Shown: in pieces, positions 1 through 64,000 of the stretch
How the letters are laid out: each line of letters starts with the position of its first letter
Position numbering within the stretch: position 1 is the first letter of the stretch
Assembly: GCA_013289795.1 (NCBI GenBank)
Contig: JABCZH010000015.1
Coordinates: 1 to 64,000 of the forward strand
Length of the DNA stretch: 64,000 nt
Direction of reading: 5' to 3'
Source of the DNA: Acidobacteriota bacterium
GTDB taxonomy: Bacteria > Acidobacteriota > Terriglobia > Terriglobales > Acidobacteriaceae
Notes under the pieces: model-generated
What the model was told of the DNA's origin: nothing
The model's input: the letters and a program-made list of their open reading frames with translations, nothing else
Database searches by the model: none
Position numbers and translations under genes: made by a program

Positions 1-540
1 GTCGCGGCGGATAAGCTTCAGATCTTTGTTTTGCGAACCGAGAAAAAACCCTAGCGGTATTTGGTGCATTACGATCAAATAATGGAGGCCATCCTGCGCG
101 TCTTTCTGCCAGGGGCCATCCGAGTCGCGGTGATATTGGTTGGTGCCGACAACGATAACCTCGTATGGCGGCTGCGAGTCACTCGGCCGGTTGAGCAGGT
201 GCACGCGGTCGGGTCCGGCGACGTGGAACACGGTTTCGGCAAGGCTGCCTTCGATCCGTTCTGACGTACAGCTGTGCATGTTATCTGCAATCAAGGCCCA
301 GGCAGCCTTGTTGACGACCTCATCGGGATTGTCCTTTACCGAAATGGCAACGGGGCCAATATCCTCATCCGTAAGGACCTGCGGGACATCCAGCGCCTCC
401 GATGTTTCCACGCGATGGGACCAGGCGCTGGGCTCGACCGAGAGCAATCTCCTCACGTGATCCCGAGCGTACCAGCGCATTGCCGCTGGGACGATCAGAA
501 GTGCGACCAGGATCACATAGGCTGAGGCCTTGAGTTTCAT
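1..540 (-). CDS. Hypothetical membrane-anchored protein, partial (3' end off the window)
   Basis: An open frame runs without a stop from an ATG at 538-540 to the left edge, giving 180 codons with the C-terminus missing. The start MKLKASAYVILVALLIVPAA looks like a signal peptide or signal anchor. The rest is a soluble, mixed-charge region containing two Cys (around DNMHSCTSE) and ends in an LKLIRRD stretch at the window edge. I do not recognise the family. Reading the same DNA on the plus strand gives only short overlapping frames of poor quality, so the minus-strand frame is the better choice. The next gene in the same direction ends at 778, leaving about 240 bp with no gene. Confidence 0.6.
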   Translation of the reverse strand, partial: MKLKASAYVILVALLIVPAAMRWYARDHVRRLLSVEPSAWSHRVETSEALDVPQVLTDEDIGPVAISVKDNPDEVVNKAAWALIADNMHSCTSERIEGSLAETVFHVAGPDRVHLLNRPSDSQPPYEVIVVGTNQYHRDSDGPWQKDAQDGLHYLIVMHQIPLGFFLGSQNKDLKLIRRD

Positions 541-777
541 TGCTTTGGATTCACGATAGTGCCTTGGCCGAATCGACACCGAACGAAATCCCACGAAGGT
601 GGTTACCCTAGTACCGAATCGACGCTTGTTCTACCTCAACTTCCGTTGACGCTCACGAGCGCTATGCTAGGTGTTGAAATCAGGCGATTGTACTCATCGA
701 CCCCTTCAAATCAGCGCAAAGGGTGGTTCGCCCGGATCCCTCGAGCGCCAAAAGAAGGCGCGTCGGGATGACAAGCG

Positions 778-2238
778 CTAAGCGATGGGGACCGTGAAGT
801 AGAAGACCGATCCGTGGCCGGGTTGGCTGGTGACTCCGATTTCACCGCCGTGCAGCTCCACAATGGCTTTGGCGATGGCCAGACCCATGCCCGTGCCCTG
901 GACCTGCAAGCGGTGATTGCGGCCACGGTAGAACTTTTCGAAGATCAGGGACTGGTCGAAGTCGTCGATTCCCGGGCCGCGATCGGCGATGCTGACCATC
1001 AGCGAGCGATTCTTGACTTCGCTGGCAATCTGAATGGGCGACCCGGGTGCGGAATACTTCGCGGCGTTCTCCAGAAGTTGGGCGATGACTTCGGAAATGC
1101 GATGCACGTCGATGCGGACGGGCGGAAGGTTGTCCGGAAGAACGGTGCTGACCGCGTGCCCGGCGAGCGCGGTCGAGAGTCTGGCGATGGCATCGTCGAT
1201 GGCCTCCTGAATTTGATGCGCGCCGAAATGCAATTCCACTTGGTGGGCGTCCAACTGGCTCATTTCAGCGGCTTCGCCGACCAGGCGGTCGAGGCGGTCG
1301 CTTTCTTCGTTGATGACGGTGAGCAGTTCGAGGCGCTGAGTCCCATCCAGGCCACGATTCGAGAGCAGGGAAGTGACGGAAGCCTTGATGCCGGTGAGAG
1401 GGGTGCGAAATTCGTGAGTGACGGAATCGAGAAGGGCGGAGCGCAGTTGTTCGCCTTCCCGCGCGGCTTCGGCCTTGCTCAACTTCTCGATGGCACCGGC
1501 GCGCTCGACGGCGATGGCAATCAGGCTGCTCAACGCCTCTAAAGTTTCGCGGGAAAGGGCAGCGCCGGCAATTCCCAGACTCCCCACAACCCGCACCCCC
1601 AGCCTCAAGGGCACGACTGCCACGCGAGCCTCGGAATCGATTTTCGGTTCACCACGCATACAAACCAATTGCAGATCGTGGATGTCCAGTACATGGGTGG
1701 CGGAATCGGAACGGTAGATGTCAGGCCGGTTCGGCAAAGAGACGGCGGCGGACGCTACTCCGAAACCATCCACGATGAAGCGTGGAATCTTGTTCAGCAG
1801 TTCCGCGGCGTTGTCACTGGTGAGCAATTGCTGGCTGAACAGGTATAGCTGTTCGGTCTCCTTCCGGCGCTCGTGCGCGCTCTGGGCTTCACGGCGGGCG
1901 CGCTCTGCCAACTGGCTGGCAATGATGGCGGTAACCAGGAATGCGGTCAGAGCAACCCAGTTTTGGGGATCTGCGATGGTCAACGTACCGATGGGGGGAA
2001 GAAAATAATAGTTGAAGGCCAGTGTGGCCAGCAGAGCCATGAACACAGCGGGGCGCAGTCCCCAGTTGGCGGAGACTATGAGGATGCCGACCAGAAAAGT
2101 GAGGGCAACTGTGGTCGGGTTCACGAGCAGCACGGTGCGGTAAACCACGACCAGCAGCGCCACCGTGGCAGCGGAGGCGGCGTAGGGAAGAGCCGGCCTG
2201 ACCGGGGACGATTTCACGCAGGCGATTGTAACTGACAT
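778..2238 (-). CDS. Membrane sensor histidine kinase, C-terminal half of a split KdpD
   Basis: 486-residue histidine kinase corresponding to the second half of classical KdpD. It has four closely spaced membrane helices (DUF4118-like, about residues 10-110), a GAF-like region (about 125-245), HisKA with the phospho-acceptor in SVTHEFRTPLTG, and HATPase_c with a G-P-G-I-D box and GTGMGLAIAK. The gene is divergent from the KdpD N-terminal sensor/Usp gene at 2274, with only 35 bp between starts. I chose the ATG at 2238 because the upstream TTG at 2265 would overlap the diverging gene. Inference: the two polypeptides together do the job of one KdpD that phosphorylates KdpE. It could instead be a separate kinase of the DUF4118 class. 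Confidence 0.85.
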   Translation of the reverse strand: MSVTIACVKSSPVRPALPYAASAATVALLVVVYRTVLLVNPTTVALTFLVGILIVSANWGLRPAVFMALLATLAFNYYFLPPIGTLTIADPQNWVALTAFLVTAIIASQLAERARREAQSAHERRKETEQLYLFSQQLLTSDNAAELLNKIPRFIVDGFGVASAAVSLPNRPDIYRSDSATHVLDIHDLQLVCMRGEPKIDSEARVAVVPLRLGVRVVGSLGIAGAALSRETLEALSSLIAIAVERAGAIEKLSKAEAAREGEQLRSALLDSVTHEFRTPLTGIKASVTSLLSNRGLDGTQRLELLTVINEESDRLDRLVGEAAEMSQLDAHQVELHFGAHQIQEAIDDAIARLSTALAGHAVSTVLPDNLPPVRIDVHRISEVIAQLLENAAKYSAPGSPIQIASEVKNRSLMVSIADRGPGIDDFDQSLIFEKFYRGRNHRLQVQGTGMGLAIAKAIVELHGGEIGVTSQPGHGSVFYFTVPIA

Positions 2239-2273
2239 CGACAATTTTGTTCTGCTCAACGACAATATCCGCG

Positions 2274-3395
2274 ATGACCAAAACGCCCGAACAATGGCTG
2301 GAGGAAACTTCGCCCGCGAAGAGAGGCGGAGTGCTCAAACTGTTTATGGGTTACGCGCCGGGTGTAGGGAAGACCTACAGCATGTTGAGCGAAGCCATTC
2401 GGCGCCATAGCCGCGGCGAGGATGTGGTGGTGGGAGTGATTGAATCCCACGGGCGCAAGGCGACGGCTGACCTGGCCACGCAATTGGAGAGCGTGCCGCG
2501 AAAGAAGCTCGAATACAAAGGCACGATCTTCGACGAGATGGACGTGGATGCCATCCTGGCCCGCAAACCGCGCGTGGCTTTGGTGGACGAACTCGCACAC
2601 ACCAACGTGGAGGGCAGTAAACACGCCAAGCGTTATCAGGACGTGCTGGAGCTGCTCGATGCCGGCATCGACGTACTCTCGACCATGAACATTCAGCATC
2701 TGGAGAGCATTACTCCGACGGTGCAGAGCATAACCGGCATTACGGTGCGTGAAACCGTGCCCGACTGGGTGCTTAAGCGGGTGGATGAAGTTGTGATGTC
2801 GGACCTGACGCCGGAGGCGCTGCAGAACCGCATGCGGCGCGGCGACATCTATCCGCTGGACCGAGTTGACCGTGCGCTGGGTAATTTCTTTCGCCCTGGA
2901 AACCTTATTGCCCTGCGCGAACTGGCGCTGCGCCAGGTGGCACAGGAAGTGGATCGCAGCCTGGAATCGTATCGAGAAAAGGATGACAGCAGCGCGACGG
3001 TTGCGGTGCGGGAGCGGATCGCAGTTTGTATCAGCTCAAATCCCGCTGCTCAGTATCTGATTGCCCGCGGAGCGCGCATGGCGCAGGCGATGAATGGCGA
3101 ACTTTATGTGGTGTACGTGGACCTGGGCCAGGACGGCAGCGAAGCCAACCAGAAGACACTGGCGGCGAACGTGCAGTTTGCGGAGAACGTAGGCGCGCAG
3201 GTTGAAAAGCGGACGGGGAAAAGCGTGGCACAGGTGGTGGCCGATTTCGTCCGGGCGAAGCACATTACCCAAGTTGTGTTTGGACGTTCGGCGACTATGG
3301 GAGTGAAACGATACTTGTATCTCTCGGCGATTCACAAGTTTCTGCGCGATGCGCCACCGGTTGACGTTCATATTGTCACGCAGGAGCCTTCCTGA
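2274..3395 (+). CDS. kdpD: KdpD N-terminal sensor domain plus Usp domain (truncated KdpD, no kinase)
   Basis: 373 residues. The KdpD sensor domain (about 18-227) carries a Walker A (GYAPGVGKT) and the family signature around VALVDELAHTN. A universal-stress-protein domain (about 240-370) has FGRSATMGVKRYL near its end. The protein stops there: the membrane, HisKA and HATPase parts of full-length KdpD (about 890 residues) are absent and are encoded divergently at 778-2238. In full-length KdpD this part is cytoplasmic and modulates kinase activity in response to potassium and nucleotide. The ATG at 2274 was preferred over an upstream TTG that would overlap the neighbour. kdpE follows after 6 bp, so the two are probably co-transcribed. 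Confidence 0.9.
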   Translation: MTKTPEQWLEETSPAKRGGVLKLFMGYAPGVGKTYSMLSEAIRRHSRGEDVVVGVIESHGRKATADLATQLESVPRKKLEYKGTIFDEMDVDAILARKPRVALVDELAHTNVEGSKHAKRYQDVLELLDAGIDVLSTMNIQHLESITPTVQSITGITVRETVPDWVLKRVDEVVMSDLTPEALQNRMRRGDIYPLDRVDRALGNFFRPGNLIALRELALRQVAQEVDRSLESYREKDDSSATVAVRERIAVCISSNPAAQYLIARGARMAQAMNGELYVVYVDLGQDGSEANQKTLAANVQFAENVGAQVEKRTGKSVAQVVADFVRAKHITQVVFGRSATMGVKRYLYLSAIHKFLRDAPPVDVHIVTQEPS

Positions 3396-3401
3396 TTCGC
3401 G

Positions 3402-4094
3402 ATGAGCGAGCGCCGCCGTATTCTCGTAGTGGACGACGAACCGCAAATCACGCGGGTGTTGCGGACCAGCCTATCCAGCCAGGGCTATGACATTCGCGTG
3501 GCGAACGATGGAGAGACCGCCCTCGAAATCATGAAAGATTGGACGCCTGATCTGGTGGTGACGGATCTCTCCATGCCCAACATGGACGGACTGGAGCTTT
3601 GCCGGAAGCTGCGGGTCACGAGCCAGGTTCCCATCATCGTACTTTCGGTGCGTGGTGAGGAACGAACAAAAGTGCAAGCGCTTGATGCGGGAGCTGATGA
3701 CTACGTTACCAAGCCTTTCGGAATTGAGGAATTGCTGGCGCGGGTGCGGGCGTCGCTGCGACGAGCTCCGGCTGAGAATGGGCAGACGTCGGTCATTGAG
3801 GCCGGTGACTTTCGAATTGACCTGGCTGCCCACAAGGTGACCGTGCGCAAGCGCGAAGTGCGTCTGACCCCAAAAGAGTTTGACTTGCTCGTCTACCTGG
3901 CCCGCCACGCGGGCAGGGTCGTTACTCACCGAGCTCTGCTGGGCGCGATCTGGGGTGGTCAGAGTACGGAGCAGGTGGAGTATCTGCGAGTGTTTGTCGG
4001 ACAGTTGCGCAAGAAACTCGAACCTGAAGCTTCGTCTCCGCGCTACATCGTCACCGAGCCCTGGGTTGGATATCGCTTCGAACCGGGCAAGTAA
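3402..4094 (+). CDS. kdpE: KdpE, OmpR-family response regulator of K+ uptake
   Basis: 230 residues in the standard two-domain order. The receiver (about 1-118) has the DDE acidic pocket near residue 11, phospho-Asp in DLVVTDLSMP and Lys in YVTKPF. The OmpR/PhoB winged helix (about 130-228) contains LTPKEFDLLVYLARHAGRVV and ends with RYIVTEPWVGYRF. It lies 6 bp after the truncated kdpD. Phosphorylated KdpE is known to activate kdpFABC. Three CTTTACG-like repeats with 11-bp phasing upstream of both following transcription units are candidate binding sites. Confidence 0.93.
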   Translation: MSERRRILVVDDEPQITRVLRTSLSSQGYDIRVANDGETALEIMKDWTPDLVVTDLSMPNMDGLELCRKLRVTSQVPIIVLSVRGEERTKVQALDAGADDYVTKPFGIEELLARVRASLRRAPAENGQTSVIEAGDFRIDLAAHKVTVRKREVRLTPKEFDLLVYLARHAGRVVTHRALLGAIWGGQSTEQVEYLRVFVGQLRKKLEPEASSPRYIVTEPWVGYRFEPGK

Positions 4095-4131
4095 TTCCTC
4101 TGTTTTCTGTCCGTTGCTTCGTAACGCACAT

Positions 4132-4160
4132 TCTACGAACTCTTTATTCAATCCTTACGG
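4132..4160 (+). promoter_or_regulatory. Candidate KdpE operator, copy 1
   Basis: Three degenerate heptamers, TTCTACG (4132-4138), CTTTATT (4143-4149) and CCTTACG (4154-4160), start exactly 11 bp apart. This is the helical phasing used by OmpR-family dimers on direct repeats. A TCTAAT at 4171-4176 could be the -10 box for the small gene at 4218. They resemble the exact CTTTACG repeats before the porin/kdp operon. KdpE binding is inferred from that match and from the neighbouring kdpE. Confidence 0.45.
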
Positions 4161-4217
4161 CGTTCGATTTCTAATCAGTTGAGTTGAAGACAGAGAGGTA
4201 GAAGGGCCAGGAATCTT

Positions 4218-4475
4218 ATGTCATCCATGAATAACGTATGCGCTGAAGACTTAGCCAAGCTTTTCCATCACTACCATGAAGCTCTTGCCCATGACTTCCA
4301 CGGGCAAGCGAGCCGGGAAGCGGAAGTTTCCTGGGAGCAGGCGCAGCAAAACGAACGCAAATTGATGATTGCGGCTGCCCGACTGACGCTGTTGGAACTG
4401 GCGGCATCGTCCGAGGGAGAGCGAACCGATCGCAAGTACTTCGCCAAGCCTGGCGAGGCGGATTGGGGCTGCTAG
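4218..4475 (+). CDS. Small hypothetical protein, possibly Kdp-regulated
   Basis: 85 residues, predicted soluble and mostly helical, rich in Ala and Glu, with no signal peptide or membrane segment; ends DWGC. AGGA at 4209-4212 gives a suitable ribosome site for the ATG at 4218. I recognise no family. It sits between kdpE and the porin-kdp operon, on the same strand, with its own upstream region carrying KdpE-like repeats. This suggests co-regulation with potassium uptake, but no function can be assigned. Confidence 0.6.
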   Translation: MSSMNNVCAEDLAKLFHHYHEALAHDFHGQASREAEVSWEQAQQNERKLMIAAARLTLLELAASSEGERTDRKYFAKPGEADWGC

Positions 4476-4502
4476 TGTCGCTGGCTGGATAGAGGCGGGA
4501 GG

Positions 4503-4542
4503 CTTTACGAAGTCTTTACGAACTGCTTAGCCCACCTTTACG
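4503..4542 (+). promoter_or_regulatory. Candidate KdpE operator, copy 2
   Basis: Three perfect CTTTACG copies lie at 4503-4509, 4514-4520 and 4536-4542, with start-to-start spacing of 11 and 22 bp (one and two helical turns). They are 70-110 bp upstream of the porin start. The E. coli KdpE site is also a T-rich direct repeat containing TTTATA/TTTACA, so this is the best candidate activator site for the porin-kdpFABC operon. Confidence 0.55.
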
Positions 4543-4610
4543 CTGCGGGTTGTCAACTCGTATTCCGCGTCTTCCAAAATAACCAAACGGTTGGAATGGA
4601 GATCTCAGGT

Positions 4611-6245
4611 ATGGATCGCACAAATGTGCTGCGCTTGATGGACGCCGGCAGGCGGATCGCTTTCATAGTCTTGTTGTTCGCAGCGTTCTTGACACCGGCG
4701 TCGTTTGCCCAGCAGCAGTCGAGTGACGCTCCCGCTATAACTTCGGGAACTTCGGTGAGCGGAGATCAGCCAATACCCCCGGCGGTCGCAAAAGAGCTCG
4801 ACGCCATGAAGAAGCGCATCGAACAACTCGAAGCGGAACTGGAGAAGAAGAACGCTCCGCCCGCGGCGGTGGACTCGGCGAAAGTGGTTGGATCGACAAC
4901 GCCGGATCCCATGGCTTCTTCAGTGCCACCAGCAAGTAGTCTCTCGGCCAGCACCGAGCTTTCCACGGCCACCAAACCCGCCAAGGAAGAACCTTTTGCC
5001 TTTGCGGATTGGACCTGGCTGAATGGCAATGCGCGTAATAAGACGCCGGCTTTCGATTCGAAATTCTTCACGCCGGAATTCCGGGCGGACGTGGACTATA
5101 TCTACGACTTGAACCATCCCAAGGATGACACCATCGGTGGATCGAGCGAAGTATTCCGGTCGAATGAAATTCAGGTGACACAACTCGGCGTCGGGGGCGA
5201 CTTCCACTATGACAACGTTCGCGGCCGGCTGATGACCCAGTTTGGGATGTATTCCACGACCACGCCACGCAATGACGCCAGCCCCGCGCGCGGGCAATGG
5301 GACCTTGCCAATGCCTATCGCTACGTTTCGGAGGCGTACGGCGGGTATCACATCAACGCGTTGCACGGAATCAACATCGACGCCGGAATCTTCATGTCGT
5401 ACATCGGGCTTTTCAGTTACTACAACTTCGACAACTGGGCGTATCAGCCATCCTACGTTTCGTCGAACACACCATGGTTTTTCAATGGATTGCGGGTACA
5501 GATGTTTCCCACTGCACACCTCAAGATTGAGCCCTGGATCATCAATGGGTGGCAGTCGTACGGGAGGTTCAATGGCAGGTTGGGCGTGGGTGGGCAGATT
5601 TTGTGGCGTCCAACTGGCTGGCTTTCGGTGGTTGGAAATCAATATGCGTTGGGCGAGGATGCGCTGAACACCCCAGGTCGCGTGCGCTATCACACGGACG
5701 ACAGCGTCGAAGTGAAGTACTACGACCATCCTGAGAACTTCTTGAGCAAGGCTGCCTTTTCGCTGACCGGCGATATGGGATGCGAGCATGGCGGCGGCGT
5801 GAGCTGTGCTGGGAATTCGGCGAAGGGGCCAAAGCAGGACTTCCTGGGTTTCATGCTTTACAACCGCTTGTGGTTCCACAGGGACCGTTACGGCTTTACA
5901 GTCGGCGGGGGCAAGATTAACAATCCCGGCCGCTACCTGGTGCTGCTGCCGCCGATCAATGGGGCGACTGCGGCTTCGGGGACGCCTTACTTTACTGAGA
6001 ATCCCGGCGATCCGTATAAGGCGTGGGATCTTTCCGAGACTTTCGACTATCTGCCCAGCCAGTACTTAACTTTCCGCTGGGAGTTTGATCACCGGGCGGC
6101 GAATGTGCCGTATTTCTCGGGCAAAGGCGGGATCACGCCTCCGCAGGGCAACACTGGCGCGCCGGGTTCGCTGGTCCCAGGTTTTACTCCGGACCTGGTG
6201 AAAGACGAGAACCGGCTGGATCTGTCGATACTGGTTAAGTTCTGA
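4611..6245 (+). CDS. Outer-membrane beta-barrel (porin-like) protein at the head of the kdp operon
   Basis: 544 residues. It has an N-terminal signal peptide (IAFIVLLFAAFLTPASFAQQ), then a short coiled coil (KELDAMKKRIEQLEAELEKK). A long aromatic-rich region with alternating polar and hydrophobic residues follows and ends in LDLSILVKF, a typical barrel C-terminus with final Phe. GGAG at 4598-4601 favours the ATG at 4611; an upstream in-frame ATG at 4596 is possible. The gene is followed after 26 bp by the small peptide gene and kdpFABC. Inference: a channel giving K+ access to the periplasm when Kdp is induced. Substrate specificity cannot be read from sequence. Confidence 0.8.
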   Translation: MDRTNVLRLMDAGRRIAFIVLLFAAFLTPASFAQQQSSDAPAITSGTSVSGDQPIPPAVAKELDAMKKRIEQLEAELEKKNAPPAAVDSAKVVGSTTPDPMASSVPPASSLSASTELSTATKPAKEEPFAFADWTWLNGNARNKTPAFDSKFFTPEFRADVDYIYDLNHPKDDTIGGSSEVFRSNEIQVTQLGVGGDFHYDNVRGRLMTQFGMYSTTTPRNDASPARGQWDLANAYRYVSEAYGGYHINALHGINIDAGIFMSYIGLFSYYNFDNWAYQPSYVSSNTPWFFNGLRVQMFPTAHLKIEPWIINGWQSYGRFNGRLGVGGQILWRPTGWLSVVGNQYALGEDALNTPGRVRYHTDDSVEVKYYDHPENFLSKAAFSLTGDMGCEHGGGVSCAGNSAKGPKQDFLGFMLYNRLWFHRDRYGFTVGGGKINNPGRYLVLLPPINGATAASGTPYFTENPGDPYKAWDLSETFDYLPSQYLTFRWEFDHRAANVPYFSGKGGITPPQGNTGAPGSLVPGFTPDLVKDENRLDLSILVKF

Positions 6246-6271
6246 GCAGGCGACGCTTGGGAGATTGATTT

Positions 6272-6358
6272 ATGCAGGATGCTCTGTGGATTGCAGTCAC
6301 CATCGCGTTTTTTTTGCTCGCGATCGGCTACGTGCGGTTCTGTGACCGCATTCGTTGA
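6272..6358 (+). CDS. 28-residue single-pass membrane peptide, Kdp-associated
   Basis: The translation begins MQDALWIAVTIAFFLLAIGY and ends VRFCDRIR: one hydrophobic helix with a positive C-terminus, much like KdpF but a distinct sequence. GGGAG at 6259-6263 lies 8 bp before the ATG. It sits between the porin and kdpF in a tight operon. From memory, short peptides with a similar LALGYVxxCDR ending occur upstream of kdp genes in other phyla, so I think it is real. An accessory or assembly role for the KdpABC complex is inferred only. Confidence 0.65.
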   Translation: MQDALWIAVTIAFFLLAIGYVRFCDRIR

Positions 6359-6369
6359 GGAGAAATGCC

Positions 6370-6459
6370 GTGAGTGCTGAGTCGATCATCATGTTGCTGG
6401 TGAGTGCCGGGCTGATGGTCTATCTGTTGTACGCGCTGTTGCGTCCGGAGAAATTCTGA
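6370..6459 (+). CDS. kdpF: KdpF, small subunit of K+-transporting ATPase
   Basis: 29 residues from a GTG start, one membrane helix, ending in the KdpF signature [15 protein letters not shown] at 6359-6363 gives a 6-bp spaced ribosome site for the GTG. The stop codon overlaps the kdpA start (TGATG), implying translational coupling. KdpF is known to stabilise the KdpABC complex in the inner membrane. Confidence 0.9.
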
Positions 6460-8255
6460 TGACGGCAAATGGCTGGTTCCAGATTCTCTTGTTTCTCGCG
6501 CTCATTCTTGCGGTCACCAAGCCGCTGGGCGTGTTCATGGCGCGGGTGTTCAATCGAGAGCGGACCTTTCTGGATGTATTGGTGCGGCCGCTGGAGCGGC
6601 TGCTCTATCGCATAACCGGTGTCGATGAAAACCACGATATGGCGTGGACTGAGTATGCGTTTTGCATGCTGTTGTTCAGCGCCGTTTCCATGCTGCTGCT
6701 CTACGGGATTCTGCGATTGCAACAGGTTCTGCCGTGGAATCCGCAAAGACTTGCGGCGGTGGCTCCCGGACTGGCGTTCAATACAGCCGCATCTTTCACC
6801 ACCAATACCAACTGGCAGAACTATTCGGGTGAATCCGCCATGAGTTATCTGACCCAGATGGCGGGGCTGGCGTATCACAATTTCACTTCGGCGGCGGTGG
6901 GAATTGCGCTGGCGATCGCCTTCATTCGCGGCATTGCGCGACGGGAGAAGGAGACGATCGGTAACTTCTGGGTAGACATGACGCGGGCAACGCTCTGGGT
7001 GTTGCTGCCAATGTGCATCGTGGGTGCGTTGTTGCTGGTCTCGCAGGGGGTGGTGCAGAATCTGCGGCCCTATGACACGGCGAAGCTGGTCGAGCCGCAG
7101 CAAGTGCAGAAAACCGGCGCTGATGGAAAGCCGATGGTGAGCGCGGAGGGTAAGCCAGTGATGGATAACGCTACCGATCAGACCATCGCGCAGGGGCCAG
7201 TCGCGTCGCAGGAAGTGATCAAAGAGCTGGGTACGAATGGCGGTGGCTTTTTCAATGCAAACAGCGCGCATCCCTTCGAGAACCCGACGCCGTTCAGCAA
7301 CTATCTGGAAATGATTTTCATTTTTGCCATTCCTGCGGGACTGACTTACACCCTGGGGCGCATGACCGGGTCAGCGCGTCATGGGTGGGCGGTTTGGGCG
7401 GCGATGGCGTTCTTGTTTTTCTGTGGAGTCACGGCGGCGTACTGGGCCGAGGCTAAAGGGAATCCGCTGCTGGCGGGAGTTGATCAACGCGTATCCGCCA
7501 CTCAGCCCGGCGGAAATATGGAAGGCAAGGAGGTCCGCTTCGGGATTGCGAATTCCGCATTGTTCGCGACGGTGACCACGGACGCGAGTTGCGGGGCCGT
7601 GAACGGATTTCACGATTCCTTTACACCGCTGGGCGGCATGGTTCCATTGGTCAACATCATCCTTAGCGAAGTGGTGTTCGGCGGCGTGGGCGCCGGTCTA
7701 TACGGCGTTTTGATCTACGTGGTGCTGGCGGTGTTCATCGCGGGGCTCATGGTGGGCCGCACGCCGGAGTATCTGGGCAAGAAGATCGAAGCGTACGACG
7801 TGAAGATGGCGATGCTGGTGACGCTGGTGTTTCCGCTGGTGATTCTCACGTTTACGGCGATCTCGTCGGTGGAGGGGTTCGGCACTTCGAGCATTACTAA
7901 TCCGGGCCCTCATGGCTTCACCCAGGTGCTTTACGCTTTTGTGTCGCAAGCGGGCAACAATGGTTCTGCATTCGGGGGGCTGAACGGAAACACGCCCTGG
8001 TACAACACGTCGGGCGCGATCACGATGCTGGTGGGACGGTTCTTCATGGTCCTGCCGATGCTGGCCATTGCCGGGAACCTGGCGAAGAACAAGTATGTGC
8101 CACCGTCTCTGGGAACGTTTCCAGTGACCACACCGTTATTCAGCGTGTTGCTGGTGGGAGTAATTGTGATCGTCGGCGCACTGACGTTTTTCCCCGCGCT
8201 CAGCCTGGGACCAATCCTCGAACATTTGATGATGACTGCGGGCAAGACCTTCTGA
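6459..8255 (+). CDS. kdpA: KdpA, potassium-translocating subunit of the Kdp ATPase
   Basis: 598 residues, normal for KdpA. It is a polytopic membrane protein of the SKT/Trk-like fold with four pore-loop motifs visible in order: [45 protein letters not shown] and [11 protein letters not shown]. It selects and conducts K+ and hands energy coupling to KdpB. The start overlaps the kdpF stop, and kdpB begins 8 bp after its end. A charged loop between the second and third helices is longer than in E. coli ([18 protein letters not shown]), which is common in non-enteric KdpA. Confidence 0.97.
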
Positions 8256-8263
8256 GAACGTAA

Positions 8264-10306
8264 ATGGCCGAAAAGCATTCTAAAACGAAGTCGATTTGGG
8301 ACCTGAAGATCGTGCGGCGCGCGACGATCGATTCGATCCTGAAGCTGAATCCTCGCAACATGATGAAGAACCCAGTCATGTTCGTGGTGGAAGTGGGCAG
8401 CGTGGCCACCACGCTTTTGCTGCTGCGAGAGGGGCGTCATCAGGGCGCGTTTGGGTTCAATCTGCAGATCACGCTGTGGCTGTGGTTCACCGTCTTGTTT
8501 GCCAATTTCGCCGAGGCCATGGCTGAAGGGCGCGGCAAGGCGCAAGCCGACGCGCTGCGCAAGACCCGTGCGGAAACCATTGCCAATCGCCTGCTGCCGG
8601 ATGGCAGAGCCGAGCAGGTCGCAAGTTCCAAGTTGTGTGCGGGCGACATGGTGAAGGTTGTTGCAGGCGAGTTCATTCCGAGTGACGGCGAAATTCTCGA
8701 AGGCGTGGCATCAGTGGATGAATCTGCGATTACTGGCGAATCGGCGCCGGTGATTCGCGAAGCCGGGGGAGACCGCTCGGCAGTGACCGGCGGCACGCGG
8801 GTGCTGTCCGACTGGCTGAAGATCAAGATCACCTGCAACGCTGGCGAGACTTTCATGGACCGCATGATTGCGCTGGTAGAAGGTGCGGAGCGGCAGAAGA
8901 CGCCGAATGAAATCGCCCTCAATATTCTGCTGGCGGGGTTGACGATTATTTTTCTGCTGGCGGTAGTGACTTTGCAGCCGTTCGCAATTTACTCAGGTTC
9001 CCCTCAGACCGTCTTTGTGCTCGTGTCGCTGTTGGTTTGTCTGATCCCCACGACGATAGGCGGCTTGCTCTCGGCCATCGGCATCGCCGGCATGGACCGG
9101 CTGGTACAGCACAATGTGCTGGCGATGTCAGGCCGGGCAGTTGAAGCAGCGGGAGACGTGAACACGTTGCTGCTCGATAAGACTGGGACCATCACACTCG
9201 GCAATCGGCAGGCGTCGGAATTCGTTGCGGCCCCGGGGATCACCGAAGCAAACATGGCCGATGCGGCGCAGCTTTCATCTTTGGCGGACGAAACTCCCGA
9301 GGGACGCTCGATTGTGGTGCTGGCCAAAGAACGCTATGGCCTGCGGGGAAGGGAACTGGGTTCGCAGGAAGCCGCCTTCATTCCGTTTAGTGCGCAGACC
9401 CGAATGTCGGGCGTGAATCTGGACGGCCGGGAGATTCGCAAAGGGTCAGTCGATGCCATCACGAAGTATCTTGCCCAGCACGGCACCGTTTTGCCCAAGG
9501 AGGTCAATGCCGCGGTCGAGGCCATTGCACGCTCGGGAGGAACGCCGCTGGTGGTGAGCGAGAATCGCCGCGTCCTGGGAGTGATTCATCTGAAAGATAT
9601 TGTGAAGGGCGGAATGAAGGAGCGCTTCGACCAGCTGCGCGCCATGGGAATTAAGACGGTGATGATTACGGGTGACAATCCGCTGACTGCTGCGGCCATT
9701 GCACGCGAGGCCGGGGTGGATGATTTTCTTGCCGAGGCCGCGCCGAAAGACAAAATGGATCTGATTCGCGCCGAGCAGAAGCAGGGCAAGTTGGTGGCGA
9801 TGACCGGAGACGGCACCAACGACGCGCCGGCCTTGGCTCAGGCCGATGTCGGCGTCGCTATGAACACGGGTACGCAGGCGGCGAAAGAAGCGGGAAACAT
9901 GGTCGATCTCGATTCCAATCCCACTAAGCTGATTGAGATTGTAGAAATCGGGAAGCAACTGCTGATGACTCGCGGAGCACTGACCACGTTCTCTATCGCC
10001 AACGATGTTGCCAAGTATTTTGCGATCATCCCTGCGATGTTTGCCGGGACGTTTCCGGTGCTGAACGCTTTGAACATCATGCAACTCAAGACGCCCCAGT
10101 CAGCGGTGTTGTCGGCGGTGATCTTCAATGCGCTGATTATTATTGCGCTGATCCCCTTGGCGCTTCGCGGGGTGAAGTATCGTCCGATGGGCGCTGCGGC
10201 TTTGCTGCGGCGCAATCTGTGGATTTACGGAGTCGGCGGAATTCTGGTGCCGTTTGTCGGGATCAAGCTGATTGACATGCTGATTACCCGGGTGGGAATG
10301 GCGTGA
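8264..10306 (+). CDS. kdpB: KdpB, catalytic P-type ATPase subunit
   Basis: 680 residues, full length. The P-type ATPase landmarks are present: actuator-loop TGES (AITGESAPV), phosphorylation motif LLDKTGTIT with Asp305, a compact nucleotide-binding domain and the hinge [21 protein letters not shown]. It hydrolyses ATP to drive K+ import through KdpA. The first helix segment is preceded by the usual KdpB cytoplasmic leader ([19 protein letters not shown]). The end overlaps the kdpC GTG start by 4 bp (GTGA), so the two are translationally coupled. Confidence 0.97.
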
Positions 10307-10899
10307 GTCTCATGAAGAAGAATTTGCTGATTTCTGTTTGGATGACGATTGCAACTACGATTCTGCTGGGGATCGTCTATCCGCTGGTGGTCACTGGACT
10401 GGCGCAGGTTTTGTTCAAAGACAAGGCCAATGGCCAGCTGATCGCGCAGAATGGGAGGATTGTCGGTTCACGAATCATTGGGCAGGCGTTTACCGGCCCG
10501 ACTTATTTTCACTCGCGGCCCTCGGGGGCAGGGAACGGATACGATGCTGCGAATTCGTCGGCGTCGAACCTTGGGCCGACGAACATGAGTCTGATTGATC
10601 GCGTAAAGGCATCGGTAGCAACCGAGGGGGGCGGCTCGGCCGGTCCCGTGCCGGTTGACCTGGTGACGATGTCGGGTTCAGGACTCGATCCGCATATTTC
10701 GCCGGCGGCGGCGGAGTTTCAGGTTGGGCGGGTTGCTCGGGAGCGTGGCGTTTCGGGAGACGATCTGCGGCGGTTGGTGCTCTCGCATACTGAGGGCAGA
10801 CAGCTGGGGTTCCTGGGTGAAGCGCGGGTTAATGTGCTGGAGCTGAATCTGGAACTGGATGAGCGATTTCCGTTGAGAAGACAAGCCAAGGCGGATTAG
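10303..10899 (+). CDS. kdpC: KdpC, chaperone-like subunit of the Kdp ATPase
   Basis: 198 residues: an N-terminal membrane helix (about 10-32), then a periplasmic domain with family motifs [37 protein letters not shown] and [16 protein letters not shown] at 10303 overlaps the kdpB stop; an ATG at 10312 is a possible alternative. KdpC is needed for assembly and nucleotide affinity of KdpB. It is the last gene of the kdp operon; the next gene is convergent. Confidence 0.96.
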
Positions 10900-10948
10900 G
10901 GTGATCATTCTTGTTCCTTTTGCAGCGAAGAATCAGGGCTATGTTTGC

Positions 10949-11170
10949 CTAGAATCTCCTTCGGAGAAATTCAAAAAGGATATAGCCGATGACCGCGGCT
11001 ACAGTGGCGATTTCAAAGTTTGCAGTCGTAAAAACATCTTTGATTGCCCATGCCACGCCATTCTTCCGTCCCATGCCGGAGCGCCCAAATTCTCCCATCA
11101 ATAGATTGGAATAAAACAGGAAGATGATGAAACCTACCTCGACCACTGGCCTCCAGACATTTTTCTTCAT
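10949..11170 (-). CDS. Small two-helix membrane protein, unknown function
   Basis: 73 residues from the ATG at 11170, preceded on the coding strand by GAGGAG at good spacing. Two hydrophobic helices (VEVGFIIFLFYSNLLMG and IATVAAVIGYILFEFL) flank a polar loop (KNGVAWAIKDVFTTANFE), and the C-terminus is basic (RRRF). I believe similar short proteins exist in other Acidobacteriota but cannot name a family. It converges on kdpC with a 49-bp gap. A longer frame starting at 11260 lacks a ribosome site and is not favoured. Confidence 0.65.
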   Translation of the reverse strand: MKKNVWRPVVEVGFIIFLFYSNLLMGEFGRSGMGRKNGVAWAIKDVFTTANFEIATVAAVIGYILFEFLRRRF

Positions 11171-11324
11171 AAATACCGACTCCTCTAGATCTTGTGGAAA
11201 TACTAGCAAGCAATAACGAACCACAGGAGGGGAAATCGTTGCAACTGGCGGTCCCACCAACTGCTACGGACCGCGATTCGCGAGATAGCTGTAACCTGCA
11301 GAGCTCGGCTCCGCTAGGTGGACG

Positions 11325-12578
11325 ATGGCGTCCGCCCCTACGTCGCCGTTTGTCAGAATGTTAAACTCGCTTGTGGCCCGCGTTGCCTACCTCGAATGCA
11401 CCAAGTGCGGCGACCATTTCAGTGCTGATCGTCCCCAGACGGTGTGTCCCAAGGACGGGGGAGTTCTGTATGTCCGCTACGATCTTGCCGCTTTGAAGAA
11501 GACATTTCCGGCGGCTTCGCTTGCGGGACGTACTCCGAATATGTGGCGCTACGCGGAGGTGTTGCCGGCAGCTGAGCCGGTTTCACTGGGCGAAGGCTTC
11601 ACTCCGATGCTGCCCAGCCGCGAGTTTCCCTCCATTTATATAAAAGACGAGGGGCTGAATCCCACCGGCTCGTTCAAGGCGCGCGGGATGTCCGCTGCGG
11701 TGACCATGGCAAAGGCTTACGGTCTGAAGAAGCTGGCTGCGCCTTCGGCTGGAAATGCGGCTAGCGCGCTGGCGGCTTATGCCGCGGCGGCGGGGATTGA
11801 GGCTCATCTTTTCATGCCTAAGGATGTGCCGCTGGCCAATCGCGTGGAATGCGAGAGCTATGGAGCGCATGTCACGCTGGTCGATGGTTTGATCAGTGAT
11901 TGTGCGCGCATGGTGGCGGAGCAGAAGGAAAAGGAAGGCTGGTTCGACGTTTCCACGCTGAAGGAGCCGTTCCGCTTGGAAGGCAAGAAGACCATGGGCT
12001 ATGAAGTGGCGGAGCAGTTGGGCTGGCGCATGCCACTGGGAATCATCTATCCCACGGGCGGCGGAGTGGGATTGATTGGAATGTGGAAGGCGTTTGAAGA
12101 GATGGAGCAGTTGGGATGGATCGGCAAGGAGCGTCCGCAGATGATTGCGGTGCAGGCGGCGGGATGTGCACCGATTGTGAAGGCGTGGGCCGATGACAAG
12201 GCCGTTGCTGACTTTTGGCCAAATGCGTCCACGCTGGCGGCGGGACTGCGGGTTCCTAAGGCTTACGGCGATTACCTGATTCTGGACATATTGAAGAAGA
12301 GCGGGGGGCTGGCGCTGGCGGTGAGCGATGATGAAATCATGGACGCGCTGCGGCATTGGGCGCGGGTGGAGGGAATATTTGCTGCTCCGGAGGGAGCGGC
12401 GGCGTTGGCGGCGTATCGCAAGCTGCATGCGACCGGATTCTTTGGTGCTGAGGATACAGTTGTGCTGTTCAATACTGGTTCGGGGTTGAAGTATCTGGAT
12501 GTAATCGATGGACAGAAGAAGCGCCAGGAACCGCGGCCCGCTGCGCGGCAAATTGGCGGGATTATTGGGCCGTATTGA
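11325..12578 (+). CDS. thrC: Threonine synthase
   Basis: 417 residues, PLP-dependent fold type II. Following an N-terminal Cys-containing ribbon (LECTKCGDHF...CPKDGG), the PLP-lysine motif appears in LNPTGSFKARGMS and the phosphate-binding glycine loop in YPTGGGVGLIGMWKAF. It converts O-phosphohomoserine to threonine. The start is uncertain: ATG 11325 has only a poorly spaced AGGTGG, and an internal ATG at 11358 begins closer to the conserved ribbon. The ribbon has three Cys rather than four. The downstream editing-protein gene follows after 38 bp on the same strand. No other threonine-pathway gene is nearby. Confidence 0.9.
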   Translation: MASAPTSPFVRMLNSLVARVAYLECTKCGDHFSADRPQTVCPKDGGVLYVRYDLAALKKTFPAASLAGRTPNMWRYAEVLPAAEPVSLGEGFTPMLPSREFPSIYIKDEGLNPTGSFKARGMSAAVTMAKAYGLKKLAAPSAGNAASALAAYAAAAGIEAHLFMPKDVPLANRVECESYGAHVTLVDGLISDCARMVAEQKEKEGWFDVSTLKEPFRLEGKKTMGYEVAEQLGWRMPLGIIYPTGGGVGLIGMWKAFEEMEQLGWIGKERPQMIAVQAAGCAPIVKAWADDKAVADFWPNASTLAAGLRVPKAYGDYLILDILKKSGGLALAVSDDEIMDALRHWARVEGIFAAPEGAAALAAYRKLHATGFFGAEDTVVLFNTGSGLKYLDVIDGQKKRQEPRPAARQIGGIIGPY

Positions 12579-12583
12579 GCAAA

Positions 12584-12618
12584 CAGCAGTCAGCATTCAG
12601 CACTTAGCACTTAGTCAT
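12584..12618 (+). repeat. Heptamer array (YAGCAYT units) abutting a start codon
   Basis: Five heptamers in register: CAGCAGT, CAGCATT, CAGCACT, TAGCACT, TAGTCAT. The last unit overlaps the ATG at 12617 of the next gene. A second array of the same unit lies at 18194-18228. Units are too short and have no spacers, so this is not CRISPR. Confidence 0.7.
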
Positions 12619-13858
12619 GACTGAGCATCTTTATTATCAGGATTCTTTTTTGTATGAGTTCGATGCGGAGGTGATTGGGGTCACCGCTGTGGACTCTCGC
12701 CCAGCGGTGATATTGGATCGGACCGCGTTTTATCCCACCAGCGGCGGGCAGGTGTTCGACACTGGGTGGATTGTTCCTGCCGGATTCGCAGAAACCAGCA
12801 GGCTTCGTGTCGCCGAAGTTGCGGAACGAGAAGACGGAAGCATTCTGCATTTTCTGGAAAGCCCAGCGCAGATTCAACCCGGCAGTCGAATTCACGGACT
12901 GATTGACACTGACCGCCGGCGCGATCATATGCAGCAACACTCGGGCCAGCACGTTCTTTCGGCGGCGTTCGTGAGAGCGCTCAATATGCCGACAGTTTCA
13001 TTTCACATGGGAGCGGAGTCCTGCTCCATTGATTTGGACACCAAGAGCCTGTCGAACAAGCAAGCTGAGGCTGCCGAAGCGCTGGCGAACGATGTCGTGA
13101 CCGAGAATCGCAGTGTCAGCATTCGCTTCGTCACCAGCGCCGAAGCGAAAGACCTGGGACTGCGCAAGCTGCCGCCCGCGGAACGAGACCAGTTGCGGCT
13201 AATCGATATCCATGATTTCGATTTGACGGCTTGCGGCGGCACTCATGTCACAGCCACGGGACAGATTGGGTGCATCTTACTAAGGAAGATCGAAAAGGTG
13301 CGGCAGAGATGGCGAGTGGAGTTCGTCTGCGGCAAACGCGCGGTGGGCACGGCGCGCCGCGATTACACGGCGCTGGCCGAATCGGCGGGGCTGCTTTCCA
13401 CCCATGTGTGGGATGTGCCGCAACAGATTCAGAAGTCTCAGGAAGAGTCCCGAGCGCTGAAGAAATCGGCCGAGCACGCTTTGGCAGAGATTGCCGATCT
13501 CTACGCAGTCCGAATGCTCGCGGAAACGCCAGAGAACGGCGGCCGCAAAATTGTGGTCCGTGTGTTTCCGGATCGCGATCTGGGATTCATCAAACTTCTG
13601 GCTCAGAAACTCGTCCGCCAGAGTTCGAGCCTGGTCGCGTTACTGAGTGCCGGCGCTGACCCGCCCGCGCTGGTGTTTGCCCAATCCCCAGGACAGCCCT
13701 TCGACATGGGTACGCTCATGAAAGAGGCCCTGGCCAAGTTGGGCGGGCGCGGTGGCGGCAGCAGAGATATGGCTCAAGGCGGGACTGCGCAAACGGGCAG
13801 AGTTGAGGCGGAGCTCAAGCAAATTGCGGCGCGGTTGGGCGAAAACCAAAAGCATTAA
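12617..13858 (+). CDS. Alanyl-tRNA editing protein (AlaX-L type with DHHA1 domain)
   Basis: 413 residues. The N-terminal part matches the AlaRS beta-barrel and editing domain: AFYPTSGGQ, the zinc pair H108xxxH112 in QQHSGQHVLS, and C206GGTH210. A helical linker (about 260-310) precedes a DHHA1 domain rich in Gly (GGRGGGSRDMAQGG). AlaX proteins hydrolyse mischarged Ser/Gly-tRNA(Ala) in trans. There is no aminoacylation domain, so it is not AlaRS. No Shine-Dalgarno precedes the ATG, because the heptamer array occupies that place, but the N-terminus fits the family. Confidence 0.88.
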   Translation: MTEHLYYQDSFLYEFDAEVIGVTAVDSRPAVILDRTAFYPTSGGQVFDTGWIVPAGFAETSRLRVAEVAEREDGSILHFLESPAQIQPGSRIHGLIDTDRRRDHMQQHSGQHVLSAAFVRALNMPTVSFHMGAESCSIDLDTKSLSNKQAEAAEALANDVVTENRSVSIRFVTSAEAKDLGLRKLPPAERDQLRLIDIHDFDLTACGGTHVTATGQIGCILLRKIEKVRQRWRVEFVCGKRAVGTARRDYTALAESAGLLSTHVWDVPQQIQKSQEESRALKKSAEHALAEIADLYAVRMLAETPENGGRKIVVRVFPDRDLGFIKLLAQKLVRQSSSLVALLSAGADPPALVFAQSPGQPFDMGTLMKEALAKLGGRGGGSRDMAQGGTAQTGRVEAELKQIAARLGENQKH

Positions 13859-13905
13859 ACGCAGAGAACGCAGAGAAAAGCCGCAGAGTTCGCGGAGAAG
13901 AGCCT
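13859..13905 (+). repeat. CGCAGAG-type intergenic direct repeats
   Basis: CGCAGAG occurs twice (ACGCAGAGAACGCAGAGA), followed by the variants CCGCAGAG and CGCGGAG. It fills the gap between two genes. A similar purine-rich repeat with CGCAAAG units is at about 63040. These look like degenerate intergenic microsatellites; no function is visible. Confidence 0.5.
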
Positions 13906-13943
13906 GAAACCGCCCGCCTCGTGCTACATTTTCCTCAGCCAGT

Positions 13944-15296
13944 ATGGAACAGCGCCTCATCCTCATCAACCTGCTGATCAAGCTCGGCGTTGCCGCCGCC
14001 GTAGCCAGCATTCTGGTTCGTTCCGTCGAATTCAAGAGGCTGCTTTTTCTGGAAGACCGTTCGCTCAAACAGAAAATCTATCTGGTACTGTGGGTCGCGG
14101 GACCACTGGCGGTTGGCGTGTACTTCCGGCTCATCGCGCGCAGCTTCCTTGCGGGCGATCTGTCGTTCGAAACCGCGATTGTGCTGGGAGTCATCGGCGG
14201 CCGTCTCTGCGGTGTCTTGGGCGGGACGTTGGTCGCTCTTCCCGCATTGCTCTTCGGCGAATGGGCCACACTGCCGTTTGCCATTGTCTGTGGGCTGGTG
14301 TCTGGGCAACTGCGGGACGCGGCACCGGACCGCGAGGATATCTGGTCGTTTTCGCCCTTCATTGACCTCAGCATTTATCGCATGATCCGCCGCAACCTTC
14401 CCGCTCCCCGCAGGTTCGATTGGCAGGTCATGTTCTTCGTGACCATCGTGGGGTTGAGGTTTATCCAGACGGAGATGTCACATTTCTCTCCCCGCTCCAC
14501 CTTCAGCCTGGAGAGCCCCGAATATTGGGTGGAGTCCCTCATTTACGCGGCGTCGATCATGGTGATTGGGATCGAGCTGAAGATATGGAACAGTGTGCGC
14601 ATCCAAATCAAGCTGGAAGAGCAGGAACGCTTGCTGTTGCGCTCCCGCATGGAGGCGCTGCAAAACCAGATCAACCCGCATTTCTTGTTCAATACGCTGA
14701 ACTCGGTATCGTCGTTGGTGCGCTTCGATCCCGACACTGCGAGGGAGTTGATTATCAAGCTGGCCACGATTCTGCGGCGGCTCCTGGGCAGTGGCGATGC
14801 TTTTGTTCCCCTGCGCGAGGAGCTGGAGTTTATTGATAACTATCTCGACATTGAAGTGGTGCGCTTTGGACGTGACAAGCTGCAGGTAGTGAAGGAACTG
14901 GATCCCGCCTCACTGGACGCGATGGTGCCCAGCATGCTGCTGCAGCCGCTGGTGGAAAATTCCATCAAGCACGGGCTATCGCCCAAGATCGAAGGTGGCA
15001 GCATCTTTCTGCGCAGCCGTCTCGCCGATTCCAAGTTGATCATTGAAGTCGAAGATGATGGGATCGGAATGGGCGCCGCTCAACTCTTGGAAAAGCCGAC
15101 CGGGCTGGGCGGGACTGGTATCGGCATGGCGAATGTGGCTGAGCGTTTGAAAGTGCTTTACGGCGATACAGCGCGGATGACCATCGACAGCAATGAAGGC
15201 AAGGGAACACTCATTCGACTGCGCCTGCCGGTGTTGCAAAGCGAAGGATCCATCCCGGCGGCGCTTCAGGAAGAGCGTTCCAGCGTGCGCCGGTAA
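13944..15296 (+). CDS. LytS/YehU-type membrane sensor histidine kinase
   Basis: 450 residues. Five or six N-terminal membrane helices (about 8-205, 5TM-5TMR_LYT-like) precede a short coiled coil, then the His_kinase box with the acceptor His in QINPHFLFNTLNSV, and HATPase_c with the N box (LLQPLVENSIKHG) and G box (GTGIGMANVAERL). Family members sense cell-envelope or pyruvate-type signals and pair with LytTR regulators. No LytTR gene is adjacent, so it is an orphan here. Its 3' end overlaps the 3' end of the convergent bshA by 31 bp. Confidence 0.88.
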   Translation: MEQRLILINLLIKLGVAAAVASILVRSVEFKRLLFLEDRSLKQKIYLVLWVAGPLAVGVYFRLIARSFLAGDLSFETAIVLGVIGGRLCGVLGGTLVALPALLFGEWATLPFAIVCGLVSGQLRDAAPDREDIWSFSPFIDLSIYRMIRRNLPAPRRFDWQVMFFVTIVGLRFIQTEMSHFSPRSTFSLESPEYWVESLIYAASIMVIGIELKIWNSVRIQIKLEEQERLLLRSRMEALQNQINPHFLFNTLNSVSSLVRFDPDTARELIIKLATILRRLLGSGDAFVPLREELEFIDNYLDIEVVRFGRDKLQVVKELDPASLDAMVPSMLLQPLVENSIKHGLSPKIEGGSIFLRSRLADSKLIIEVEDDGIGMGAAQLLEKPTGLGGTGIGMANVAERLKVLYGDTARMTIDSNEGKGTLIRLRLPVLQSEGSIPAALQEERSSVRR

Positions 15297-16408
15297 AACT
15301 CCTCATATTGCGGGACGATCTTGGAAGAACAAAACTTGGATTGCGCCATCGTCCGGCTGGCTTTGGCCATGGTCTGAAGGCGGCTTTCGTCGTTCAATAG
15401 CCCAATTGCATAGCCGGCCATGGCGTCGACGTCGCCGACGTCGGCCAGGTAACCGCTGATGCCGTGCTCAATCAGTTCGGGAACTCCGCCTCCACGAGTG
15501 GCGATAGGCACAACTTTGCAGGCCATGGCTTCAAGTGCCGCGAGGCCGAATGATTCCAGTTCGCTGGGCATGAGGATGACGTCGGCAACTGCCAGCTTTT
15601 CGCTGATCTTGTCCTGCTTCCCGAGAAATAGCACGTCGTCATGAATCCCCTTCTGTACCGCGAGCCACTCTGCGCGCGAGCGGTCTGGGCCGTCGCCGAT
15701 CATCAGCAGTTTCGCCGGCATTTTCTTGCGCACGCGGTCGAAGATCTCAACTACGTCCGTCACGCGTTTGACGGGGCGAAAATTCGACAGATGCACCAGA
15801 ACGCGCTCGCCGTTCGGCGCATATTCCAGGCGCCGTTCCGCGGCCCCGGCGTCGCGACAGTACAGATCACAATTCACGAAGTTATAAATCACTTCGATAT
15901 GATTCTTTACGTCGAACTCGCGCAGAGTGCGTTCCCGAAGATAGTTCGAGATCGCGGTCACTCCATTACTCTGCTCGATGGAGAAACGGGTGATGGGCAG
16001 GTAGGAGCGGTCGAGTCCGACCAGAGTGATATCTGTGCCGTGCAGGGTGGTGACAAAAGGCAGGCGTTGTCCTCGCGGCTTGGCCGCCAGCATCTGGCGG
16101 GCGAGCAGAGCGCTCACCGAGTGCGGGATCGCATAGTGCACGTGCAGAATGTCGAGGGCGTAGAGCTCAGAAACCTCCGCCATGCGGGTGGCCAACGCCA
16201 GGTCATACGGCGGAAAGTCGAACAGCGGATAGCGAGACACGTCCACTTCGTGATAGTGAATGTTGGGATGCAGTTCGGTCAGCCGGATGGGTTGGGCGTA
16301 TGAAATGAAATGGATTTCATGTCCACGGTGGGCCAGTTCCAGGCCGAGTTCGGTGGCCACCACTCCACTGCCGCCGTAGGTGGGATAACAGGTAATCCCG
16401 ATCTTCAT
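15266..16408 (-). CDS. bshA: N-acetyl-alpha-D-glucosaminyl L-malate synthase (bacillithiol step 1)
   Basis: 380-residue GT4 glycosyltransferase. The N-terminus MKIGITCYPTYGGSGVVATE and the following HEIHFISYAQPIRL match BshA closely. The donor-site motif E-S-F-G-L-A-A-L-E-A-M-A is at about 290. BshA couples GlcNAc from UDP-GlcNAc to malate, the first step of bacillithiol synthesis. The ATG at 16408 starts exactly at the conserved beta strand; an in-frame codon 15 bp upstream is less likely. bshB and bshC are not in the window. Confidence 0.9.
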   Translation of the reverse strand: MKIGITCYPTYGGSGVVATELGLELAHRGHEIHFISYAQPIRLTELHPNIHYHEVDVSRYPLFDFPPYDLALATRMAEVSELYALDILHVHYAIPHSVSALLARQMLAAKPRGQRLPFVTTLHGTDITLVGLDRSYLPITRFSIEQSNGVTAISNYLRERTLREFDVKNHIEVIYNFVNCDLYCRDAGAAERRLEYAPNGERVLVHLSNFRPVKRVTDVVEIFDRVRKKMPAKLLMIGDGPDRSRAEWLAVQKGIHDDVLFLGKQDKISEKLAVADVILMPSELESFGLAALEAMACKVVPIATRGGGVPELIEHGISGYLADVGDVDAMAGYAIGLLNDESRLQTMAKASRTMAQSKFCSSKIVPQYEEFYRRTLERSS

Positions 16409-16496
16409 GCCGGTCCTTTCCACGCCAACCGGCGCGGCTCTCTGATTCGATGGCGATCGGCCCGATGGGATTCAGATTTTGGGGTATTTGAGAGGA

Positions 16497-17183
16497 CTAG
16501 CTTTCGGAGTTGGAAGCGCCTTTGGCAGCATCGCGGCTGGCCAGGCCGTCGTCGAGCTTGTCGAGGTGGACCTGCAATCGTTCCTGCACGGTATTGTCGA
16601 GGGCGGTGAACTCAATGCCCATGCCGACTCCGGGATCGCTGGCCCGGACGATACCGCTGGTTTGAACCTTCTCTTCGTCCATCCAAAACTTGATGTTGAC
16701 TTTCGTGCCCAACTGAAGCGGGATCAGGCTCTCAACATAACAGCCGCGGCCGCCGATGTCAGTGGCGTTGGTATTCATCTGCGAGCGGCGGCCATCATCG
16801 AAACCGATCTCAATCGGGAACAGGACCTTGTGGCGCACGAAACGCCGCTTGTTCTCTCCGGTGACAATTTCCTTCTTTTCCCACGCCGCCAGGTCCTGCC
16901 AGGGGCTGCGCTGGTTGGGAAGCATTTGCACGCCGGCTTCGATCTTGCGGGCTATCCCGGCATCAATTACCCAGATAACCTTGAAGCGGGCCTTCTTGTC
17001 ACCATGCTGAACGCCAATGATGTCCCCGGCTTTCAGCGGATGAGCGATGCCCGAGATTTGTGCGCCTTCGCTCGAGATCTTGTTGGCGTTGGCGTTCTGA
17101 AAGAAGGGACGGCCGTCCGCATCCATGCCCCAAACTCGCACGAGGATTTGGGCTTCGATCCGGGTTTCCGGTCTTTTATCCAT
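16497..17183 (-). CDS. Tandem PilZ-domain protein
   Basis: 228 residues with two PilZ-like halves. The N-terminal half has RPETR (RxxxR) and NKISSEGA in place of (D/N)xSxxG. The C-terminal half has NKRRFVRHKV, then TDIGGRGCYVE and GVGMGIEF. PilZ domains bind cyclic di-GMP, but both second motifs deviate (KxSxxG and DxGxxG), so ligand binding by either half is uncertain. There is no membrane segment or fused output domain, so it could act as a free adaptor. Same strand as its neighbours but well separated from them. Confidence 0.8.
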   Translation of the reverse strand: MDKRPETRIEAQILVRVWGMDADGRPFFQNANANKISSEGAQISGIAHPLKAGDIIGVQHGDKKARFKVIWVIDAGIARKIEAGVQMLPNQRSPWQDLAAWEKKEIVTGENKRRFVRHKVLFPIEIGFDDGRRSQMNTNATDIGGRGCYVESLIPLQLGTKVNIKFWMDEEKVQTSGIVRASDPGVGMGIEFTALDNTVQERLQVHLDKLDDGLASRDAAKGASNSES

Positions 17184-17277
17184 GGACTCCGCTACCTGTG
17201 AGCAATGTGAAACTCTTGCTTATGATAACCGCGCGCGGTGACCTCCACAGGTTACCAACGTAAGGGCCGTTGGATAG

Positions 17278-18180
17278 CTAAAGGCCGTGTACGGGTGGGG
17301 TGGAGGGGGATGCAGTTTGGAGCAAATCGGGGTAGGAGATGATCTGAATTCCATTGCGATCCAGCAGCGTGCGGGTGGCGGCTGAGGTCAGAACACCCAA
17401 TTCCAAGTCCCGCGATTCCCGCAGACGGGTGCGAATGCCTGCCAACTCAGCATCGTTGTAGCCGGGGTGGGTCACAAATTCCCACGTGCCCTCGGGAAGA
17501 GTTTCCAGGATGAAATGAAATAGCCGGTCGTCGAGCGCGCCGGTGGCAATGACGCCCACGCTGCCATCGGTGGTGAGCATTCCAGCATCGGCCACGGCGT
17601 GGCGGAATTTTCCTGCCAGGAGGTTCAACAGCTTTACCTGACCATAGCGCTGCCATAGCTGGGGACGATTTGCGATCCCGGAAAATGCCATCCATCCAAA
17701 CGGATTACGAACGGCGAGCACGCCGCAGGCTTGCGCCGCCCGCAACAACGGATGCAACACCTGGGGGAACATGTGAGTGTGCTTGTGAGTGTCGATGTGC
17801 GAGACCTGAATGCCTGCGGATTGCAGCTTGCGGATCTGAGCCGTGGCTTCGGCTTCGATTTCGTCTGCGTGGAGACGTCCACTCAGCGCGCGCAGGGAAA
17901 AGCCGCTGATGTTTTGCCGGAAGTGGCTGCGATTGCCGGGATCCATCAGGCTCGGGACTTTGTCGGCAGCGAGCAGCGGAGTGCCGTCGATCAGAACCAG
18001 GTGACAGCCTACCGAAAGCTTTGGGTTCGATCCCGCGAGTTGAACGGCGTCGTCGAATGCCGTGGAGTTCGCCATGAGGGTGGCGGAAGTCACGATTCCC
18101 GCGGCGTGGGCCTCCACGATTCCGCGATTCACACCGGCGGTGAGGCCGAAGTCATCCGCATTGACGATTAAACGCCGCAC
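17278..18180 (-). CDS. YdjC/ChbG-family carbohydrate deacetylase (HpnK-like)
   Basis: 300 residues starting VRRLIVNADDFGLTAGVNRG; the metal ligands of the family are visible as the DD of ADDFG, the His of GCHLVLIDGTPLL and HxxxH in SHIDTHKHTH. HLVLIDGTPLL resembles the hopanoid-associated HpnK subgroup more than chitooligosaccharide ChbG, but no hopanoid genes are nearby. I prefer the GTG at 18180 because the upstream TTG (18213) lies inside a heptamer repeat. It is a metal-dependent N- or O-deacetylase of unknown substrate. Confidence 0.8.
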   Translation of the reverse strand: MRRLIVNADDFGLTAGVNRGIVEAHAAGIVTSATLMANSTAFDDAVQLAGSNPKLSVGCHLVLIDGTPLLAADKVPSLMDPGNRSHFRQNISGFSLRALSGRLHADEIEAEATAQIRKLQSAGIQVSHIDTHKHTHMFPQVLHPLLRAAQACGVLAVRNPFGWMAFSGIANRPQLWQRYGQVKLLNLLAGKFRHAVADAGMLTTDGSVGVIATGALDDRLFHFILETLPEGTWEFVTHPGYNDAELAGIRTRLRESRDLELGVLTSAATRTLLDRNGIQIISYPDLLQTASPSTPPVHGL

Positions 18181-18193
18181 GCGACATTGTAGC

Positions 18194-18228
18194 CAGCATT
18201 TAGCACTTGGCAATTAGCATTTGGTGAT
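18194..18228 (+). repeat. Heptamer array (YAGCAYT units), second copy
   Basis: Units in register: CAGCATT, TAGCACT, TGGCAAT, TAGCATT, TGGTGAT. The array abuts the 5' end of the minus-strand deacetylase gene and supplies a spurious in-frame TTG start there. It is the same unit as the array at 12584-12618, so a dispersed family is likely in this genome. Confidence 0.65.
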
Positions 18229-18268
18229 CGAGGAACCCGTAAGTATCGCGATGGAATCGGCCGACTAT

Positions 18269-18607
18269 CTAGGTGTGTTTCAGGAGTTGTTCGATTTCGA
18301 CCGTCAGCCCGCCCGGTCCCTTAAGGTAGGCGGCGCGTGCACCCCACGGCCGATCTTGCGGTGGCTCGATTGTTTCCGCGCCGCGGCCTGTGACCGTACG
18401 ATAGTCTGCGTCGCAATCCTGACTATCGAAGCCGAGTGTAACCGTGCTGTCAGTAGACGCGGCATCTAGAATCACGCCGAACTCGCCGAAGCCCAGCCAC
18501 GCCATCCGCTCGTTGTTGAACACGGGAACGACCTGCCACACCTGTTCGAACCAGCGGGCTGCGGCCGGCAAGTCGCGCAGGCGGCAATGTAGATGTGACA
18601 CTCTCAT
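18269..18607 (-). CDS. VOC-superfamily (glyoxalase/bleomycin-resistance-like) protein
   Basis: 112 residues. One beta-alpha-beta-beta-beta pair is visible: MRVSHLHCRLRDLPAAARWFE opens the first half and AAYLKGPGGLTVEIEQ closes the second. The ATG at 18607 follows a very strong GGAGGAGGT; a longer frame reaching 18706 is non-coding in character. Metal ligands fit H6 (VSHLHCRL) and the terminal Glu, so it may be a metal-dependent lyase or dioxygenase-like protein. Substrate unknown. Confidence 0.8.
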   Translation of the reverse strand: MRVSHLHCRLRDLPAAARWFEQVWQVVPVFNNERMAWLGFGEFGVILDAASTDSTVTLGFDSQDCDADYRTVTGRGAETIEPPQDRPWGARAAYLKGPGGLTVEIEQLLKHT

Positions 18608-18688
18608 TGCACCTCCTCCGCCACAAACACCATGATGGAGCTTAGCACCTTCGGCAACAACCCCGCTGGCTAAATGACGGCTTATGGT

Positions 18689-18717
18689 TTGCCCCCTTTT
18701 CGGCACTCACGTATACT
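18689..18717 (+). promoter_or_regulatory. Candidate sigma-70 promoter for the tRNA pair
   Basis: TTGCCC (18689-18694) and TATACT (18712-18717) are separated by 17 bp. Transcription would begin near 18724, leaving a leader of about 65 nt before tRNA-Val. Both tRNAs could be read as one transcript. Confidence 0.45.
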
Positions 18718-18789
18718 GCAAACAGTTCCAGAGAAGCGCCCCTCATATGTTTTCGCAAGGCTCCTACGGCGCGCGAAGTCAGGAGCGAG

Positions 18790-18866
18790 GGGTGGTTAGC
18801 TCAGCTGGTTAGAGCGCCTGCCTTACAAGCAGGAGGTCGCAGGTTCGAGTCCTGCACTACCCACCA
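18790..18866 (+). tRNA. tRNA-Val (anticodon TAC)
   Basis: 77 nt including encoded CCA. The acceptor stem GGGTGGT/ACTACCC pairs with one G-T wobble. The D arm is GCTCAGCTGGTTAGAGC. The anticodon stem CCTGC/GCAGG holds the loop CTTACAA (anticodon TAC). The T arm is GCAGG-TTCGAGT-CCTGC. The discriminator is A. Confidence 0.97.
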
Positions 18867-18890
18867 GATTGGCATTCCGGTGGCAAAACC

Positions 18891-18967
18891 GGGGACGTAG
18901 TTCAGTTGGTTAGAACGCTGCCCTGTCACGGCAGAGGCCGCGGGTTCGAGTCCCGTCGTCCCCGCCA
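18891..18967 (+). tRNA. tRNA-Asp (anticodon GTC)
   Basis: 77 nt including encoded CCA. The acceptor stem GGGGACG/CGTCCCC is perfect. The anticodon loop is CTGTCAC (anticodon GTC) in the stem CTGCC/GGCAG. The T arm is CGCGGG-TTCGAGT-CCCG. The discriminator is G, as expected for Asp. It lies 24 bp after tRNA-Val. Confidence 0.97.
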
Positions 18968-18995
18968 TTCATTCCAACCCACTTGGGAATGAATG
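18966..18995 (+). terminator. Hairpin directly after tRNA-Asp
   Basis: CATTCATTCC (18966-18975) pairs perfectly with GGAATGAATG (18986-18995) around a 10-nt loop, beginning at the CCA end of tRNA-Asp. There is no T run after it, so it may be a 3'-processing or weak termination structure rather than a classical terminator. Confidence 0.35.
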
Positions 18996-19145
18996 GTTCA
19001 TACAGCTTCAACCCACAAAAGCTACTGCACGGTTGCGTTCATCCCCACGGCGACCGGATCGCGCCGCGGTCTGAGTCGCACCCCAAGAACCCATCGAACG
19101 GTGCATCCTGCACGCCGACTCAAATCGTTGCCTGTCCATCGATTT

Positions 19146-19183
19146 GTATATACCTTGACACGTATATGCTCTGTGGTGTATAT
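19146..19183 (+). promoter_or_regulatory. ArsR-operon promoter with three 16-bp-phased GTATAT repeats
   Basis: GTATAT occurs at 19146, 19162 and 19178, each start exactly 16 bp from the last. A consensus -35 TTGACA (19155-19160) is spaced 17 bp from the third GTATAT, which could be the -10. Initiation would then fall at or next to the arsR-type ATG at 19191. The repeats overlap the promoter, as expected for an autorepressor operator. Confidence 0.5.
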
Positions 19184-19190
19184 CAGGAGA

Positions 19191-19571
19191 ATGGAATCTG
19201 TCTTCGAAATCATTGCGGAGCCGAACCGCCGCGCGATCCTGAGCCTCCTAGTCTCGTCACAACAGTCGGTGGGAGAGATGGAGCGTCAGCTTCGTATGCC
19301 GCAGCCGACCGTGTCCAAACATCTGCGAGTGCTGCGCGAGGCCGGTTTCGTGGAATCCACGGTGGACGCACAGCGCCGTCTCTACCGCCTGAAACCTGGA
19401 CCATTTCGGGAGGTGGATGCCTGGCTGGCTCAGTTCCGCCGCTTCTGGTCGGCTCATGTGGATGCTCTCGAACGCCACCTTGATCGCATGAATCATCAGC
19501 CGCAGGGATCATCCACGCCAACGAAAAGGAAGACTAAGGAGGGGACGACGCGGCCCAAACCGCGAACGTGA
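19191..19571 (+). CDS. ArsR-family transcriptional regulator (winged helix)
   Basis: 126 residues. The ArsR/SmtB-type winged helix covers about 1-95, with recognition helix MPQPTVSKHLRVLREAGFV and wing QRRLYRLKP. No metal-binding ELCVCDL motif is present. This places it with the PenR/SdpR-like ArsR proteins typically found beside AHSA1/SRPBCC genes. The basic Lys/Arg-rich tail (about 108-126) is low complexity. AGGAG at 19185-19189 supports the ATG at 19191. It starts an operon with VOC, DoxX and SRPBCC genes and probably represses it through the GTATAT repeats. Confidence 0.88.
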   Translation: MESVFEIIAEPNRRAILSLLVSSQQSVGEMERQLRMPQPTVSKHLRVLREAGFVESTVDAQRRLYRLKPGPFREVDAWLAQFRRFWSAHVDALERHLDRMNHQPQGSSTPTKRKTKEGTTRPKPRT

Positions 19572-19585
19572 CCAAGGAGAAACGA

Positions 19586-19978
19586 ATGAAAATCAAAGTC
19601 ACCAGCGTATATGTCGACGACCAGGAGAAGGCCCTGCGCTTCTATACGGAGGTACTGGGCTTTACCAAGAAGACCGATTTCAGTCAGGGCCCATTTCGTT
19701 GGCTGACCGTGGCCTCACTCGAGGAACCGGACGGCACTGAGCTGCAACAGGCGCTGAACAACAACCCCGCAGCCAAAACGTATCAACAGGCGATGTTTCA
19801 ACAGGGCCAGCCCGCGGCTATGTTTTGCACCGACGACGTCAGGGGCGACTACGAGCGGATCAAAGCCCGCGGCGCAGAATTCACCATGCCGGCCACCGAC
19901 GTGACCGGTGCGACCATTGCGATGCTGAACGACACCTGTGGCAACCTCATTCAGCTCACGCAACTGAAGCGCTGGTAG
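19586..19978 (+). CDS. VOC-superfamily protein in the ArsR operon
   Basis: 130 residues from the ATG at 19586, with AAGGAG six bases upstream. The opening is KVTSVYVDDQEKALRFYTEVLGF, and the second half contains GDYERIKARGAEFTM and ATIAMLNDTCGNLIQLTQL. This is the paired beta-alpha-beta-beta-beta fold of glyoxalase-like proteins. His and Glu ligands of glyoxalase I are not clearly conserved, so enzyme activity is open. The gene lies 14 bp after the regulator and is co-transcribed with it. Confidence 0.85.
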   Translation: MKIKVTSVYVDDQEKALRFYTEVLGFTKKTDFSQGPFRWLTVASLEEPDGTELQQALNNNPAAKTYQQAMFQQGQPAAMFCTDDVRGDYERIKARGAEFTMPATDVTGATIAMLNDTCGNLIQLTQLKRW

Positions 19979-20033
19979 TGCGGCCGTTCAACACGATGGC
20001 GGTCACCCAATACATCATTAGGAGAAGAAGCTT

Positions 20034-20606
20034 ATGTCAGCCGCAGCACAAATCGTAGATCTGCAATCGGCATCCGATGGCAAGACGAAGTACCGGCGTC
20101 GCTCTGCCATGAATGTCGCACTTTGGACCCTGCAAGTGTTGTGTGGCGTCTTTTTCTGCGTCACCGGTTTCGGCAAGGTGATGTGTTACAGGGCGGACGT
20201 GTGGAACCAAACACTCCATCAACCCGTGGCATGGTTTTCCGCCGTGCCGCAAGGCCTATTTGTCTTCATCGGGGTCTGTGAGTTCCTTGGAGGCGTTGGC
20301 CTGATCTTGCCGGCGATGACCGGCGTCAAACCGAAGCTTACGCCATTTGCCGCCATTGGCCTGACGCTGGTCATGGTGCTCGCGGCGGTGTTTCACATCG
20401 CACGCGGCGTTGAGTACAGCTTCTTGCCCATCAATGTGGTGTCGGCAGCGGTCACCGCGTTCATCGCGTATGGACGGTTGATTGTGACCCCGATCGTGCC
20501 CGCTTCGATCGGCTTGTCCCGCGTGATGAAAGGGCTTGCGGTACTCGGTGCTCTGGTCTTCGTCTCTGTTGCTCCAGTGTGGTACATGTTGACACACGCT
20601 CACTGA
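20034..20606 (+). CDS. DoxX-like integral membrane protein
   Basis: 190 residues with four to five membrane helices. The first contains LWTLQVLCGVFFCVTGFGKVM and the second FVFIGVCEFLGGVGLILPA, which is the DoxX_2/DoxX pattern. A cytoplasmic N-terminus of about 25 residues precedes them. AGGAG lies before the ATG at 20034. Family members are poorly defined; some associate with redox or thiol stress. Its place between VOC and SRPBCC genes in an ArsR-controlled operon argues for a shared stress or detoxification role (inference). Confidence 0.83.
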   Translation: MSAAAQIVDLQSASDGKTKYRRRSAMNVALWTLQVLCGVFFCVTGFGKVMCYRADVWNQTLHQPVAWFSAVPQGLFVFIGVCEFLGGVGLILPAMTGVKPKLTPFAAIGLTLVMVLAAVFHIARGVEYSFLPINVVSAAVTAFIAYGRLIVTPIVPASIGLSRVMKGLAVLGALVFVSVAPVWYMLTHAH

Positions 20607-20628
20607 CGGATGGACAAGGAGAAGATCG

Positions 20629-21213
20629 ATGGACAATCTCGGACAGTACACACCGGGTCCGGCCAGCGGGGCGCGGGTACAAAAGGAGCGGGGACAAAAC
20701 GGGGAAGAAAAGTGGACGCTCGTTCTCGTCCGAGAGTTGCGCCACCCACCGGCAAGAGTCTGGGAGGCGCTCACCGACCCGGCGCATCTGCGCGAGTGGG
20801 CTCCCTTTGACGCCGATGGAAACCTGGGTACGGTTGGGAGCACGGTGAAGCTAACTACGGTGGGTGCGCCCGCGCTGCGCGTTACCGAAACAAAAGTGAC
20901 ACGAGCTGACGCTCCCGAGGTGCTTGAGTACAACTGGGGTGGGTTCAATATGCGGTGGGAACTCGAAGCCCTTGGCGACGGCACGCGCCTGACGTTGTGG
21001 ACCAACATCGGCCACCGCTTCATCGCAATGGGTGCTGCCGGGTGGCACATTTGTTTCGATGTTCTGGATCGCCTGCTCAGCGGAACTCCCATCGGCCGCA
21101 TCGTCGGCCCTGAGGCCATGAAGTTCGGTGGCTGGCAGCGGTTGAACGCGGAGTACGCCAAGCAGTTTGGCATTGAGATCCCCGGCTGGACACCCGACGC
21201 CCCGAAGCATTGA
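20629..21213 (+). CDS. SRPBCC (AHSA1-like) family protein
   Basis: 194 residues. After a polar N-terminus of about 28 residues comes the START-like fold: LVRELRHPPARVWEALTDPAHLREWAPFD, VLEYNWGGFNMRWELEALGDGTRLTLW and a C-terminal helix with GGWQRLNAEYAKQF. It probably binds a hydrophobic ligand. It follows the DoxX gene by 22 bp and is the last gene of the ArsR operon. ArsR-AHSA1 pairs are common; the ligand is unknown. Confidence 0.85.
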   Translation: MDNLGQYTPGPASGARVQKERGQNGEEKWTLVLVRELRHPPARVWEALTDPAHLREWAPFDADGNLGTVGSTVKLTTVGAPALRVTETKVTRADAPEVLEYNWGGFNMRWELEALGDGTRLTLWTNIGHRFIAMGAAGWHICFDVLDRLLSGTPIGRIVGPEAMKFGGWQRLNAEYAKQFGIEIPGWTPDAPKH

Positions 21214-21312
21214 AGCGCGGGAGGAAGGAAGAAGGAGGAAGAAGCCCATAACTCATTCGGGATTGCGGGGAAGCTGAACTGAAAGGGGCGAAGTGAGGCG
21301 CGAGGGAACATC

Positions 21313-21888
21313 ATGTCGAAGAACGGCGGCATCATCGGGGTATCAGATCATGGCGGTTGGGCGGTGCTGGTGACGGTGGCGCGCGATGGGACGCTCCTCG
21401 ACCGCCGCCGGGTGGAACTGGTGGGCGAGGGCCTGCCCAAGCTTCCGCACCACCGCGAAGGCCAGGGGCTCCCGCTCGACGCGGCGGTGGAGCTGGTAGA
21501 GCGCGTGCGCGTGTCGGCGGAGAGGCACGCGGTGCTTGCCTTGGACGCCGTCACGACAGCGGTGCCGCGTATCCTTGGTGTCGCCCTTCGCAAGTGCCCA
21601 CAGCTTCCACCCACGATTGCCGAGCGAATCAAGGACTACCGTGCGCAGAACAATGCCGACTGGGTGATGTACCGCAAGGCCCTGGCCTCTGCTGCCGAGG
21701 CGCAGGGTTGGCCCGTCCACTGGTACGACGCGAAGAAGGTGTTGGGTGCGGCGGGCCAGGTGTTGCGTGTAGAGAACTTCGATGCTCACTTCGTCAGAGT
21801 GCGGAGGGCCATCGGGCCGCCTTGGAACAAGGATCACAAGCTGGCAATGGCGGCGGCTATCGTCACGGCGAGCGCGGTTGCGGAATAA
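21313..21888 (+). CDS. Conserved hypothetical protein, possible RNase H-like fold
   Basis: 191 residues, soluble. It opens with an acidic beta-hairpin (GIIGVSDHGGWAVLVTVARDGTLLDRRRVEL) that resembles the start of RNase H/RuvC-like folds, and LALDAVTTAVPRI could be a second acidic strand. KDYRAQNNADWVMYRKALASAA is the most distinctive stretch. I do not know a named family and assign no activity. It lies 99 bp after the SRPBCC gene in a polypurine-rich gap, so it may be outside that operon. Confidence 0.7.
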   Translation: MSKNGGIIGVSDHGGWAVLVTVARDGTLLDRRRVELVGEGLPKLPHHREGQGLPLDAAVELVERVRVSAERHAVLALDAVTTAVPRILGVALRKCPQLPPTIAERIKDYRAQNNADWVMYRKALASAAEAQGWPVHWYDAKKVLGAAGQVLRVENFDAHFVRVRRAIGPPWNKDHKLAMAAAIVTASAVAE

Positions 21889-21948
21889 GCTGCGGAACCT
21901 GGAGTAAGGCGCTTTACGGTGTCGCCGATAAATGGAGGAGAAATAATC

Positions 21949-22527
21949 ATGAAAGATAGCACCAAACGTTCGAAAAGGGACTTGTCACCAGAACAACGTC
22001 AAGAACTGCTCGGAGCATTGAAATCCCGCTTCGAAGAAAACATTAGCCGCCACAAAGGGGTTGAGTGGGCCAACCTACAGGCAAAGCTGGAAGCTAATAC
22101 TGAAAAACTGTGGTCACTCAATGAAATGGAAAGGACTGGCGGTGAACCGGATGTTGTTGGTCATGATAAGAAGACGGGCGAATACATTTTTTATGATTGT
22201 TCCGAGGAGAGTCCGAAAGGCCGCAGAAGTCTTTGCTACGACCGCGAGGCGCTCGACTCAAGGAAAGAAAATAAGCCTAAAGGCAGCGCGATGGATATGG
22301 CAGATGCCATGGGCGTTGAGCTTTTGACGGAAGAACAGTATCGAGAGTTGCAGAAGCTTGGAGAGTTCGATACGAAAACATCGAGCTGGGTGAAAACGCC
22401 TTCTGCTATCAGAGAACTCGGCGGCGCTCTCTTTTGTGATCGCCGCTTCGATACGGTCTTCGTCTATCACAACGGCGCCGAATCCTACTATGCCGCCAGG
22501 GCGTTCCGAGGGTCGCTAAGAGTCTGA
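21949..22527 (+). CDS. DUF4256-family protein
   Basis: 192 residues. Strong, compact conservation is recognisable: HKGVEWANLQAKLE, LWSLNEMERTGGEPDVVGHD, YIFYDCSEESPKGRRS, LCYDREALDSRK and the C-terminal VFVYHNGAESYYAARAFRG. These match the uncharacterised DUF4256 family, which is usually about 185 residues. GGAGGAG at 21934-21940 fixes the ATG at 21949. AT content is higher than in its neighbours, so it may have been acquired by transfer (inference). Confidence 0.83.
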   Translation: MKDSTKRSKRDLSPEQRQELLGALKSRFEENISRHKGVEWANLQAKLEANTEKLWSLNEMERTGGEPDVVGHDKKTGEYIFYDCSEESPKGRRSLCYDREALDSRKENKPKGSAMDMADAMGVELLTEEQYRELQKLGEFDTKTSSWVKTPSAIRELGGALFCDRRFDTVFVYHNGAESYYAARAFRGSLRV

Positions 22528-22614
22528 ATTTTGGGCGTATGCCCGTTTCCCCAGTCGGTTGCCGGATGACAGCTGGTGCTTGCATTTCGTGCCTGCACTG
22601 CCTATAACGTGTGC

Positions 22615-22857
22615 ATGCAATATACTATCCGCAACGTACCGGGAGCCTTGGACGAAGCTCTTCGCAGAGCTGCACGTGAGCGGGGCAAGAGCTTGAATGA
22701 AGTAGCGATTGAGGCCCTGGCCAGGGGGGCTGGCATTGCCGGGGAGCAGAGCCGGCAACGCGATCTCGGCGACATTGCGAGCACCTGGCGCAAAGACGCC
22801 GCTTTCGATAGCGCATTGGCCGCGCAGGATACGATCGATGAAGAGATGTGGCGGTGA
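22615..22857 (+). CDS. VapB/FitA-like antitoxin
   Basis: 80 residues. A ribbon-helix-helix-type N-terminus (MQYTIRNVPGALDEALRRAA RERGKSLNEVAIEAL) is followed by a C-terminal arm (DLGDIASTWRKDAAFDSALA) that would wrap the toxin. The last 10 bp overlap the toxin start. It should neutralise the PIN toxin and autoregulate the operon. Confidence 0.82.
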   Translation: MQYTIRNVPGALDEALRRAARERGKSLNEVAIEALARGAGIAGEQSRQRDLGDIASTWRKDAAFDSALAAQDTIDEEMWR

Positions 22858-23237
22858 AGCTGACGCTCGACACGAATCGCTATACCGACTTGTGCCGGGG
22901 TGAGGTGTCGGTGGTCGAAACCGTCGAACTCGCCGAGGAAGTCTGGCTGCCCTTCGTCGTGCTTAGTGAACTGCGGGCCGGGTTTGCTGTGGGCAGTCAA
23001 GGACCGCGCAACGAAGCCGTCCTGCGGCGCTTCCTCTTGAAACTCGGCGTTGGTGTGCTGTTTGCTGACGAACAGACCACGCATCATTACGGCGCTGTTT
23101 ACCGGCAACTGCGAAAGCAAGGGACTCCCATCCCGACGAACGATATGTGGATCGCGGCCCTCGTCCTGCAACACTCGCTCATTCTGTTCGCCCGCGACGC
23201 CCATTTTGATGCCCTTCCCCAGTTGCCGCGCGTGTAG
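22848..23237 (+). CDS. VapC-type PIN-domain toxin
   Basis: 129 residues. The acidic PIN residues are visible as D of LTLDTNRYTDL, E of VVLSELRAGF, D of IPTNDMWIAA and D of FARDAHFDALPQL. VapC toxins are Mg2+-dependent RNases, usually cutting tRNA or rRNA. ATG 22848 overlaps the antitoxin stop; GTG 22854 is an alternative. The module is a likely mobile accessory unit in an otherwise chromosomal region. Confidence 0.87.
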   Translation: MAVKLTLDTNRYTDLCRGEVSVVETVELAEEVWLPFVVLSELRAGFAVGSQGPRNEAVLRRFLLKLGVGVLFADEQTTHHYGAVYRQLRKQGTPIPTNDMWIAALVLQHSLILFARDAHFDALPQLPRV

Positions 23238-23266
23238 AGAGCGAAACGGCTGGTTCGTCTCTGCTT

Positions 23267-23461
23267 TTACTTTCGCCCTACTCCCAGTTCTTTCCAAACA
23301 GCAGGGTCATCGGTTACATAAAATATCGGCTCCATTCTTCTGTGTTCGATAATGTCGGTTATGCCGTTTAGGGTGATTACTTCGTAGGATGGATAACCAG
23401 AAGCATCCCGGCGATTACTTTTGCCAATGGTGCCTCCTGCCCGATTATGTCGATCCGTCAT
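23267..23461 (-). CDS. Small hypothetical protein, uncertain
   Basis: 64 residues, polar and soluble, with a plausible globular core (YEVITLNGITDIIEHRRMEPIFYVTDDPAVWKEL). GGAG lies about 13 bases before the ATG at 23461, a poor spacing. The amino-acid make-up looks more protein-like than the shadow frames around it. It may be a fragment of a larger family; I cannot name it. Confidence 0.35.
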   Translation of the reverse strand: MTDRHNRAGGTIGKSNRRDASGYPSYEVITLNGITDIIEHRRMEPIFYVTDDPAVWKELGVGRK

Positions 23462-23548
23462 TTCAGGATTATCTCCGAAATGGCGTAAACCCCGGGTGCC
23501 CGCCGGCCTTGCCCGGTGTAAGCTAACATGGTTCGAAAGGGGAGATCC

Positions 23549-25165
23549 ATGGTCACTTTAAAACCCAACCTAACGCTAAAGAACCTCGGGTTTTCGATTG
23601 CCTGCGCAGTCACGCTTTGCGTTTTGCATCCGCTGCTTGCAGCCCAGACAGGCGACGGGTTGGTCAGTGGCGTTGCGCGAAAAGTCATCCGCCATGCGGC
23701 ACCCTCTGCGCAAAGTTGCCAGACGCGAGCAAACGACACTCCAGAAAAACTTCTGGAATGTACGCAATCGTCCCAGCTCTGGCAAATCCTTACCCAGTTT
23801 CAGCAAATCTCAGACCAAAACCCCGGACCCGATGGTCATGGCAACCGTGATACCGGAACTGCGGGTTACAAAGCGTCGGTCGCTTATGTGGCGGGTTTGA
23901 TGAAGAAAGCTGGCTATAAGGTGACGGTTCAGTCCTATCAATACCAAGCTACCAAAATTGTGGGTGTGCCTGAGTTCAGTACCTCCGACGAGAATTATGT
24001 TTTGATGCGCGACTGGTTCGTGGCAAGACTCTCCGGTGGCGGCACGGTCAGCGCCTCGATACAACCTGCTGGCGGCTCGGGCAATGGGTGTCTGCGGAGT
24101 GATTTTGCGGCATTCATACTGGGCAACATTGCCCTGGTTGAGCGAGGAGGGTGCAGATTTGATGTGCAGGTGGCCAATGCTCAAGCGGCAGGTGCATCTG
24201 CGGTGGTTATCTATAACACGCCCGATGCGGGGCAAGATCAATTCGACCCGGTCGCAGGTCCCGGCGATCACTCGATCGTTTTCCCAGCTCGGCTCACTCG
24301 CCAAGCGAGCATCCCAGTGATCGGTGTTGCCGCTTACAGCGTAGGCTCGGAGTTGCTGCGACGATACGCATCCGGCGACGCACCCCAGGTACACATTGAT
24401 ATTCGCACCCAGCCCACATCCGGCACGGACTACAACCTGATTGCCGAGTCACCCTTCGGAGATCCCAACCATACCGTCGTCATTGAGGGGCACCTCGACT
24501 CAATCTACGGTGCGGGCATGTTGGACAACGCGTCGGGATCGACCACCATTCTCGCAATTGCCCTGAACCTGGCAAAGACTTCCACAGTGAATCGGCTGCG
24601 CTACATCTGGTTTGGTGGCGAAGAACTCGGATTGCTCGGTTCCGCGTACTACACCACGCATTTAAGTTCTGCCGAGCGAAAGATCATCGCCTTCGATCTT
24701 GACGCGGATGTCACCGCCACTCCCAACTTCGACATTTATGTTGCCGATCCCGCGACCGCGTGCAATGTTAACGAGTTCCCCTCGAATGTGGTTCCACAAT
24801 CAAAAATAGGCACCCAAATGTGGACGGACTACTTTAATTCCATCGGAGTTGTGTCCGGGTCCGCCCCGTTCGGCAACTGCGGCACAGATTCGAATTCTTT
24901 TGCCTTGATCGGGATTCCGGACACCGGCATTCTGACCATGCAGGATTGCTGTAAGGGGCAATCGGAAGTTGACATATGGGGCGGATTTCTGGGGAACTAC
25001 GAAGGCCAGGTGCCGGGTAACGATGGCGGGTGCTGCGATCAGCCCAATCGTTGGTGCGACAATCTTAGTAATAATGACCCGTTCGTACTGGGATTGGCGT
25101 CGAAGGCGACAGCGTACGTGACGCTCAAACTTGCCAACCGGACATTTCAGGCGACACACCCCTGA
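23549..25165 (+). CDS. Secreted M28-family metallopeptidase with PA domain
   Basis: 538 residues. Signal peptide (LGFSIACAVTLCVLHPLLAAQ), pro-region, PA domain insert (about 165-285, GNIALVERGGCRFDVQVANAQAAGA), then the M28 zinc core: His in VVIEGHLDS, Asp in GAGMLDNASGS, Glu pair in WFGGEELGLLGS and Asp in FDLDADV. The last ligand, normally His in a C-Y-H-x-x-C-D motif, appears as GGCCDQPNRWCDNLSNN, with Asp at the His place. AGGGGAG before 23549 favours this ATG over 23528. It is probably an extracytoplasmic aminopeptidase, with activity uncertain because of the ligand change. Confidence 0.85.
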   Translation: MVTLKPNLTLKNLGFSIACAVTLCVLHPLLAAQTGDGLVSGVARKVIRHAAPSAQSCQTRANDTPEKLLECTQSSQLWQILTQFQQISDQNPGPDGHGNRDTGTAGYKASVAYVAGLMKKAGYKVTVQSYQYQATKIVGVPEFSTSDENYVLMRDWFVARLSGGGTVSASIQPAGGSGNGCLRSDFAAFILGNIALVERGGCRFDVQVANAQAAGASAVVIYNTPDAGQDQFDPVAGPGDHSIVFPARLTRQASIPVIGVAAYSVGSELLRRYASGDAPQVHIDIRTQPTSGTDYNLIAESPFGDPNHTVVIEGHLDSIYGAGMLDNASGSTTILAIALNLAKTSTVNRLRYIWFGGEELGLLGSAYYTTHLSSAERKIIAFDLDADVTATPNFDIYVADPATACNVNEFPSNVVPQSKIGTQMWTDYFNSIGVVSGSAPFGNCGTDSNSFALIGIPDTGILTMQDCCKGQSEVDIWGGFLGNYEGQVPGNDGGCCDQPNRWCDNLSNNDPFVLGLASKATAYVTLKLANRTFQATHP

Positions 25166-25473
25166 TTGTGTGATCACTATTGCGCTTTGAAAAATACGAG
25201 GACGACGTTTACGGGTTTTTCTTTCGGCTCAGTGGCGTGAAGAAACCGGGGAACGTCCCGTCCCAATTCGCGATTGAAGTGGCGCATGCCCCACTCGGTG
25301 ACAATTGACATCAAATTTACCGGCCCGTTACACTTTTTTGTCAGGCGGGGAAGCTCTTTGAGTCCAGCAATCATTAAAGAGGAGGTAGCGAAAGCTGCCA
25401 AGGGTGTGAAAACTTCTGCCGCCGCTTAGTAACCCCGCTCCGTCGAAGCCGGAATGCGTAACAAGGAGAGCAA
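25166..25473. other. Intergenic stretch without a supported gene
   Basis: 308 bp. A 74-codon minus-strand frame (25177-25401) lacks a ribosome site; its coding strand shows only an anti-Shine-Dalgarno-like CCTCCT before the second Met. An AAGGAGAG just before 25474 is the ribosome site of the following hydrolase gene. Nothing else is seen. Confidence 0.5.
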
Positions 25474-26177
25474 ATGAAACCTGCCAAACCTAGCATCGTG
25501 TTCTGCCACGGGCTCTGGGCGGACGGCTCGTGCTTTAGCAAGGTGATCCCGGCACTTCAGGCCGACGGTCACCAAGTGATCGCCGCCCAGTACGGGCTCA
25601 ACACGACCGCGGACGACGTCGCTACCGTAAGAAGTACGCTAGGGCGGGTCAGCAGCCCTGCCATCCTCGTCGGACACTCTTACGGCGGAAGCGTTATCAC
25701 CGGCGCCGGAACCGACGACCGGGTTGCGGGTTTGGTCTACATTGCCGCGCTCGCTCCCGACGCCGACGAGACATCTCAAACCCAGCAGTCTAACTTCCCG
25801 ACGACGGACGTCTTTTCCTACATCGAAGTCGCGGATGGACGTATCTGGCGCGTCCGGAAGGCGTTGACTCTTTCGCAGGCGATTTATCCGAGAAAGAAAA
25901 GAAGCTGGTTTGGGCGACCCAGTGCGTGCCGGATGCCGGCTTGTTCAACGCGAGAGTCGGAGGAACTGCGTGGAGATCGAAGCCAAGCTGGTACATCGTC
26001 GCGAAGAACGACCGCACCGTCCATCCTGACCTGGAGCGCTTCTTCGCGAAGCGGATGGGCGCCACCACGACGGAGGCCGCCAGCAGCCACGTGCCCATGC
26101 TCTCCCACCCCGACTTGGTGATCGACGTAATCCGTGCCGCCGCAAGTGCAGTTCAAGAAGCCACGGCAGCGGCGTAA
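25474..26177 (+). pseudogene. Alpha/beta hydrolase, disrupted by a 1-nt frameshift
   Basis: The N-terminal frame reads a normal alpha/beta hydrolase: IVFCHGLWADGSCFSKV, nucleophile elbow VGHSYGGSV, then VYIAALAPDADE. At 25849-25850 the frame breaks: after GRIW the family sequence RPEGVDSF continues one frame over and runs through KPSWYIVAKNDRTVHPDLE and SSHVPMLSHP (catalytic His) to the stop at 26177. One base has been lost relative to an intact gene. The unshifted frame runs into nonsense and stops at 26121. There is no homopolymer at the break, so a true mutation is at least as likely as a read error. Related to the RutD/esterase-like hydrolases of about 235 residues. Confidence 0.8.
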
Positions 26178-26538
26178 AGCGGGTCGAGGATCATCTTTTG
26201 GCTACGTGGTTCAGCGGCCGGGCGGCCCTTACAACGCGGTATTCGTTGTGTGGGTAAGAGCGCTGACGAAACTTTCGCAGTGACTAATTTGCATCGCAAC
26301 CGAGAGAGAAGCGTAGCGCAGCACACACCTCATTCATTCGTGCGGGACTAAGCTGGGCCACACGTTTCCCCAGGCGCTGTGCCGCCATTGAGTACAATCA
26401 GATCAAACTGAAGAGAAAAGCGCCTGCCGGCACTCGAGTGAAAGTACATAAAAGTAAGAAGTAATGAAAACTACGGCTTTTCCTCCCCGGTTCGGGACGC
26501 GAGTGTGATCCGGGCAAGTCCAAGAAGAAAAGAGAACC
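26178..26538. other. Intergenic stretch upstream of proS
   Basis: 361 bp with no supported gene. TACAAT at 26393-26398 could be a -10 box, but no convincing -35 lies 16-18 bp before it. I see no T-box or other leader structure. Confidence 0.4.
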
Positions 26539-27981
26539 ATGGCAGAATCCCCAATTACTCCGCGTGAGAAAGACTTTGCGGCCTGGTATCAGGACGTCGT
26601 GTTGCAGGGCGACATGGCCGAACCGGCCGAGATTGTCAAAGGCTGCATGGTCATCAAGCCGAACGGATACGCTGTCTGGGAGGTGCTGCAGCGTGCACTC
26701 GACGACCGCTTCAAGGCCACCGGCCACCAGAACATTTATCTTCCACTGCTTATTCCGCAGAGTTTTCTCAAGAAAGAGGCCGAGCATGTGGCAGGTTTCG
26801 CGCCCGAGTTGGCGGTTGTCACGATGGCCGGCGGAAAAGTGTTGGAGGAACCTTACGTCATTCGTCCGACCTCGGAAACCATCGTCGGACATTTTTTCGC
26901 CAAATGGATCAAAAGCTATCGCGACTTGCCCGTGCTGATCAATCAATGGGCGAATGTGGTGCGTTGGGAGCTGCGTACGCGAATGTTCCTGCGGACGACG
27001 GAGTTCCTGTGGCAGGAGGGGCATACCGCGCACTCATCCCACGAGGAAGCGGTCCAGGAGACGTTACGCATGCTGGACGTGTACGCCGAAGTAGCCGAAG
27101 ACGTAATGGCGATGCCGGTGATCAAAGGCGCCAAAACGCAGGCGGAGAAGTTTGCCGGCGCACTCCGGTCGTACTCGATCGAGGCCATGATGCAGAACGG
27201 TCTGGCGCTGCAGGCGGGCACGAGTCATGACCTGGGGCAGAATTTCGGCAAGGCGTTCAACGTGCAATTCCAGACCAACGAAGGCAAGCTGGATTTTGTC
27301 TGGCAAACCAGCTGGGGCGCGAGCACGCGGCTGATCGGTGGGCTGATCATGACCCACTCCGACGATAAAGGGCTGGTGCTGCCGCCGAAGGTCGCGCCGC
27401 AAAAGGGCGTCCTGGTGCCGATCTTTCGCAAGGATGAGGAACGCGCCCAGGTGATGGAGCGGGCCACCCAGCTGGCAAGAGATCTGGGAGCGCACGTCGA
27501 CACGCGAGACGGGCTGACGCCGGGTGCGAAGTTCTTTCACTGGGAACGTCGCGGAGTGCCGGTTGTATTTGAGTTGGGCCCGCGAGACGTGACCAGCGGC
27601 AACATTGTGATGAAGCGCCGCGACACAGGAACCAAGGAAGTGGTTCCCCAGGCGGAAGTGGCGGGAAAGTTCGCGGCGTTGCTGGAGACGATACAGAAGG
27701 ACCTCTACACTCGGGCCAAGCAGCGACTGAAGGACAAGACCGTGCTGGCCAATTCTCTCGACGAGGTAAAGTCGATCCTCAACGACGTGACCGCCGAGAA
27801 GGGTGGCGGAAAGTTTGTCATGGTGCACCTGAAAGACGATCCGCAGAACGATGCGAAGATCAAGGAATTTAAGGCCAGCGTGAGGAACATACCCTCGGTG
27901 GATGAGTACGACGGAGCGGGCAAGTGCATCCTGACGGGGGAGACTGTGGACCGGCGCGTCGTGATCGCGAAGGCGTACTAG
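26539..27981 (+). CDS. proS: Prolyl-tRNA synthetase, archaeal/eukaryote-like (type 3)
   Basis: 480 residues, class II synthetase. It lacks the editing INS domain of the long bacterial ProRS. Motif regions visible are motif 2 ([24 protein letters not shown]), preceded by [10 protein letters not shown], and motif 3 around [14 protein letters not shown]. The anticodon-binding domain follows from about 285 ([14 protein letters not shown]), then the C-terminal zinc-like domain of this subtype ([11 protein letters not shown]...[10 protein letters not shown]) with the Tyr terminus. It charges tRNA-Pro. This type occurs in a scattered set of bacteria, including Acidobacteriota. Confidence 0.95.
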
Positions 27982-28243
27982 AAGCAGGTGCTCAATCGCA
28001 AGGGCCAGCCGAAAGCCCAAGCCCCGGCGGCGAGCAGCAAGCAGGCCGACTATTAAGGAAGACGCTTTAGTCCGCCCGAGCAACCAATAACAACTTCTTG
28101 TAAGGATATTCCAGCTCTGAAGCCGCGCTTCGCGGCTCCTACTTTGCCTGGCAAAACATTATCTTGAACATATTTTGACGCCATGCTCCTATGAGAGTGC
28201 CGGGGTGGTCCCGGGATTTGGGGTCAGAAACTGGGAGGCAATC

Positions 28244-28789
28244 ATGCGAAAAAGCGTGGGTGAGTTGGCGGGTGTGTTGACTCGACGGCAAGTGATCGCC
28301 GGCAGCGCCGTTGGCTTGGCAGGTCTGGCGCTGGGGTCAGCCAGCGCCGGGGCGCAGCAGGCCATGACGGAAACGCCGAGCACGGGTGCGGACAAAACGC
28401 GGACTGCCCTTCACCAGGAGGTTGATTTGAAAGCCGCTCCGCACCGTATTTATGAAATTCTGCTGGATTCCAAGTTGTTCGGCGCATTTTCCACTGAGCC
28501 GGCGACTATCAGCCCTGAAGCCGGCGGCGCTTTCAGCGTGTTCGGAGCCAGAATCGTGGGACGAAACATCGAACTGGTGCCCGACCAGCGAATCGTGCAG
28601 GCCTGGCGTCCAGCCTACTGGGAGCCGGGCGTATATTCGCTGGTCAAGTTTGAACTCAAGGCGCAGGGATCCCAGACCCATGTGACTCTGGACCATACCG
28701 GCTTTCCGGAGGGCCATTTCGCATCCCTAAGCTCGGGATGGAAGGAGCACTATTGGGAGCGGCTGGCGAAATACCTGGCGAAGGAGTAG
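28244..28789 (+). CDS. Tat-exported SRPBCC-domain protein
   Basis: 181 residues. The N-terminus is a twin-arginine signal: LTRRQVIAGSAVGLAGLALG followed by SASAGAQQA as the cleavage zone. The rest is an AHSA1/SRPBCC fold (LHQEVDLKAAPHRIYEILLD, VQAWRPAYWEPGVYSLVKFEL, LDHTGFPEGH, SGWKEHYWERLAKYL). GGGAGG precedes the ATG at 28244; an upstream ATG at 28175 would bury the signal. Tat export of an SRPBCC protein suggests it folds with a cofactor in the cytoplasm or acts on an extracytoplasmic hydrophobic ligand (inference). Confidence 0.82.
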   Translation: MRKSVGELAGVLTRRQVIAGSAVGLAGLALGSASAGAQQAMTETPSTGADKTRTALHQEVDLKAAPHRIYEILLDSKLFGAFSTEPATISPEAGGAFSVFGARIVGRNIELVPDQRIVQAWRPAYWEPGVYSLVKFELKAQGSQTHVTLDHTGFPEGHFASLSSGWKEHYWERLAKYLAKE

Positions 28790-28842
28790 AGATCCCCGCG
28801 CTACGATCCACATCCATCGAATTCGCGTGGCTCGACCCGGCG

Positions 28843-29241
28843 TTAGGACGGGCGCAGTCCCGGCGTGCGGGAATCGGTCAAGCTGGCGCGAAGCACATCC
28901 AGCAATTCGGCGTTGTCGACGGGCTTCTGAAAGAAGGCCGCAGCGCCGCCTTTCAGAGCGCGTTCCTCGTTATTCTGCGGGTCTCGCGCCGTCAATACCA
29001 CCACAGGAATACCGGCCAGCGTGTCAATGTTTTGCAGACGGTCCAGAACCACGAAGCCGTCGCCGGCGGGCAAGCCGAGATCAAGAACGATGAGGTCGGG
29101 ATGCTCCTTTTGTGCCACAGCGACGGCGGTATAGCCATCCTGGGCGTGAACAGTATCGTAGTTATTGGCGCGCAGGCGCAGCCGCAGGGCGCGCCGCAGG
29201 TCGGGATCGTCGTCAACAATCAGGATTTTCGGTTTGGACAT
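28843..29241 (-). CDS. Single-domain response regulator (REC)
   Basis: 132 residues with the receiver only: VDDDPDLR acidic pair, phospho-Asp in LIVLDLGLPAGDG, Thr in VVLTARDP and Lys in FFQKPVDNAEL. A strong AAGGAG lies before the ATG. It overlaps the upstream REC-kinase gene by 22 bp and is the last gene of the signalling cluster running from 36701. It has no output domain, so it must act through protein contact or in a phosphorelay. Confidence 0.88.
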   Translation of the reverse strand: MSKPKILIVDDDPDLRRALRLRLRANNYDTVHAQDGYTAVAVAQKEHPDLIVLDLGLPAGDGFVVLDRLQNIDTLAGIPVVVLTARDPQNNEERALKGGAAAFFQKPVDNAELLDVLRASLTDSRTPGLRPS

Positions 29242-30872
29242 TTGGAACTCTCCTTTTGAACGGATTGAACTTGCCGGATGGAATTTGAGGTCGCATGGCC
29301 GTTTCCGGGGCTAGCTGGTTCGGCGGCCATGCTGGCCATGATGATTTCAGTGACGCGGTTGGCGACGGTCTGAACTTGTTTGTCCAATGAGGCATCGGCT
29401 GGCGGCGCGGCGAAGTCCACGGGCACGGCGGAGACTGCCAGGGTTGCGTTCGCTTTCAGTTCTTCGTTGCGCTGGAGTTGTCCACGAATGCGGGCCATCA
29501 TGATCTCGGCACGTGCAAGGTCGGTGGAAGCGACCACAAAAAAGGTTTGCGCCGCGGCCGAGCCCCCCATGGGAGGCAGGACCAGGTCCTTGTCGAGATG
29601 GACGCAGCGGCGCAGGGTCTCGAGACTCTGATGCCAGAGTTCACGCCAGTTGCCGTGCAGGGTTTTTGCCAGCGGCGTCAACTCCACTTTGACCAGCACC
29701 ATATGATCCCGCAGGCGCTGCTCGAAGACGATGACCGGGGACAAGAGTTTCGCCAGCGAGTACACCGGCAGAGTAAAGGTGAAGGTGCTGCCCTGGCCGG
29801 GTTCGCTCGCCACCCAGATTTTTCCGCCATGCAGCTTTACCAGTTCCCGGCAGATGAACAGACCCAGGCCGAGGCCGGTGCGGTTGTTGTCGATTAATTC
29901 AGGGTCCTGGTAAAGGCGTTCAAAGATCAGCGCCTTGGCGTCCGGACTTATGCCGCGGCCGGTATCGGTGACGGACACGTAGACGGCATGTTCATCGGCT
30001 TCCACCATGCAGGCCTTGACCATTACCGAGCCTTGGGGAGAGGTGAACTTGATGGCGTTGTCGGTCAGGTTGATGAGAACTTCGAGAATGCGGTCGGGAT
30101 CGGCGTGCACCAGGGGAATGCGATTGTCGAGGCCGATTTCGATGCCGACCTGGCGTTCGCCGGCGATGGGCCGCATCATGGTGACCGCCTGCTGTATCAG
30201 TTCGCCGATGGAAATGCAGCGCGGTTCCACACGAATCTTGCCACTCTCGGCCCGGGTCGCTTCCAGCAGGTCGCGAATCATGGCGTGCAGCTGGTTCACG
30301 CTCTTGAGCACGGTTTTCAGGTGGTCGGTTTGTTCCGGAGCCATCGGCCCCGCTAGTCCGTCGAGCAGGATGGTGACGTACTGGTGAATGCAGGTCAGGG
30401 GAGTGCGCAGTTCGTGCGAGACGTGGGAAAGAAACTGGTTCTTGAATTCCAGTTGCTGTTTGCGAGTGATTTCGAGCGAGCGCAGCAGCGCCTGCCGTTC
30501 GACGGCATAGCGCATGGCCCGTTCCAGTTGCTTGCTGGTGATATCGCCCTTGATCAGGTAATCCTGCACGCCCTGGTGAACGGCCTTCAGCGCCAGCGCT
30601 TCATCGTCCTGCCCGGAGAGAATGACCACCGGCACATCGGGCGAATTAGCCATTACGGCGCGGAAGGTCTCCGCGCCGTGGCTGTCAGGGAGGTTCAAAT
30701 CGAGAAGTACCACCGAAGGCGGATGCAGACCGAGAGACGCGATCCCGTCGGACAGGCGGTCCACGCAGGTCACTTCCACCAGAGACTTGCTTTCGACCAG
30801 GCGAAGCCGCACCAGGTCGGCGTCGCCCGGGTTGTCTTCAATCAGCAGCACGCGCGTGGCTTGATCGTTCAT
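29220..30872 (-). CDS. REC-HisKA-HATPase kinase with degenerate GGDEF-like C-terminus
   Basis: 550 residues, cytoplasmic. Receiver (about 7-125, phospho-Asp in VVLLDLNLPDSHG), HisKA (acceptor in LSHVSHELRTPLTCI), HATPase_c (N box NLTDNAIKF, GTGLGL-like TGLGLGLFI). The C-terminal 150 residues (about 380-520) follow a GGDEF-like secondary-structure order (LETLRRCVHLDKDLVLPPMGG, QTFFVVASTDLARAEIMMARIRGQL), but the GG[DE]EF loop is lost (MGGSAAAQTF). That domain would be a protein-interaction or regulatory part, not a cyclase. GGGAGAAG precedes the ATG at 30872. It sits in an array of receivers and kinases. Confidence 0.85.
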   Translation of the reverse strand: MNDQATRVLLIEDNPGDADLVRLRLVESKSLVEVTCVDRLSDGIASLGLHPPSVVLLDLNLPDSHGAETFRAVMANSPDVPVVILSGQDDEALALKAVHQGVQDYLIKGDITSKQLERAMRYAVERQALLRSLEITRKQQLEFKNQFLSHVSHELRTPLTCIHQYVTILLDGLAGPMAPEQTDHLKTVLKSVNQLHAMIRDLLEATRAESGKIRVEPRCISIGELIQQAVTMMRPIAGERQVGIEIGLDNRIPLVHADPDRILEVLINLTDNAIKFTSPQGSVMVKACMVEADEHAVYVSVTDTGRGISPDAKALIFERLYQDPELIDNNRTGLGLGLFICRELVKLHGGKIWVASEPGQGSTFTFTLPVYSLAKLLSPVIVFEQRLRDHMVLVKVELTPLAKTLHGNWRELWHQSLETLRRCVHLDKDLVLPPMGGSAAAQTFFVVASTDLARAEIMMARIRGQLQRNEELKANATLAVSAVPVDFAAPPADASLDKQVQTVANRVTEIIMASMAAEPASPGNGHATSNSIRQVQSVQKESSKCPNRKS

Positions 30873-30881
30873 TGCTTCTCC

Positions 30882-31310
30882 CTAATGCGGCAGGCTGGTA
30901 AAACCAAACCAAAATTCTTCAATGGATTGCACGGCGGAGAAATAATCTCCCAAATTGCCGGGTTTGCTGACATAACAGTTCGCACCCAGTTCGTAACTGT
31001 GGGTGATGTCTTTGTCGGCGTGGGAAGTGGTGAACACTACGATGGGAATGGTGCGCAACCCGGGGTCAGTCTTTACCTCCGCCAGCACTGCCTGGCCGCC
31101 TTTGCGGGGCATATTCAGGTCGAGCATTACCAGGTCGGGCCGGGCCGCCTCGGTGTACTTGCCGCGGCGGCGAAGAAAAGCGATGGCCTCTTCGCCATCG
31201 GGAACATTGTGAATGTTGCTGTGGTGCGTGCTTGCCGCCAATACCTCGCGGGTCAGTCCCACGTCGGCCGGGTTATCGTCCACCAGCAGAATGTCAGGCG
31301 GTTCCTTCAT
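30882..31310 (-). CDS. Rcp1-like single-domain response regulator
   Basis: 142 residues. A receiver of the phytochrome-partner Rcp1 type: ILLVDDNPADVGLTREVL, EEAIAFLRRRGKY, DLVMLDLNMPRKGG (phospho-Asp), VVFTTSHADKDI and CYVSKPGNLGDY (Lys). The ATG at 31310 overlaps the stop of the upstream kinase by 4 bp (ATGA), implying coupling. It probably receives phosphate from the kinase encoded just upstream. Confidence 0.88.
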   Translation of the reverse strand: MKEPPDILLVDDNPADVGLTREVLAASTHHSNIHNVPDGEEAIAFLRRRGKYTEAARPDLVMLDLNMPRKGGQAVLAEVKTDPGLRTIPIVVFTTSHADKDITHSYELGANCYVSKPGNLGDYFSAVQSIEEFWFGFTSLPH

Positions 31311-32491
31311 TGCGTGTGATCCATTTCTCCATCGGCAAAGCTGGCGGGTAACGTGAATTTGAAGCTGGCGCCTTCTCCGGCCTTTGATTCCACCCAGATA
31401 CGGCCACCATGCTGCTCGACAATCTTCTTGCAGATGGCCAGGCCCACGCCGTTGCCGGGGTACTCGGTGCGGGTGTGCAGGCGTTGGAAAATGACAAAGA
31501 CGGCTTCGAGATGCTCGGCAGCGATGCCGATGCCGTTGTCGCTGACCGAGAACACCCATTCGGATTCGCTCGTTTCCGCCCTCACAGTGATCACCGGGGC
31601 TTTCTCTCCGCGGAACTTGATGGCGTTGCCAATCAGGTTCTGAAAAAGCTGAACCAATTGCATACGGTCCGCGCCGACGGCGGGAAGTCCGCCATGGTGG
31701 ACGACCGCACCACTCTCCTGGAGTGCCGCCTGCAAGTTTTTCAGCGCCTCTCGCACGGCGGCGTCACTGGCCAGGTGGGTGCGCGTGCGGTTGCGGCCCA
31801 CCCGGGAAAATGTGAGCAAGTCCTGCACCAGGGTCTGCATGCGCAACGCGCCTTCCAGGGTGTACTGGATATACTTCCTGGCGTTTTCATCGAGCTGGTC
31901 GCTGTAACGTTCCGCCAGCAGCTGAGTATAGGCGGCCACCATGCGCAGCGGCTCCTGCAAGTCGTGCGAGGCCACGTAGGCGAACTGCTCCAGGTCACGG
32001 TTGGAGCGCGCCAGTTCGGCGGCTTTCTTGGCCAGGTCGGCTTCCGCCTGCCGCCGTTCTTTCCGTACTTGTTTTTCCTCCAAGGCCCGGCGGACCGAGG
32101 CTGGCAGCCGCGTCAGCGAGTCTTTGAGCACGTAGTCGGTCGCGCCTTGCTTAATGCACTCGACGGCGGTAACATCGCCGACCGCGCCCGATACCAGGAT
32201 CAGCGGAATGTCGAGGCCCGCGCTGCGCAGAATCTCTAACGCCTCCATCCCTCGCCATGACCCGAGGTTGTAGTCGGCAAGGACAACATCGGGGGTGGTG
32301 CTCTGCAGTTTCTGGCGGAATTCGTCGGCGGTCTGGACTACGTCGCAAGTGACCTCGAATCCGCCTCGCCGCAACTCGCGCAGCACCAGTTCGCTGTCCG
32401 CCAGATTGTCCTCCACCAGCAATGCCGAGAAGCGCACAATGGGCCGGATCTCCGGGACGTCAACCTGATCCACGGTAACGGTTTCGCTCAC
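31307..32491 (-). CDS. REC-histidine kinase fusion (phytochrome-type kinase core)
   Basis: 394 residues, soluble. Receiver (about 20-140, phospho-Asp in VVLADYNLGSWRG), coiled coil (about 145-175) and HisKA with YVASHDLQEPLRMVAAYTQL, the SHDLQEPLR variant typical of bacteriophytochrome-like kinases. HATPase_c follows (NLIGNAIKF, DNGIGI, NGVGLAICKKI). It overlaps the genes on both sides by 4 bp (ATGA), forming a tight receiver-kinase-receiver unit. The fused receiver likely takes input from another kinase, so it may relay the signal of the large membrane kinase upstream. Confidence 0.87.
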   Translation of the reverse strand: MSETVTVDQVDVPEIRPIVRFSALLVEDNLADSELVLRELRRGGFEVTCDVVQTADEFRQKLQSTTPDVVLADYNLGSWRGMEALEILRSAGLDIPLILVSGAVGDVTAVECIKQGATDYVLKDSLTRLPASVRRALEEKQVRKERRQAEADLAKKAAELARSNRDLEQFAYVASHDLQEPLRMVAAYTQLLAERYSDQLDENARKYIQYTLEGALRMQTLVQDLLTFSRVGRNRTRTHLASDAAVREALKNLQAALQESGAVVHHGGLPAVGADRMQLVQLFQNLIGNAIKFRGEKAPVITVRAETSESEWVFSVSDNGIGIAAEHLEAVFVIFQRLHTRTEYPGNGVGLAICKKIVEQHGGRIWVESKAGEGASFKFTLPASFADGEMDHTQ

Positions 32492-32967
32492 GGCTTCACC
32501 GGCTCAGCGAGCTTCTTGGTGGAGTGATTCTGGGGACGCTGATTGATCAGCAGCCAGTACAGCCCAATCGTCTTCACGGTTTGGCGGAACTGCTCGAAGT
32601 CAACCGGCTTCTGGATGTAACTGTTCACACCCAGGTTATAGCCGCTGGCTACGTCCTTTTCCTCCTTGGAAGAAGTCATGATCACCACGGGAAGGGTGCT
32701 GGTGCGGGGATGGGCGCGCAGCTGGCGCAGCACATCCAGTCCATCAATTTTGGGCAACTTCAAGTCGAGCAGGATGAGCTTGGGCATATGTTCGGCATTG
32801 CGATCGGCGTAAGGGCCGGAACAAAACAGAAAGTCCAACGCCTCCTGGCCGTCGTGCACCACGAAGATGTGGTTGGCCAGGTTCTCCCGCCGCAAGGTGT
32901 GCAGCGCGAGATCAATGTCGTCCTGGCTGTCCTCGACCAGTAAAATGTCTACTTCAATATCATTCAT
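32488..32967 (-). CDS. Rcp1-like single-domain response regulator
   Basis: 159 residues. Rcp1-type receiver: VDILLVEDSQDDIDLAL, QEALDFLFCSGPYADR, LILLDLKLPKIDG (phospho-Asp), VVIMTSSKEEKDVASGYNLGVNSYIQKPVDF (Thr and Lys). A 25-residue polar tail follows. GGGAGAAAAA precedes the ATG. It is the first gene downstream of the ethylene-receptor-like kinase, after a 130-bp repeat-containing gap, and the best candidate partner for it. Confidence 0.88.
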   Translation of the reverse strand: MNDIEVDILLVEDSQDDIDLALHTLRRENLANHIFVVHDGQEALDFLFCSGPYADRNAEHMPKLILLDLKLPKIDGLDVLRQLRAHPRTSTLPVVIMTSSKEEKDVASGYNLGVNSYIQKPVDFEQFRQTVKTIGLYWLLINQRPQNHSTKKLAEPVKP

Positions 32968-33010
32968 GAGTTTTTCTCCCTGACTAAGAATCCCAAACCT
33001 TGCCCCGGAT

Positions 33011-33076
33011 TTTCACCGACTCCCACGGATGAACCGTGAAGATTTATAGGTGCTAATCCGTGTAGATCCGCGGTGT
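33011..33076. repeat. AATCCGTG-type intergenic repeat
   Basis: Repeated and inverted units of ATCCGTG/CCACGGAT, including CCCACGGATGAACCGTGAAG and TAATCCGTGTAGATCCGCGG, in the gap between two signalling genes. This is a common dispersed non-coding repeat style; no function is apparent. Confidence 0.45.
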
Positions 33077-33097
33077 TCTTCATTGTTGTTGTCATTC

Positions 33098-33753
33098 CTA
33101 TCCGCCCGCGCTTTGCCCAACCATCTTCACCGTGGCGGGGCCGAGGGTGAAGTAGAAAGTCGCTCCCTTGTCCACTTCGGCTTCGGCCCAGGCGCGACCG
33201 CCGTGCTTTTGCACGATGCGCTGCACCGTGGCAAGCCCGACGCCTGTACCCTCGAACTCCTCGGTGCGATGCAGACGTTGAAATACACCGAAGAGTTTGT
33301 CGGCGTACTTCATGCTGAATCCCGCTCCGTTGTCGCGTACAAAGATGCTGGGCTGCCCGTTTTCTTCCCCATGTCCGATCTCGATGACCGCGGGAGTTCG
33401 ATTGCGCGAGTACTTGAGGGCATTCGAAATCAGGTTCTGGAAGACCTGCCGCATAAGCGTGGGATCGCAATCGATTTGCGGCAGTTCGGCAATTTTCCAT
33501 TCCACTTGCCTACCTTCCGTATCGGGTTTGAGCATGGTGATGACATCGTCCACCAGCGAGTTCAGCACCGTCGGTTGGTAGGTCAGCGCCTGGCGGCCGA
33601 TCCGGGCCAGGGCCAGCAACTCGTCGACTAACACGCCCATGCGGCGTGTGCCTTCCTGGATGCGCGCCAGGTGGCGTTTGGCCTCGTCGTCGAGTTGGGG
33701 CGCGCAGTCTTCCATGAGGATTCCGCAGAAGCCGGCGATGTGGCGCAGGGGGG
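33098..33753 (-). pseudogene. C-terminal kinase core of the ethylene-receptor-like protein, shifted frame
   Basis: This frame carries the rest of HisKA (continuing after SHDLRAP as LRHIAGFCGILMEDC) and HATPase_c (NLISNALKYS, DNGAGF, GTGVGLATVQRIVQKHGG), ending TFYFTLGPATVKMVG. It belongs to the large gene starting at 36701 but lies one frame over. The G tract at 33748-33754 has seven bases where six would join the two parts. The first internal ATG (33715) has no ribosome site, so it is unlikely to be a separate gene. Confidence 0.8.
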
Positions 33754-36701
33754 GCGCGCAGATCGTGGGAGACCGAGTAAGTGAAAGCCTCCAGTTCGTT
33801 CTTGGCTGCTTCCAACTGCGCCGTGCGATCGATGACTCGCTGTTCCAGATTCTGGTTCAGTTTCCGGATTTCGCGTTCCGCCGCTTTCTTCCCGGTGATG
33901 TCACGAAAGGCGACCACCCCGCCATGCAACCCGCCATGCTTGTCTTTAAGCGGACTGGCGCTGACCTCGATCCAAACCCCCTCGGCGAGTGCGTGGTTGC
34001 GCAGAAACATTTCCGCCGTGCCAGCCTCTCCGCGAATGGCCCGCGCCAGGGGATTCTGTTCCGGCGGGAAAGGCGTCACCATATCGGGTAGGTACACGCC
34101 ATAGTGTTCGGACCATTGCTCGGGCGGTACATTGGCTTGGCCGAGCCCCACGATTCTTTGTGCGGCCGGATTCCACACAGTGAATTTTCCGTGCTCGTCC
34201 ACCGCCACCAGGCCCTCGGCCATGCTGTCGAGCACCGACCGCAGCATGAGGGTCTGGGCTTCCAGCGCGTGCCGGGAGCGCAGCAATTCCTCGGATTGCC
34301 GGGACAATTCTTGGGCTTGCCTGGCCAGCGCCGTTTCCGCCAGCTTGTGCTCGGTGATGTCGCGGGCGATTTTGGAGGCACCGATGATCGCGCCACCGTT
34401 GTCTCGAATCGGCGAAATGGTCACCGAAACGTCAATCTTCGCGCCATCTTTCCGGATGCGCACCGTTTCAAAGTGTTCTACGCTCTCGCCATGCCGGATT
34501 CGCGCCAGAATGTCAGACTCCTCGTTAGGGCGGTCGGGCGGGAAGAGCATCAGAGCGGGCAGACCCACGACTTCCGATGCGGAGTAGCCGAATAGCTTCT
34601 CCGCTCCACGATTCCAAGCGGTGATCTTCCCGTCCAGCGTTTTGCTGATGATGGCGTCGTCGGAGGAATCCACGATGGCCGCTAGGCGGGAGTTGCGCTC
34701 CTCCACGTGTTTGCGCTCGGTAATGTCGGCCCGGATGGCGACGTACTGCCGCGGCTTTCCATCGGCGCCGACGAACGGGACGATGGTGGTATCCACCCAG
34801 TAGATAGAGCCATCTTTGGCCCGGTTCTTAATTTCTCCATGCCAAACTTCACCGTTCGCGATGGCGTGGTACATCTGCTGGAAAAACTCTTTGGGATGGT
34901 GGCCGGAATTGAGGATGCGGTGATTCTTGCCGATCAGTTCATCCTCGGAATATTGGCTGATGGTGCAGAACTTGGCGTTGACATAAGTAATGGTGCCGTG
35001 AACATCGGTCACCGCCACAATGGCATGTTGGTCGAGAGCGAACTTTTGGTCGGCTAGCTCTTTCAGTGCAGCCTCGCTAGTAATCAGGCTCTCGTTCAAA
35101 GCTTGTTCCGCCCGTTTGCGCTCGGTGACGTCGGCGCGGATGGCGACGTACTGCCGCGGCTTGCCGTCGCTTCCTATGAACGGGACAATGGTCGTGTCCA
35201 CCCAATAAATGGAACCGTCTTTGGCCCGGTTCTTGATTTCGCCGTGCCAAACCTGGCCGTTGGCGATGGCGTGGTACATCTGCTGGAAGAACTCTTTGGG
35301 GTGGTGGCCGGAGTTGAGGATGCGGTGATTGTTGCCGATCAGTTCATCCTCGGAATATTGGCTGATAGTGCAGAACTTGGCGTTGACATAATTAATGGTG
35401 CCCTGGACGTCGGTGACGGCCACGATGGCGTGTTGATCCAGCGCGAACTTTTGGTCCGCCAAGTCCCGGAGCGCCTGTTCACTGGCTCGTTGGGCTCGCG
35501 TGCGCTCGGTGATCTCGGATTCCAGGGCCGCGGTTCGTTGCTTTACCCGCTGTTCCAACTCGGCGTTCAAGGTACTGACTTGTGCCCGGGCACGGGCACT
35601 GATGTCGATCTCGCGGTTAACGGCGATCCAGCCGAGCCCCCACAAGCCCAGCAGTAAAATGGCACCGACCATGCCGATGACCCTTGCCAGCCGCTGCCCC
35701 GCCTGGATTCGGGGAATGCGCTGGGTCAACAACCGGCTTTCTTCGGCGTACATGTCTCGCGTACTTCCGCGCACCACATCCATGAGTCGCTCGGTCTCAA
35801 GTGCATCGTCACCACCCACATAGCCACGGGTGTTCCGGCGTTTGGCGATGATACTTTCGGCGAATGCGATTGCCGTGTTCACCTTTGGATCGAGGTCGTC
35901 CAATCGTCTTTGCTGACTGAGATTGTCTGCCGTCAAATGGCGCAATGTATCCTCGTCCTGGTAGACGGCCTCTCGCGCCGTCTGGTAATGGGCCAGCAGC
36001 GGGGCTTGTCCGCTCAAAGCAAAAGCCCGGGCACTGGTTTCGGCTTCGACCACATGTCTGGAGGTGCGCTGGATCGCCTCCATCACTTCATGAGTGTGGG
36101 AGACCCAGTACGCATCTTGTTCGGCCCGCAAGGTGCCCCGCCAGGACGAAATGCTGATGAAAAGCGTCAACGACAAGGCCACAATGAAGCCAACGATAAG
36201 CCGGCGCCGGATGGGCCCCTCGATCGGCCCATCGAGGCGCTTGCGCTCGGCGATTTCCTTCGCCAGTTTTCGATTCACCTCCTGCAAATGCGCCCGGCCG
36301 GGAAGCGAAATGACTTTCGGAACCAAGGGTATGAGCATCGCGGCAGTGACCGCGGACACAGCCGCGGTGATTGCTTTAAGGACACCCGCGATCAGGTAAC
36401 TGCTGTGCCAGATGTTCCAGATTTCCATCAGGTGGGTAGTGCCACAGGCCAGGATGAAGACCCCGAACATCCAGAAAATGCGATTGAAGGGGATATCCCG
36501 ATTCTTGCGGATGAAGTAGATGAGGACTACCGGAATGCAGTAGTACGACAGCGTGATCAGCGCATCGGAGACGACGTGCAGCCAAACCATCCGCGGATCC
36601 CATAGATAGCAGTACCCGTGCGGCATGAAATCCGGCGAGAACATTTGGCGAATTGGTTCCAAACTCCTCCTTCGGTCGCCTAGGCGAGGGACATCACTCA
36701 T
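33510..36701 (-). CDS. Ethylene-receptor-like membrane histidine kinase (EBD-CHASE3-4xPAS-HisKA), frameshifted near its end
   Basis: 1063 residues before the shifted frame stops. An ethylene-binding-like domain of three helices (about 30-130) has D46, Y53, I56, P57, I83, C86 and H90. These match Arabidopsis ETR1 D25, Y32, I35, P36, I62, C65 and H69 at constant offset, including the Cu(I) ligands Cys and His (ILACGTTHLMEIW). Then come a membrane helix (168-186), CHASE3 (about 190-335), another helix (343-361), a coiled coil and four PAS domains (about 414-535, 549-670, 684-795, 820-940). The first two PAS copies are nearly identical. HisKA starts at SVSHDLRAP, where a G7 tract breaks the frame. 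Bacterial relatives (Synechocystis Slr1212/Etr1) bind ethylene; binding here is inferred. It lies upstream of receiver and kinase genes on the same strand. Confidence 0.85.
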   Translation of the reverse strand: MSDVPRLGDRRRSLEPIRQMFSPDFMPHGYCYLWDPRMVWLHVVSDALITLSYYCIPVVLIYFIRKNRDIPFNRIFWMFGVFILACGTTHLMEIWNIWHSSYLIAGVLKAITAAVSAVTAAMLIPLVPKVISLPGRAHLQEVNRKLAKEIAERKRLDGPIEGPIRRRLIVGFIVALSLTLFISISSWRGTLRAEQDAYWVSHTHEVMEAIQRTSRHVVEAETSARAFALSGQAPLLAHYQTAREAVYQDEDTLRHLTADNLSQQRRLDDLDPKVNTAIAFAESIIAKRRNTRGYVGGDDALETERLMDVVRGSTRDMYAEESRLLTQRIPRIQAGQRLARVIGMVGAILLLGLWGLGWIAVNREIDISARARAQVSTLNAELEQRVKQRTAALESEITERTRAQRASEQALRDLADQKFALDQHAIVAVTDVQGTINYVNAKFCTISQYSEDELIGNNHRILNSGHHPKEFFQQMYHAIANGQVWHGEIKNRAKDGSIYWVDTTIVPFIGSDGKPRQYVAIRADVTERKRAEQALNESLITSEAALKELADQKFALDQHAIVAVTDVHGTITYVNAKFCTISQYSEDELIGKNHRILNSGHHPKEFFQQMYHAIANGEVWHGEIKNRAKDGSIYWVDTTIVPFVGADGKPRQYVAIRADITERKHVEERNSRLAAIVDSSDDAIISKTLDGKITAWNRGAEKLFGYSASEVVGLPALMLFPPDRPNEESDILARIRHGESVEHFETVRIRKDGAKIDVSVTISPIRDNGGAIIGASKIARDITEHKLAETALARQAQELSRQSEELLRSRHALEAQTLMLRSVLDSMAEGLVAVDEHGKFTVWNPAAQRIVGLGQANVPPEQWSEHYGVYLPDMVTPFPPEQNPLARAIRGEAGTAEMFLRNHALAEGVWIEVSASPLKDKHGGLHGGVVAFRDITGKKAAEREIRKLNQNLEQRVIDRTAQLEAAKNELEAFTYSVSHDLRAPPAPHRRLLRNPHGRLRAPTRRRGQTPPGAHPGRHTPHGRVSRRVAGPGPDRPPGADLPTDGAELAGGRCHHHAQTRYGR
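34711..35475. repeat. Near-identical 405-bp tandem PAS duplication
   Basis: Copies at 34711-35070 and 35116-35475 are offset by exactly 405 bp (135 codons). The two encoded PAS domains share long identical blocks (for example KFALDQHAIVAVTDV, GHHPKEFFQQMYHAIANG, VWHGEIKNRAKDGSIYW) with only scattered changes. It is a recent internal duplication or one kept uniform by gene conversion. Confidence 0.9.
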
Positions 36702-36822
36702 TGCAGCACAGGTGGGAGGAGAGTCAGCCTTCCCAGAGGTGCTAGCAGGTAGTCATCGGACCCGCTTTGGGAAGGAGTTGCAGATCGGGAAACCGTGGAA
36801 CTCTGTGCTAAGCTGACAGCAA

Positions 36823-38790
36823 ATGAACGCCTTCCGGTTTCTCCTTTTATGTTGTTTGATAGCTGCGGCTTGGGCGGAGTCGGGCGCCCAGATGGCTGCG
36901 CCGCCTGATGTGTTTCTGGTGAGCATCGACACGCTGCGCGCCGACCATATTCATTGTTACGGCTACGACAAGATCGAGACTCCGGCACTGGATAGCCTGG
37001 CTCAGGACGGGATCCGCTTCGAGCAAGCGTTTACTCCCAGCCCGATCACCAATATCTCGCACTCTTCGATTCTGACGGGACTATTGCCGAGCGACCACGG
37101 CGTGAAAGACTTTGCCGTGCCACTCTCGGCCGATCACCCGGTTTTGGCGGAACTGCTCAAGCCGCAGGGTTATCACACCGCCGCGTTCATCGGCGCAGTG
37201 GTATTGGACAGCAAGCAACTGGCCCCCGGGCTGGATCGCGGGTTTGATTTTTACGACAACTTTCCCCAGGATCTTGACCCCAAAGTGCATTGGGGACGGT
37301 TGGAACGCCGGGGGATGGACGTGGTGCAACGCGCGGAAACCTGGTTGAGCGGGCAATCGTCGGGACCGCGTTTTGTATGGGTACATTTGTATGACCCGCA
37401 CGACCCCTATGAGCCGCCGGAGCCGTTCTTATCCATTTATAAAGACCGACCGTACGATGGTGAGATCGCATACGCTGATTCGGCTCTGGGTCATTTTGTT
37501 TCTTACCTGAAGAAGCAGGGATGGTACGACGGCGCGCTAGTGGTGGTGGTGGCTGATCACGGCGAAGGTCTAGGTGAGCACCACGAAGACAACCACGGAA
37601 TTTTCCTCTACGACTCAACTACGCACGTTCCGCTAATTGTGAAGTTGCCTGCAGAACAGGGAAAAGGAAGGCAAGTCGCGGCGCAAGTAAGGACCACAGA
37701 CATTTTGCCGACGATACTCGATCTGGTGGGAGCGAAGGCTCCGGCACGGCTGGATGGGGAATCGCTGCGGCCGTATTTCTCGGGCACGGAGAGCGCGGGC
37801 CGCACGGCATTCGGCGAGACCGACTATCCTTTGCATTTCGGGTGGGCGCCGCTGCGCTCGGTGCGCGACAGTGGCATGAAGCTAATCGAGGCGCCACGGC
37901 CGGAACTCTACGATCTCCATTCGGATCCGAAAGAATTGAACAATACGTATGAGCCCTGGAGCGCGAACGTCCAGAAACTGCGGGGGATGCTCGCCGAACT
38001 CAGAAAGAAAATGCCTCCGCCGACGCAGGTCTCAAACGCAGCAGTCAGCCGGGGAACGGCCGACGAATTACACGCCCTGGGCTACCTGACCCTGGCTGAT
38101 GGCCGGAGTTCCACTAACGTGCCGGAACCCTCGCTGCTGCCCGATGCCAAAGACAAGATTGATCAAAAGGAGCTTCATCAGTTTGAAGCTATCCTTTATA
38201 CGGAAAATCAGATGCCAGGGGTGGGGGCAGATCCCTTCCGACAGGCTGTGGATGCGGGTCCCAATTCGGCCGCCGATTTGCTGCAGACGGGGCAAATGGC
38301 GCTGGCGGCGAATAATTACGCGGTGGCGGTCGATTACCTGCGACGGGCGATGCAAACCAGCCCAGGGGATGCGACCATTGCGTTTTACTACGGGCAAGCG
38401 CTGCAGATGGCGCGCGATCTGCCGGGCGCACGCGATGCACTGCAGACCAGCCTGAAAGCGGATTCCAATCAATTCGCGGCGCGCCTCGCGCTCGGCCAGG
38501 TTTACCTTGGTTTGAAAGACACAAATGCAGCCGAAGACCAGTTCCAGGCTGCGCTACTGTTGGAGCCAGCAAGTGTGGAGGCCCAACTCAATCTGGCCGA
38601 AGCCCTGATTGCGGAACAGAAGTTCAGCGAGGCCGTACCACACGTTTTGGCCGCGAATCATTCCGAACCGGACAACGCCGAGGCCTACACCTTGTTGTCG
38701 CAGGCGTATACCGGTTTGGGAAAGAAGGAAAAAGCCCTGGCGGCGGCAAGCCGTGCCAGGGCTTTACAGAAGCAAAAAAAGTCGCCTTGA
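36823..38790 (+). CDS. Sulfatase-like (alkaline phosphatase superfamily) protein with C-terminal TPR
   Basis: 655 residues. Signal peptide (FLLLCCLIAAAWAESGA), sulfatase-fold domain (about 28-400: DVFLVSIDTLRADHI with metal Asp, HLYDPHDPYEPPEP, VVVVADHGEGLGEHHEDNHG) and a TPR array (about 480-650, LLQTGQMALAANNYAVAVDYLRRAM and following). The site that carries formylglycine in true sulfatases (C/S-x-P-x-R) reads TNISHSSILTG, so classical sulfatase activity is doubtful; a phosphatase or transferase role is possible. A second copy of this architecture is at 44617. Its stop lies 1 bp from the convergent neighbour's stop. Confidence 0.85.
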   Translation: MNAFRFLLLCCLIAAAWAESGAQMAAPPDVFLVSIDTLRADHIHCYGYDKIETPALDSLAQDGIRFEQAFTPSPITNISHSSILTGLLPSDHGVKDFAVPLSADHPVLAELLKPQGYHTAAFIGAVVLDSKQLAPGLDRGFDFYDNFPQDLDPKVHWGRLERRGMDVVQRAETWLSGQSSGPRFVWVHLYDPHDPYEPPEPFLSIYKDRPYDGEIAYADSALGHFVSYLKKQGWYDGALVVVVADHGEGLGEHHEDNHGIFLYDSTTHVPLIVKLPAEQGKGRQVAAQVRTTDILPTILDLVGAKAPARLDGESLRPYFSGTESAGRTAFGETDYPLHFGWAPLRSVRDSGMKLIEAPRPELYDLHSDPKELNNTYEPWSANVQKLRGMLAELRKKMPPPTQVSNAAVSRGTADELHALGYLTLADGRSSTNVPEPSLLPDAKDKIDQKELHQFEAILYTENQMPGVGADPFRQAVDAGPNSAADLLQTGQMALAANNYAVAVDYLRRAMQTSPGDATIAFYYGQALQMARDLPGARDALQTSLKADSNQFAARLALGQVYLGLKDTNAAEDQFQAALLLEPASVEAQLNLAEALIAEQKFSEAVPHVLAANHSEPDNAEAYTLLSQAYTGLGKKEKALAAASRARALQKQKKSP

Positions 38791-38791
38791 A

Positions 38792-40018
38792 TTATTTCTT
38801 CAGCGCAACTTTCTTCTCGGGTTCCTCGAAGATCTGCGTGAGTACGTGCCCGCGCATCTGCTTGGGTTGTTCGATGCTGTAGATGTGGAGGATGGTGGGC
38901 GCGACGTCGTACACGCTGGCTTCAAAACCCATCAGGCGCATGTCGTGCTTGATTCCGGGTCCCATGGCAATGATCGATCCCGGAACATCGTCGCCATCGG
39001 CGAAGTCATGTTTGGCGATGACCGGCGTGGTCTTTTCGTGATCCATGTGGGCGTGCGGATCAGTCTCTTCAAACTCGCGCAGCGGCTTAATGCCGTGGTC
39101 AGACACGATGAAGAGGTAAGTATTCTCGTCCACGTGTTTCAGGATCGTTCCCAGAACCTTGTCGAAGCCGATGTACTGGTCGGGGAACGCACTCTGGCGA
39201 ACGCTGCTGATGGCCGGGTTGTAGCCGACATTGAAAGGTGTGATGGGATAGAGCCAGTGTCCGGTTCGGTCCTCACAGGACTGCACCATAAAGGTGAAGT
39301 CCGTAGGGTGGTTGGAGAGAAGGTAGTCGAAAAGCTTGGTTTGCTGGTCGCGGATGAGTTGCACTTTGGCCAGCCAGGTATTGATGACATCCGCTTCGTG
39401 GCCTTTGAGATCTGCCGCAGCCGGCATGCGTTCGCAGTCGATGTAAAAGTCGCCAACGTTGCTTAACAGCTCAGGCTGCAGGCTCTTCGGGTACACCGCA
39501 TCGCCGCCCTCCACCTCACTCAACTTGGGCGCGCAGAGGACTCCGTCCTCGCAATTCTTGCCGCGCGTCAGCATGCCGCTGATCATGTAACCGTTCACCG
39601 GCATCACCGGGAAGGTGGCCGGCACGTTGGCCATGCCCACGGTCACGTTGTTCTTCGAGAGAATCGACCAGATCGGCTCTTCCTTAAGCATATTCGTGTT
39701 GGCGGTAACACCGCCAACAAGGAAGCCGGTTACACCGTGCTCTTCCGGGTTGGTGCTGGTGAACATGGTGCTGTACACGCGCGGGCAGTTGGGCATGGAA
39801 ACCGTGCGCAACTTGCCGTGCACTCCCTGGTCAATGACCTTGGCCAGATTGGGCAGGTCACCCTTTAATAGGAGCGGCCGCAACATGTCCCACTCCATGC
39901 CGTTCACACCTACAACAATCACGTGAGGTTTTGGTTTCGCGGTGGACGTCTGGGCAGTGAGCACTGAGACACAGAGCAATAGAACGCCAAAAACAGCAAT
40001 TAATCGTCGGGAGACCAC
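38792..40018 (-). CDS. Secreted type I phosphodiesterase/nucleotide pyrophosphatase-like protein
   Basis: 408 residues from a GTG at 40018, which has AAGAGGTG upstream. Signal peptide (RRLIAVFGVLLLCVSVLTAQT), then the alkaline phosphatase superfamily metal site: VIVVGVNGMEWDML, nucleophile zone SMPNCPRVYSTMFTSTNPEEHGV, FIVSDHGI and DPHAHMDHE. Arrangement and GMEWDMLRPLLLKGDLPNLAKV fit the type I phosphodiesterase group. Substrate unknown. A longer frame to 40096 has no ribosome site. Convergent with the sulfatase-TPR gene. Confidence 0.83.
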   Translation of the reverse strand: MVSRRLIAVFGVLLLCVSVLTAQTSTAKPKPHVIVVGVNGMEWDMLRPLLLKGDLPNLAKVIDQGVHGKLRTVSMPNCPRVYSTMFTSTNPEEHGVTGFLVGGVTANTNMLKEEPIWSILSKNNVTVGMANVPATFPVMPVNGYMISGMLTRGKNCEDGVLCAPKLSEVEGGDAVYPKSLQPELLSNVGDFYIDCERMPAAADLKGHEADVINTWLAKVQLIRDQQTKLFDYLLSNHPTDFTFMVQSCEDRTGHWLYPITPFNVGYNPAISSVRQSAFPDQYIGFDKVLGTILKHVDENTYLFIVSDHGIKPLREFEETDPHAHMDHEKTTPVIAKHDFADGDDVPGSIIAMGPGIKHDMRLMGFEASVYDVAPTILHIYSIEQPKQMRGHVLTQIFEEPEKKVALKK

Positions 40019-40475
40019 GGGAACACCTCTTAAATTTGAAATCACAAAAACACCGTAACTATAACATGATGTGCAAGCCGGTGGATGTGTGTCCACAGCC
40101 CGGGCCAGGCACCGGCGGAGACGCGCATGGAGGCCTCGTTCACAGCAGAATTGTGGCGTTCATTTAGGACGGATGGAAACCGAATGGCGAGCTTGTCTCA
40201 ATTCGAGATAGCCTCGGATGGTTTACTCTCCCGTTATGGGTTTCCGGATGTACGGGTCCGTAAATTCCAAAACTCATAGTTACTTCGCCCTGCCGTTAAT
40301 TTATAAGACCATACAAACAAAAGAGTTATAACAAGACACTACTTGGCAATACGTGTGCACTAACTAGCGCGACCACTACTGTGTCGTGATGTAAGTGGTC
40401 AGGTTTTCGGCGGTGCAGGGCTGGCCGCAATTGACCACAATTTCTTGAAAGCGACTCGGGTTCGCGGAGGAAGAA
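40019..40475. other. Intergenic leader of the Oar-like receptor gene
   Basis: 457 bp with no supported gene. A small palindrome, ACGGGTCCGT, is at about 40250. The last part is AT-richer (CATACAAACAAAAGAGTTATAAC, about 40311-40333), suiting a promoter, and CGGAGGAAG is the ribosome site just before 40476. No riboswitch was recognised. Confidence 0.4.
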
Positions 40476-43400
40476 ATGAGCTTTAAACGTTTGGCGATGT
40501 TCACTCTCCTTGTTACATGCGTGCTGGCAGCGAGCACAGTGCTCCTGGCTCAGACGACCGTTTCCCAAGGCAGTATTCAGGGAACCATTACTGACCCATC
40601 TGGCGCCATGGTTGGTGGCGCCAAGATTACCATCACTCACAAGGCGACCGGGCAGGTGATCACCACCGCCTCGACGAGCTCTGGCACGTACAACTCCGGT
40701 GGCTTGATCCCCGGTGATTACGTTTTGCGGGTGGAAGCCAAGGGTTTCCGCACTTCGGAGAGGGCCTTCGCGGTTCAAGTAGGCGTAACCTCTTCTGGCA
40801 ACACCAAGCTCGAAGTCGGTGAAGCCAGCCAAGTGGTTGAGGTGCAGGCCTCCTCAATCCAGGTGAACACCGAGCAATCGACAGTACAGGGCGTCATTAC
40901 TGGCGACCAGATTGACAAGCTGCCGGTCGACGGCCGGAACTTCCTTGATCTGGCGCAGCTCGAACCCGGCGTGCAAATTCAAGACGGCCAAACGTTCGAC
41001 CCGACCAAAGCCGGTTACTCTTCGATTTCGATTAACGGCGTGTTCGGACGTACTCCGCGTATCGAACTCGACGGCGTGGACATCAGCGATGAGACCGTCG
41101 GCACGACCACGCAGAACGTCGGCATGAGTTCGATTCAGGAATTCAACATCAGCCGCTCAAACCTGGATCTGTCCACCGAGCTGACATCGGCCGGTGCGGT
41201 CAACGTGACTACCCGGTCTGGCACGAACGACATTCACGGCCAGGCGTTTTATAACTTCCGCGGCCGCGATGCCGGTACGGCGTCATTCCCCGGAGCCCAA
41301 GTTGGCTACTACCAACGCAACAATTATGGCGGCCGCGTTGGCGGACCGATCATTAAGGACAAGCTGTTCTTCTTCATTGACGGCGAACGCATGAAGCAGG
41401 ATGGATTACTGCCGTTGGTTGTGCCGGCCCCGTTCCAGGCGCTCACAGGCGGCTTCCTTTCGCCCTTCCGTGACAGCGAAGTCACTGGCAAGTTGGACTG
41501 GCAGGCCACCAAGGATGTTCACGTTTTCTATCGCTACACATACAACTGGAACAAATCCGAAGCCAACTTCGGCTATGACTACCAGGTGTACAAGAACCGG
41601 GACTACACTCCCTCTGATGCGGTGGGTGTTGACTGGAATAAGGGATCATGGTCGCACAGCTTCCGCTTCGGCTATTTGAAATTCCACAACCTGATCGGCG
41701 ACAGTACGCAGGGCGCCAGCTTCTTCAACCCGATACCCACCGCCGAGATTCTTGTCGCTGACCTAGGGGTGCAGTTGTCCGGGCCGAATCTTTTGGCGCC
41801 GCAGCAGACCTTCCAGAGCAACAAGCAGATCAAGTATGACGGAAGCAAAGTGTACGGCTCCCACGTGTTCCGCTTTGGTATCGGCTTCAACGACATCAAC
41901 GGTGGCGGGTTTGCGAGCTTCTTCGGAATTGCGCCGCTGGACGTCACGGTGTCGGGCGCATGCGGAACGCCGGGGCAGATAACAACCTGCGCGTTATTGC
42001 AGTCAATTCTAGGCAACGGTCAGGGCTTCTTTACCGAGAAGCCAAACTTCGGCTTTCCGGCTGGCGGGCAACTTGACCACCGCTTCCAATGGTATGTGGG
42101 CGATTCGTGGAAGTGGAAGCCGAATTTCACCCTAACCTACGGCCTGCGCTACAACCGCGATACTGGCCGTTCGGACAGCGATCTGGCTTCGATTCCGTGT
42201 TCAGTGGTTGCCGCCGCCATCGCGCCTTGCGCTGGCAGCACCCCACTGTTGAATCAGTTCGGACCCGGATTGGGCGCACCAATCAATCAGCCGAACACCC
42301 AGTTCGGACCGCAAATCGGCTTTGCCTGGGATCCGACCAAGAAAGGCAAGACCGTCATTCGGGCGGGCGCTGGTATCTACTACGAAAACTCCATCTTCAA
42401 CAACACTCTGTTTGATCGCCCGGCCAAGCTGGCCAAGGGGCTGTTCTTCCAGAGTCAGACCCTTGGCTGCGGCGGCGGACCCGTGGGAAGTACCTCGTTC
42501 CCCATGCCTGGCGCTCCTGGGGGAGTGGTCACCTCGATCAACGGGAAGGATCTAGCCACCCAGGTTTGCTTCCAGCCGCTGTCGGTTTCCGGTCCGCTGG
42601 TGTTCGCCTTGCAACAGGAGTTCCAGGCGGCCGTGAAGGCGCAGGGGCCGACATCGAACCCAAGCTTCATTGGCAATACGCTGAAAGTCAGTTCTCCAGA
42701 GCAGGGCCTGTCGGCCTTCGATCCTAACTTCCGCAATGCACGTTCTTACCAGTTCAACGTTGGCATGCAACATGAGATCTGGAAGGGCGGCGTGCTGACC
42801 GCGGACTATATCCGCAATGTCAGCACTCGTTTCATGCTGACGATTGACCAAAACCACGTTGGTGATGCGCGGTTCCTCAACAAACAGGCGGCGGTCAATG
42901 CGATCAACGCCACGGTTGGCGGTGGCTGCCCGCAAGCGAGTATCGACCCCGCTACCGGTAATATCGTTGGTGGCCCGGCAGCGGTACAGTGCTTCATAAC
43001 CGCCAATCCGGGTGCCAGCATCAACGCTTTTGCTGGTAACGGACTGGATTCCGGCAATGCTCTCGGAGCCGGCCCGTCCAACATAGGCCTCGGCGGGAGC
43101 GATGCGACTTTCGGTGGCATCAATCGCAATGTAGGTGCTGGCGACTTTGAGGTTCCGGAAGGCCGCTCCACTTACAACGCGTTGCAAATGTCGTACAAAC
43201 AACAGCTGGCGAATCCGATGCCTGGATTTACCTCGATGAACATGACGGTCGCCTATACTCTGTCGCGCTTCGTTGGCGACGGTGGAAACGACCAATTTTT
43301 CAGCGCGACTGCGATTGACTTCAATAACCCGAGTTTCTTCACCGGCCCAACTTCTCTGGATCGGACTGATGCGTTCAAGTTCGGTGTTACAGGGGAGATT

Positions 43401-44093
43401 GCTCATCACGGACCACGTCTCAGCGTAATCGGGAACTTCGGCACGGCACACCCGTCCACACCGTTCCTGCAAGCTGCGAACGGCGGATCAGCCGCGGGAG
43501 TCACTAGCACGGGCGAGATCTTCCGCACCGATCTGACTGGTGATGGTACCGTGCAGGACATCTTCCCGACAGCAGCCGGCCAGGCGGCCGGAAAGCCAGG
43601 CCAGTTTGGTCGCTCTGTCTCTCCAACTCAACTAACCAACCTGATCAATTCGTGGAACAGCACGACGGCGGGTACGCTGACCCCGGCGGGACAGGCGCTG
43701 GTTGGGGTGAATGCGTTTACCAGCGCGCAGTTGCAGACATTGGGTGCGGTGAAACCGTTCGTTATACCTCCGCCCCCGGGCGCAGTGGGCAACGGCGTTT
43801 TCCGCGAGGTCAGCACCACGCTGGCTTGGCCTATCAAACTGACGGAACGGTTCAGTCTTGAGCCCTCCTTTAGTGCCTTTAACGTGTTCAACCTAGCGAA
43901 CTTCGGGATTGAGAACGGATTCCTGACCAACGCGACGACACCGTTTGCGCCGGGCAGCACCGCTCCCGCTGGCAACGTCAACGGAACCTCGTCGGGTTCG
44001 ACTCGCGAGTCACTGCGGATCGGTACCGGCTCCGGCGTGTTCTCGCTGGGCGCTCCGCGGCAAGTGGAGTGGGGTATCCGGCTGAACTTCTAA
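40476..44093 (+). CDS. Oar-like TonB-dependent outer-membrane receptor with carboxypeptidase-regulatory domain
   Basis: 1205 residues. Signal peptide (MFTLLVTCVLAASTVLLAQT), carboxypeptidase-regulatory-like beta sandwich (about 32-115, GSIQGTITDPSGAMVGGAKITI), plug domain (about 130-235, ITGDQIDKLPVDGRNFLDLAQLEPGVQ) and a large beta-barrel ending VEWGIRLNF with terminal Phe. This OmpA-related/Oar architecture is greatly expanded in Acidobacteriota and probably imports or binds large substrates. No clear TonB box was seen. It is a single-gene unit: a long leader before it and a strong terminator after it. Confidence 0.92.
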   Translation: MSFKRLAMFTLLVTCVLAASTVLLAQTTVSQGSIQGTITDPSGAMVGGAKITITHKATGQVITTASTSSGTYNSGGLIPGDYVLRVEAKGFRTSERAFAVQVGVTSSGNTKLEVGEASQVVEVQASSIQVNTEQSTVQGVITGDQIDKLPVDGRNFLDLAQLEPGVQIQDGQTFDPTKAGYSSISINGVFGRTPRIELDGVDISDETVGTTTQNVGMSSIQEFNISRSNLDLSTELTSAGAVNVTTRSGTNDIHGQAFYNFRGRDAGTASFPGAQVGYYQRNNYGGRVGGPIIKDKLFFFIDGERMKQDGLLPLVVPAPFQALTGGFLSPFRDSEVTGKLDWQATKDVHVFYRYTYNWNKSEANFGYDYQVYKNRDYTPSDAVGVDWNKGSWSHSFRFGYLKFHNLIGDSTQGASFFNPIPTAEILVADLGVQLSGPNLLAPQQTFQSNKQIKYDGSKVYGSHVFRFGIGFNDINGGGFASFFGIAPLDVTVSGACGTPGQITTCALLQSILGNGQGFFTEKPNFGFPAGGQLDHRFQWYVGDSWKWKPNFTLTYGLRYNRDTGRSDSDLASIPCSVVAAAIAPCAGSTPLLNQFGPGLGAPINQPNTQFGPQIGFAWDPTKKGKTVIRAGAGIYYENSIFNNTLFDRPAKLAKGLFFQSQTLGCGGGPVGSTSFPMPGAPGGVVTSINGKDLATQVCFQPLSVSGPLVFALQQEFQAAVKAQGPTSNPSFIGNTLKVSSPEQGLSAFDPNFRNARSYQFNVGMQHEIWKGGVLTADYIRNVSTRFMLTIDQNHVGDARFLNKQAAVNAINATVGGGCPQASIDPATGNIVGGPAAVQCFITANPGASINAFAGNGLDSGNALGAGPSNIGLGGSDATFGGINRNVGAGDFEVPEGRSTYNALQMSYKQQLANPMPGFTSMNMTVAYTLSRFVGDGGNDQFFSATAIDFNNPSFFTGPTSLDRTDAFKFGVTGEIAHHGPRLSVIGNFGTAHPSTPFLQAANGGSAAGVTSTGEIFRTDLTGDGTVQDIFPTAAGQAAGKPGQFGRSVSPTQLTNLINSWNSTTAGTLTPAGQALVGVNAFTSAQLQTLGAVKPFVIPPPPGAVGNGVFREVSTTLAWPIKLTERFSLEPSFSAFNVFNLANFGIENGFLTNATTPFAPGSTAPAGNVNGTSSGSTRESLRIGTGSGVFSLGAPRQVEWGIRLNF

Positions 44094-44115
44094 CCTTGTA
44101 GCTCTGCATCACAGC

Positions 44116-44148
44116 AAGCCGCTGACCTTCGGGTCAGCGGCTTTTTTG
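44116..44148 (+). terminator. Rho-independent terminator of the receptor gene
   Basis: A perfect 12-bp stem, AAGCCGCTGACC/GGTCAGCGGCTT, closes a TTCG tetraloop (44128-44131). The T run starts inside the stem end (44142-44147). C(UUCG)G is an especially stable loop. It could also serve the convergent small gene ending at 44149. Confidence 0.92.
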
Positions 44149-44490
44149 TTAGTTGCCCAAGGGAGCTATCTCGCTGCGCAGGTGCTTAGAGAGCTTCTCG
44201 ATACGCTTCAGCTTGTCGATGAGATTCTTTGACAAAAGGCCGCGACCCAGGGATTCGATGTCCGGCTGGACGGATTGGGAGAGTTCGAGGAGTTCCTTGG
44301 CCTCGCGTTGCAGTGCGGCCGGATCAACCGGTGAAGCCGGTGAGCGGCTAGAGTATGGCGGAACATGAATGGCGGGTGGAGGTGTCCCATACCCTGGCGG
44401 GACCGGGGCGCCGGGAGGCATGGATTGTCCCCAAACCGGCAGACACAGATTCAGCAGGATGAGCAAGAAACGGGCGGGAGGGACCTTCAT
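44149..44490 (-). CDS. Small secreted protein, paralogue of 46596-46931
   Basis: 113 residues. Signal peptide (FLLILLNLCLPVWGQS), a Pro-rich linker (PPGAPVPPGYGTPPPAIHVPP) and a helical C-terminal part with VDPAALQREAKELLELSQSV, DKLKRIEKLSKHLRSEI. AGGAGG precedes the ATG at 44490. The C-terminal half is clearly related to the protein at 46596-46931. Function unknown; the helix could be a coiled-coil binding segment. Confidence 0.78.
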   Translation of the reverse strand: MKVPPARFLLILLNLCLPVWGQSMPPGAPVPPGYGTPPPAIHVPPYSSRSPASPVDPAALQREAKELLELSQSVQPDIESLGRGLLSKNLIDKLKRIEKLSKHLRSEIAPLGN

Positions 44491-44616
44491 AGCAGCCTCC
44501 TGACAAACACGGTGCGCATTGTACACCCGGGTAGGGATAAGAAGAACGGCCGTGTGAGCGTAAGAGCATCAAGATCGAGACCGCGCCATGACCGAATGCT
44601 AAACTGACGGTACGTC

Positions 44617-46590
44617 ATGCTCTTGCGCCGATTGTTCGCGTACGTTCTGATCTATGTCCCGTTCGTCATGGGCTCTTCAGTAGCGAGTCTGGCTGCACCC
44701 AGCAACGTCATTCTGATCACACTGGATACCACCCGTGCCGACCGTATGGGTTTTCTGGGTTCGAAGCGGGGGCTTACGCCCAATCTGGATGCTTTGGCGC
44801 GGCAGAGCGCGGTATTCTCCCGGGCCTATTCGCAGGTTCCGCTGACAACGCCCTCGCACGCCACCATACTGACCGGGACCTATCCGCAATTCAATCATCT
44901 ACAAGACATGGGAAATCCCCTGGCCAAGGATTTGCCGTACCTTCCCGATATCCTGCGGCAGCGGGGATATCATACGGCGGCGTTTGTCGGCTCACAGATA
45001 CTTGATCCCGGGAGTGCCGCTGCACCTGGCTTTGATCGCGGATTTGAAGTTTACGATGCCGGGTTTCACAGCCGTGCCCCGGGAGAAGACCGCTACCAGA
45101 GTGTCGAACGTCGGGCCACGGTTGTAGTGGCTCACGCAATCGAGTGGCTCGGCCGCCGTCAGCGCGGCACCCCGTTCTTTTTGTGGGTGCATCTCTACGA
45201 TCCGCATGACCCCTACGATCCGCCGGCGCCATTCAAAGCCAAGTACCGGGCTACACCCTACGAAGGTGAAATCGCATACGCAGACTTCGCCGTGGGGAAA
45301 TTGCTGGCTGCCCTGCATGCCCGCGGACTCTACGATTCCAGCGTGATTGCGGTGGCAGCTGATCACGGCGAGGCTTTCGGGGAGCATGGGGAGCAGACGC
45401 ATGGTCTTTTTCTTTACGACGAGACGATCCATGTGCCGCTGCTGGTGAAGCTTGCCGGGGGGACGTCGGCTCCACTTGTCATCGATACAAGAGTCGGCTT
45501 GGTGGATCTGGCACCCACGATCTTGCAGGCGGTGGGAATCGCGCCGCCAGCGACGATGCAGGGCGCTTCTTTGATGGAATTGATGAAGCCGGGTTCCAGC
45601 CTGGGCGCGGATCGTCCGGCTTACGCTGAAACCGACTATCCCTTTCGGGCTTTCGGCTGGAGTCCGTTACAAGCATGGCGGGCAGGGAAATATCTTTATG
45701 TGCGTGCGCCGGAGCGCGAGCTCTACGATCAGATGGCTGATCCCGGGGCATTGCGCAATCTGGCGGGCAAATCAACTGCCGTTGCCGAGACCCTGGCTTC
45801 GCAACTTGAGCACTTCCATCGCAAAACCAGCGGCGCCGCTCCAGGGGAGTCGGGGATCACACCCGATCAGGCGGAGAAACTCCAGGCGCTTGGCTACATC
45901 ACAACTCAGTTCCGCAAGTCTGGTGTGAGCGATATGCCGGCCGGCCCCGACCCCAAAGGCAAAGTACGGATTTCAAATCTCCTGCACGAGGCCTTGCTGG
46001 CGATGGAAGATGATCGCTACAAGGAGGCCGTCCCGCAATTGCAAGAAGTGCTCAAAGATCAGCCGAGTGTGGGGCTGGCGAACCTGGAGTTGGGCCGGGC
46101 CTACAACGGCCTTGGAAATTACCCTGAAGCGTTGCCCTGGCTGCGGAAGGCAGTCGAACTCATGCCAGAGTCCGGTCGCGGACATTACGAGCTGGGAGTC
46201 GCACTGGCAGAGACCGATGATTGGGCAGGCGCGGCCGCTCAGTTGGAGATTGCAGTGGCGCATGCGCCTGATTCTGACGACATGCAGTTTTACCTTGGCA
46301 TGGCGTACGACGAACTGGGCCGTAATGCAGAAGCGGCCACTGCCTTGCAGCATGCGCTCCAGATTAATCCCAACCATTACCGGGCAAATCTATTGCTCGG
46401 ACGCATCTTGGGCATGCAGAACCGTCCCACCGACGCCTTGCCATATCTGGAGAGAGCGGTGAAGCTCCAGCCGAAATCACCCGACGCGCATAAGTTCCTG
46501 GGCAATGTTTACACCGAGCTGGGGCAGGATGAGAATGCACGACGCGAGCAGATGGAAGCGAATCGCTTGCAAGGCATTTCCAAACCTTAA
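44617..46590 (+). CDS. Sulfatase-like protein with C-terminal TPR, second copy
   Basis: 657 residues with the same plan as 36823-38790. Signal peptide or anchor (LFAYVLIYVPFVMGSSVASLAA), sulfatase-fold domain (NVILITLDTTRADRMG, LWVHLYDPHDPYDPPAPF, AVAADHGEAFGEHGEQTHG) and TPRs from about 460 (GLANLELGRAYNGLGNYPEALPWLRKA). The formylglycine site reads TTPSHATILTG, lacking Cys/Ser and Arg of C/S-x-P-x-R. It is flanked by two paralogous small secreted proteins on the other strand. It probably acts at the cell surface; the reaction is not known. Confidence 0.85.
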   Translation: MLLRRLFAYVLIYVPFVMGSSVASLAAPSNVILITLDTTRADRMGFLGSKRGLTPNLDALARQSAVFSRAYSQVPLTTPSHATILTGTYPQFNHLQDMGNPLAKDLPYLPDILRQRGYHTAAFVGSQILDPGSAAAPGFDRGFEVYDAGFHSRAPGEDRYQSVERRATVVVAHAIEWLGRRQRGTPFFLWVHLYDPHDPYDPPAPFKAKYRATPYEGEIAYADFAVGKLLAALHARGLYDSSVIAVAADHGEAFGEHGEQTHGLFLYDETIHVPLLVKLAGGTSAPLVIDTRVGLVDLAPTILQAVGIAPPATMQGASLMELMKPGSSLGADRPAYAETDYPFRAFGWSPLQAWRAGKYLYVRAPERELYDQMADPGALRNLAGKSTAVAETLASQLEHFHRKTSGAAPGESGITPDQAEKLQALGYITTQFRKSGVSDMPAGPDPKGKVRISNLLHEALLAMEDDRYKEAVPQLQEVLKDQPSVGLANLELGRAYNGLGNYPEALPWLRKAVELMPESGRGHYELGVALAETDDWAGAAAQLEIAVAHAPDSDDMQFYLGMAYDELGRNAEAATALQHALQINPNHYRANLLLGRILGMQNRPTDALPYLERAVKLQPKSPDAHKFLGNVYTELGQDENARREQMEANRLQGISKP

Positions 46591-46595
46591 GCTGG

Positions 46596-46931
46596 TCAGG
46601 GCGTTACTTCGCCGCGCAGATGTTTGGAAAGTTTCTCGATGCGCCTGAGTTTGTCCGCGAAGTCTTTCGGCAGCTTGCCCTGCGCAACCTGATCGACTTC
46701 TGATGGAACTTCACGCGCGAGGTCGGCTAACTCGCTGGCCTCGGCACGGAGTTTCACCGGATCAACAGTTCTCTTGGGCGGTGGGAGAGGTGCCTCCAGT
46801 TGCAGCGGGTATTTCGCGATTTCCTGCTTCCCAGGAGGCTCAAAGTGTCCCGGAGATTGGTTCTGTGCGCACACGGACGGTTTCACAACCAATATGCCGA
46901 CAAGGCAGACAAATAGAAGGCGGTGTCTCAT
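46596..46931 (-). CDS. Small secreted protein, paralogue of 44149-44490
   Basis: 111 residues. Signal peptide (LLFVCLVGILVVKPSVCAQ), Pro-containing linker, then VDPVKLRAEASELADLAREV and DKLRRIEKLSKHLRGEV, nearly the same as the C-terminal part of the protein encoded at 44149-44490. AGGAGG precedes the ATG. Its stop is 6 bp from the stop of the convergent sulfatase-TPR gene. Function unknown. Confidence 0.78.
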   Translation of the reverse strand: MRHRLLFVCLVGILVVKPSVCAQNQSPGHFEPPGKQEIAKYPLQLEAPLPPPKRTVDPVKLRAEASELADLAREVPSEVDQVAQGKLPKDFADKLRRIEKLSKHLRGEVTP

Positions 46932-47075
46932 GGCGAGACCTCCTACTTCCGCCGATTGTACTCCCGGTTTGGATTCTCGCCTACCTGATTTGGAACCCTA
47001 CCCCATAAGCGTGGAATCGCTTCGAGCCAGTGACGACACATCGTCCTGGGCCCACATCATCCGGCAGAGAGAGGT

Positions 47076-47672
47076 CTAGCGTCCGCCGAAACTGTACCCT
47101 AGCGAGCCTCCGTAGCGCACCACCGTGTTCGAGCTGAACTCGAGATTGTTATTGATCAGGTAAAGCCTCACTTCCGGGCGGACGAAGACATTGTGCCAGA
47201 TATAGGCACGAATGCCGCCACCGAAGTCGCCCATGAAGTGATTGCTGCTGGTATAGGCGGTGCATCCGAAGAAGTTGTTGCAATTGGTAGACCCGTAGAA
47301 TCTGACGTCTTCGCCGCCAATTCCAGCCAACAATTCAGCGGTGAAATTCTTGCTCAGCCTCGGAGCCCAGATGGCATTGAATGAATAAAATATCGGCCGG
47401 TAGGGTTGGGAGCCGACGCCGCCATAGAGATTCTGGCTCGCTCTCCAAGAGAGGTCACCCTCGAATCCGATGCGATGGCGCAGAAGGAGGTCAGCGCTAA
47501 AACCGGGGTAGGTGCCACCTGTATCCGACGGAAAGTAAAGGCCGTTGGTTATGGTCGCCGATGAGGATGTAATGGTCCCCACACCGAAGGCGGCGTCGAA
47601 CTGCTGCCCGTAGGCGCTGGCGGCAAGAAAACAAGAAAAAAACGCGACGACAACGATAGTCAGCTTCTTCAC
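47076..47672 (-). CDS. Small outer-membrane beta-barrel protein
   Basis: 198 residues from a GTG start with GGGAGAAG upstream. Signal peptide (KKLTIVVVAFFSCFLAASAYGQQ), then alternating strands typical of an eight-stranded barrel (FSADLLLRHRIGFEGDLSW, FYSFNAIWAPRLSKNFTAELLAGIGG, GDFGGGIRAYIWHNVFVRPEVRLYLI). The end is RYGGSLGYSFGGR. Probably an OmpA/OmpW-like surface protein; no ligand can be named. Confidence 0.78.
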   Translation of the reverse strand: MKKLTIVVVAFFSCFLAASAYGQQFDAAFGVGTITSSSATITNGLYFPSDTGGTYPGFSADLLLRHRIGFEGDLSWRASQNLYGGVGSQPYRPIFYSFNAIWAPRLSKNFTAELLAGIGGEDVRFYGSTNCNNFFGCTAYTSSNHFMGDFGGGIRAYIWHNVFVRPEVRLYLINNNLEFSSNTVVRYGGSLGYSFGGR

Positions 47673-48016
47673 TTTTCTTCTCCCTAATTGTGAAATACAG
47701 ACTTGGATGTTTCACAGCCGCACCGGGTTGGACTCGGGGTGTTTGCATCCGCTTCAAAAAATCACTAACCACTGTTTTTTCAATGACCTACGTAACAATA
47801 CAGTTGCCATTTAACCACAAATAACGCCACCCCGCGAATGACGAAGAGTGTTCCCTTCCGCAACCCGGCGAGATGGCCATCGCTATGAATCCATAGAACC
47901 TGTGACGGCGGGAAAAGTTGCGGTTTTATGGGTCGAAATCCGCCCACGTTACTTTCGTTACCTGCGATATCTTGGCTTATGAGACGGGTTGAAATAGGGT
48001 TGTTGCCAGCGTTTAT
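47673..48016. other. Divergent intergenic region
   Basis: 344 bp between the barrel gene and the histidine kinase gene, so it should hold both promoters. AT-rich near 47690-47830. Long minus-strand frames here are shadows of the kinase gene. I see no convincing operator or hairpin. Confidence 0.4.
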
Positions 48017-50068
48017 ATGACCATTCTGGAAAAAATTCCCACGGTGGTAACCGTGGCCGTGCTGGTCGGGATTTTTGCTGGATTGAAGCGCCACAGCCGT
48101 TCCGCTCGTCTGCAACTGTGGCTGGTTGCCTGGTTTCTGATTTTCACCCATTTTGTGGCACAGATGTTCGAACCAGCGACGGGAACCTCGAGTGGATGGC
48201 TGGTGGCACTGGATCTGGGTTCGCTGCAGGCCTCGGCGGTGGTATTTGTCACCTCGGTCGCATCGGTGGTCGATGACAAGGTGAAACGAAGCTTGATGCT
48301 GACGGTGACCGGGGTGCCGTCGGTGGCATACGCGGTTCTTGCCGCCTACGATGTGCACACTCGCTGGCCGTTTGTGGTGAGCCTGACAGTCGCCATTGGC
48401 GGAGGCATCATCTTTCTGGCATGGGTGAAGAAGAAAACTTCCTGGTATGTGTTTTCCCTGGCGGCGCTGGGCATCGGAGTGGGTTTCTGGGCCATACAAG
48501 CCGCAGTCCGTGGCTCCTTCGATGAAGGCCTCACTGCGCTGCTGGGCCTGGGCTTCGGACTCCCTGGCATATTGATCTGCCGAAACTACTGGCGGCCCTC
48601 GCCCGGCATCCTGACAGTCGCTGCGGGATTTTTCTCCTGGGGCGCGGTATTTCCCGTCGCCATGCTCCTAGCCTATTTTGCGCCCACGTTGAATGTCCCC
48701 GCCGAACTTTGGAACACGCCGAAGATGTTTGTCGCGTTTGGCATGATCCTGGCTATCGTCGAAGACAAGTCCGAATCGATCGAAGTCATGCAACGCAAGG
48801 AACGGGCACAGAATCATCAGTTGGAGCGCTTCTCCGCCATCACCTCGCGATTGCTGAGTGGTGCGACGGTGGAACTGCTCTGTGATGAGATTGCTTCCGC
48901 CATCTCGGAAGCCAGTAACTTTCGGGCGGCTGCTATTCAACTGGACAATGGGGGACACGGCCTGAGGCTGGCTGGGGCCAGTGGGCTCACGCGGGAAGTG
49001 GTGGCAGAGCTGCAGAGCAAGGCGCGGACGTGGACTACCGACGACATCAAGGACTTTTGCGCTCACGGCCGGCAGATCGGGCAGAACTCGTTTCTGCTGT
49101 CGCACCAGGAAGCTGAAAAATACCAGCCCGTCAAGAGCCGGAGGCAATATCCGCCTAATCCGCATTGGAATACTGGCGACGAGTTGCTGATCCCGTTGTG
49201 CTCGGCACGAGGCGGCTATTTGGGATGTATCGCACTTGACGATCCACGGGAGGTGGAAGCAGTCAACGCAGCGGAGCTGTCAAGAATCGAATTGCTGGCT
49301 GCGGATTTGTCGGTCGCGCTCGAACTGAAATCACTGCACAACCAGTTGATCCGCTCCGAGAAACTCGCTGCCCTGGGGCAGTTAGTTGCAGGCGTGGCGC
49401 ACGAACTTAACAATCCACTTACAGCAGTAATGGGATACGGCGAACTGCTTAGCGAAGATGCGCCTTCGGGGGCGATGCGCGATCGGCTCGACAAACTGGT
49501 AAACGAAGGCCGCCGCATGAAGAAGATCGTGGAGAATTTGCTGCGCTTCTCGCGCCAGAGGGCGGTCGACCGGCAGGCGGTTGATCTGCCGGCGGTGGTG
49601 CAGGAGGTGCTCTTACTCCGCGAATACTATGTGCGCACCCGGGGTCTGGAAATTATTGTGGACATTAAGGCTGACTTACCCCAGGTGGCAGTGGATGAGG
49701 ATCAATTCAAGCAGATTCTTCTGAACCTGGTGAACAACGCCATTGATGCAGTGGAAGCGGAGTCCGAATCCAGAAAGATCACGATCCGTGCTTTCCCCCG
49801 TGGCAACCGGGCCATTCTTGAGGTCGAAGATACTGGACCGGGATTCTCCGATGTAAATCGCGCTTTTGATCCATTCTATACCACTAAGCCGGTGGGTAAG
49901 GGCACCGGCCTTGGCCTGAGTATTTGCTATGGAATTATCAAAGAGCATGATGGCGAGATCAGGATCGAAAACGTGCAGCCGCACGGGGCACGGGTGACGG
50001 TTGAATTGCCGCTAGCTGAGGTGAAAAGCTTTAAGGCCGCTGCGCTAACCGCCACGGTTGCCCGCTGA
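48017..50068 (+). CDS. Membrane histidine kinase with GAF-like domain (NtrB/AtoS-like core)
   Basis: 683 residues. Seven or so N-terminal membrane helices (about 5-245), a linker helix, GAF-like sensor (about 280-440) and HisKA with acceptor His in VAGVAHELNNPLTAVMGYGELL, the AHELNNPL type found with NtrC-class or phospho-relay partners. HATPase_c follows (NLVNNAIDAV, DTGPGF, GTGLGLSICYGIIKEHDGEI). No response regulator is adjacent. It likely senses a membrane or quinone-type signal, but the ligand is unknown. The gene stands alone between a divergent barrel gene and a 270-bp gap. Confidence 0.88.
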   Translation: MTILEKIPTVVTVAVLVGIFAGLKRHSRSARLQLWLVAWFLIFTHFVAQMFEPATGTSSGWLVALDLGSLQASAVVFVTSVASVVDDKVKRSLMLTVTGVPSVAYAVLAAYDVHTRWPFVVSLTVAIGGGIIFLAWVKKKTSWYVFSLAALGIGVGFWAIQAAVRGSFDEGLTALLGLGFGLPGILICRNYWRPSPGILTVAAGFFSWGAVFPVAMLLAYFAPTLNVPAELWNTPKMFVAFGMILAIVEDKSESIEVMQRKERAQNHQLERFSAITSRLLSGATVELLCDEIASAISEASNFRAAAIQLDNGGHGLRLAGASGLTREVVAELQSKARTWTTDDIKDFCAHGRQIGQNSFLLSHQEAEKYQPVKSRRQYPPNPHWNTGDELLIPLCSARGGYLGCIALDDPREVEAVNAAELSRIELLAADLSVALELKSLHNQLIRSEKLAALGQLVAGVAHELNNPLTAVMGYGELLSEDAPSGAMRDRLDKLVNEGRRMKKIVENLLRFSRQRAVDRQAVDLPAVVQEVLLLREYYVRTRGLEIIVDIKADLPQVAVDEDQFKQILLNLVNNAIDAVEAESESRKITIRAFPRGNRAILEVEDTGPGFSDVNRAFDPFYTTKPVGKGTGLGLSICYGIIKEHDGEIRIENVQPHGARVTVELPLAEVKSFKAAALTATVAR

Positions 50069-50188
50069 GCGGCACAGTCCTCAATGCAGCCACGGCTGCT
50101 AACTCGCCTGTCGCAAGTCAACTCCTACCTACTACTTCATCAGTATGCCGTTCATTTGCACCAAACGGTTTTGACCTGAATTTGGAGC

Positions 50189-50217
50189 TTGACACGCTCA
50201 GGGGCAAGGATCAAAAT
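50189..50217 (+). promoter_or_regulatory. Candidate promoter before the PQQ-fragment/BNR/pqqA group
   Basis: Consensus TTGACA (50189-50194), 17-bp spacer, CAAAAT (50212-50217). A 7-bp inverted repeat, ATAAACG/CGTTTAT (50287-50308), lies between it and the gene at 50340 and could be an operator or leader hairpin. Confidence 0.4.
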
Positions 50218-50339
50218 TACCGTGCCTGACCGGCTGGCGTTTGCTGCAGTTCCGCAGTGCTGGTCGATCTTCCAATTGCCCCACCGATAAACGACGTTAG
50301 CCGTTTATTTCTGGACTACCCAGGGGAAGTAAGAAAGTC

Positions 50340-50708
50340 ATGAGGAACTCCAATGGAGCCGTACCCTCGGTTTCGTCCAACGGCTCAACTGGCGGGATTA
50401 TGTGGGCGGTTGAGTCCACAAACAAGAAGAACCCTACAAGCTGCCCAGGCACCCAGGATGAACCCGGAACCGACTACGAGAATATCGCGCTGCACGCCTA
50501 CGATGCGACCAATATAAGTATTGAGCTTTACAACGGCCGGGGCCAGAACCCGAACACCCCCGCCGGCTATACAAGAAAGTTCCACACGCCGACGATCTCG
50601 AACGGAAAATTCTTTGTCAGCGCGATATCGGACACCACAGCCACGCTGGGGATGGTTGACGTGTACGGGCTTTGCAGCGACACCGCAAACGGCCAGTGCC
50701 TTCACTAG
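50340..50708 (+). pseudogene. C-terminal fragment of a PQQ-like beta-propeller protein
   Basis: 122 codons resembling only the last blades of the PQQ/pyrrolo-quinoline beta-propeller family: VPSVSSNGSTGGIMWAVES, ALHAYDATNISIELYNG, FHTPTISNGKFFVSAI and final VDVYGL. Typical members are several hundred residues longer, and a TAG stop shortly upstream shows the N-terminal part is missing. No signal peptide. The next gene starts 13 bp later. It may be a remnant of a deleted gene, or a truncated but expressed protein. Confidence 0.65.
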
Positions 50709-50721
50709 GAGTTAGTCTGTC

Positions 50722-52167
50722 ATGAAAATTCGGCTTTGCTTCATAGCTATCCTTCTTTGCTTGCCGCTCTGGCAGGCAGCCGGTCAGTCTCGCTTTTCGG
50801 ATGGGCAGGCCTCCGCTCAACGCCCATCCCCCTATCAACCTTCGCTGACCTGCTCGCCCGCCCCATGTGTCTTGCCCCCCACGCTCGCCTCGGAGGGAAC
50901 GAGCTGGGTCGGCTTCGCGCCGACTGCCGCCAACCCTCATCGCCCAGGCCAGCTAATAGTCGGAAGCGAGGACGGCAATTGCGGCGAGTTCACCCAGCTC
51001 GGCTTTCACGTATCGAACGACGGCGGTTCCACCTGGAGCACCACCTGCATGGGCTTTCTGAATGAGTTCGGCAAGACGTGGGATCCCGGAGGCTCCCCCC
51101 TCGTCGGCTACGACTTGAACGGTTCGGCATACATTGCGGGCTACTACCAGTGGAACGATAACCTGATTTACAATTCTGTCGTTGGGCTGGAAAAATCAAC
51201 TGACGGCGTCACCTGGAGCACCCCGATCTCCGCCTTGGGGACCGGTTCCTCAGAGATCTCCTACGTTTCGCTTGCCGTCGACCAGAGCGCAGGCAGCCCC
51301 TACGCTAACACTGTGTACGTGCTGGGGGTAAACGACGGACCTGTTCAGGTCCTGGTCTCGCGTTCGCGCGATGGTGGCACGACCTGGAATACGGCGCAGG
51401 TGGCAGCGGACGAGCCCCATCAGAGCACAGCGGAATACGACCCCAGTCTTGTCGTGGGCAAGGATGGAACCGTTTACGCTGCCTGGATGCATTGTGTTCA
51501 GTTAGGGGAGCAGTTCTGCGCCAACAACACGGATTACATGGTGTTCTCGAAGTCGAGCGATGGCGGCGCTACCTGGTCATACCCAAGGTTGGCGATAGCT
51601 GTTCACGAAGTGCCCGGCCAGTGCGGCTGCCTCCCATTCGGAGTAATCCCAAACACTAACGTGGCCACCCTGAATACGCCCGCCCTTGGCGTGGATAACA
51701 GCGGCGGGCCGTACGCCGGACGGCTCTATGCCTCGCTGTATGAGTGGACGGGCACACAAATGCGGGTCGTTATCATTCACTCAACGGACGGCGGTACAAC
51801 CTGGTCCAAGCCCGTCCCGGTCGCCCCGCGGGGCGAGACCCACGACCAGTTTTTTCCCTGGCTTTCGGTGAGCCCGACCGGGTTGGTCGGGGTGAGCTGG
51901 TTTGACCGCCGCAACGACCCCGCCAATGTCGACTACCAGGCCTATGCTGCGATTTCCTCAGATGGCGGGGAGAGCTTCCGGCCCAACGTCCAGCTAACCA
52001 CGGCATTTTCCAATCCTTACGACACAGGGTACAACGTCGACTTCAATTTTCTGGGCTACTACGCTGGCAATACCTGGGACGGTCCCAACTACTTCGTCGC
52101 CGCCTGGATGGACACCAGCGACGGCATCAGCAGCCAGGACTACATCGGCGGCATTCGCCTGCACTGA
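50722..52167 (+). CDS. Secreted BNR/sialidase-like beta-propeller protein
   Basis: 481 residues. Signal peptide (IRLCFIAILLCLPLWQAAGQS) and about six Asp-box motifs spaced along the chain (VSNDGGSTWST, STDGVTWST, RDGGTTWNT, SSDGGATWSY, STDGGTTWSK, SSDGGESF). This is the six-bladed propeller of the non-viral sialidase fold. The catalytic Arg triad and Tyr/Glu pair of true sialidases cannot be confirmed by eye, so the role is open. It lies 13 bp after the PQQ-propeller fragment and 19 bp before pqqA, probably one transcript. Confidence 0.8.
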   Translation: MKIRLCFIAILLCLPLWQAAGQSRFSDGQASAQRPSPYQPSLTCSPAPCVLPPTLASEGTSWVGFAPTAANPHRPGQLIVGSEDGNCGEFTQLGFHVSNDGGSTWSTTCMGFLNEFGKTWDPGGSPLVGYDLNGSAYIAGYYQWNDNLIYNSVVGLEKSTDGVTWSTPISALGTGSSEISYVSLAVDQSAGSPYANTVYVLGVNDGPVQVLVSRSRDGGTTWNTAQVAADEPHQSTAEYDPSLVVGKDGTVYAAWMHCVQLGEQFCANNTDYMVFSKSSDGGATWSYPRLAIAVHEVPGQCGCLPFGVIPNTNVATLNTPALGVDNSGGPYAGRLYASLYEWTGTQMRVVIIHSTDGGTTWSKPVPVAPRGETHDQFFPWLSVSPTGLVGVSWFDRRNDPANVDYQAYAAISSDGGESFRPNVQLTTAFSNPYDTGYNVDFNFLGYYAGNTWDGPNYFVAAWMDTSDGISSQDYIGGIRLH

Positions 52168-52186
52168 GTTTAGAAAGGAGAAAGAA

Positions 52187-52264
52187 ATGCAATGGACGAC
52201 ACCACAATTTGAAGAGATCAGCCTGAACTGCGAAATCAATTCCTACGCCAGCGCGCAGATGTAG
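52187..52264 (+). CDS. pqqA: PqqA, precursor peptide of pyrroloquinoline quinone
   Basis: 25 residues beginning MQWTTPQFEEISLN and containing the diagnostic E16-x-x-x-Y20 (CEINSY), the Glu and Tyr that are cross-linked by PqqE to form PQQ. AAAGGAG at 52174-52180 lies six bases before the ATG. The peptide length and the W-T-x-P-x-F-E-E-I start fit PqqA well. No pqqB, C, D or E is in the following 340 bp or elsewhere in the window. It is too short for usual gene callers. It follows the BNR gene by 19 bp and precedes an aldehyde dehydrogenase. Confidence 0.85.
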   Translation: MQWTTPQFEEISLNCEINSYASAQM

Positions 52265-52605
52265 GGCACCGCAGTTCCGGCAGAAGACCATGATCGAACG
52301 AGAGACGGCCATCACGATGGGTGGTGGCTCTTTTGCTGGTTCCTACGGCAGGCGAGAAGCAACCTCTCGTGCTGGTTGTGCCAATTTGACAGCGACCGAA
52401 ACAGCTGCTTCCCCCCACCCTCTTCACCCACGAGACAACCCGAAGCCGCACAACAAACAACTGCGGGGGCGGGCGAAAAGAGCTACAATTCTTCCGCTAT
52501 CCCAAGTGGCCTTTTCGGCTCGCATTTCGCACTGCTTTAGCGGGTAGTCCGCCATGGCTTGCAACCTGAGGATTCCCCGAGCGACGGATTCAGGAGGATA
52601 CCTAT
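52265..52605. other. Intergenic stretch between pqqA and the aldehyde dehydrogenase
   Basis: 341 bp. No pqqB/pqqD-like reading frame could be seen in any phase; an 85-codon plus-strand frame (52290-52547) has a low-complexity, non-protein-like content. CAGGAGG just before 52606 is the ribosome site for the dehydrogenase. Confidence 0.5.
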
Positions 52606-54111
52606 ATGGCAACAGCTTTGAAGATTGTTCCACCGGAAGCAAGAGTCACCAGCTTCGTTTCCAGAAAACACAAGATGCTGATCAACGGCAAGTGGGTAGA
52701 TTCGGCCTCTGGCAAGACCTTCCCCACCTATAACCCTGCCACCGGAGAAGTTATGGCGCAGATTGCCGAGGGTGATCGCGAAGACATCAACCGTGCGGTA
52801 ACGGCTGCGCGGAATGCCTTCGAGAACGGCCCCTGGCGCAAGCTGACGGCGTCCGACCGCGGCCGCCTGATTTGGAAGTTGGGAGATCTGTTGGAGGAGA
52901 ATCTGGAAGAGTTCGCCGAACTCGAGAGTCTGGATAACGGCAAGCCTCTCACCGTCGCACGCGCCGCGGACGTTCCTTTGGCTGCTGACCTGTTCCGCTA
53001 CATGGCGGGTTGGACGACCAAGATTGAAGGCAACACCATTCCGATTTCGGTGCCTTACACGCCTGGCGCCCGGTACCTGGCCTATACGCTACGTGAGCCG
53101 GTCGGAGTCGTCGGCCAGATCATCCCCTGGAATTTCCCGCTGCTGATGGCGGCGTGGAAGTTGGGGCCTGCGCTGGCTACGGGAAACACCGTGGTCCTGA
53201 AACCAGCCGAACAGACGCCGCTCACGGCGCTTCGGCTCGGAGAACTGATTCAGCAAGCTGGCTTCCCGGATGGAGTGGTTAACATCGTCCCGGGCTACGG
53301 CGAGACTGCGGGTGCGGCGCTGGCGGCGCATCCTGACGTGGACAAGATCGCATTCACCGGATCGACCGAAGTCGGCAAGTTGATCTTGCAGGCGGCGGCA
53401 GGGAACTTGAAGAAAGTTTCCCTTGAACTGGGCGGCAAGTCGCCAAACATAGTCTTTGCCGACGTTGATCTGGACACGGCCATTGCCGGCTCGGCCAGTG
53501 CCATCTTCTTCAATCACGGACAGTGCTGTTGCGCTGGATCGCGGTTGTTTGTCGAGAAGAAAGTCTTCGACAAGGTGGTGGATGGTGTGGCTGAGAGAGC
53601 CTCGCAGATCAAAGTCGGTGCGGGTTTTGATCCGAATATCGACATGGGGCCACTGGTTTCTAAAGAGCAACTGGACCGGGTTTGCGGGTATCTCGAGTCC
53701 GGATTCTCCGAGGGGGCAAAAGCCGTTGCCGGTGGACACAGGGTCGGCGATCGAGGCTATTTCGTAGAGCCGACGGTGCTGGTGAATACTAACCCGGACA
53801 TGAAAGTGGTGCAGGAAGAGATTTTCGGACCGGTGGTGACGGCCATCCCGTTCGAAGATGCTTCCGAGTTGGTCAGGCAAGCCAACGACTCGGAGTATGG
53901 TCTGGCGGCGGGCATCTGGACGCGCGATATCCAGAAGGCCAATCGCCTGGCGGCGGATCTGCGTGCCGGTACGGTGTGGATCAACTGCTACAACATCTTC
54001 GACGCCGCGCTGCCCTTCGGCGGATACAAGCAATCCGGCTGGGGCCGCGAGATGGGCCACGAGGTGCTGGAGCAGTACACGGAAGTTAAAGCTGTTTGCA
54101 GCGCGATGTAG
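52606..54111 (+). CDS. NAD(P)-dependent aldehyde dehydrogenase
   Basis: 501 residues, full-length ALDH. The cofactor site is GQIIPWNFPLLMAAWK and FTGSTEVGK; general-base Glu is in LELGGKSPNIVF; the catalytic Cys308 is in NHGQCCCAGSR; the C-terminal signature is PFGGYKQSGWGREMG. It is of the ALDH1/2-betaine aldehyde type and oxidises aldehydes to acids. Next to a pqqA gene it could take the product of a PQQ alcohol dehydrogenase, but no such dehydrogenase is in the window. The AGGAGG site is well placed. Confidence 0.93.
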   Translation: MATALKIVPPEARVTSFVSRKHKMLINGKWVDSASGKTFPTYNPATGEVMAQIAEGDREDINRAVTAARNAFENGPWRKLTASDRGRLIWKLGDLLEENLEEFAELESLDNGKPLTVARAADVPLAADLFRYMAGWTTKIEGNTIPISVPYTPGARYLAYTLREPVGVVGQIIPWNFPLLMAAWKLGPALATGNTVVLKPAEQTPLTALRLGELIQQAGFPDGVVNIVPGYGETAGAALAAHPDVDKIAFTGSTEVGKLILQAAAGNLKKVSLELGGKSPNIVFADVDLDTAIAGSASAIFFNHGQCCCAGSRLFVEKKVFDKVVDGVAERASQIKVGAGFDPNIDMGPLVSKEQLDRVCGYLESGFSEGAKAVAGGHRVGDRGYFVEPTVLVNTNPDMKVVQEEIFGPVVTAIPFEDASELVRQANDSEYGLAAGIWTRDIQKANRLAADLRAGTVWINCYNIFDAALPFGGYKQSGWGREMGHEVLEQYTEVKAVCSAM

Positions 54112-54132
54112 GTGTTGCGAGCGAATCAAGTG

Positions 54133-54176
54133 CCCCGCCTTAGTCTTTCGAGCTTTGAAAGACAGGGCGGGGATTT
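54133..54176 (+). terminator. Two-part hairpin terminator between convergent genes
   Basis: CCCCGCC (54133-54139) pairs with GGCGGGG (54166-54172), and inside it GTCTTTC (54143-54149) pairs with GAAAGAC (54157-54163). ATTTCT follows on the plus strand. The structure is near-symmetric, so it may stop transcription from both sides. Confidence 0.7.
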
Positions 54177-54191
54177 CTCTTGTGCGAATCC

Positions 54192-55889
54192 CTATTGGCC
54201 GACGGGGGCCTGCAGGGTGCCGACGTAGCCGTTGTGGTTGTCGCGGACGGCGAGCCACGCGAGATTTTTCCCGGGAGGCGTGTCCACGTCAAGGTGCACG
54301 CTCAAGCCTTGCTGGACGATCTGTTGGTAGGTCTCAAGTGGCAGGACCTTGTCCACTTTCATGACACGATTGCTGATCTGTTTGCCGTCTGGTGCGAAGA
54401 CTGCCACCTCGAAATTCAGGTTCAGATGCTTGCCCTTGCCGGCGTCGTCCACCGAAAAGGAGTCGCCATCGACCAGGAACTCGACCCGAGTCTTCCCTTT
54501 TTCGATGGCGGAAACTCGCGCGTCAAAAGCGATTTGGGTGGCGGGAATTCTGTCCTGAATCGCGTCGGAAAGGTCCTTCTCAAACAATTTCTCATTCTCT
54601 TTTGCGGGATCGAGGGCAAAGTAGCCACGGCGGTAGCGCAGTTCGGTGCCTTCGCGATTTACTTTCACCGAGATGGTGCGGTAGTTTCCATCCCAATTCT
54701 TGTTTCCCGGATAGTAACCGATGGTGTAGGAAGCGGCGTGGTCGGCCATGGCGCGCTCTACGCCGGTATGGATGTCGTTGCGGTTGATGAAGGCGGCGCC
54801 GCCGGTTTCGGCCGCGATTTCCTTCATGGTTTGCTGGCTGGAGTCGGAACTGGAATCCGTCGCGGTTTCGAGCCCGCGAACGTCGACGGGATAGATGGCG
54901 ATCTGAGCGCTGGTCAGCTGCGCGGAAACGTTGCGGATCTGGTTGGTGTAGACCCTTTGTTGACCAGGGTTCATAGAATTCTCGGCGCCGCTGACCGGGT
55001 CCGGGCACCCTTCGTTCTCACACTTCGCGTTGCGTGCCTGGGTGGCCTCGAATTGGGACTCGATAGGAGCCTGGAACTGCTGGCTGGGAATGAGACTGAA
55101 CGGGAATCCGGCAGACAGCCAGATCACGTTCTTACGACCCGGAATTCCGCCCAGAGTGCGACTAAGAGCGCGGAGTGCAGCCAGAGTGATCTCCACACGG
55201 TGGTCGACCACGTTGGTCAGCTCTTCTTTCCGAAACGCTTGCAGGCTGGAGGTTACGCGGGCAGCGGCCACTCCGACTCCTGGGCCGGAGACGTCGACCC
55301 TCATGGCCTCCGCCGGGTCGTCGGTATGCCCAGGTTTTTGTGCGCCGTAGCGTTGAAACGCCTGCTGGAGAATGGAGGGATCGGTGGTGAAATCCTGGAG
55401 TATGCGGAGTTCATTGGTGAGAGCGAGCACGGCGACCTCGTTGCCCGGCTTGAAGTTTTCCACCGCAAATTTCATCATCTGGGTTCGTGCCTCGGTCTGA
55501 TTCTCCAGAGGCGTGTTGACCGCATCCAGCAAGATGACGGTGGGCGGTCCGCCCGGCGAGCGATACTCCGGACGGTTTGAATAAACTCCTGGCGGCAACG
55601 CGGGGGCGGCCGGCCTCGCGGACTGATTGGGAGCAGTGAAAATAGATATCTTCTGCGGTTTGCCCTTTTCCGTGACGGCGAAGTCGGCGGACTGCAACCC
55701 GAGTACAGGCTGGCCATGTTTGTCAGTCACGACCACGTCAACCAGCACGAGGCGGCTGGTGACACGGATCGTAAGGCCGGGCACCTGTTCCTGTCCATGG
55801 GGAGACTGGGCGCCGAGGGGCGACGAAACTAAGAGTGAGAGACAGAGAACGATGGGTAGCCGCTGGGAGCCGGCCCGACGCCTAAACAT
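54192..55889 (-). CDS. VWFA-related secreted protein (acidobacterial type)
   Basis: 565 residues. Signal peptide (RLPIVLCLSLLVSSPLGAQ), an N-terminal beta domain with LVLVDVVVTDKHGQPVLGLQSADFAVTE (the hallmark start of the acidobacterial VWFA-related family), then a von Willebrand A-like domain (about 115-350). The metal-site motif is degenerate: VILLDAVNT instead of D-x-S-x-S. The C-terminal third is a beta-rich region. GAGGAG precedes the ATG. Function is unknown; adhesion or protein interaction at the surface is the usual guess. The family itself supports an Acidobacteriota origin. Confidence 0.9.
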   Translation of the reverse strand: MFRRRAGSQRLPIVLCLSLLVSSPLGAQSPHGQEQVPGLTIRVTSRLVLVDVVVTDKHGQPVLGLQSADFAVTEKGKPQKISIFTAPNQSARPAAPALPPGVYSNRPEYRSPGGPPTVILLDAVNTPLENQTEARTQMMKFAVENFKPGNEVAVLALTNELRILQDFTTDPSILQQAFQRYGAQKPGHTDDPAEAMRVDVSGPGVGVAAARVTSSLQAFRKEELTNVVDHRVEITLAALRALSRTLGGIPGRKNVIWLSAGFPFSLIPSQQFQAPIESQFEATQARNAKCENEGCPDPVSGAENSMNPGQQRVYTNQIRNVSAQLTSAQIAIYPVDVRGLETATDSSSDSSQQTMKEIAAETGGAAFINRNDIHTGVERAMADHAASYTIGYYPGNKNWDGNYRTISVKVNREGTELRYRRGYFALDPAKENEKLFEKDLSDAIQDRIPATQIAFDARVSAIEKGKTRVEFLVDGDSFSVDDAGKGKHLNLNFEVAVFAPDGKQISNRVMKVDKVLPLETYQQIVQQGLSVHLDVDTPPGKNLAWLAVRDNHNGYVGTLQAPVGQ

Positions 55890-56158
55890 GCTTTCTCCTC
55901 GGATTCTGTCCTGTGGACGAGTGCCGTCTTTATCACTGCAATTCTAGCTTGCCGCTTCCCGAGAGTGCTCTCCGATGGCCTTCCCGGAAACCAGGCCCCC
56001 AAAGGGAACGATGCAACGAAACATCTCGCGGTTGTATGTGTAGGTCTTCAGTTCGGCCTCTATTGCTCACGGATGGGGACGTTTGGAGTCTAAAGCTGAT
56101 AGTCTTGAACTACGGTTCTATCGCGTTCGTATCAATCCCAGATCGAGTGAGCCCCTAT

Positions 56159-58807
56159 ATGAGAAAACCTATTCTTCCCTTTGCATGCGCTCTGCTGCTG
56201 ACCTCGTTTGCTATGGCCCAGCGCCTTCCCGAAACTGCCGTCCCGGAAAACTACAAACTGACCTTCACGCCGAATTTCGACAAGAACAATTTTGACGGCG
56301 AGGAAGCGATAAGGATCCGGGTACTGAAGCCGACCTCGCAAATCGTCCTGAACTCGGCGGATATTGAAATCAGCGAGGCTTCCGTGGTCAGCGGCAGCTT
56401 AACCCAAACCGCCACCGTCACCTTTGACAAGGAAAAGGAGATGGTGACGTTTGCAGTAGGGAAGCAACTGCAACCGGGAGTGGTCACGCTCAATATTAAG
56501 TACGTGGGCATCCTGAACGACCAACTGCGCGGCTTCTATCTGGGGAAGGACGCGGAGGGACACAAGTATGCAGTGACGCAACTCGAAGCCACCGACGCCC
56601 GCCGGGCGTTTCCGTGCTTTGATGAGCCTGCCTACAAGGCCACTTTCGATATCAGCGTGATCGCCGACAAGGGGCTGATCGCAGTCGCGAACACCAAGAT
56701 CATTTCCGACTCACCCGGGCCGGGTGAAAAGCATACGGTGCGCTTCGCCACTTCGCAGAAGATGTCGTCGTATCTGGCGGCCATCGCGGTGGGGAATTTT
56801 GAATATGTCGAGGGAGAAGCGGAAGGAATTCCGATCAGGATCTACAGCATGCCGGGCAAAAGGCAGCTGGGCATGTTTGCGCTTCAGGCGACCGAGTACG
56901 CCCTCCAATATTACAACCATTATTTCGGAATCAAGTACCCGTACGGCAAATTGGACTGGATCGCGCTGCCCGACTTTTCCGCGGGAGCGATGGAAAACAT
57001 CGGCTTCATTACTTCGCGCGAGTCAGAGCTCCAAGTCGATGAACAACACGTGTCGCTGGCCCAGGAGAAGAATGTCGCCATCGTTGTGACTCACGAGATC
57101 GCACACCAATGGTTTGGCGATCTGGTCACCATGAGCTGGTGGGACGACGTCTGGCTCAACGAAGGCTTTGCCACATGGATGGAGGGCAAGCCGGTGGACG
57201 CATGGAAGCCGGACTGGCATGTCGGTCTTGACGAAGTCAGCCGTGGAGACATTCTTACCACGGTTGGAGCGCTGAACGTGGATTCGCTGGCCAGCACCCG
57301 CGCGATTCACCAGCCGGTTGAAACTCCGGGACAGATTCAGGAGTTGTTCGACGGCATCGCCTATGGTAAGTCGGCGGCGGTGTTGCGCATGATCGAGGCG
57401 TATATCGGGCCGGAGACTTTCCGCGCCGGCGTCAATGAATACCTGAAGCGCCACGCCTACGCGAACGCCACAGCGGAGGACTTCTGGATGACGCTGGCCC
57501 AGGTGTCGAAGAAGCCGGTGGATCAGATCATGGCGACGTTCGTGAAGCAGCCGGGTGTACCGATGGTCAGCCTCAAGACACAATGCACGGGCAATTCGAC
57601 CACCGTCGCAATGAAACAGCAGCGCTACTTCTATGACCGGACCAAACTGGACGCCGCTAACGATCAGTTGTGGCAAGTTCCGGTTTGCCTGAAGGCTGGA
57701 TCTGGGCAGAGCACACAGCAATGTGAACTGCTCACCAAGCGGGAAGAGAGTTTCACCATTCCAGGCTGCTCAGCGTGGGTGCTTGGCAACTCCGGCGGCA
57801 CCGGCTACTATCGCACGGCGTACGAACCGGAAGCGGTGCATGCGCTGGCGCGTGATGCCGAAGCCGCGTTGACTCCTCAGGAGCGCCTCCTGTTGCTCAT
57901 CGACACCTGGGCATCGGTGCGGGTAGGGCGGCAGCCAGTCGGCGATTATCTGACCTTGGCGGAGGGCGTCCAGAACGAGCCGGCTACGGCAGTGATGGCC
58001 CTGGTGCTTGGACAGCTGAACACCATCGGCCGTTTCATTGCGACGGATGATGACCGCCCGGCTTATCAGCTCTGGGTGCGCAATACGCTGAACCCCGTGG
58101 CCAGGAGAATTGGCTGGGAGCCGAAGCCCGGCGAGAGCGAAGACGCCAAGAATCTGCGGCCACTTTTGCTCAACGCGCTGGGAGGTCAAGGGCACGATCC
58201 CGAAGCGATCGCCGAAGCCCGGAAGCTAGCGGAGCAAGCGTTACAGGATCCCCGTTCGGTCCAGAGTGACTTGGCTACGGCGGCGTTTGGGCTGGCTGCG
58301 TCCAACGGAGGGCCTGATTTCTATGACAAGATCATGGCCGCGATGAAGAGTTCGAAGACACCAGAACAATACTATCTTTACTTCTATACCTTGCCGAGTT
58401 TCAGCGATTCCCACCTGCTTCAACGCACGCTGGACTTCGCCGTTTCTTCGGATGTGCGTTCGCAGGATAGTTTAGGGCTGATTGGCAACGTCATGGGAAA
58501 TCCCGACGGCCAGAACCTCGCTTGGGATTTTGTCCGTTCGCACTGGGACGAGGTGGTGAAGGCGGGAGGGCCGTTTGCCAGCGCGCAAGTCCAGGGCAAT
58601 GTCGGCGGCTTCTGCGATTCTGCCTTGAAGGACCAGGTCCAGGAATTTTTCTCGGCGCATCCTTCATCTGCCGCGGAACGGACTCTCCGGCAATCGATGG
58701 AACGCATTAACAACTGCATCGCCATGAAGACCCAGCAATCCACTCAACTGGCGTCATGGTTGCAAGGCCGGGGCGGCTCGTCGGCTGGCGGAGGAGCAGT
58801 CCAGTAA
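56159..58807 (+). CDS. Secreted M1-family zinc aminopeptidase
   Basis: 882 residues from the ATG at 56159, which begins the signal peptide MRKPILPFACALLLTSFAMAQ; the frame is open further upstream but without signal or ribosome site. Exopeptidase motif GAMENIG and zinc site H312EIAH316 with E335 (WLNEGFATW) are intact. The C-terminal ERAP1-like helical domain covers about 540-860. It removes N-terminal residues from peptides, here probably in the periplasm or outside. It ends in a Gly-rich tail (GRGGSSAGGG). The long 5' gap (55890-56158) is shared with the divergent VWFA gene. Confidence 0.93.
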   Translation: MRKPILPFACALLLTSFAMAQRLPETAVPENYKLTFTPNFDKNNFDGEEAIRIRVLKPTSQIVLNSADIEISEASVVSGSLTQTATVTFDKEKEMVTFAVGKQLQPGVVTLNIKYVGILNDQLRGFYLGKDAEGHKYAVTQLEATDARRAFPCFDEPAYKATFDISVIADKGLIAVANTKIISDSPGPGEKHTVRFATSQKMSSYLAAIAVGNFEYVEGEAEGIPIRIYSMPGKRQLGMFALQATEYALQYYNHYFGIKYPYGKLDWIALPDFSAGAMENIGFITSRESELQVDEQHVSLAQEKNVAIVVTHEIAHQWFGDLVTMSWWDDVWLNEGFATWMEGKPVDAWKPDWHVGLDEVSRGDILTTVGALNVDSLASTRAIHQPVETPGQIQELFDGIAYGKSAAVLRMIEAYIGPETFRAGVNEYLKRHAYANATAEDFWMTLAQVSKKPVDQIMATFVKQPGVPMVSLKTQCTGNSTTVAMKQQRYFYDRTKLDAANDQLWQVPVCLKAGSGQSTQQCELLTKREESFTIPGCSAWVLGNSGGTGYYRTAYEPEAVHALARDAEAALTPQERLLLLIDTWASVRVGRQPVGDYLTLAEGVQNEPATAVMALVLGQLNTIGRFIATDDDRPAYQLWVRNTLNPVARRIGWEPKPGESEDAKNLRPLLLNALGGQGHDPEAIAEARKLAEQALQDPRSVQSDLATAAFGLAASNGGPDFYDKIMAAMKSSKTPEQYYLYFYTLPSFSDSHLLQRTLDFAVSSDVRSQDSLGLIGNVMGNPDGQNLAWDFVRSHWDEVVKAGGPFASAQVQGNVGGFCDSALKDQVQEFFSAHPSSAAERTLRQSMERINNCIAMKTQQSTQLASWLQGRGGSSAGGGAVQ

Positions 58808-58904
58808 GGTTCAAGGGCGGCGCGGGGCGGGCGGGACTCCCGGCCCGATCGCCAGCGAGGACGCCGGCGCTACCAGAGGCGCTGGCGTTACGGCATAAGC
58901 CGCC

Positions 58905-61900
58905 TCAGTCAACTTCACGAAAGACGGCGGCCTGTGGCTTTGCGCCAGCCCCGCTCTCCTGCTGCTTTTGCCAATCGGACTCACTCAGCACCGAGATGGC
59001 ACCCATGTTCTTCTTTTTCAGAGCGGCATTGATGGCGGGCAGCTCGGCGTCGGTGAGTTTCCGGAAATCCGTGATGACGTCATCCAGTTCTTTTGAGAGC
59101 GAGGCCGCGCGTGCCGTCTGGTCGGCGGTCGGCCGGCCCTCGTAGCCGTTCACGTCGCCGTACACTTCGCCGAGATGCTCGCGGATCCGTTCTTCCCCGG
59201 TGATCGCGCCACCCTCTTTTGTGGCCACGATCTTGGAACGAAGTTCTCCCGACCGGTCGGCAAGATGCTCCAGACGCGTGCGCAGCGCATCCTTCGCCGG
59301 GAGCTTGGAGGCATCCGCAGTCGCTGCGTCGCGCACTCCCTCGATGGCGGCGACTCCGTAGGTCATGTGGCCCATGGTCTTGCCCAACTGCACGACTAGA
59401 TCGAACTGGGCCTTGCGATCCTCGACAGTGTAAGTGGCGCGGGGATCAAGTACCACGTGCAGCGGCGTCGTGTATACCTGATCGCCCTTGGTCATCTTGA
59501 TGGTGTACGTCCCGGGCATAACTCGTACGCCCTGGGCAGCCGCGAACAACGCGCTTGCTGCCGGAGGAACTGTGGGAGGTTTAAGCCGCATCGACCAAGT
59601 GGCCCGGTTCAGGCCGCGATGTTTGCTGCCGGGAACCGTGTCCACCAACTTGCCATCCTGGTCAAGAATTTCAATCTTCAAGTCGCCAAAGATGTGACGG
59701 CCTTTCTGGTAGTAGGTAATGAAGGCATCGCCGGGCCGGCTGGGGCCATTGAACGTCTCGTCGCCCTCCGCCCAGCCTCCATTCGACTGGAAGTACTGAA
59801 TTGCTGGACGGCCTTCGAGCAGCGCAGCGTCCTTGGCCATCAAGTCAGGAGTGAGTGCGCGCAAAGGAGAGATGTCATCGATAATCCAGATGCCGCGCCC
59901 GTGGGTGGCCAGCACCAGGTCGGACTCACGCGCCTGCACCGCGATGTCACGTACCGCCGCCGAGGGGAAGTTAGTTGCCTTGTATTGGGCCCAATGTCCT
60001 CCGCCGTCATAGGAGATCCAAAGACCCATCTCCGTGCCCAGGAATAGCAGATTCGAGTCGATGCTATCTTCCTTAATCACGTGGGCGTAACCGACGGCGC
60101 CGTTTTGCTGAACATTCAACGAGGTCCAGGTCTTGCCGTAATCGGTCGTCTTGTAGGCATAAGGCTTCATGTCGCCAAAGGTGTGGCGATCGAAGGTGGC
60201 GTATGCAGTGGCTTCGTCAAACCGGCTGGCTTCAACGGTTGAAACCCACGAATACTTGGGCAGCCCCGGAACGTTGCCTACGACGTTTGTCCAGGTTTTG
60301 GCTCCGTCACGAGTGATTTGCAGGTTGCCGTCGTCGGTTCCCACCCAGATGATCTGGCCATTCTTCGGCGATTCAGAAATGGAGTAGATGGAAGTGTGGG
60401 TTTCCGCCGATGAGTTATCCACCGTAATTCCGCCGGATTCCTCTTGTTTCTGCTTCTCCGGATCATTGGTCGTCAAGTCGGGAGAGATGCGCTCCCAGGA
60501 TTGTCCATGATCGCGCGAGCGGAACAGGAACTCCGCGCCGATGTAGATCGTTCCTTTTTCGTTGGGACTCATGTGAATGGGGGTGTTCCAATTGAATCGC
60601 AGCTTCTTCTCGTTGTAATTGGGGAAAGGCTTGATGCTGCGATTTTCAAGCGTGTGCCGGTTGATGCGGCCGATCTCTCCCCCTTGCGCCTCGGCATAGA
60701 GGTAATTCGAATCGGCGGGATCCTCGAACGCCCAGAAACCGTCGCCGCCGAAGATGTTCTCCCAGCGCGAATTGCTGACGCCCCCGGGATACGAGGAGTC
60801 GCCAACCCACGAGCTGTTGTCCTGTAGGCCGCCATAGACGTGGTAGGGATTCGCGTTGTCCACACTCACATGGTAAAACTGCGAAACGGGCAGATTGAGC
60901 TGGTGCTTCCAGCGGGTTCCCCCATCTTCGCTACGCCATAGCCCACCATCGTCTCCGGCAAAAATCATGTTGGGATTCTTGGGATTGATCCACACATCGT
61001 GAAAGTCACCGTGAGCATTGGCCACGAAGCTGAAGCTCTGGCCGCCATTTACGCTGAGCAAGAGGCCGAGATCAACCTTGAAGACCTTGTTTTCGTTCTT
61101 GGGATCGACGATCATATTGCCGAAATAAAACGGCCGCCACACCATATATTGACTGGCATCGAGCTTGTTCCAGCTTTGGCCGCCATCGTCGGAACGAAAC
61201 AACGCGCTCTTCTTGGACTCGATCATTGCGTAAACCACTTGCGGTTTGGAAGGCGCAACCGCCACTGCGATTCGCCCGTAAGGCTTGTCGGGAAGGCCTT
61301 TGGCGTTGCTCGCGGTCAGCTCGGTCCAGGTATTACCGCCGTCGGTCGATTTGAACAGGCCGCTGCCCGGGCCACCGGAGCGGAAAGTCCAGCCCTGACG
61401 CCGGAAGTCCCACATGTCGGCAAAGATTGTGCCCGGTGCCTGGGGGCTTCGAGCGAGCATGCCGCAGCCGGTTGAGCCGTTGGCTCCGGCCAAGACCTTT
61501 TTCCAAGTCTTGCCGCCATCGGCGCTTTTGTAAACGCCGCGCTCGTCGCTGTCGTTCCAAACGTGACCGGTCGCACAGACGAGGACAACATTGCTGTCTT
61601 TTGGATCAATCAGAATCTTGGCGATGTGTTCGGAATCCTGTAACCCAACGTTGGCCCAGTTCTCGCCGCCGTCAGTTGATTTGTAGACGCCATTGCCGAT
61701 GGAGACGCTGTTTCTGGTCCAGGCCTCGCCCGTGCCCACCCAGACAGTGTCGGGATTGGATTGATCAATGGCGACGGCGCCGATCGACTGCACTGGCTGG
61801 CGATCGAAGACGGGCCTGAACGTTGTTCCTCCGTTGATCGACTTCCACACTCCGCCGCTGGCCGCGCCAACAAATACGGTCACGCGCCCGTCCTTCTCGA

Positions 61901-62090
61901 TTGCATCCACGGCCGCAATACGTCCGCTCATGGTAGCGGAGCCGATGTTGCGAATCGGCAGACCGGAAATGGTGGCAGCGTCAAACTTGATGGCTTGCTG
62001 GGCCGCGGCACTAGTGCATACCAGCAACGCGACGGCGGGCAGGAGCAGTCTTTTGAACCAACGGGAACAACGGGCGGCAGTAGCAGTCAT
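58905..62090 (-). CDS. Large secreted BNR-repeat (VPS10/sortilin-like) protein
   Basis: 1061 residues. Signal peptide (WFKRLLLPAVALLVCTSAAAQQ), then about nine Asp-boxes over two propellers (KSINGGTTF, KSTDGGENW, KSADGGKTW, KSTDGGNTW, RSDDGGQSW, RSEDGGTRW, RSRDHGQSW, TRDGAKTW, KTTDYGKTW). A C-terminal beta region and helical tail follow (about 800-1061). AGAGGA precedes the ATG at 62090; the longer frame to 62153 is not favoured. Similar proteins are annotated as glycosyl hydrolases, but no catalytic residues are obvious. It lies downstream of the LolA-like gene on the same strand. Confidence 0.85.
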   Translation of the reverse strand: MTATAARCSRWFKRLLLPAVALLVCTSAAAQQAIKFDAATISGLPIRNIGSATMSGRIAAVDAIEKDGRVTVFVGAASGGVWKSINGGTTFRPVFDRQPVQSIGAVAIDQSNPDTVWVGTGEAWTRNSVSIGNGVYKSTDGGENWANVGLQDSEHIAKILIDPKDSNVVLVCATGHVWNDSDERGVYKSADGGKTWKKVLAGANGSTGCGMLARSPQAPGTIFADMWDFRRQGWTFRSGGPGSGLFKSTDGGNTWTELTASNAKGLPDKPYGRIAVAVAPSKPQVVYAMIESKKSALFRSDDGGQSWNKLDASQYMVWRPFYFGNMIVDPKNENKVFKVDLGLLLSVNGGQSFSFVANAHGDFHDVWINPKNPNMIFAGDDGGLWRSEDGGTRWKHQLNLPVSQFYHVSVDNANPYHVYGGLQDNSSWVGDSSYPGGVSNSRWENIFGGDGFWAFEDPADSNYLYAEAQGGEIGRINRHTLENRSIKPFPNYNEKKLRFNWNTPIHMSPNEKGTIYIGAEFLFRSRDHGQSWERISPDLTTNDPEKQKQEESGGITVDNSSAETHTSIYSISESPKNGQIIWVGTDDGNLQITRDGAKTWTNVVGNVPGLPKYSWVSTVEASRFDEATAYATFDRHTFGDMKPYAYKTTDYGKTWTSLNVQQNGAVGYAHVIKEDSIDSNLLFLGTEMGLWISYDGGGHWAQYKATNFPSAAVRDIAVQARESDLVLATHGRGIWIIDDISPLRALTPDLMAKDAALLEGRPAIQYFQSNGGWAEGDETFNGPSRPGDAFITYYQKGRHIFGDLKIEILDQDGKLVDTVPGSKHRGLNRATWSMRLKPPTVPPAASALFAAAQGVRVMPGTYTIKMTKGDQVYTTPLHVVLDPRATYTVEDRKAQFDLVVQLGKTMGHMTYGVAAIEGVRDAATADASKLPAKDALRTRLEHLADRSGELRSKIVATKEGGAITGEERIREHLGEVYGDVNGYEGRPTADQTARAASLSKELDDVITDFRKLTDAELPAINAALKKKNMGAISVLSESDWQKQQESGAGAKPQAAVFREVD

Positions 62091-62149
62091 TGAGAGTCCT
62101 CTTGGGTATGGCACGAAATCATCAACATATTTCCGGCGGCGGATTCTTG

Positions 62150-62887
62150 TCATTTTTTCAGCGAGGCCGGAGTGGCGAACTCGGAGTTGTTAAGCGATAC
62201 GTTGACTTCAATCTTCTCAACGCTGGTCGTCTGCCATTGAGTGGGATCGTTCTTCGGTCCCGTTGCGATCGAAAAAGGAAACATGACGCCGGCGACCGCT
62301 TTATAGGAGCCCATTTCGCTGGCGCTTTCCCGCACCGAGCCGCGGATGAATTCCTGGGTCTCGCGACGGATCTCGAGGAAGGTATCGGGATCGAGATAGT
62401 AGTAAAGAATGTCGCCGTTCTTAAGCGTGACCTTGAGGCGGAGGGCGTCATCGCCATCCACCACGTCGTGGCCCAGGTATTCGACAGTGTTGCCCTTTGC
62501 CTTGTAGTTGACCATGGGACCGTCAAAGTCGGAGTCGATCAGCAGATCACGCAGGTCGTCTTCGCCCATGAGTTGTGGGTCCTTCCGTCCTCCGAAGGGC
62601 TGAATCTGCCAGCCTGAGCTGCCGTCGTAGGCTTGTACAGCGGTCATCCCTTGCAGCGAGAAAGTCTCTCGCACCAGGTTGGGACGAGCATTTTCCTGGC
62701 TGACGGCGCCAACGAATCCGCCCGGAAGCAGGGCTTTGCCAGTCATACGCATCGTCTTGACAGCCTGGATCTTGTCCATTCCACCTTTGGCTTCGATGTT
62801 CTTGGCGACCAGTTCGTCGGCGGTTTGTGCGAAGGACAAAAGGCTCAAACAAAGAGCGGCGGGCAACAGAAGCAATCTGCAACGCAT
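62150..62887 (-). CDS. Outer-membrane lipoprotein-sorting (LolA/LolB-like) secreted protein
   Basis: 245 residues. Signal peptide (MRCRLLLLPAALCLSLLSFAQ), then a half-barrel with LVAKNIEAKGGMDKIQAVKTMRMTGKAL, the usual opening of this group, and DILYYYLDPDTFLEIRRETQEF in the second half. GGAG lies five bases before the ATG at 62887. The longer frame to 63058 runs through a repeat and is rejected. Lipid or lipoprotein carriage in the periplasm is inferred from the fold. The gap of 59 bp to the BNR gene suggests co-transcription. Confidence 0.8.
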   Translation of the reverse strand: MRCRLLLLPAALCLSLLSFAQTADELVAKNIEAKGGMDKIQAVKTMRMTGKALLPGGFVGAVSQENARPNLVRETFSLQGMTAVQAYDGSSGWQIQPFGGRKDPQLMGEDDLRDLLIDSDFDGPMVNYKAKGNTVEYLGHDVVDGDDALRLKVTLKNGDILYYYLDPDTFLEIRRETQEFIRGSVRESASEMGSYKAVAGVMFPFSIATGPKNDPTQWQTTSVEKIEVNVSLNNSEFATPASLKK

Positions 62888-62986
62888 GCATGCTCCAATC
62901 TGAAAAGACAAAGAGATTCCCTGCGGAAATGACACTGTACTCCTATTCGACGTAGTTGCCAAGCAGAGGGTAGCAGGGGTTACATT

Positions 62987-63080
62987 GAGGTTCTTTGCGC
63001 TCTTGGCGATTCCTTTGCATACTTTGCGGTTAAGAGCTTTTGACCGCAAAGAACGCAAAGTCTCTCGCGAAGTTCGCGAA
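62987..63080. repeat. Inverted CGCAAAG-type intergenic repeat
   Basis: GTTCTTTGCGCTC on one side faces CCGCAAAGAACGCAAAG on the other, followed by CGCGAAGTTCGCGAAG. The sequence is of the same style as the CGCAGAG repeat near 13860. It fills the divergent gap before the ABC ATPase gene. Confidence 0.45.
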
Positions 63081-63142
63081 GAACATCCAAATCCTTCCCC
63101 TTTGACTCAGCCCATCTTCTTCGATAGCCTAATCGTTCCTGA

Positions 63143-64000
63143 ATGCCCTCCGATAGTCCCGCCATCTCGGTCCTAGGTCTCAAGAAGTCCTACGGCGAAG
63201 TCCATGCCGTGAAGGGAATCGATTTCGAAATCCAGACCGGGGAAGTCTTTGGCCTGCTTGGTCCAAATGGGGCAGGGAAGACGACCACGGTTGAGATTCT
63301 GGAAGGCCTGCGCCCGCGCTCAGCGGGGCAAGTGGCCGTTCTTGGATTCGACCCTGACCGGCAGCGACAGAGTCTCAAAGATCGTATCGGCGTTTGTCTA
63401 CAGGCCACCAACTTGCCGGAAAAGATTCGGGTGCGCGAGGCGTTGCAGGTATTCTCATCTTTCTACACCAAACATGCCGACTTGAATCAATTGCTTCGCC
63501 GCCTGCAACTCGAAGAAAAACGCGAAGCCTTCTACGGGACGCTCTCCGGCGGTCAGAAACAGCGGTTGGCTCTGGCGCTGGCCCTGGTCAATGATCCTCA
63601 GCTTGTTTTTCTGGATGAGCCTACGACTGGCCTCGACCCGCAAGTCCGCGTGGAAATTCATTCTCTGCTGGAAGAACTCAAGCGAGAACACCGGACGATT
63701 CTGATGACCACCCACTACATCGAGGAAGCCGAGCGCCTTTGCGACCGGGTGGCAATTGTTGACGAAGGCAAGATTATCGCGCTCGATACGCCCAGCCGCC
63801 TGCAACAGCAGAGCCGTCATGCTTCGAGCATTGTTGTCACCTGCGCCAAGGCACTTCCGGCGGATCGTCCCGCTTGGGCCGAGGCCACACAGAGCGCGCT
63901 CGATTCGACCGGCCGCACGCTGACGGTAAACTCCCGCCGCCCGGCCGCGACACTGGTCGATTTGGTGAAGTGGATTGATCAGCAGGGCCTGGAACTCACC
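63143..64000 (+). CDS. ABC transporter ATP-binding protein, partial (3' end off the window)
   Basis: 286 codons to the right edge. Walker A GPNGAGKTTT, Q-loop Gln in VCLQATN, signature LSGGQKQRL, Walker B LVFLDEPTTGLDP and switch His in MTTHYIEEA. This is the ABC-2 exporter (NatA/CcmA-like) class, which pairs with a membrane permease likely encoded past the edge. A linker of about 70 residues follows the ATPase domain, as in drug or polysaccharide-type exporters. No clear ribosome site before the ATG. The substrate cannot be deduced. Confidence 0.92.
   Translation, partial: MPSDSPAISVLGLKKSYGEVHAVKGIDFEIQTGEVFGLLGPNGAGKTTTVEILEGLRPRSAGQVAVLGFDPDRQRQSLKDRIGVCLQATNLPEKIRVREALQVFSSFYTKHADLNQLLRRLQLEEKREAFYGTLSGGQKQRLALALALVNDPQLVFLDEPTTGLDPQVRVEIHSLLEELKREHRTILMTTHYIEEAERLCDRVAIVDEGKIIALDTPSRLQQQSRHASSIVVTCAKALPADRPAWAEATQSALDSTGRTLTVNSRRPAATLVDLVKWIDQQGLELT

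Follow-up and report, generated by a model that had tools for sequence, protein, structure and literature searches.

PqqA, in which a glutamate and a tyrosine are spaced as E16-x3-Y20, is consumed as a substrate, one peptide per PQQ. As described in PMC12997753, PqqE cross-links a conserved Glu and Tyr of the peptide. Multiple and stray pqqA genes are already known: Methylophilaceae genomes carry 3-12 copies (PMC4109929), and in PMC11317620 the M. extorquens orphans pqqA2 and pqqA3 are named pqqA despite their location, and PqqA availability is stated, citing Ge 2015, to limit PQQ synthesis in Methylovorus. Here we analyzed a pqqA gene in a window of 64,000 nucleotides (the whole stretch of DNA considered), representing contig C15 of a 4.67 Mb acidobacterial genome of 33 contigs that is 99.91% complete. 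Its placement in Acidobacteriota rests on an acidobacterial VWA-family hit in the window (281 bits) and on a named relative, Terriglobia bacterium SRVP_32. The encoded peptide is like the PqqA of pqqABCDE operons in its length, its W-x2-P-x-F-E-E-I start and its E16-x3-Y20 pair, and the other pqq genes are present in the genome; unlike in such operons, the gene lies away from pqqB-E, as the last gene behind a propeller gene, and is one of six such copies. Adjacency to pqqB, found for a copy on contig C2 and not for the window gene, is the usual position of pqqA, not a defining one.

The window pqqA and its surroundings

The frame translates as MQWTTPQFEEISLNCEINSYASAQM*, with AGAAAGGAGAAAGAA preceding it, and scores above the cut-offs of both Pfam PF08042 (26.0 bits, cut-off 21.1, E 9.5e-6) and the NCBIfam equivalog TIGR02107 (27.8 bits, cut-off 20, E 1.7e-6); by these two curated models it is a genuine pqqA. 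The sequence-only reading had called it so from the letters, pointing to the E16/Y20 cross-link pair and to a ribosome site. Both residues proved to be kept in 19 of 19 aligned acidobacterial PqqA, and the ribosome site is present as well (Table 1). A chance frame is contradicted by six further intact copies in the genome, whose peptides are 84-88% identical to this one. That reading had also considered an “unusual PqqA-like peptide”, which is apt for the location only, the peptide itself being a normal PqqA.

Table 1. Features of the pqqA locus in the window.
Feature	Position	Strand	Remarks
Promoter and 5' leader element	50142..50339	+	DNA match at nine other places in the genome; nhmmer model of ten copies
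Remnant of a PROP gene	50340..50708	+	ATG at leader end (by eye); open frame corresponding to about the last 120 PROP residues
BNR/Asp-box propeller protein, 481 aa, C-terminal IGGIRLH	50722..52167	+	PF13088 63.2 bits
pqqA, 25 codons	52187..52264	+	PF08042, TIGR02107; ribosome site AAAGGAG; 19 bp past the BNR stop codon
Terminator-like hairpin, 9 pairs, then CTTTT	52307..52329	+	Possible operon end

Co-expression of pqqA with the BNR gene, already proposed from the sequence, appears likely, because the gap between them is 19 bp and promoter-like and terminator-like sites flank the pair upstream and downstream, respectively. The former reads TTGACA-17-CAAAAT (50189-50217) and is followed by about 120 bases of leader; it scored 10/12 in a promoter scan that returned 2 sites against 0.8 in shuffles. 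The terminator scan, weak on its own, returned 4 hairpins against 2.7 in shuffles, and a hairpin similar to the one behind pqqA also follows a relic pqqA on contig C6. The 340 bp downstream of pqqA, previously taken to be empty, hold this hairpin and otherwise one unconvincing 85-codon frame. An ALDH gene (52606) was set aside as a member of the unit, lying 340 bp off and beyond the hairpin. Upstream of the BNR gene, the remnant of a gene of a second propeller family, PROP, is 39% identical to residues 499-620 of the PROP protein on contig C17. Around the BNR start, 138 bp (50715-50852) are 99% identical to C5:60158-60295, a piece that sits behind an array of BNR genes on contig C5, which points to recent copying or exchange.

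Judged by eye from its N-terminus, the BNR protein is probably secreted. Its top matches are to sialidases: the AlphaFold2 model (pLDDT 86) found them as best Foldseek matches (E 4e-13) with TM-scores of only about 0.45, a profile search was likewise headed by them, and in Pfam the BNR_2 domain scored above and the BNR repeat below cut-off. We rejected the protein as a quinoprotein, for which profile, fold and hhalign comparisons gave no support. Members of the BNR family (the window protein, L014:479-1888 and paralogs) have a CSPAPC motif near the N-terminus, and among six aligned BNR proteins of the genome five of the six CSPAPC positions and the GGIRLH end are invariant or nearly so.

PQQ genes and pqqA copies in the genome

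The absence of pathway genes around the window pqqA, noted from the sequence, extends for pqqE and pqqC to the whole of contig C15, on which neither model has a match. The PQQ enzymes are indeed encoded on other contigs: pqqE (524.5 bits), pqqC (334.3 bits) and, between them, pqqD (51.7 bits) lie on C3, all above cut-off, and a pqqA-pqqB pair lies on C2, with the sole pqqA copy adjoining pqqB (the latter assigned by its place behind pqqA, its Lactamase_B_2 domain and its counterparts in other pqq clusters). One PQQ alcohol dehydrogenase scores above cut-off (C9, 568.8 bits); it is canonical and contains PCC, and the gene next to it encodes a product with CxxCH motifs (by eye). With these genes present, the bacterium plausibly makes and uses PQQ. 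The two alternatives of the sequence-only reading, enzymes encoded elsewhere or co-expression with the BNR protein, are supported in combination, the second as probable.

A search for further pqqA genes gave seven intact copies and one relic (C6) in the genome. Four of them match PF08042 at E <= 0.001 and six when the limit is relaxed to E <= 0.01; the C4 copy and the broken C6 trace came to light when the DNA of the window operon was used as a query. All eight are recovered by a profile made from 19 acidobacterial PqqA, seven of which belong to this genome. When 398 genomes of the host family were searched with this profile, 118 had matches, the next highest count being four. All six copies away from pqqB (the orphans) have a ribosome site and sit 19-25 bp behind a propeller gene. 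Those on C15 (the window), C17, C12 and C11 each follow a BNR gene at 19 bp, and those on C8 and C4 follow PROP genes at 25 and 21 bp, respectively, the C4 copy following the second part of a PROP gene that is split in two. The gene order is PROP-BNR-pqqA on C17 and C12, BNR-BNR-pqqA on C11, and small propeller (by eye)-PROP-pqqA on C8 and C4; the small propeller on C8 has a PQQ_2 match below cut-off, and the C6 relic comes after a small-propeller gene without an intervening PROP. The PROP genes on C4 (L139:4538-6531) and C5 (L052:5702-7839) are split over two frames, either truly or through assembly error.

Pooled over the six orphans, pS is 0.33 and pN 0.055, a ratio of 0.17 that is rough at 25 codons each, and by this measure the orphans are under purifying selection. 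That the orphan copies are decaying, non-functional remnants is consequently hard to believe: the C6 relic, an L13P exchange unique to the C4 copy and the remnant state of the window PROP gene would fit such decay, and against them stand the low ratio and the fact that six of the seven orphan traces have an open frame and a ribosome site. A somewhat better, still improbable, alternative is that orphan PqqA is cross-linked by PqqE and then acts as a peptide alongside the secreted proteins, for instance by binding metal. PMC11317620 suggests that orphan PqqA of M. extorquens could belong to a system for lanthanide uptake. The orphans of the present genome nevertheless retain the PqqA core, with 19 of 25 peptide columns invariant among five of them and the C2 copy (the sixth, on C4, adding L13P), and the genome contains no second PqqE above cut-off.

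At synonymous sites the orphans differ less among themselves (pS 0.21-0.49) than from the pqqB-linked C2 copy (0.57-0.76; rough values from 25 codons). Because of this lower mutual pS and of the same 19 bp spacer in the four copies behind BNR genes, they may stem from one event. Both observations favor the view that pqqA spread as a passenger of duplicating propeller operons and was kept for general PqqA supply, the propellers being unrelated to PQQ; we consider this unlikely, although it is the most credible of the alternatives, and return to it below. A second genome, SRVP_32 (Terriglobia bacterium, JAIQFW01; L126, L127), likewise combines a pqqB-linked pqqA with a copy that follows a BNR gene, which suggests that both types are older than the two species. 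Its pqqB-linked copy is near the C2 copy (pS 0.34), and its BNR-linked copy is at pS 0.49-0.60 to our orphans versus 0.65-0.76 to pqqB-linked copies, all of these being rough values from 25 codons. PqqE was found in 15 of the 16 pqqA-bearing genomes tested, the exception at E <= 1e-60 being SRVP_32, whose assembly is possibly incomplete.

The region upstream of the window operon is itself repeated. In a DNA search, 50142-50354 (about 210 bp) matched nine other places in the genome, on C1, the end of C2, C4 (19301), C5, C6, C8, C10, C12 and C17, where the copies run into small-propeller, PROP or BNR genes (on C10 the contig ends inside the adjoining gene, and on C5 PROP follows about 1 kb further on). 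The leader stands before the orphan operons of C8, C12, C15 and C17, four of the six, and before the C6 relic; nhmmer did not find it at the C4 pqqA locus, on C11 or at the fetched PQQ loci on C2, C3 and C9. An nhmmer model of the ten leaders, which recovers these ten by construction, found no more in 143 sequences from this and foreign genomes. The leader as a known RNA was rejected, as Rfam gave no match to it, and an RNA structure is poorly supported: the window copy folds no better than shuffles (z -0.78), and the consensus fold is weak (20 pairs, of which 4 show changes on both sides). We treat it as a putative promoter/leader repeat, whose recurrence before propeller genes makes these genes a candidate regulon.

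Propeller genes beside stray pqqA

How regular the association is was counted from both sides. Among 14 BNR matches above 570 bits in the genome, four have pqqA directly after them (for one of the 14, which ends at a contig edge, the follower cannot be judged), and among 20 BNR loci of named genomes, nine of them from SRVP_32, one does (L078, SRVP_32). Because so few BNR loci carry it, pqqA is an optional last gene of BNR operons. On a tree of 25 BNR proteins, a single gain of pqqA found no support, since the five rows with pqqA need five changes; the same number was obtained in 500 of 500 shuffles. That most propeller copies lack pqqA counts against a tight tie between the two, and the many paralogous operons without it are a further point for pqqA as a mere passenger of duplication.

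Outside this genome, we fetched the surroundings of 131 pqqA matches of the family and obtained the PqqA peptide from 130 (the partial match L282 gave none). Seventy-two loci have pqqB, C, D or E at a distance of up to 4.2 kb, and 58 are stray. Of the stray loci, 41 belong to one conserved split locus, a class assigned for 38 by the peptide (E/K)EVCLNCEINSY and for three (L061, L173 and L174) by neighbors, the neighbors having been read for five of the 41 (L054, L061, L173, L174 and L176); L214 shares this peptide and was left out for its different surroundings. In the split locus, frequent in genus g7, pqqA is a single gene beside sugar-lipid (wec-like, by eye) genes. None of the 41 has PROP or BNR nearby. 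Among the remaining 17 stray genes, 11 have a PROP or BNR gene no more than 4.2 kb away, counting both strands (L055, L063, L064, L119, L127, L214, L217, L222, L237, L245 and L263) and six do not (L234, L236, L239, L240, L253 and L279), compared with six of the 72 pqq-cluster loci (L057, L223, L224, L233, L244 and L259). The difference has a Fisher p of 2.7e-6. This value is uncorrected for relatedness, several loci sharing a genus; the orphans were split after inspection, contig ends truncate some loci, and the PROP profile includes two rows (L055 and L057) taken from tested loci. The propeller gene is directly upstream on the same strand in L064, L127, L214, L222 and L245 (gaps 24-169 bp), directly downstream in L063 and L263, and further off in L055, L119, L217 and L237. 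Stray pqqA of six other genera also lie near PROP or BNR, and in L214, L222 and L245 PROP is directly upstream with no BNR gene; both facts speak against a passenger carried along by duplicating operons.

At E <= 0.01, Pfam found PQQ_2 in 5 of 14 and PF01011 in 3 of 14 PROP proteins; those PROP proteins of this genome that were scanned with Pfam gave no quinoprotein match above cut-off. The clearest single neighbor, the G029 protein, precedes the L064 pqqA and has PF01011 at 47.7 bits, above cut-off. Against PDB profiles, PROP matched BamB (E 8e-6); matches to quinohaemoprotein and quinoprotein dehydrogenases were weak (E 0.007-0.15). In hhalign, the PROP profile matched the PQQ dehydrogenase of this genome with 83.8% (E 7.9e-6), in contrast to 0.1% for the BNR profile. 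A vicinal cysteine pair is typical of PQQ-dependent alcohol dehydrogenases, and the 14 PROP proteins contain neither a CxxCH motif nor, beyond the N-terminus, a Cys pair. Compared with the quinoprotein alcohol dehydrogenases (TIGR03075, PF01011), PROP thus shows a remote profile match over 304 columns, without the vicinal Cys pair and the haem motif, so that it is best read as a remote relative of quinoproteins with putative PQQ binding. An AlphaFold2 model of PROP from four sequences was unusable (pLDDT 34.9).

A proposed role and its relation to known systems

The six stray copies suggest a cofactor supply tied to secreted proteins. We favor, as probably correct though far from secure, the reading that they supply the single PQQ pathway with additional PqqA as substrate and are co-expressed with secreted, possibly PQQ-using, propellers. 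In the window, the shared promoter would drive a unit of leader, PROP remnant, BNR gene and pqqA, the last having a ribosome site of its own from which PqqA would be translated. The single PqqE, with PqqD, would cross-link the peptide at E16 and Y20, and PqqB and PqqC would process the product to PQQ, all four being encoded elsewhere. Because the six orphans sit behind propeller genes, precursor supply would be tied to propeller expression and rise, and PQQ with it, when the propeller operons are on. The most economical reason for such an arrangement would be that part of the co-expressed secreted proteins, namely the PROP family, use PQQ. The bolder proposal that PROP, and perhaps BNR too, are secreted PQQ-dependent enzymes of a new acidobacterial family, with a copy of the precursor gene in their operons, is, in our judgment, doubtful.

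The precursor genes follow members of large families of apparently secreted proteins of soil bacteria. Should the link prove functional, it would point to candidate new quinoproteins and to a simple cofactor-on-demand control; if PROP enzymes use PQQ, synthesis of the enzyme would also yield the substrate of its cofactor, and pqqA would become a genomic marker for finding quinoproteins. Since genes of 25 codons are easily missed, similar links may be overlooked elsewhere.

Among the papers listed by full-text literature searches, with subscription literature largely outside their coverage, none described pqqA behind secreted-propeller genes in Acidobacteriota. What appears to be new is therefore not the number or the stray position of the genes, and lies in their placement behind secreted-propeller genes, partly with a shared leader. 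As in methylotrophs, several pqqA genes accompany a single set of the other pqq genes, with copies away from the cluster; unlike in methylotrophs, the host is acidobacterial, the orphan pqqA stand behind propeller genes, and four of the six share a leader.
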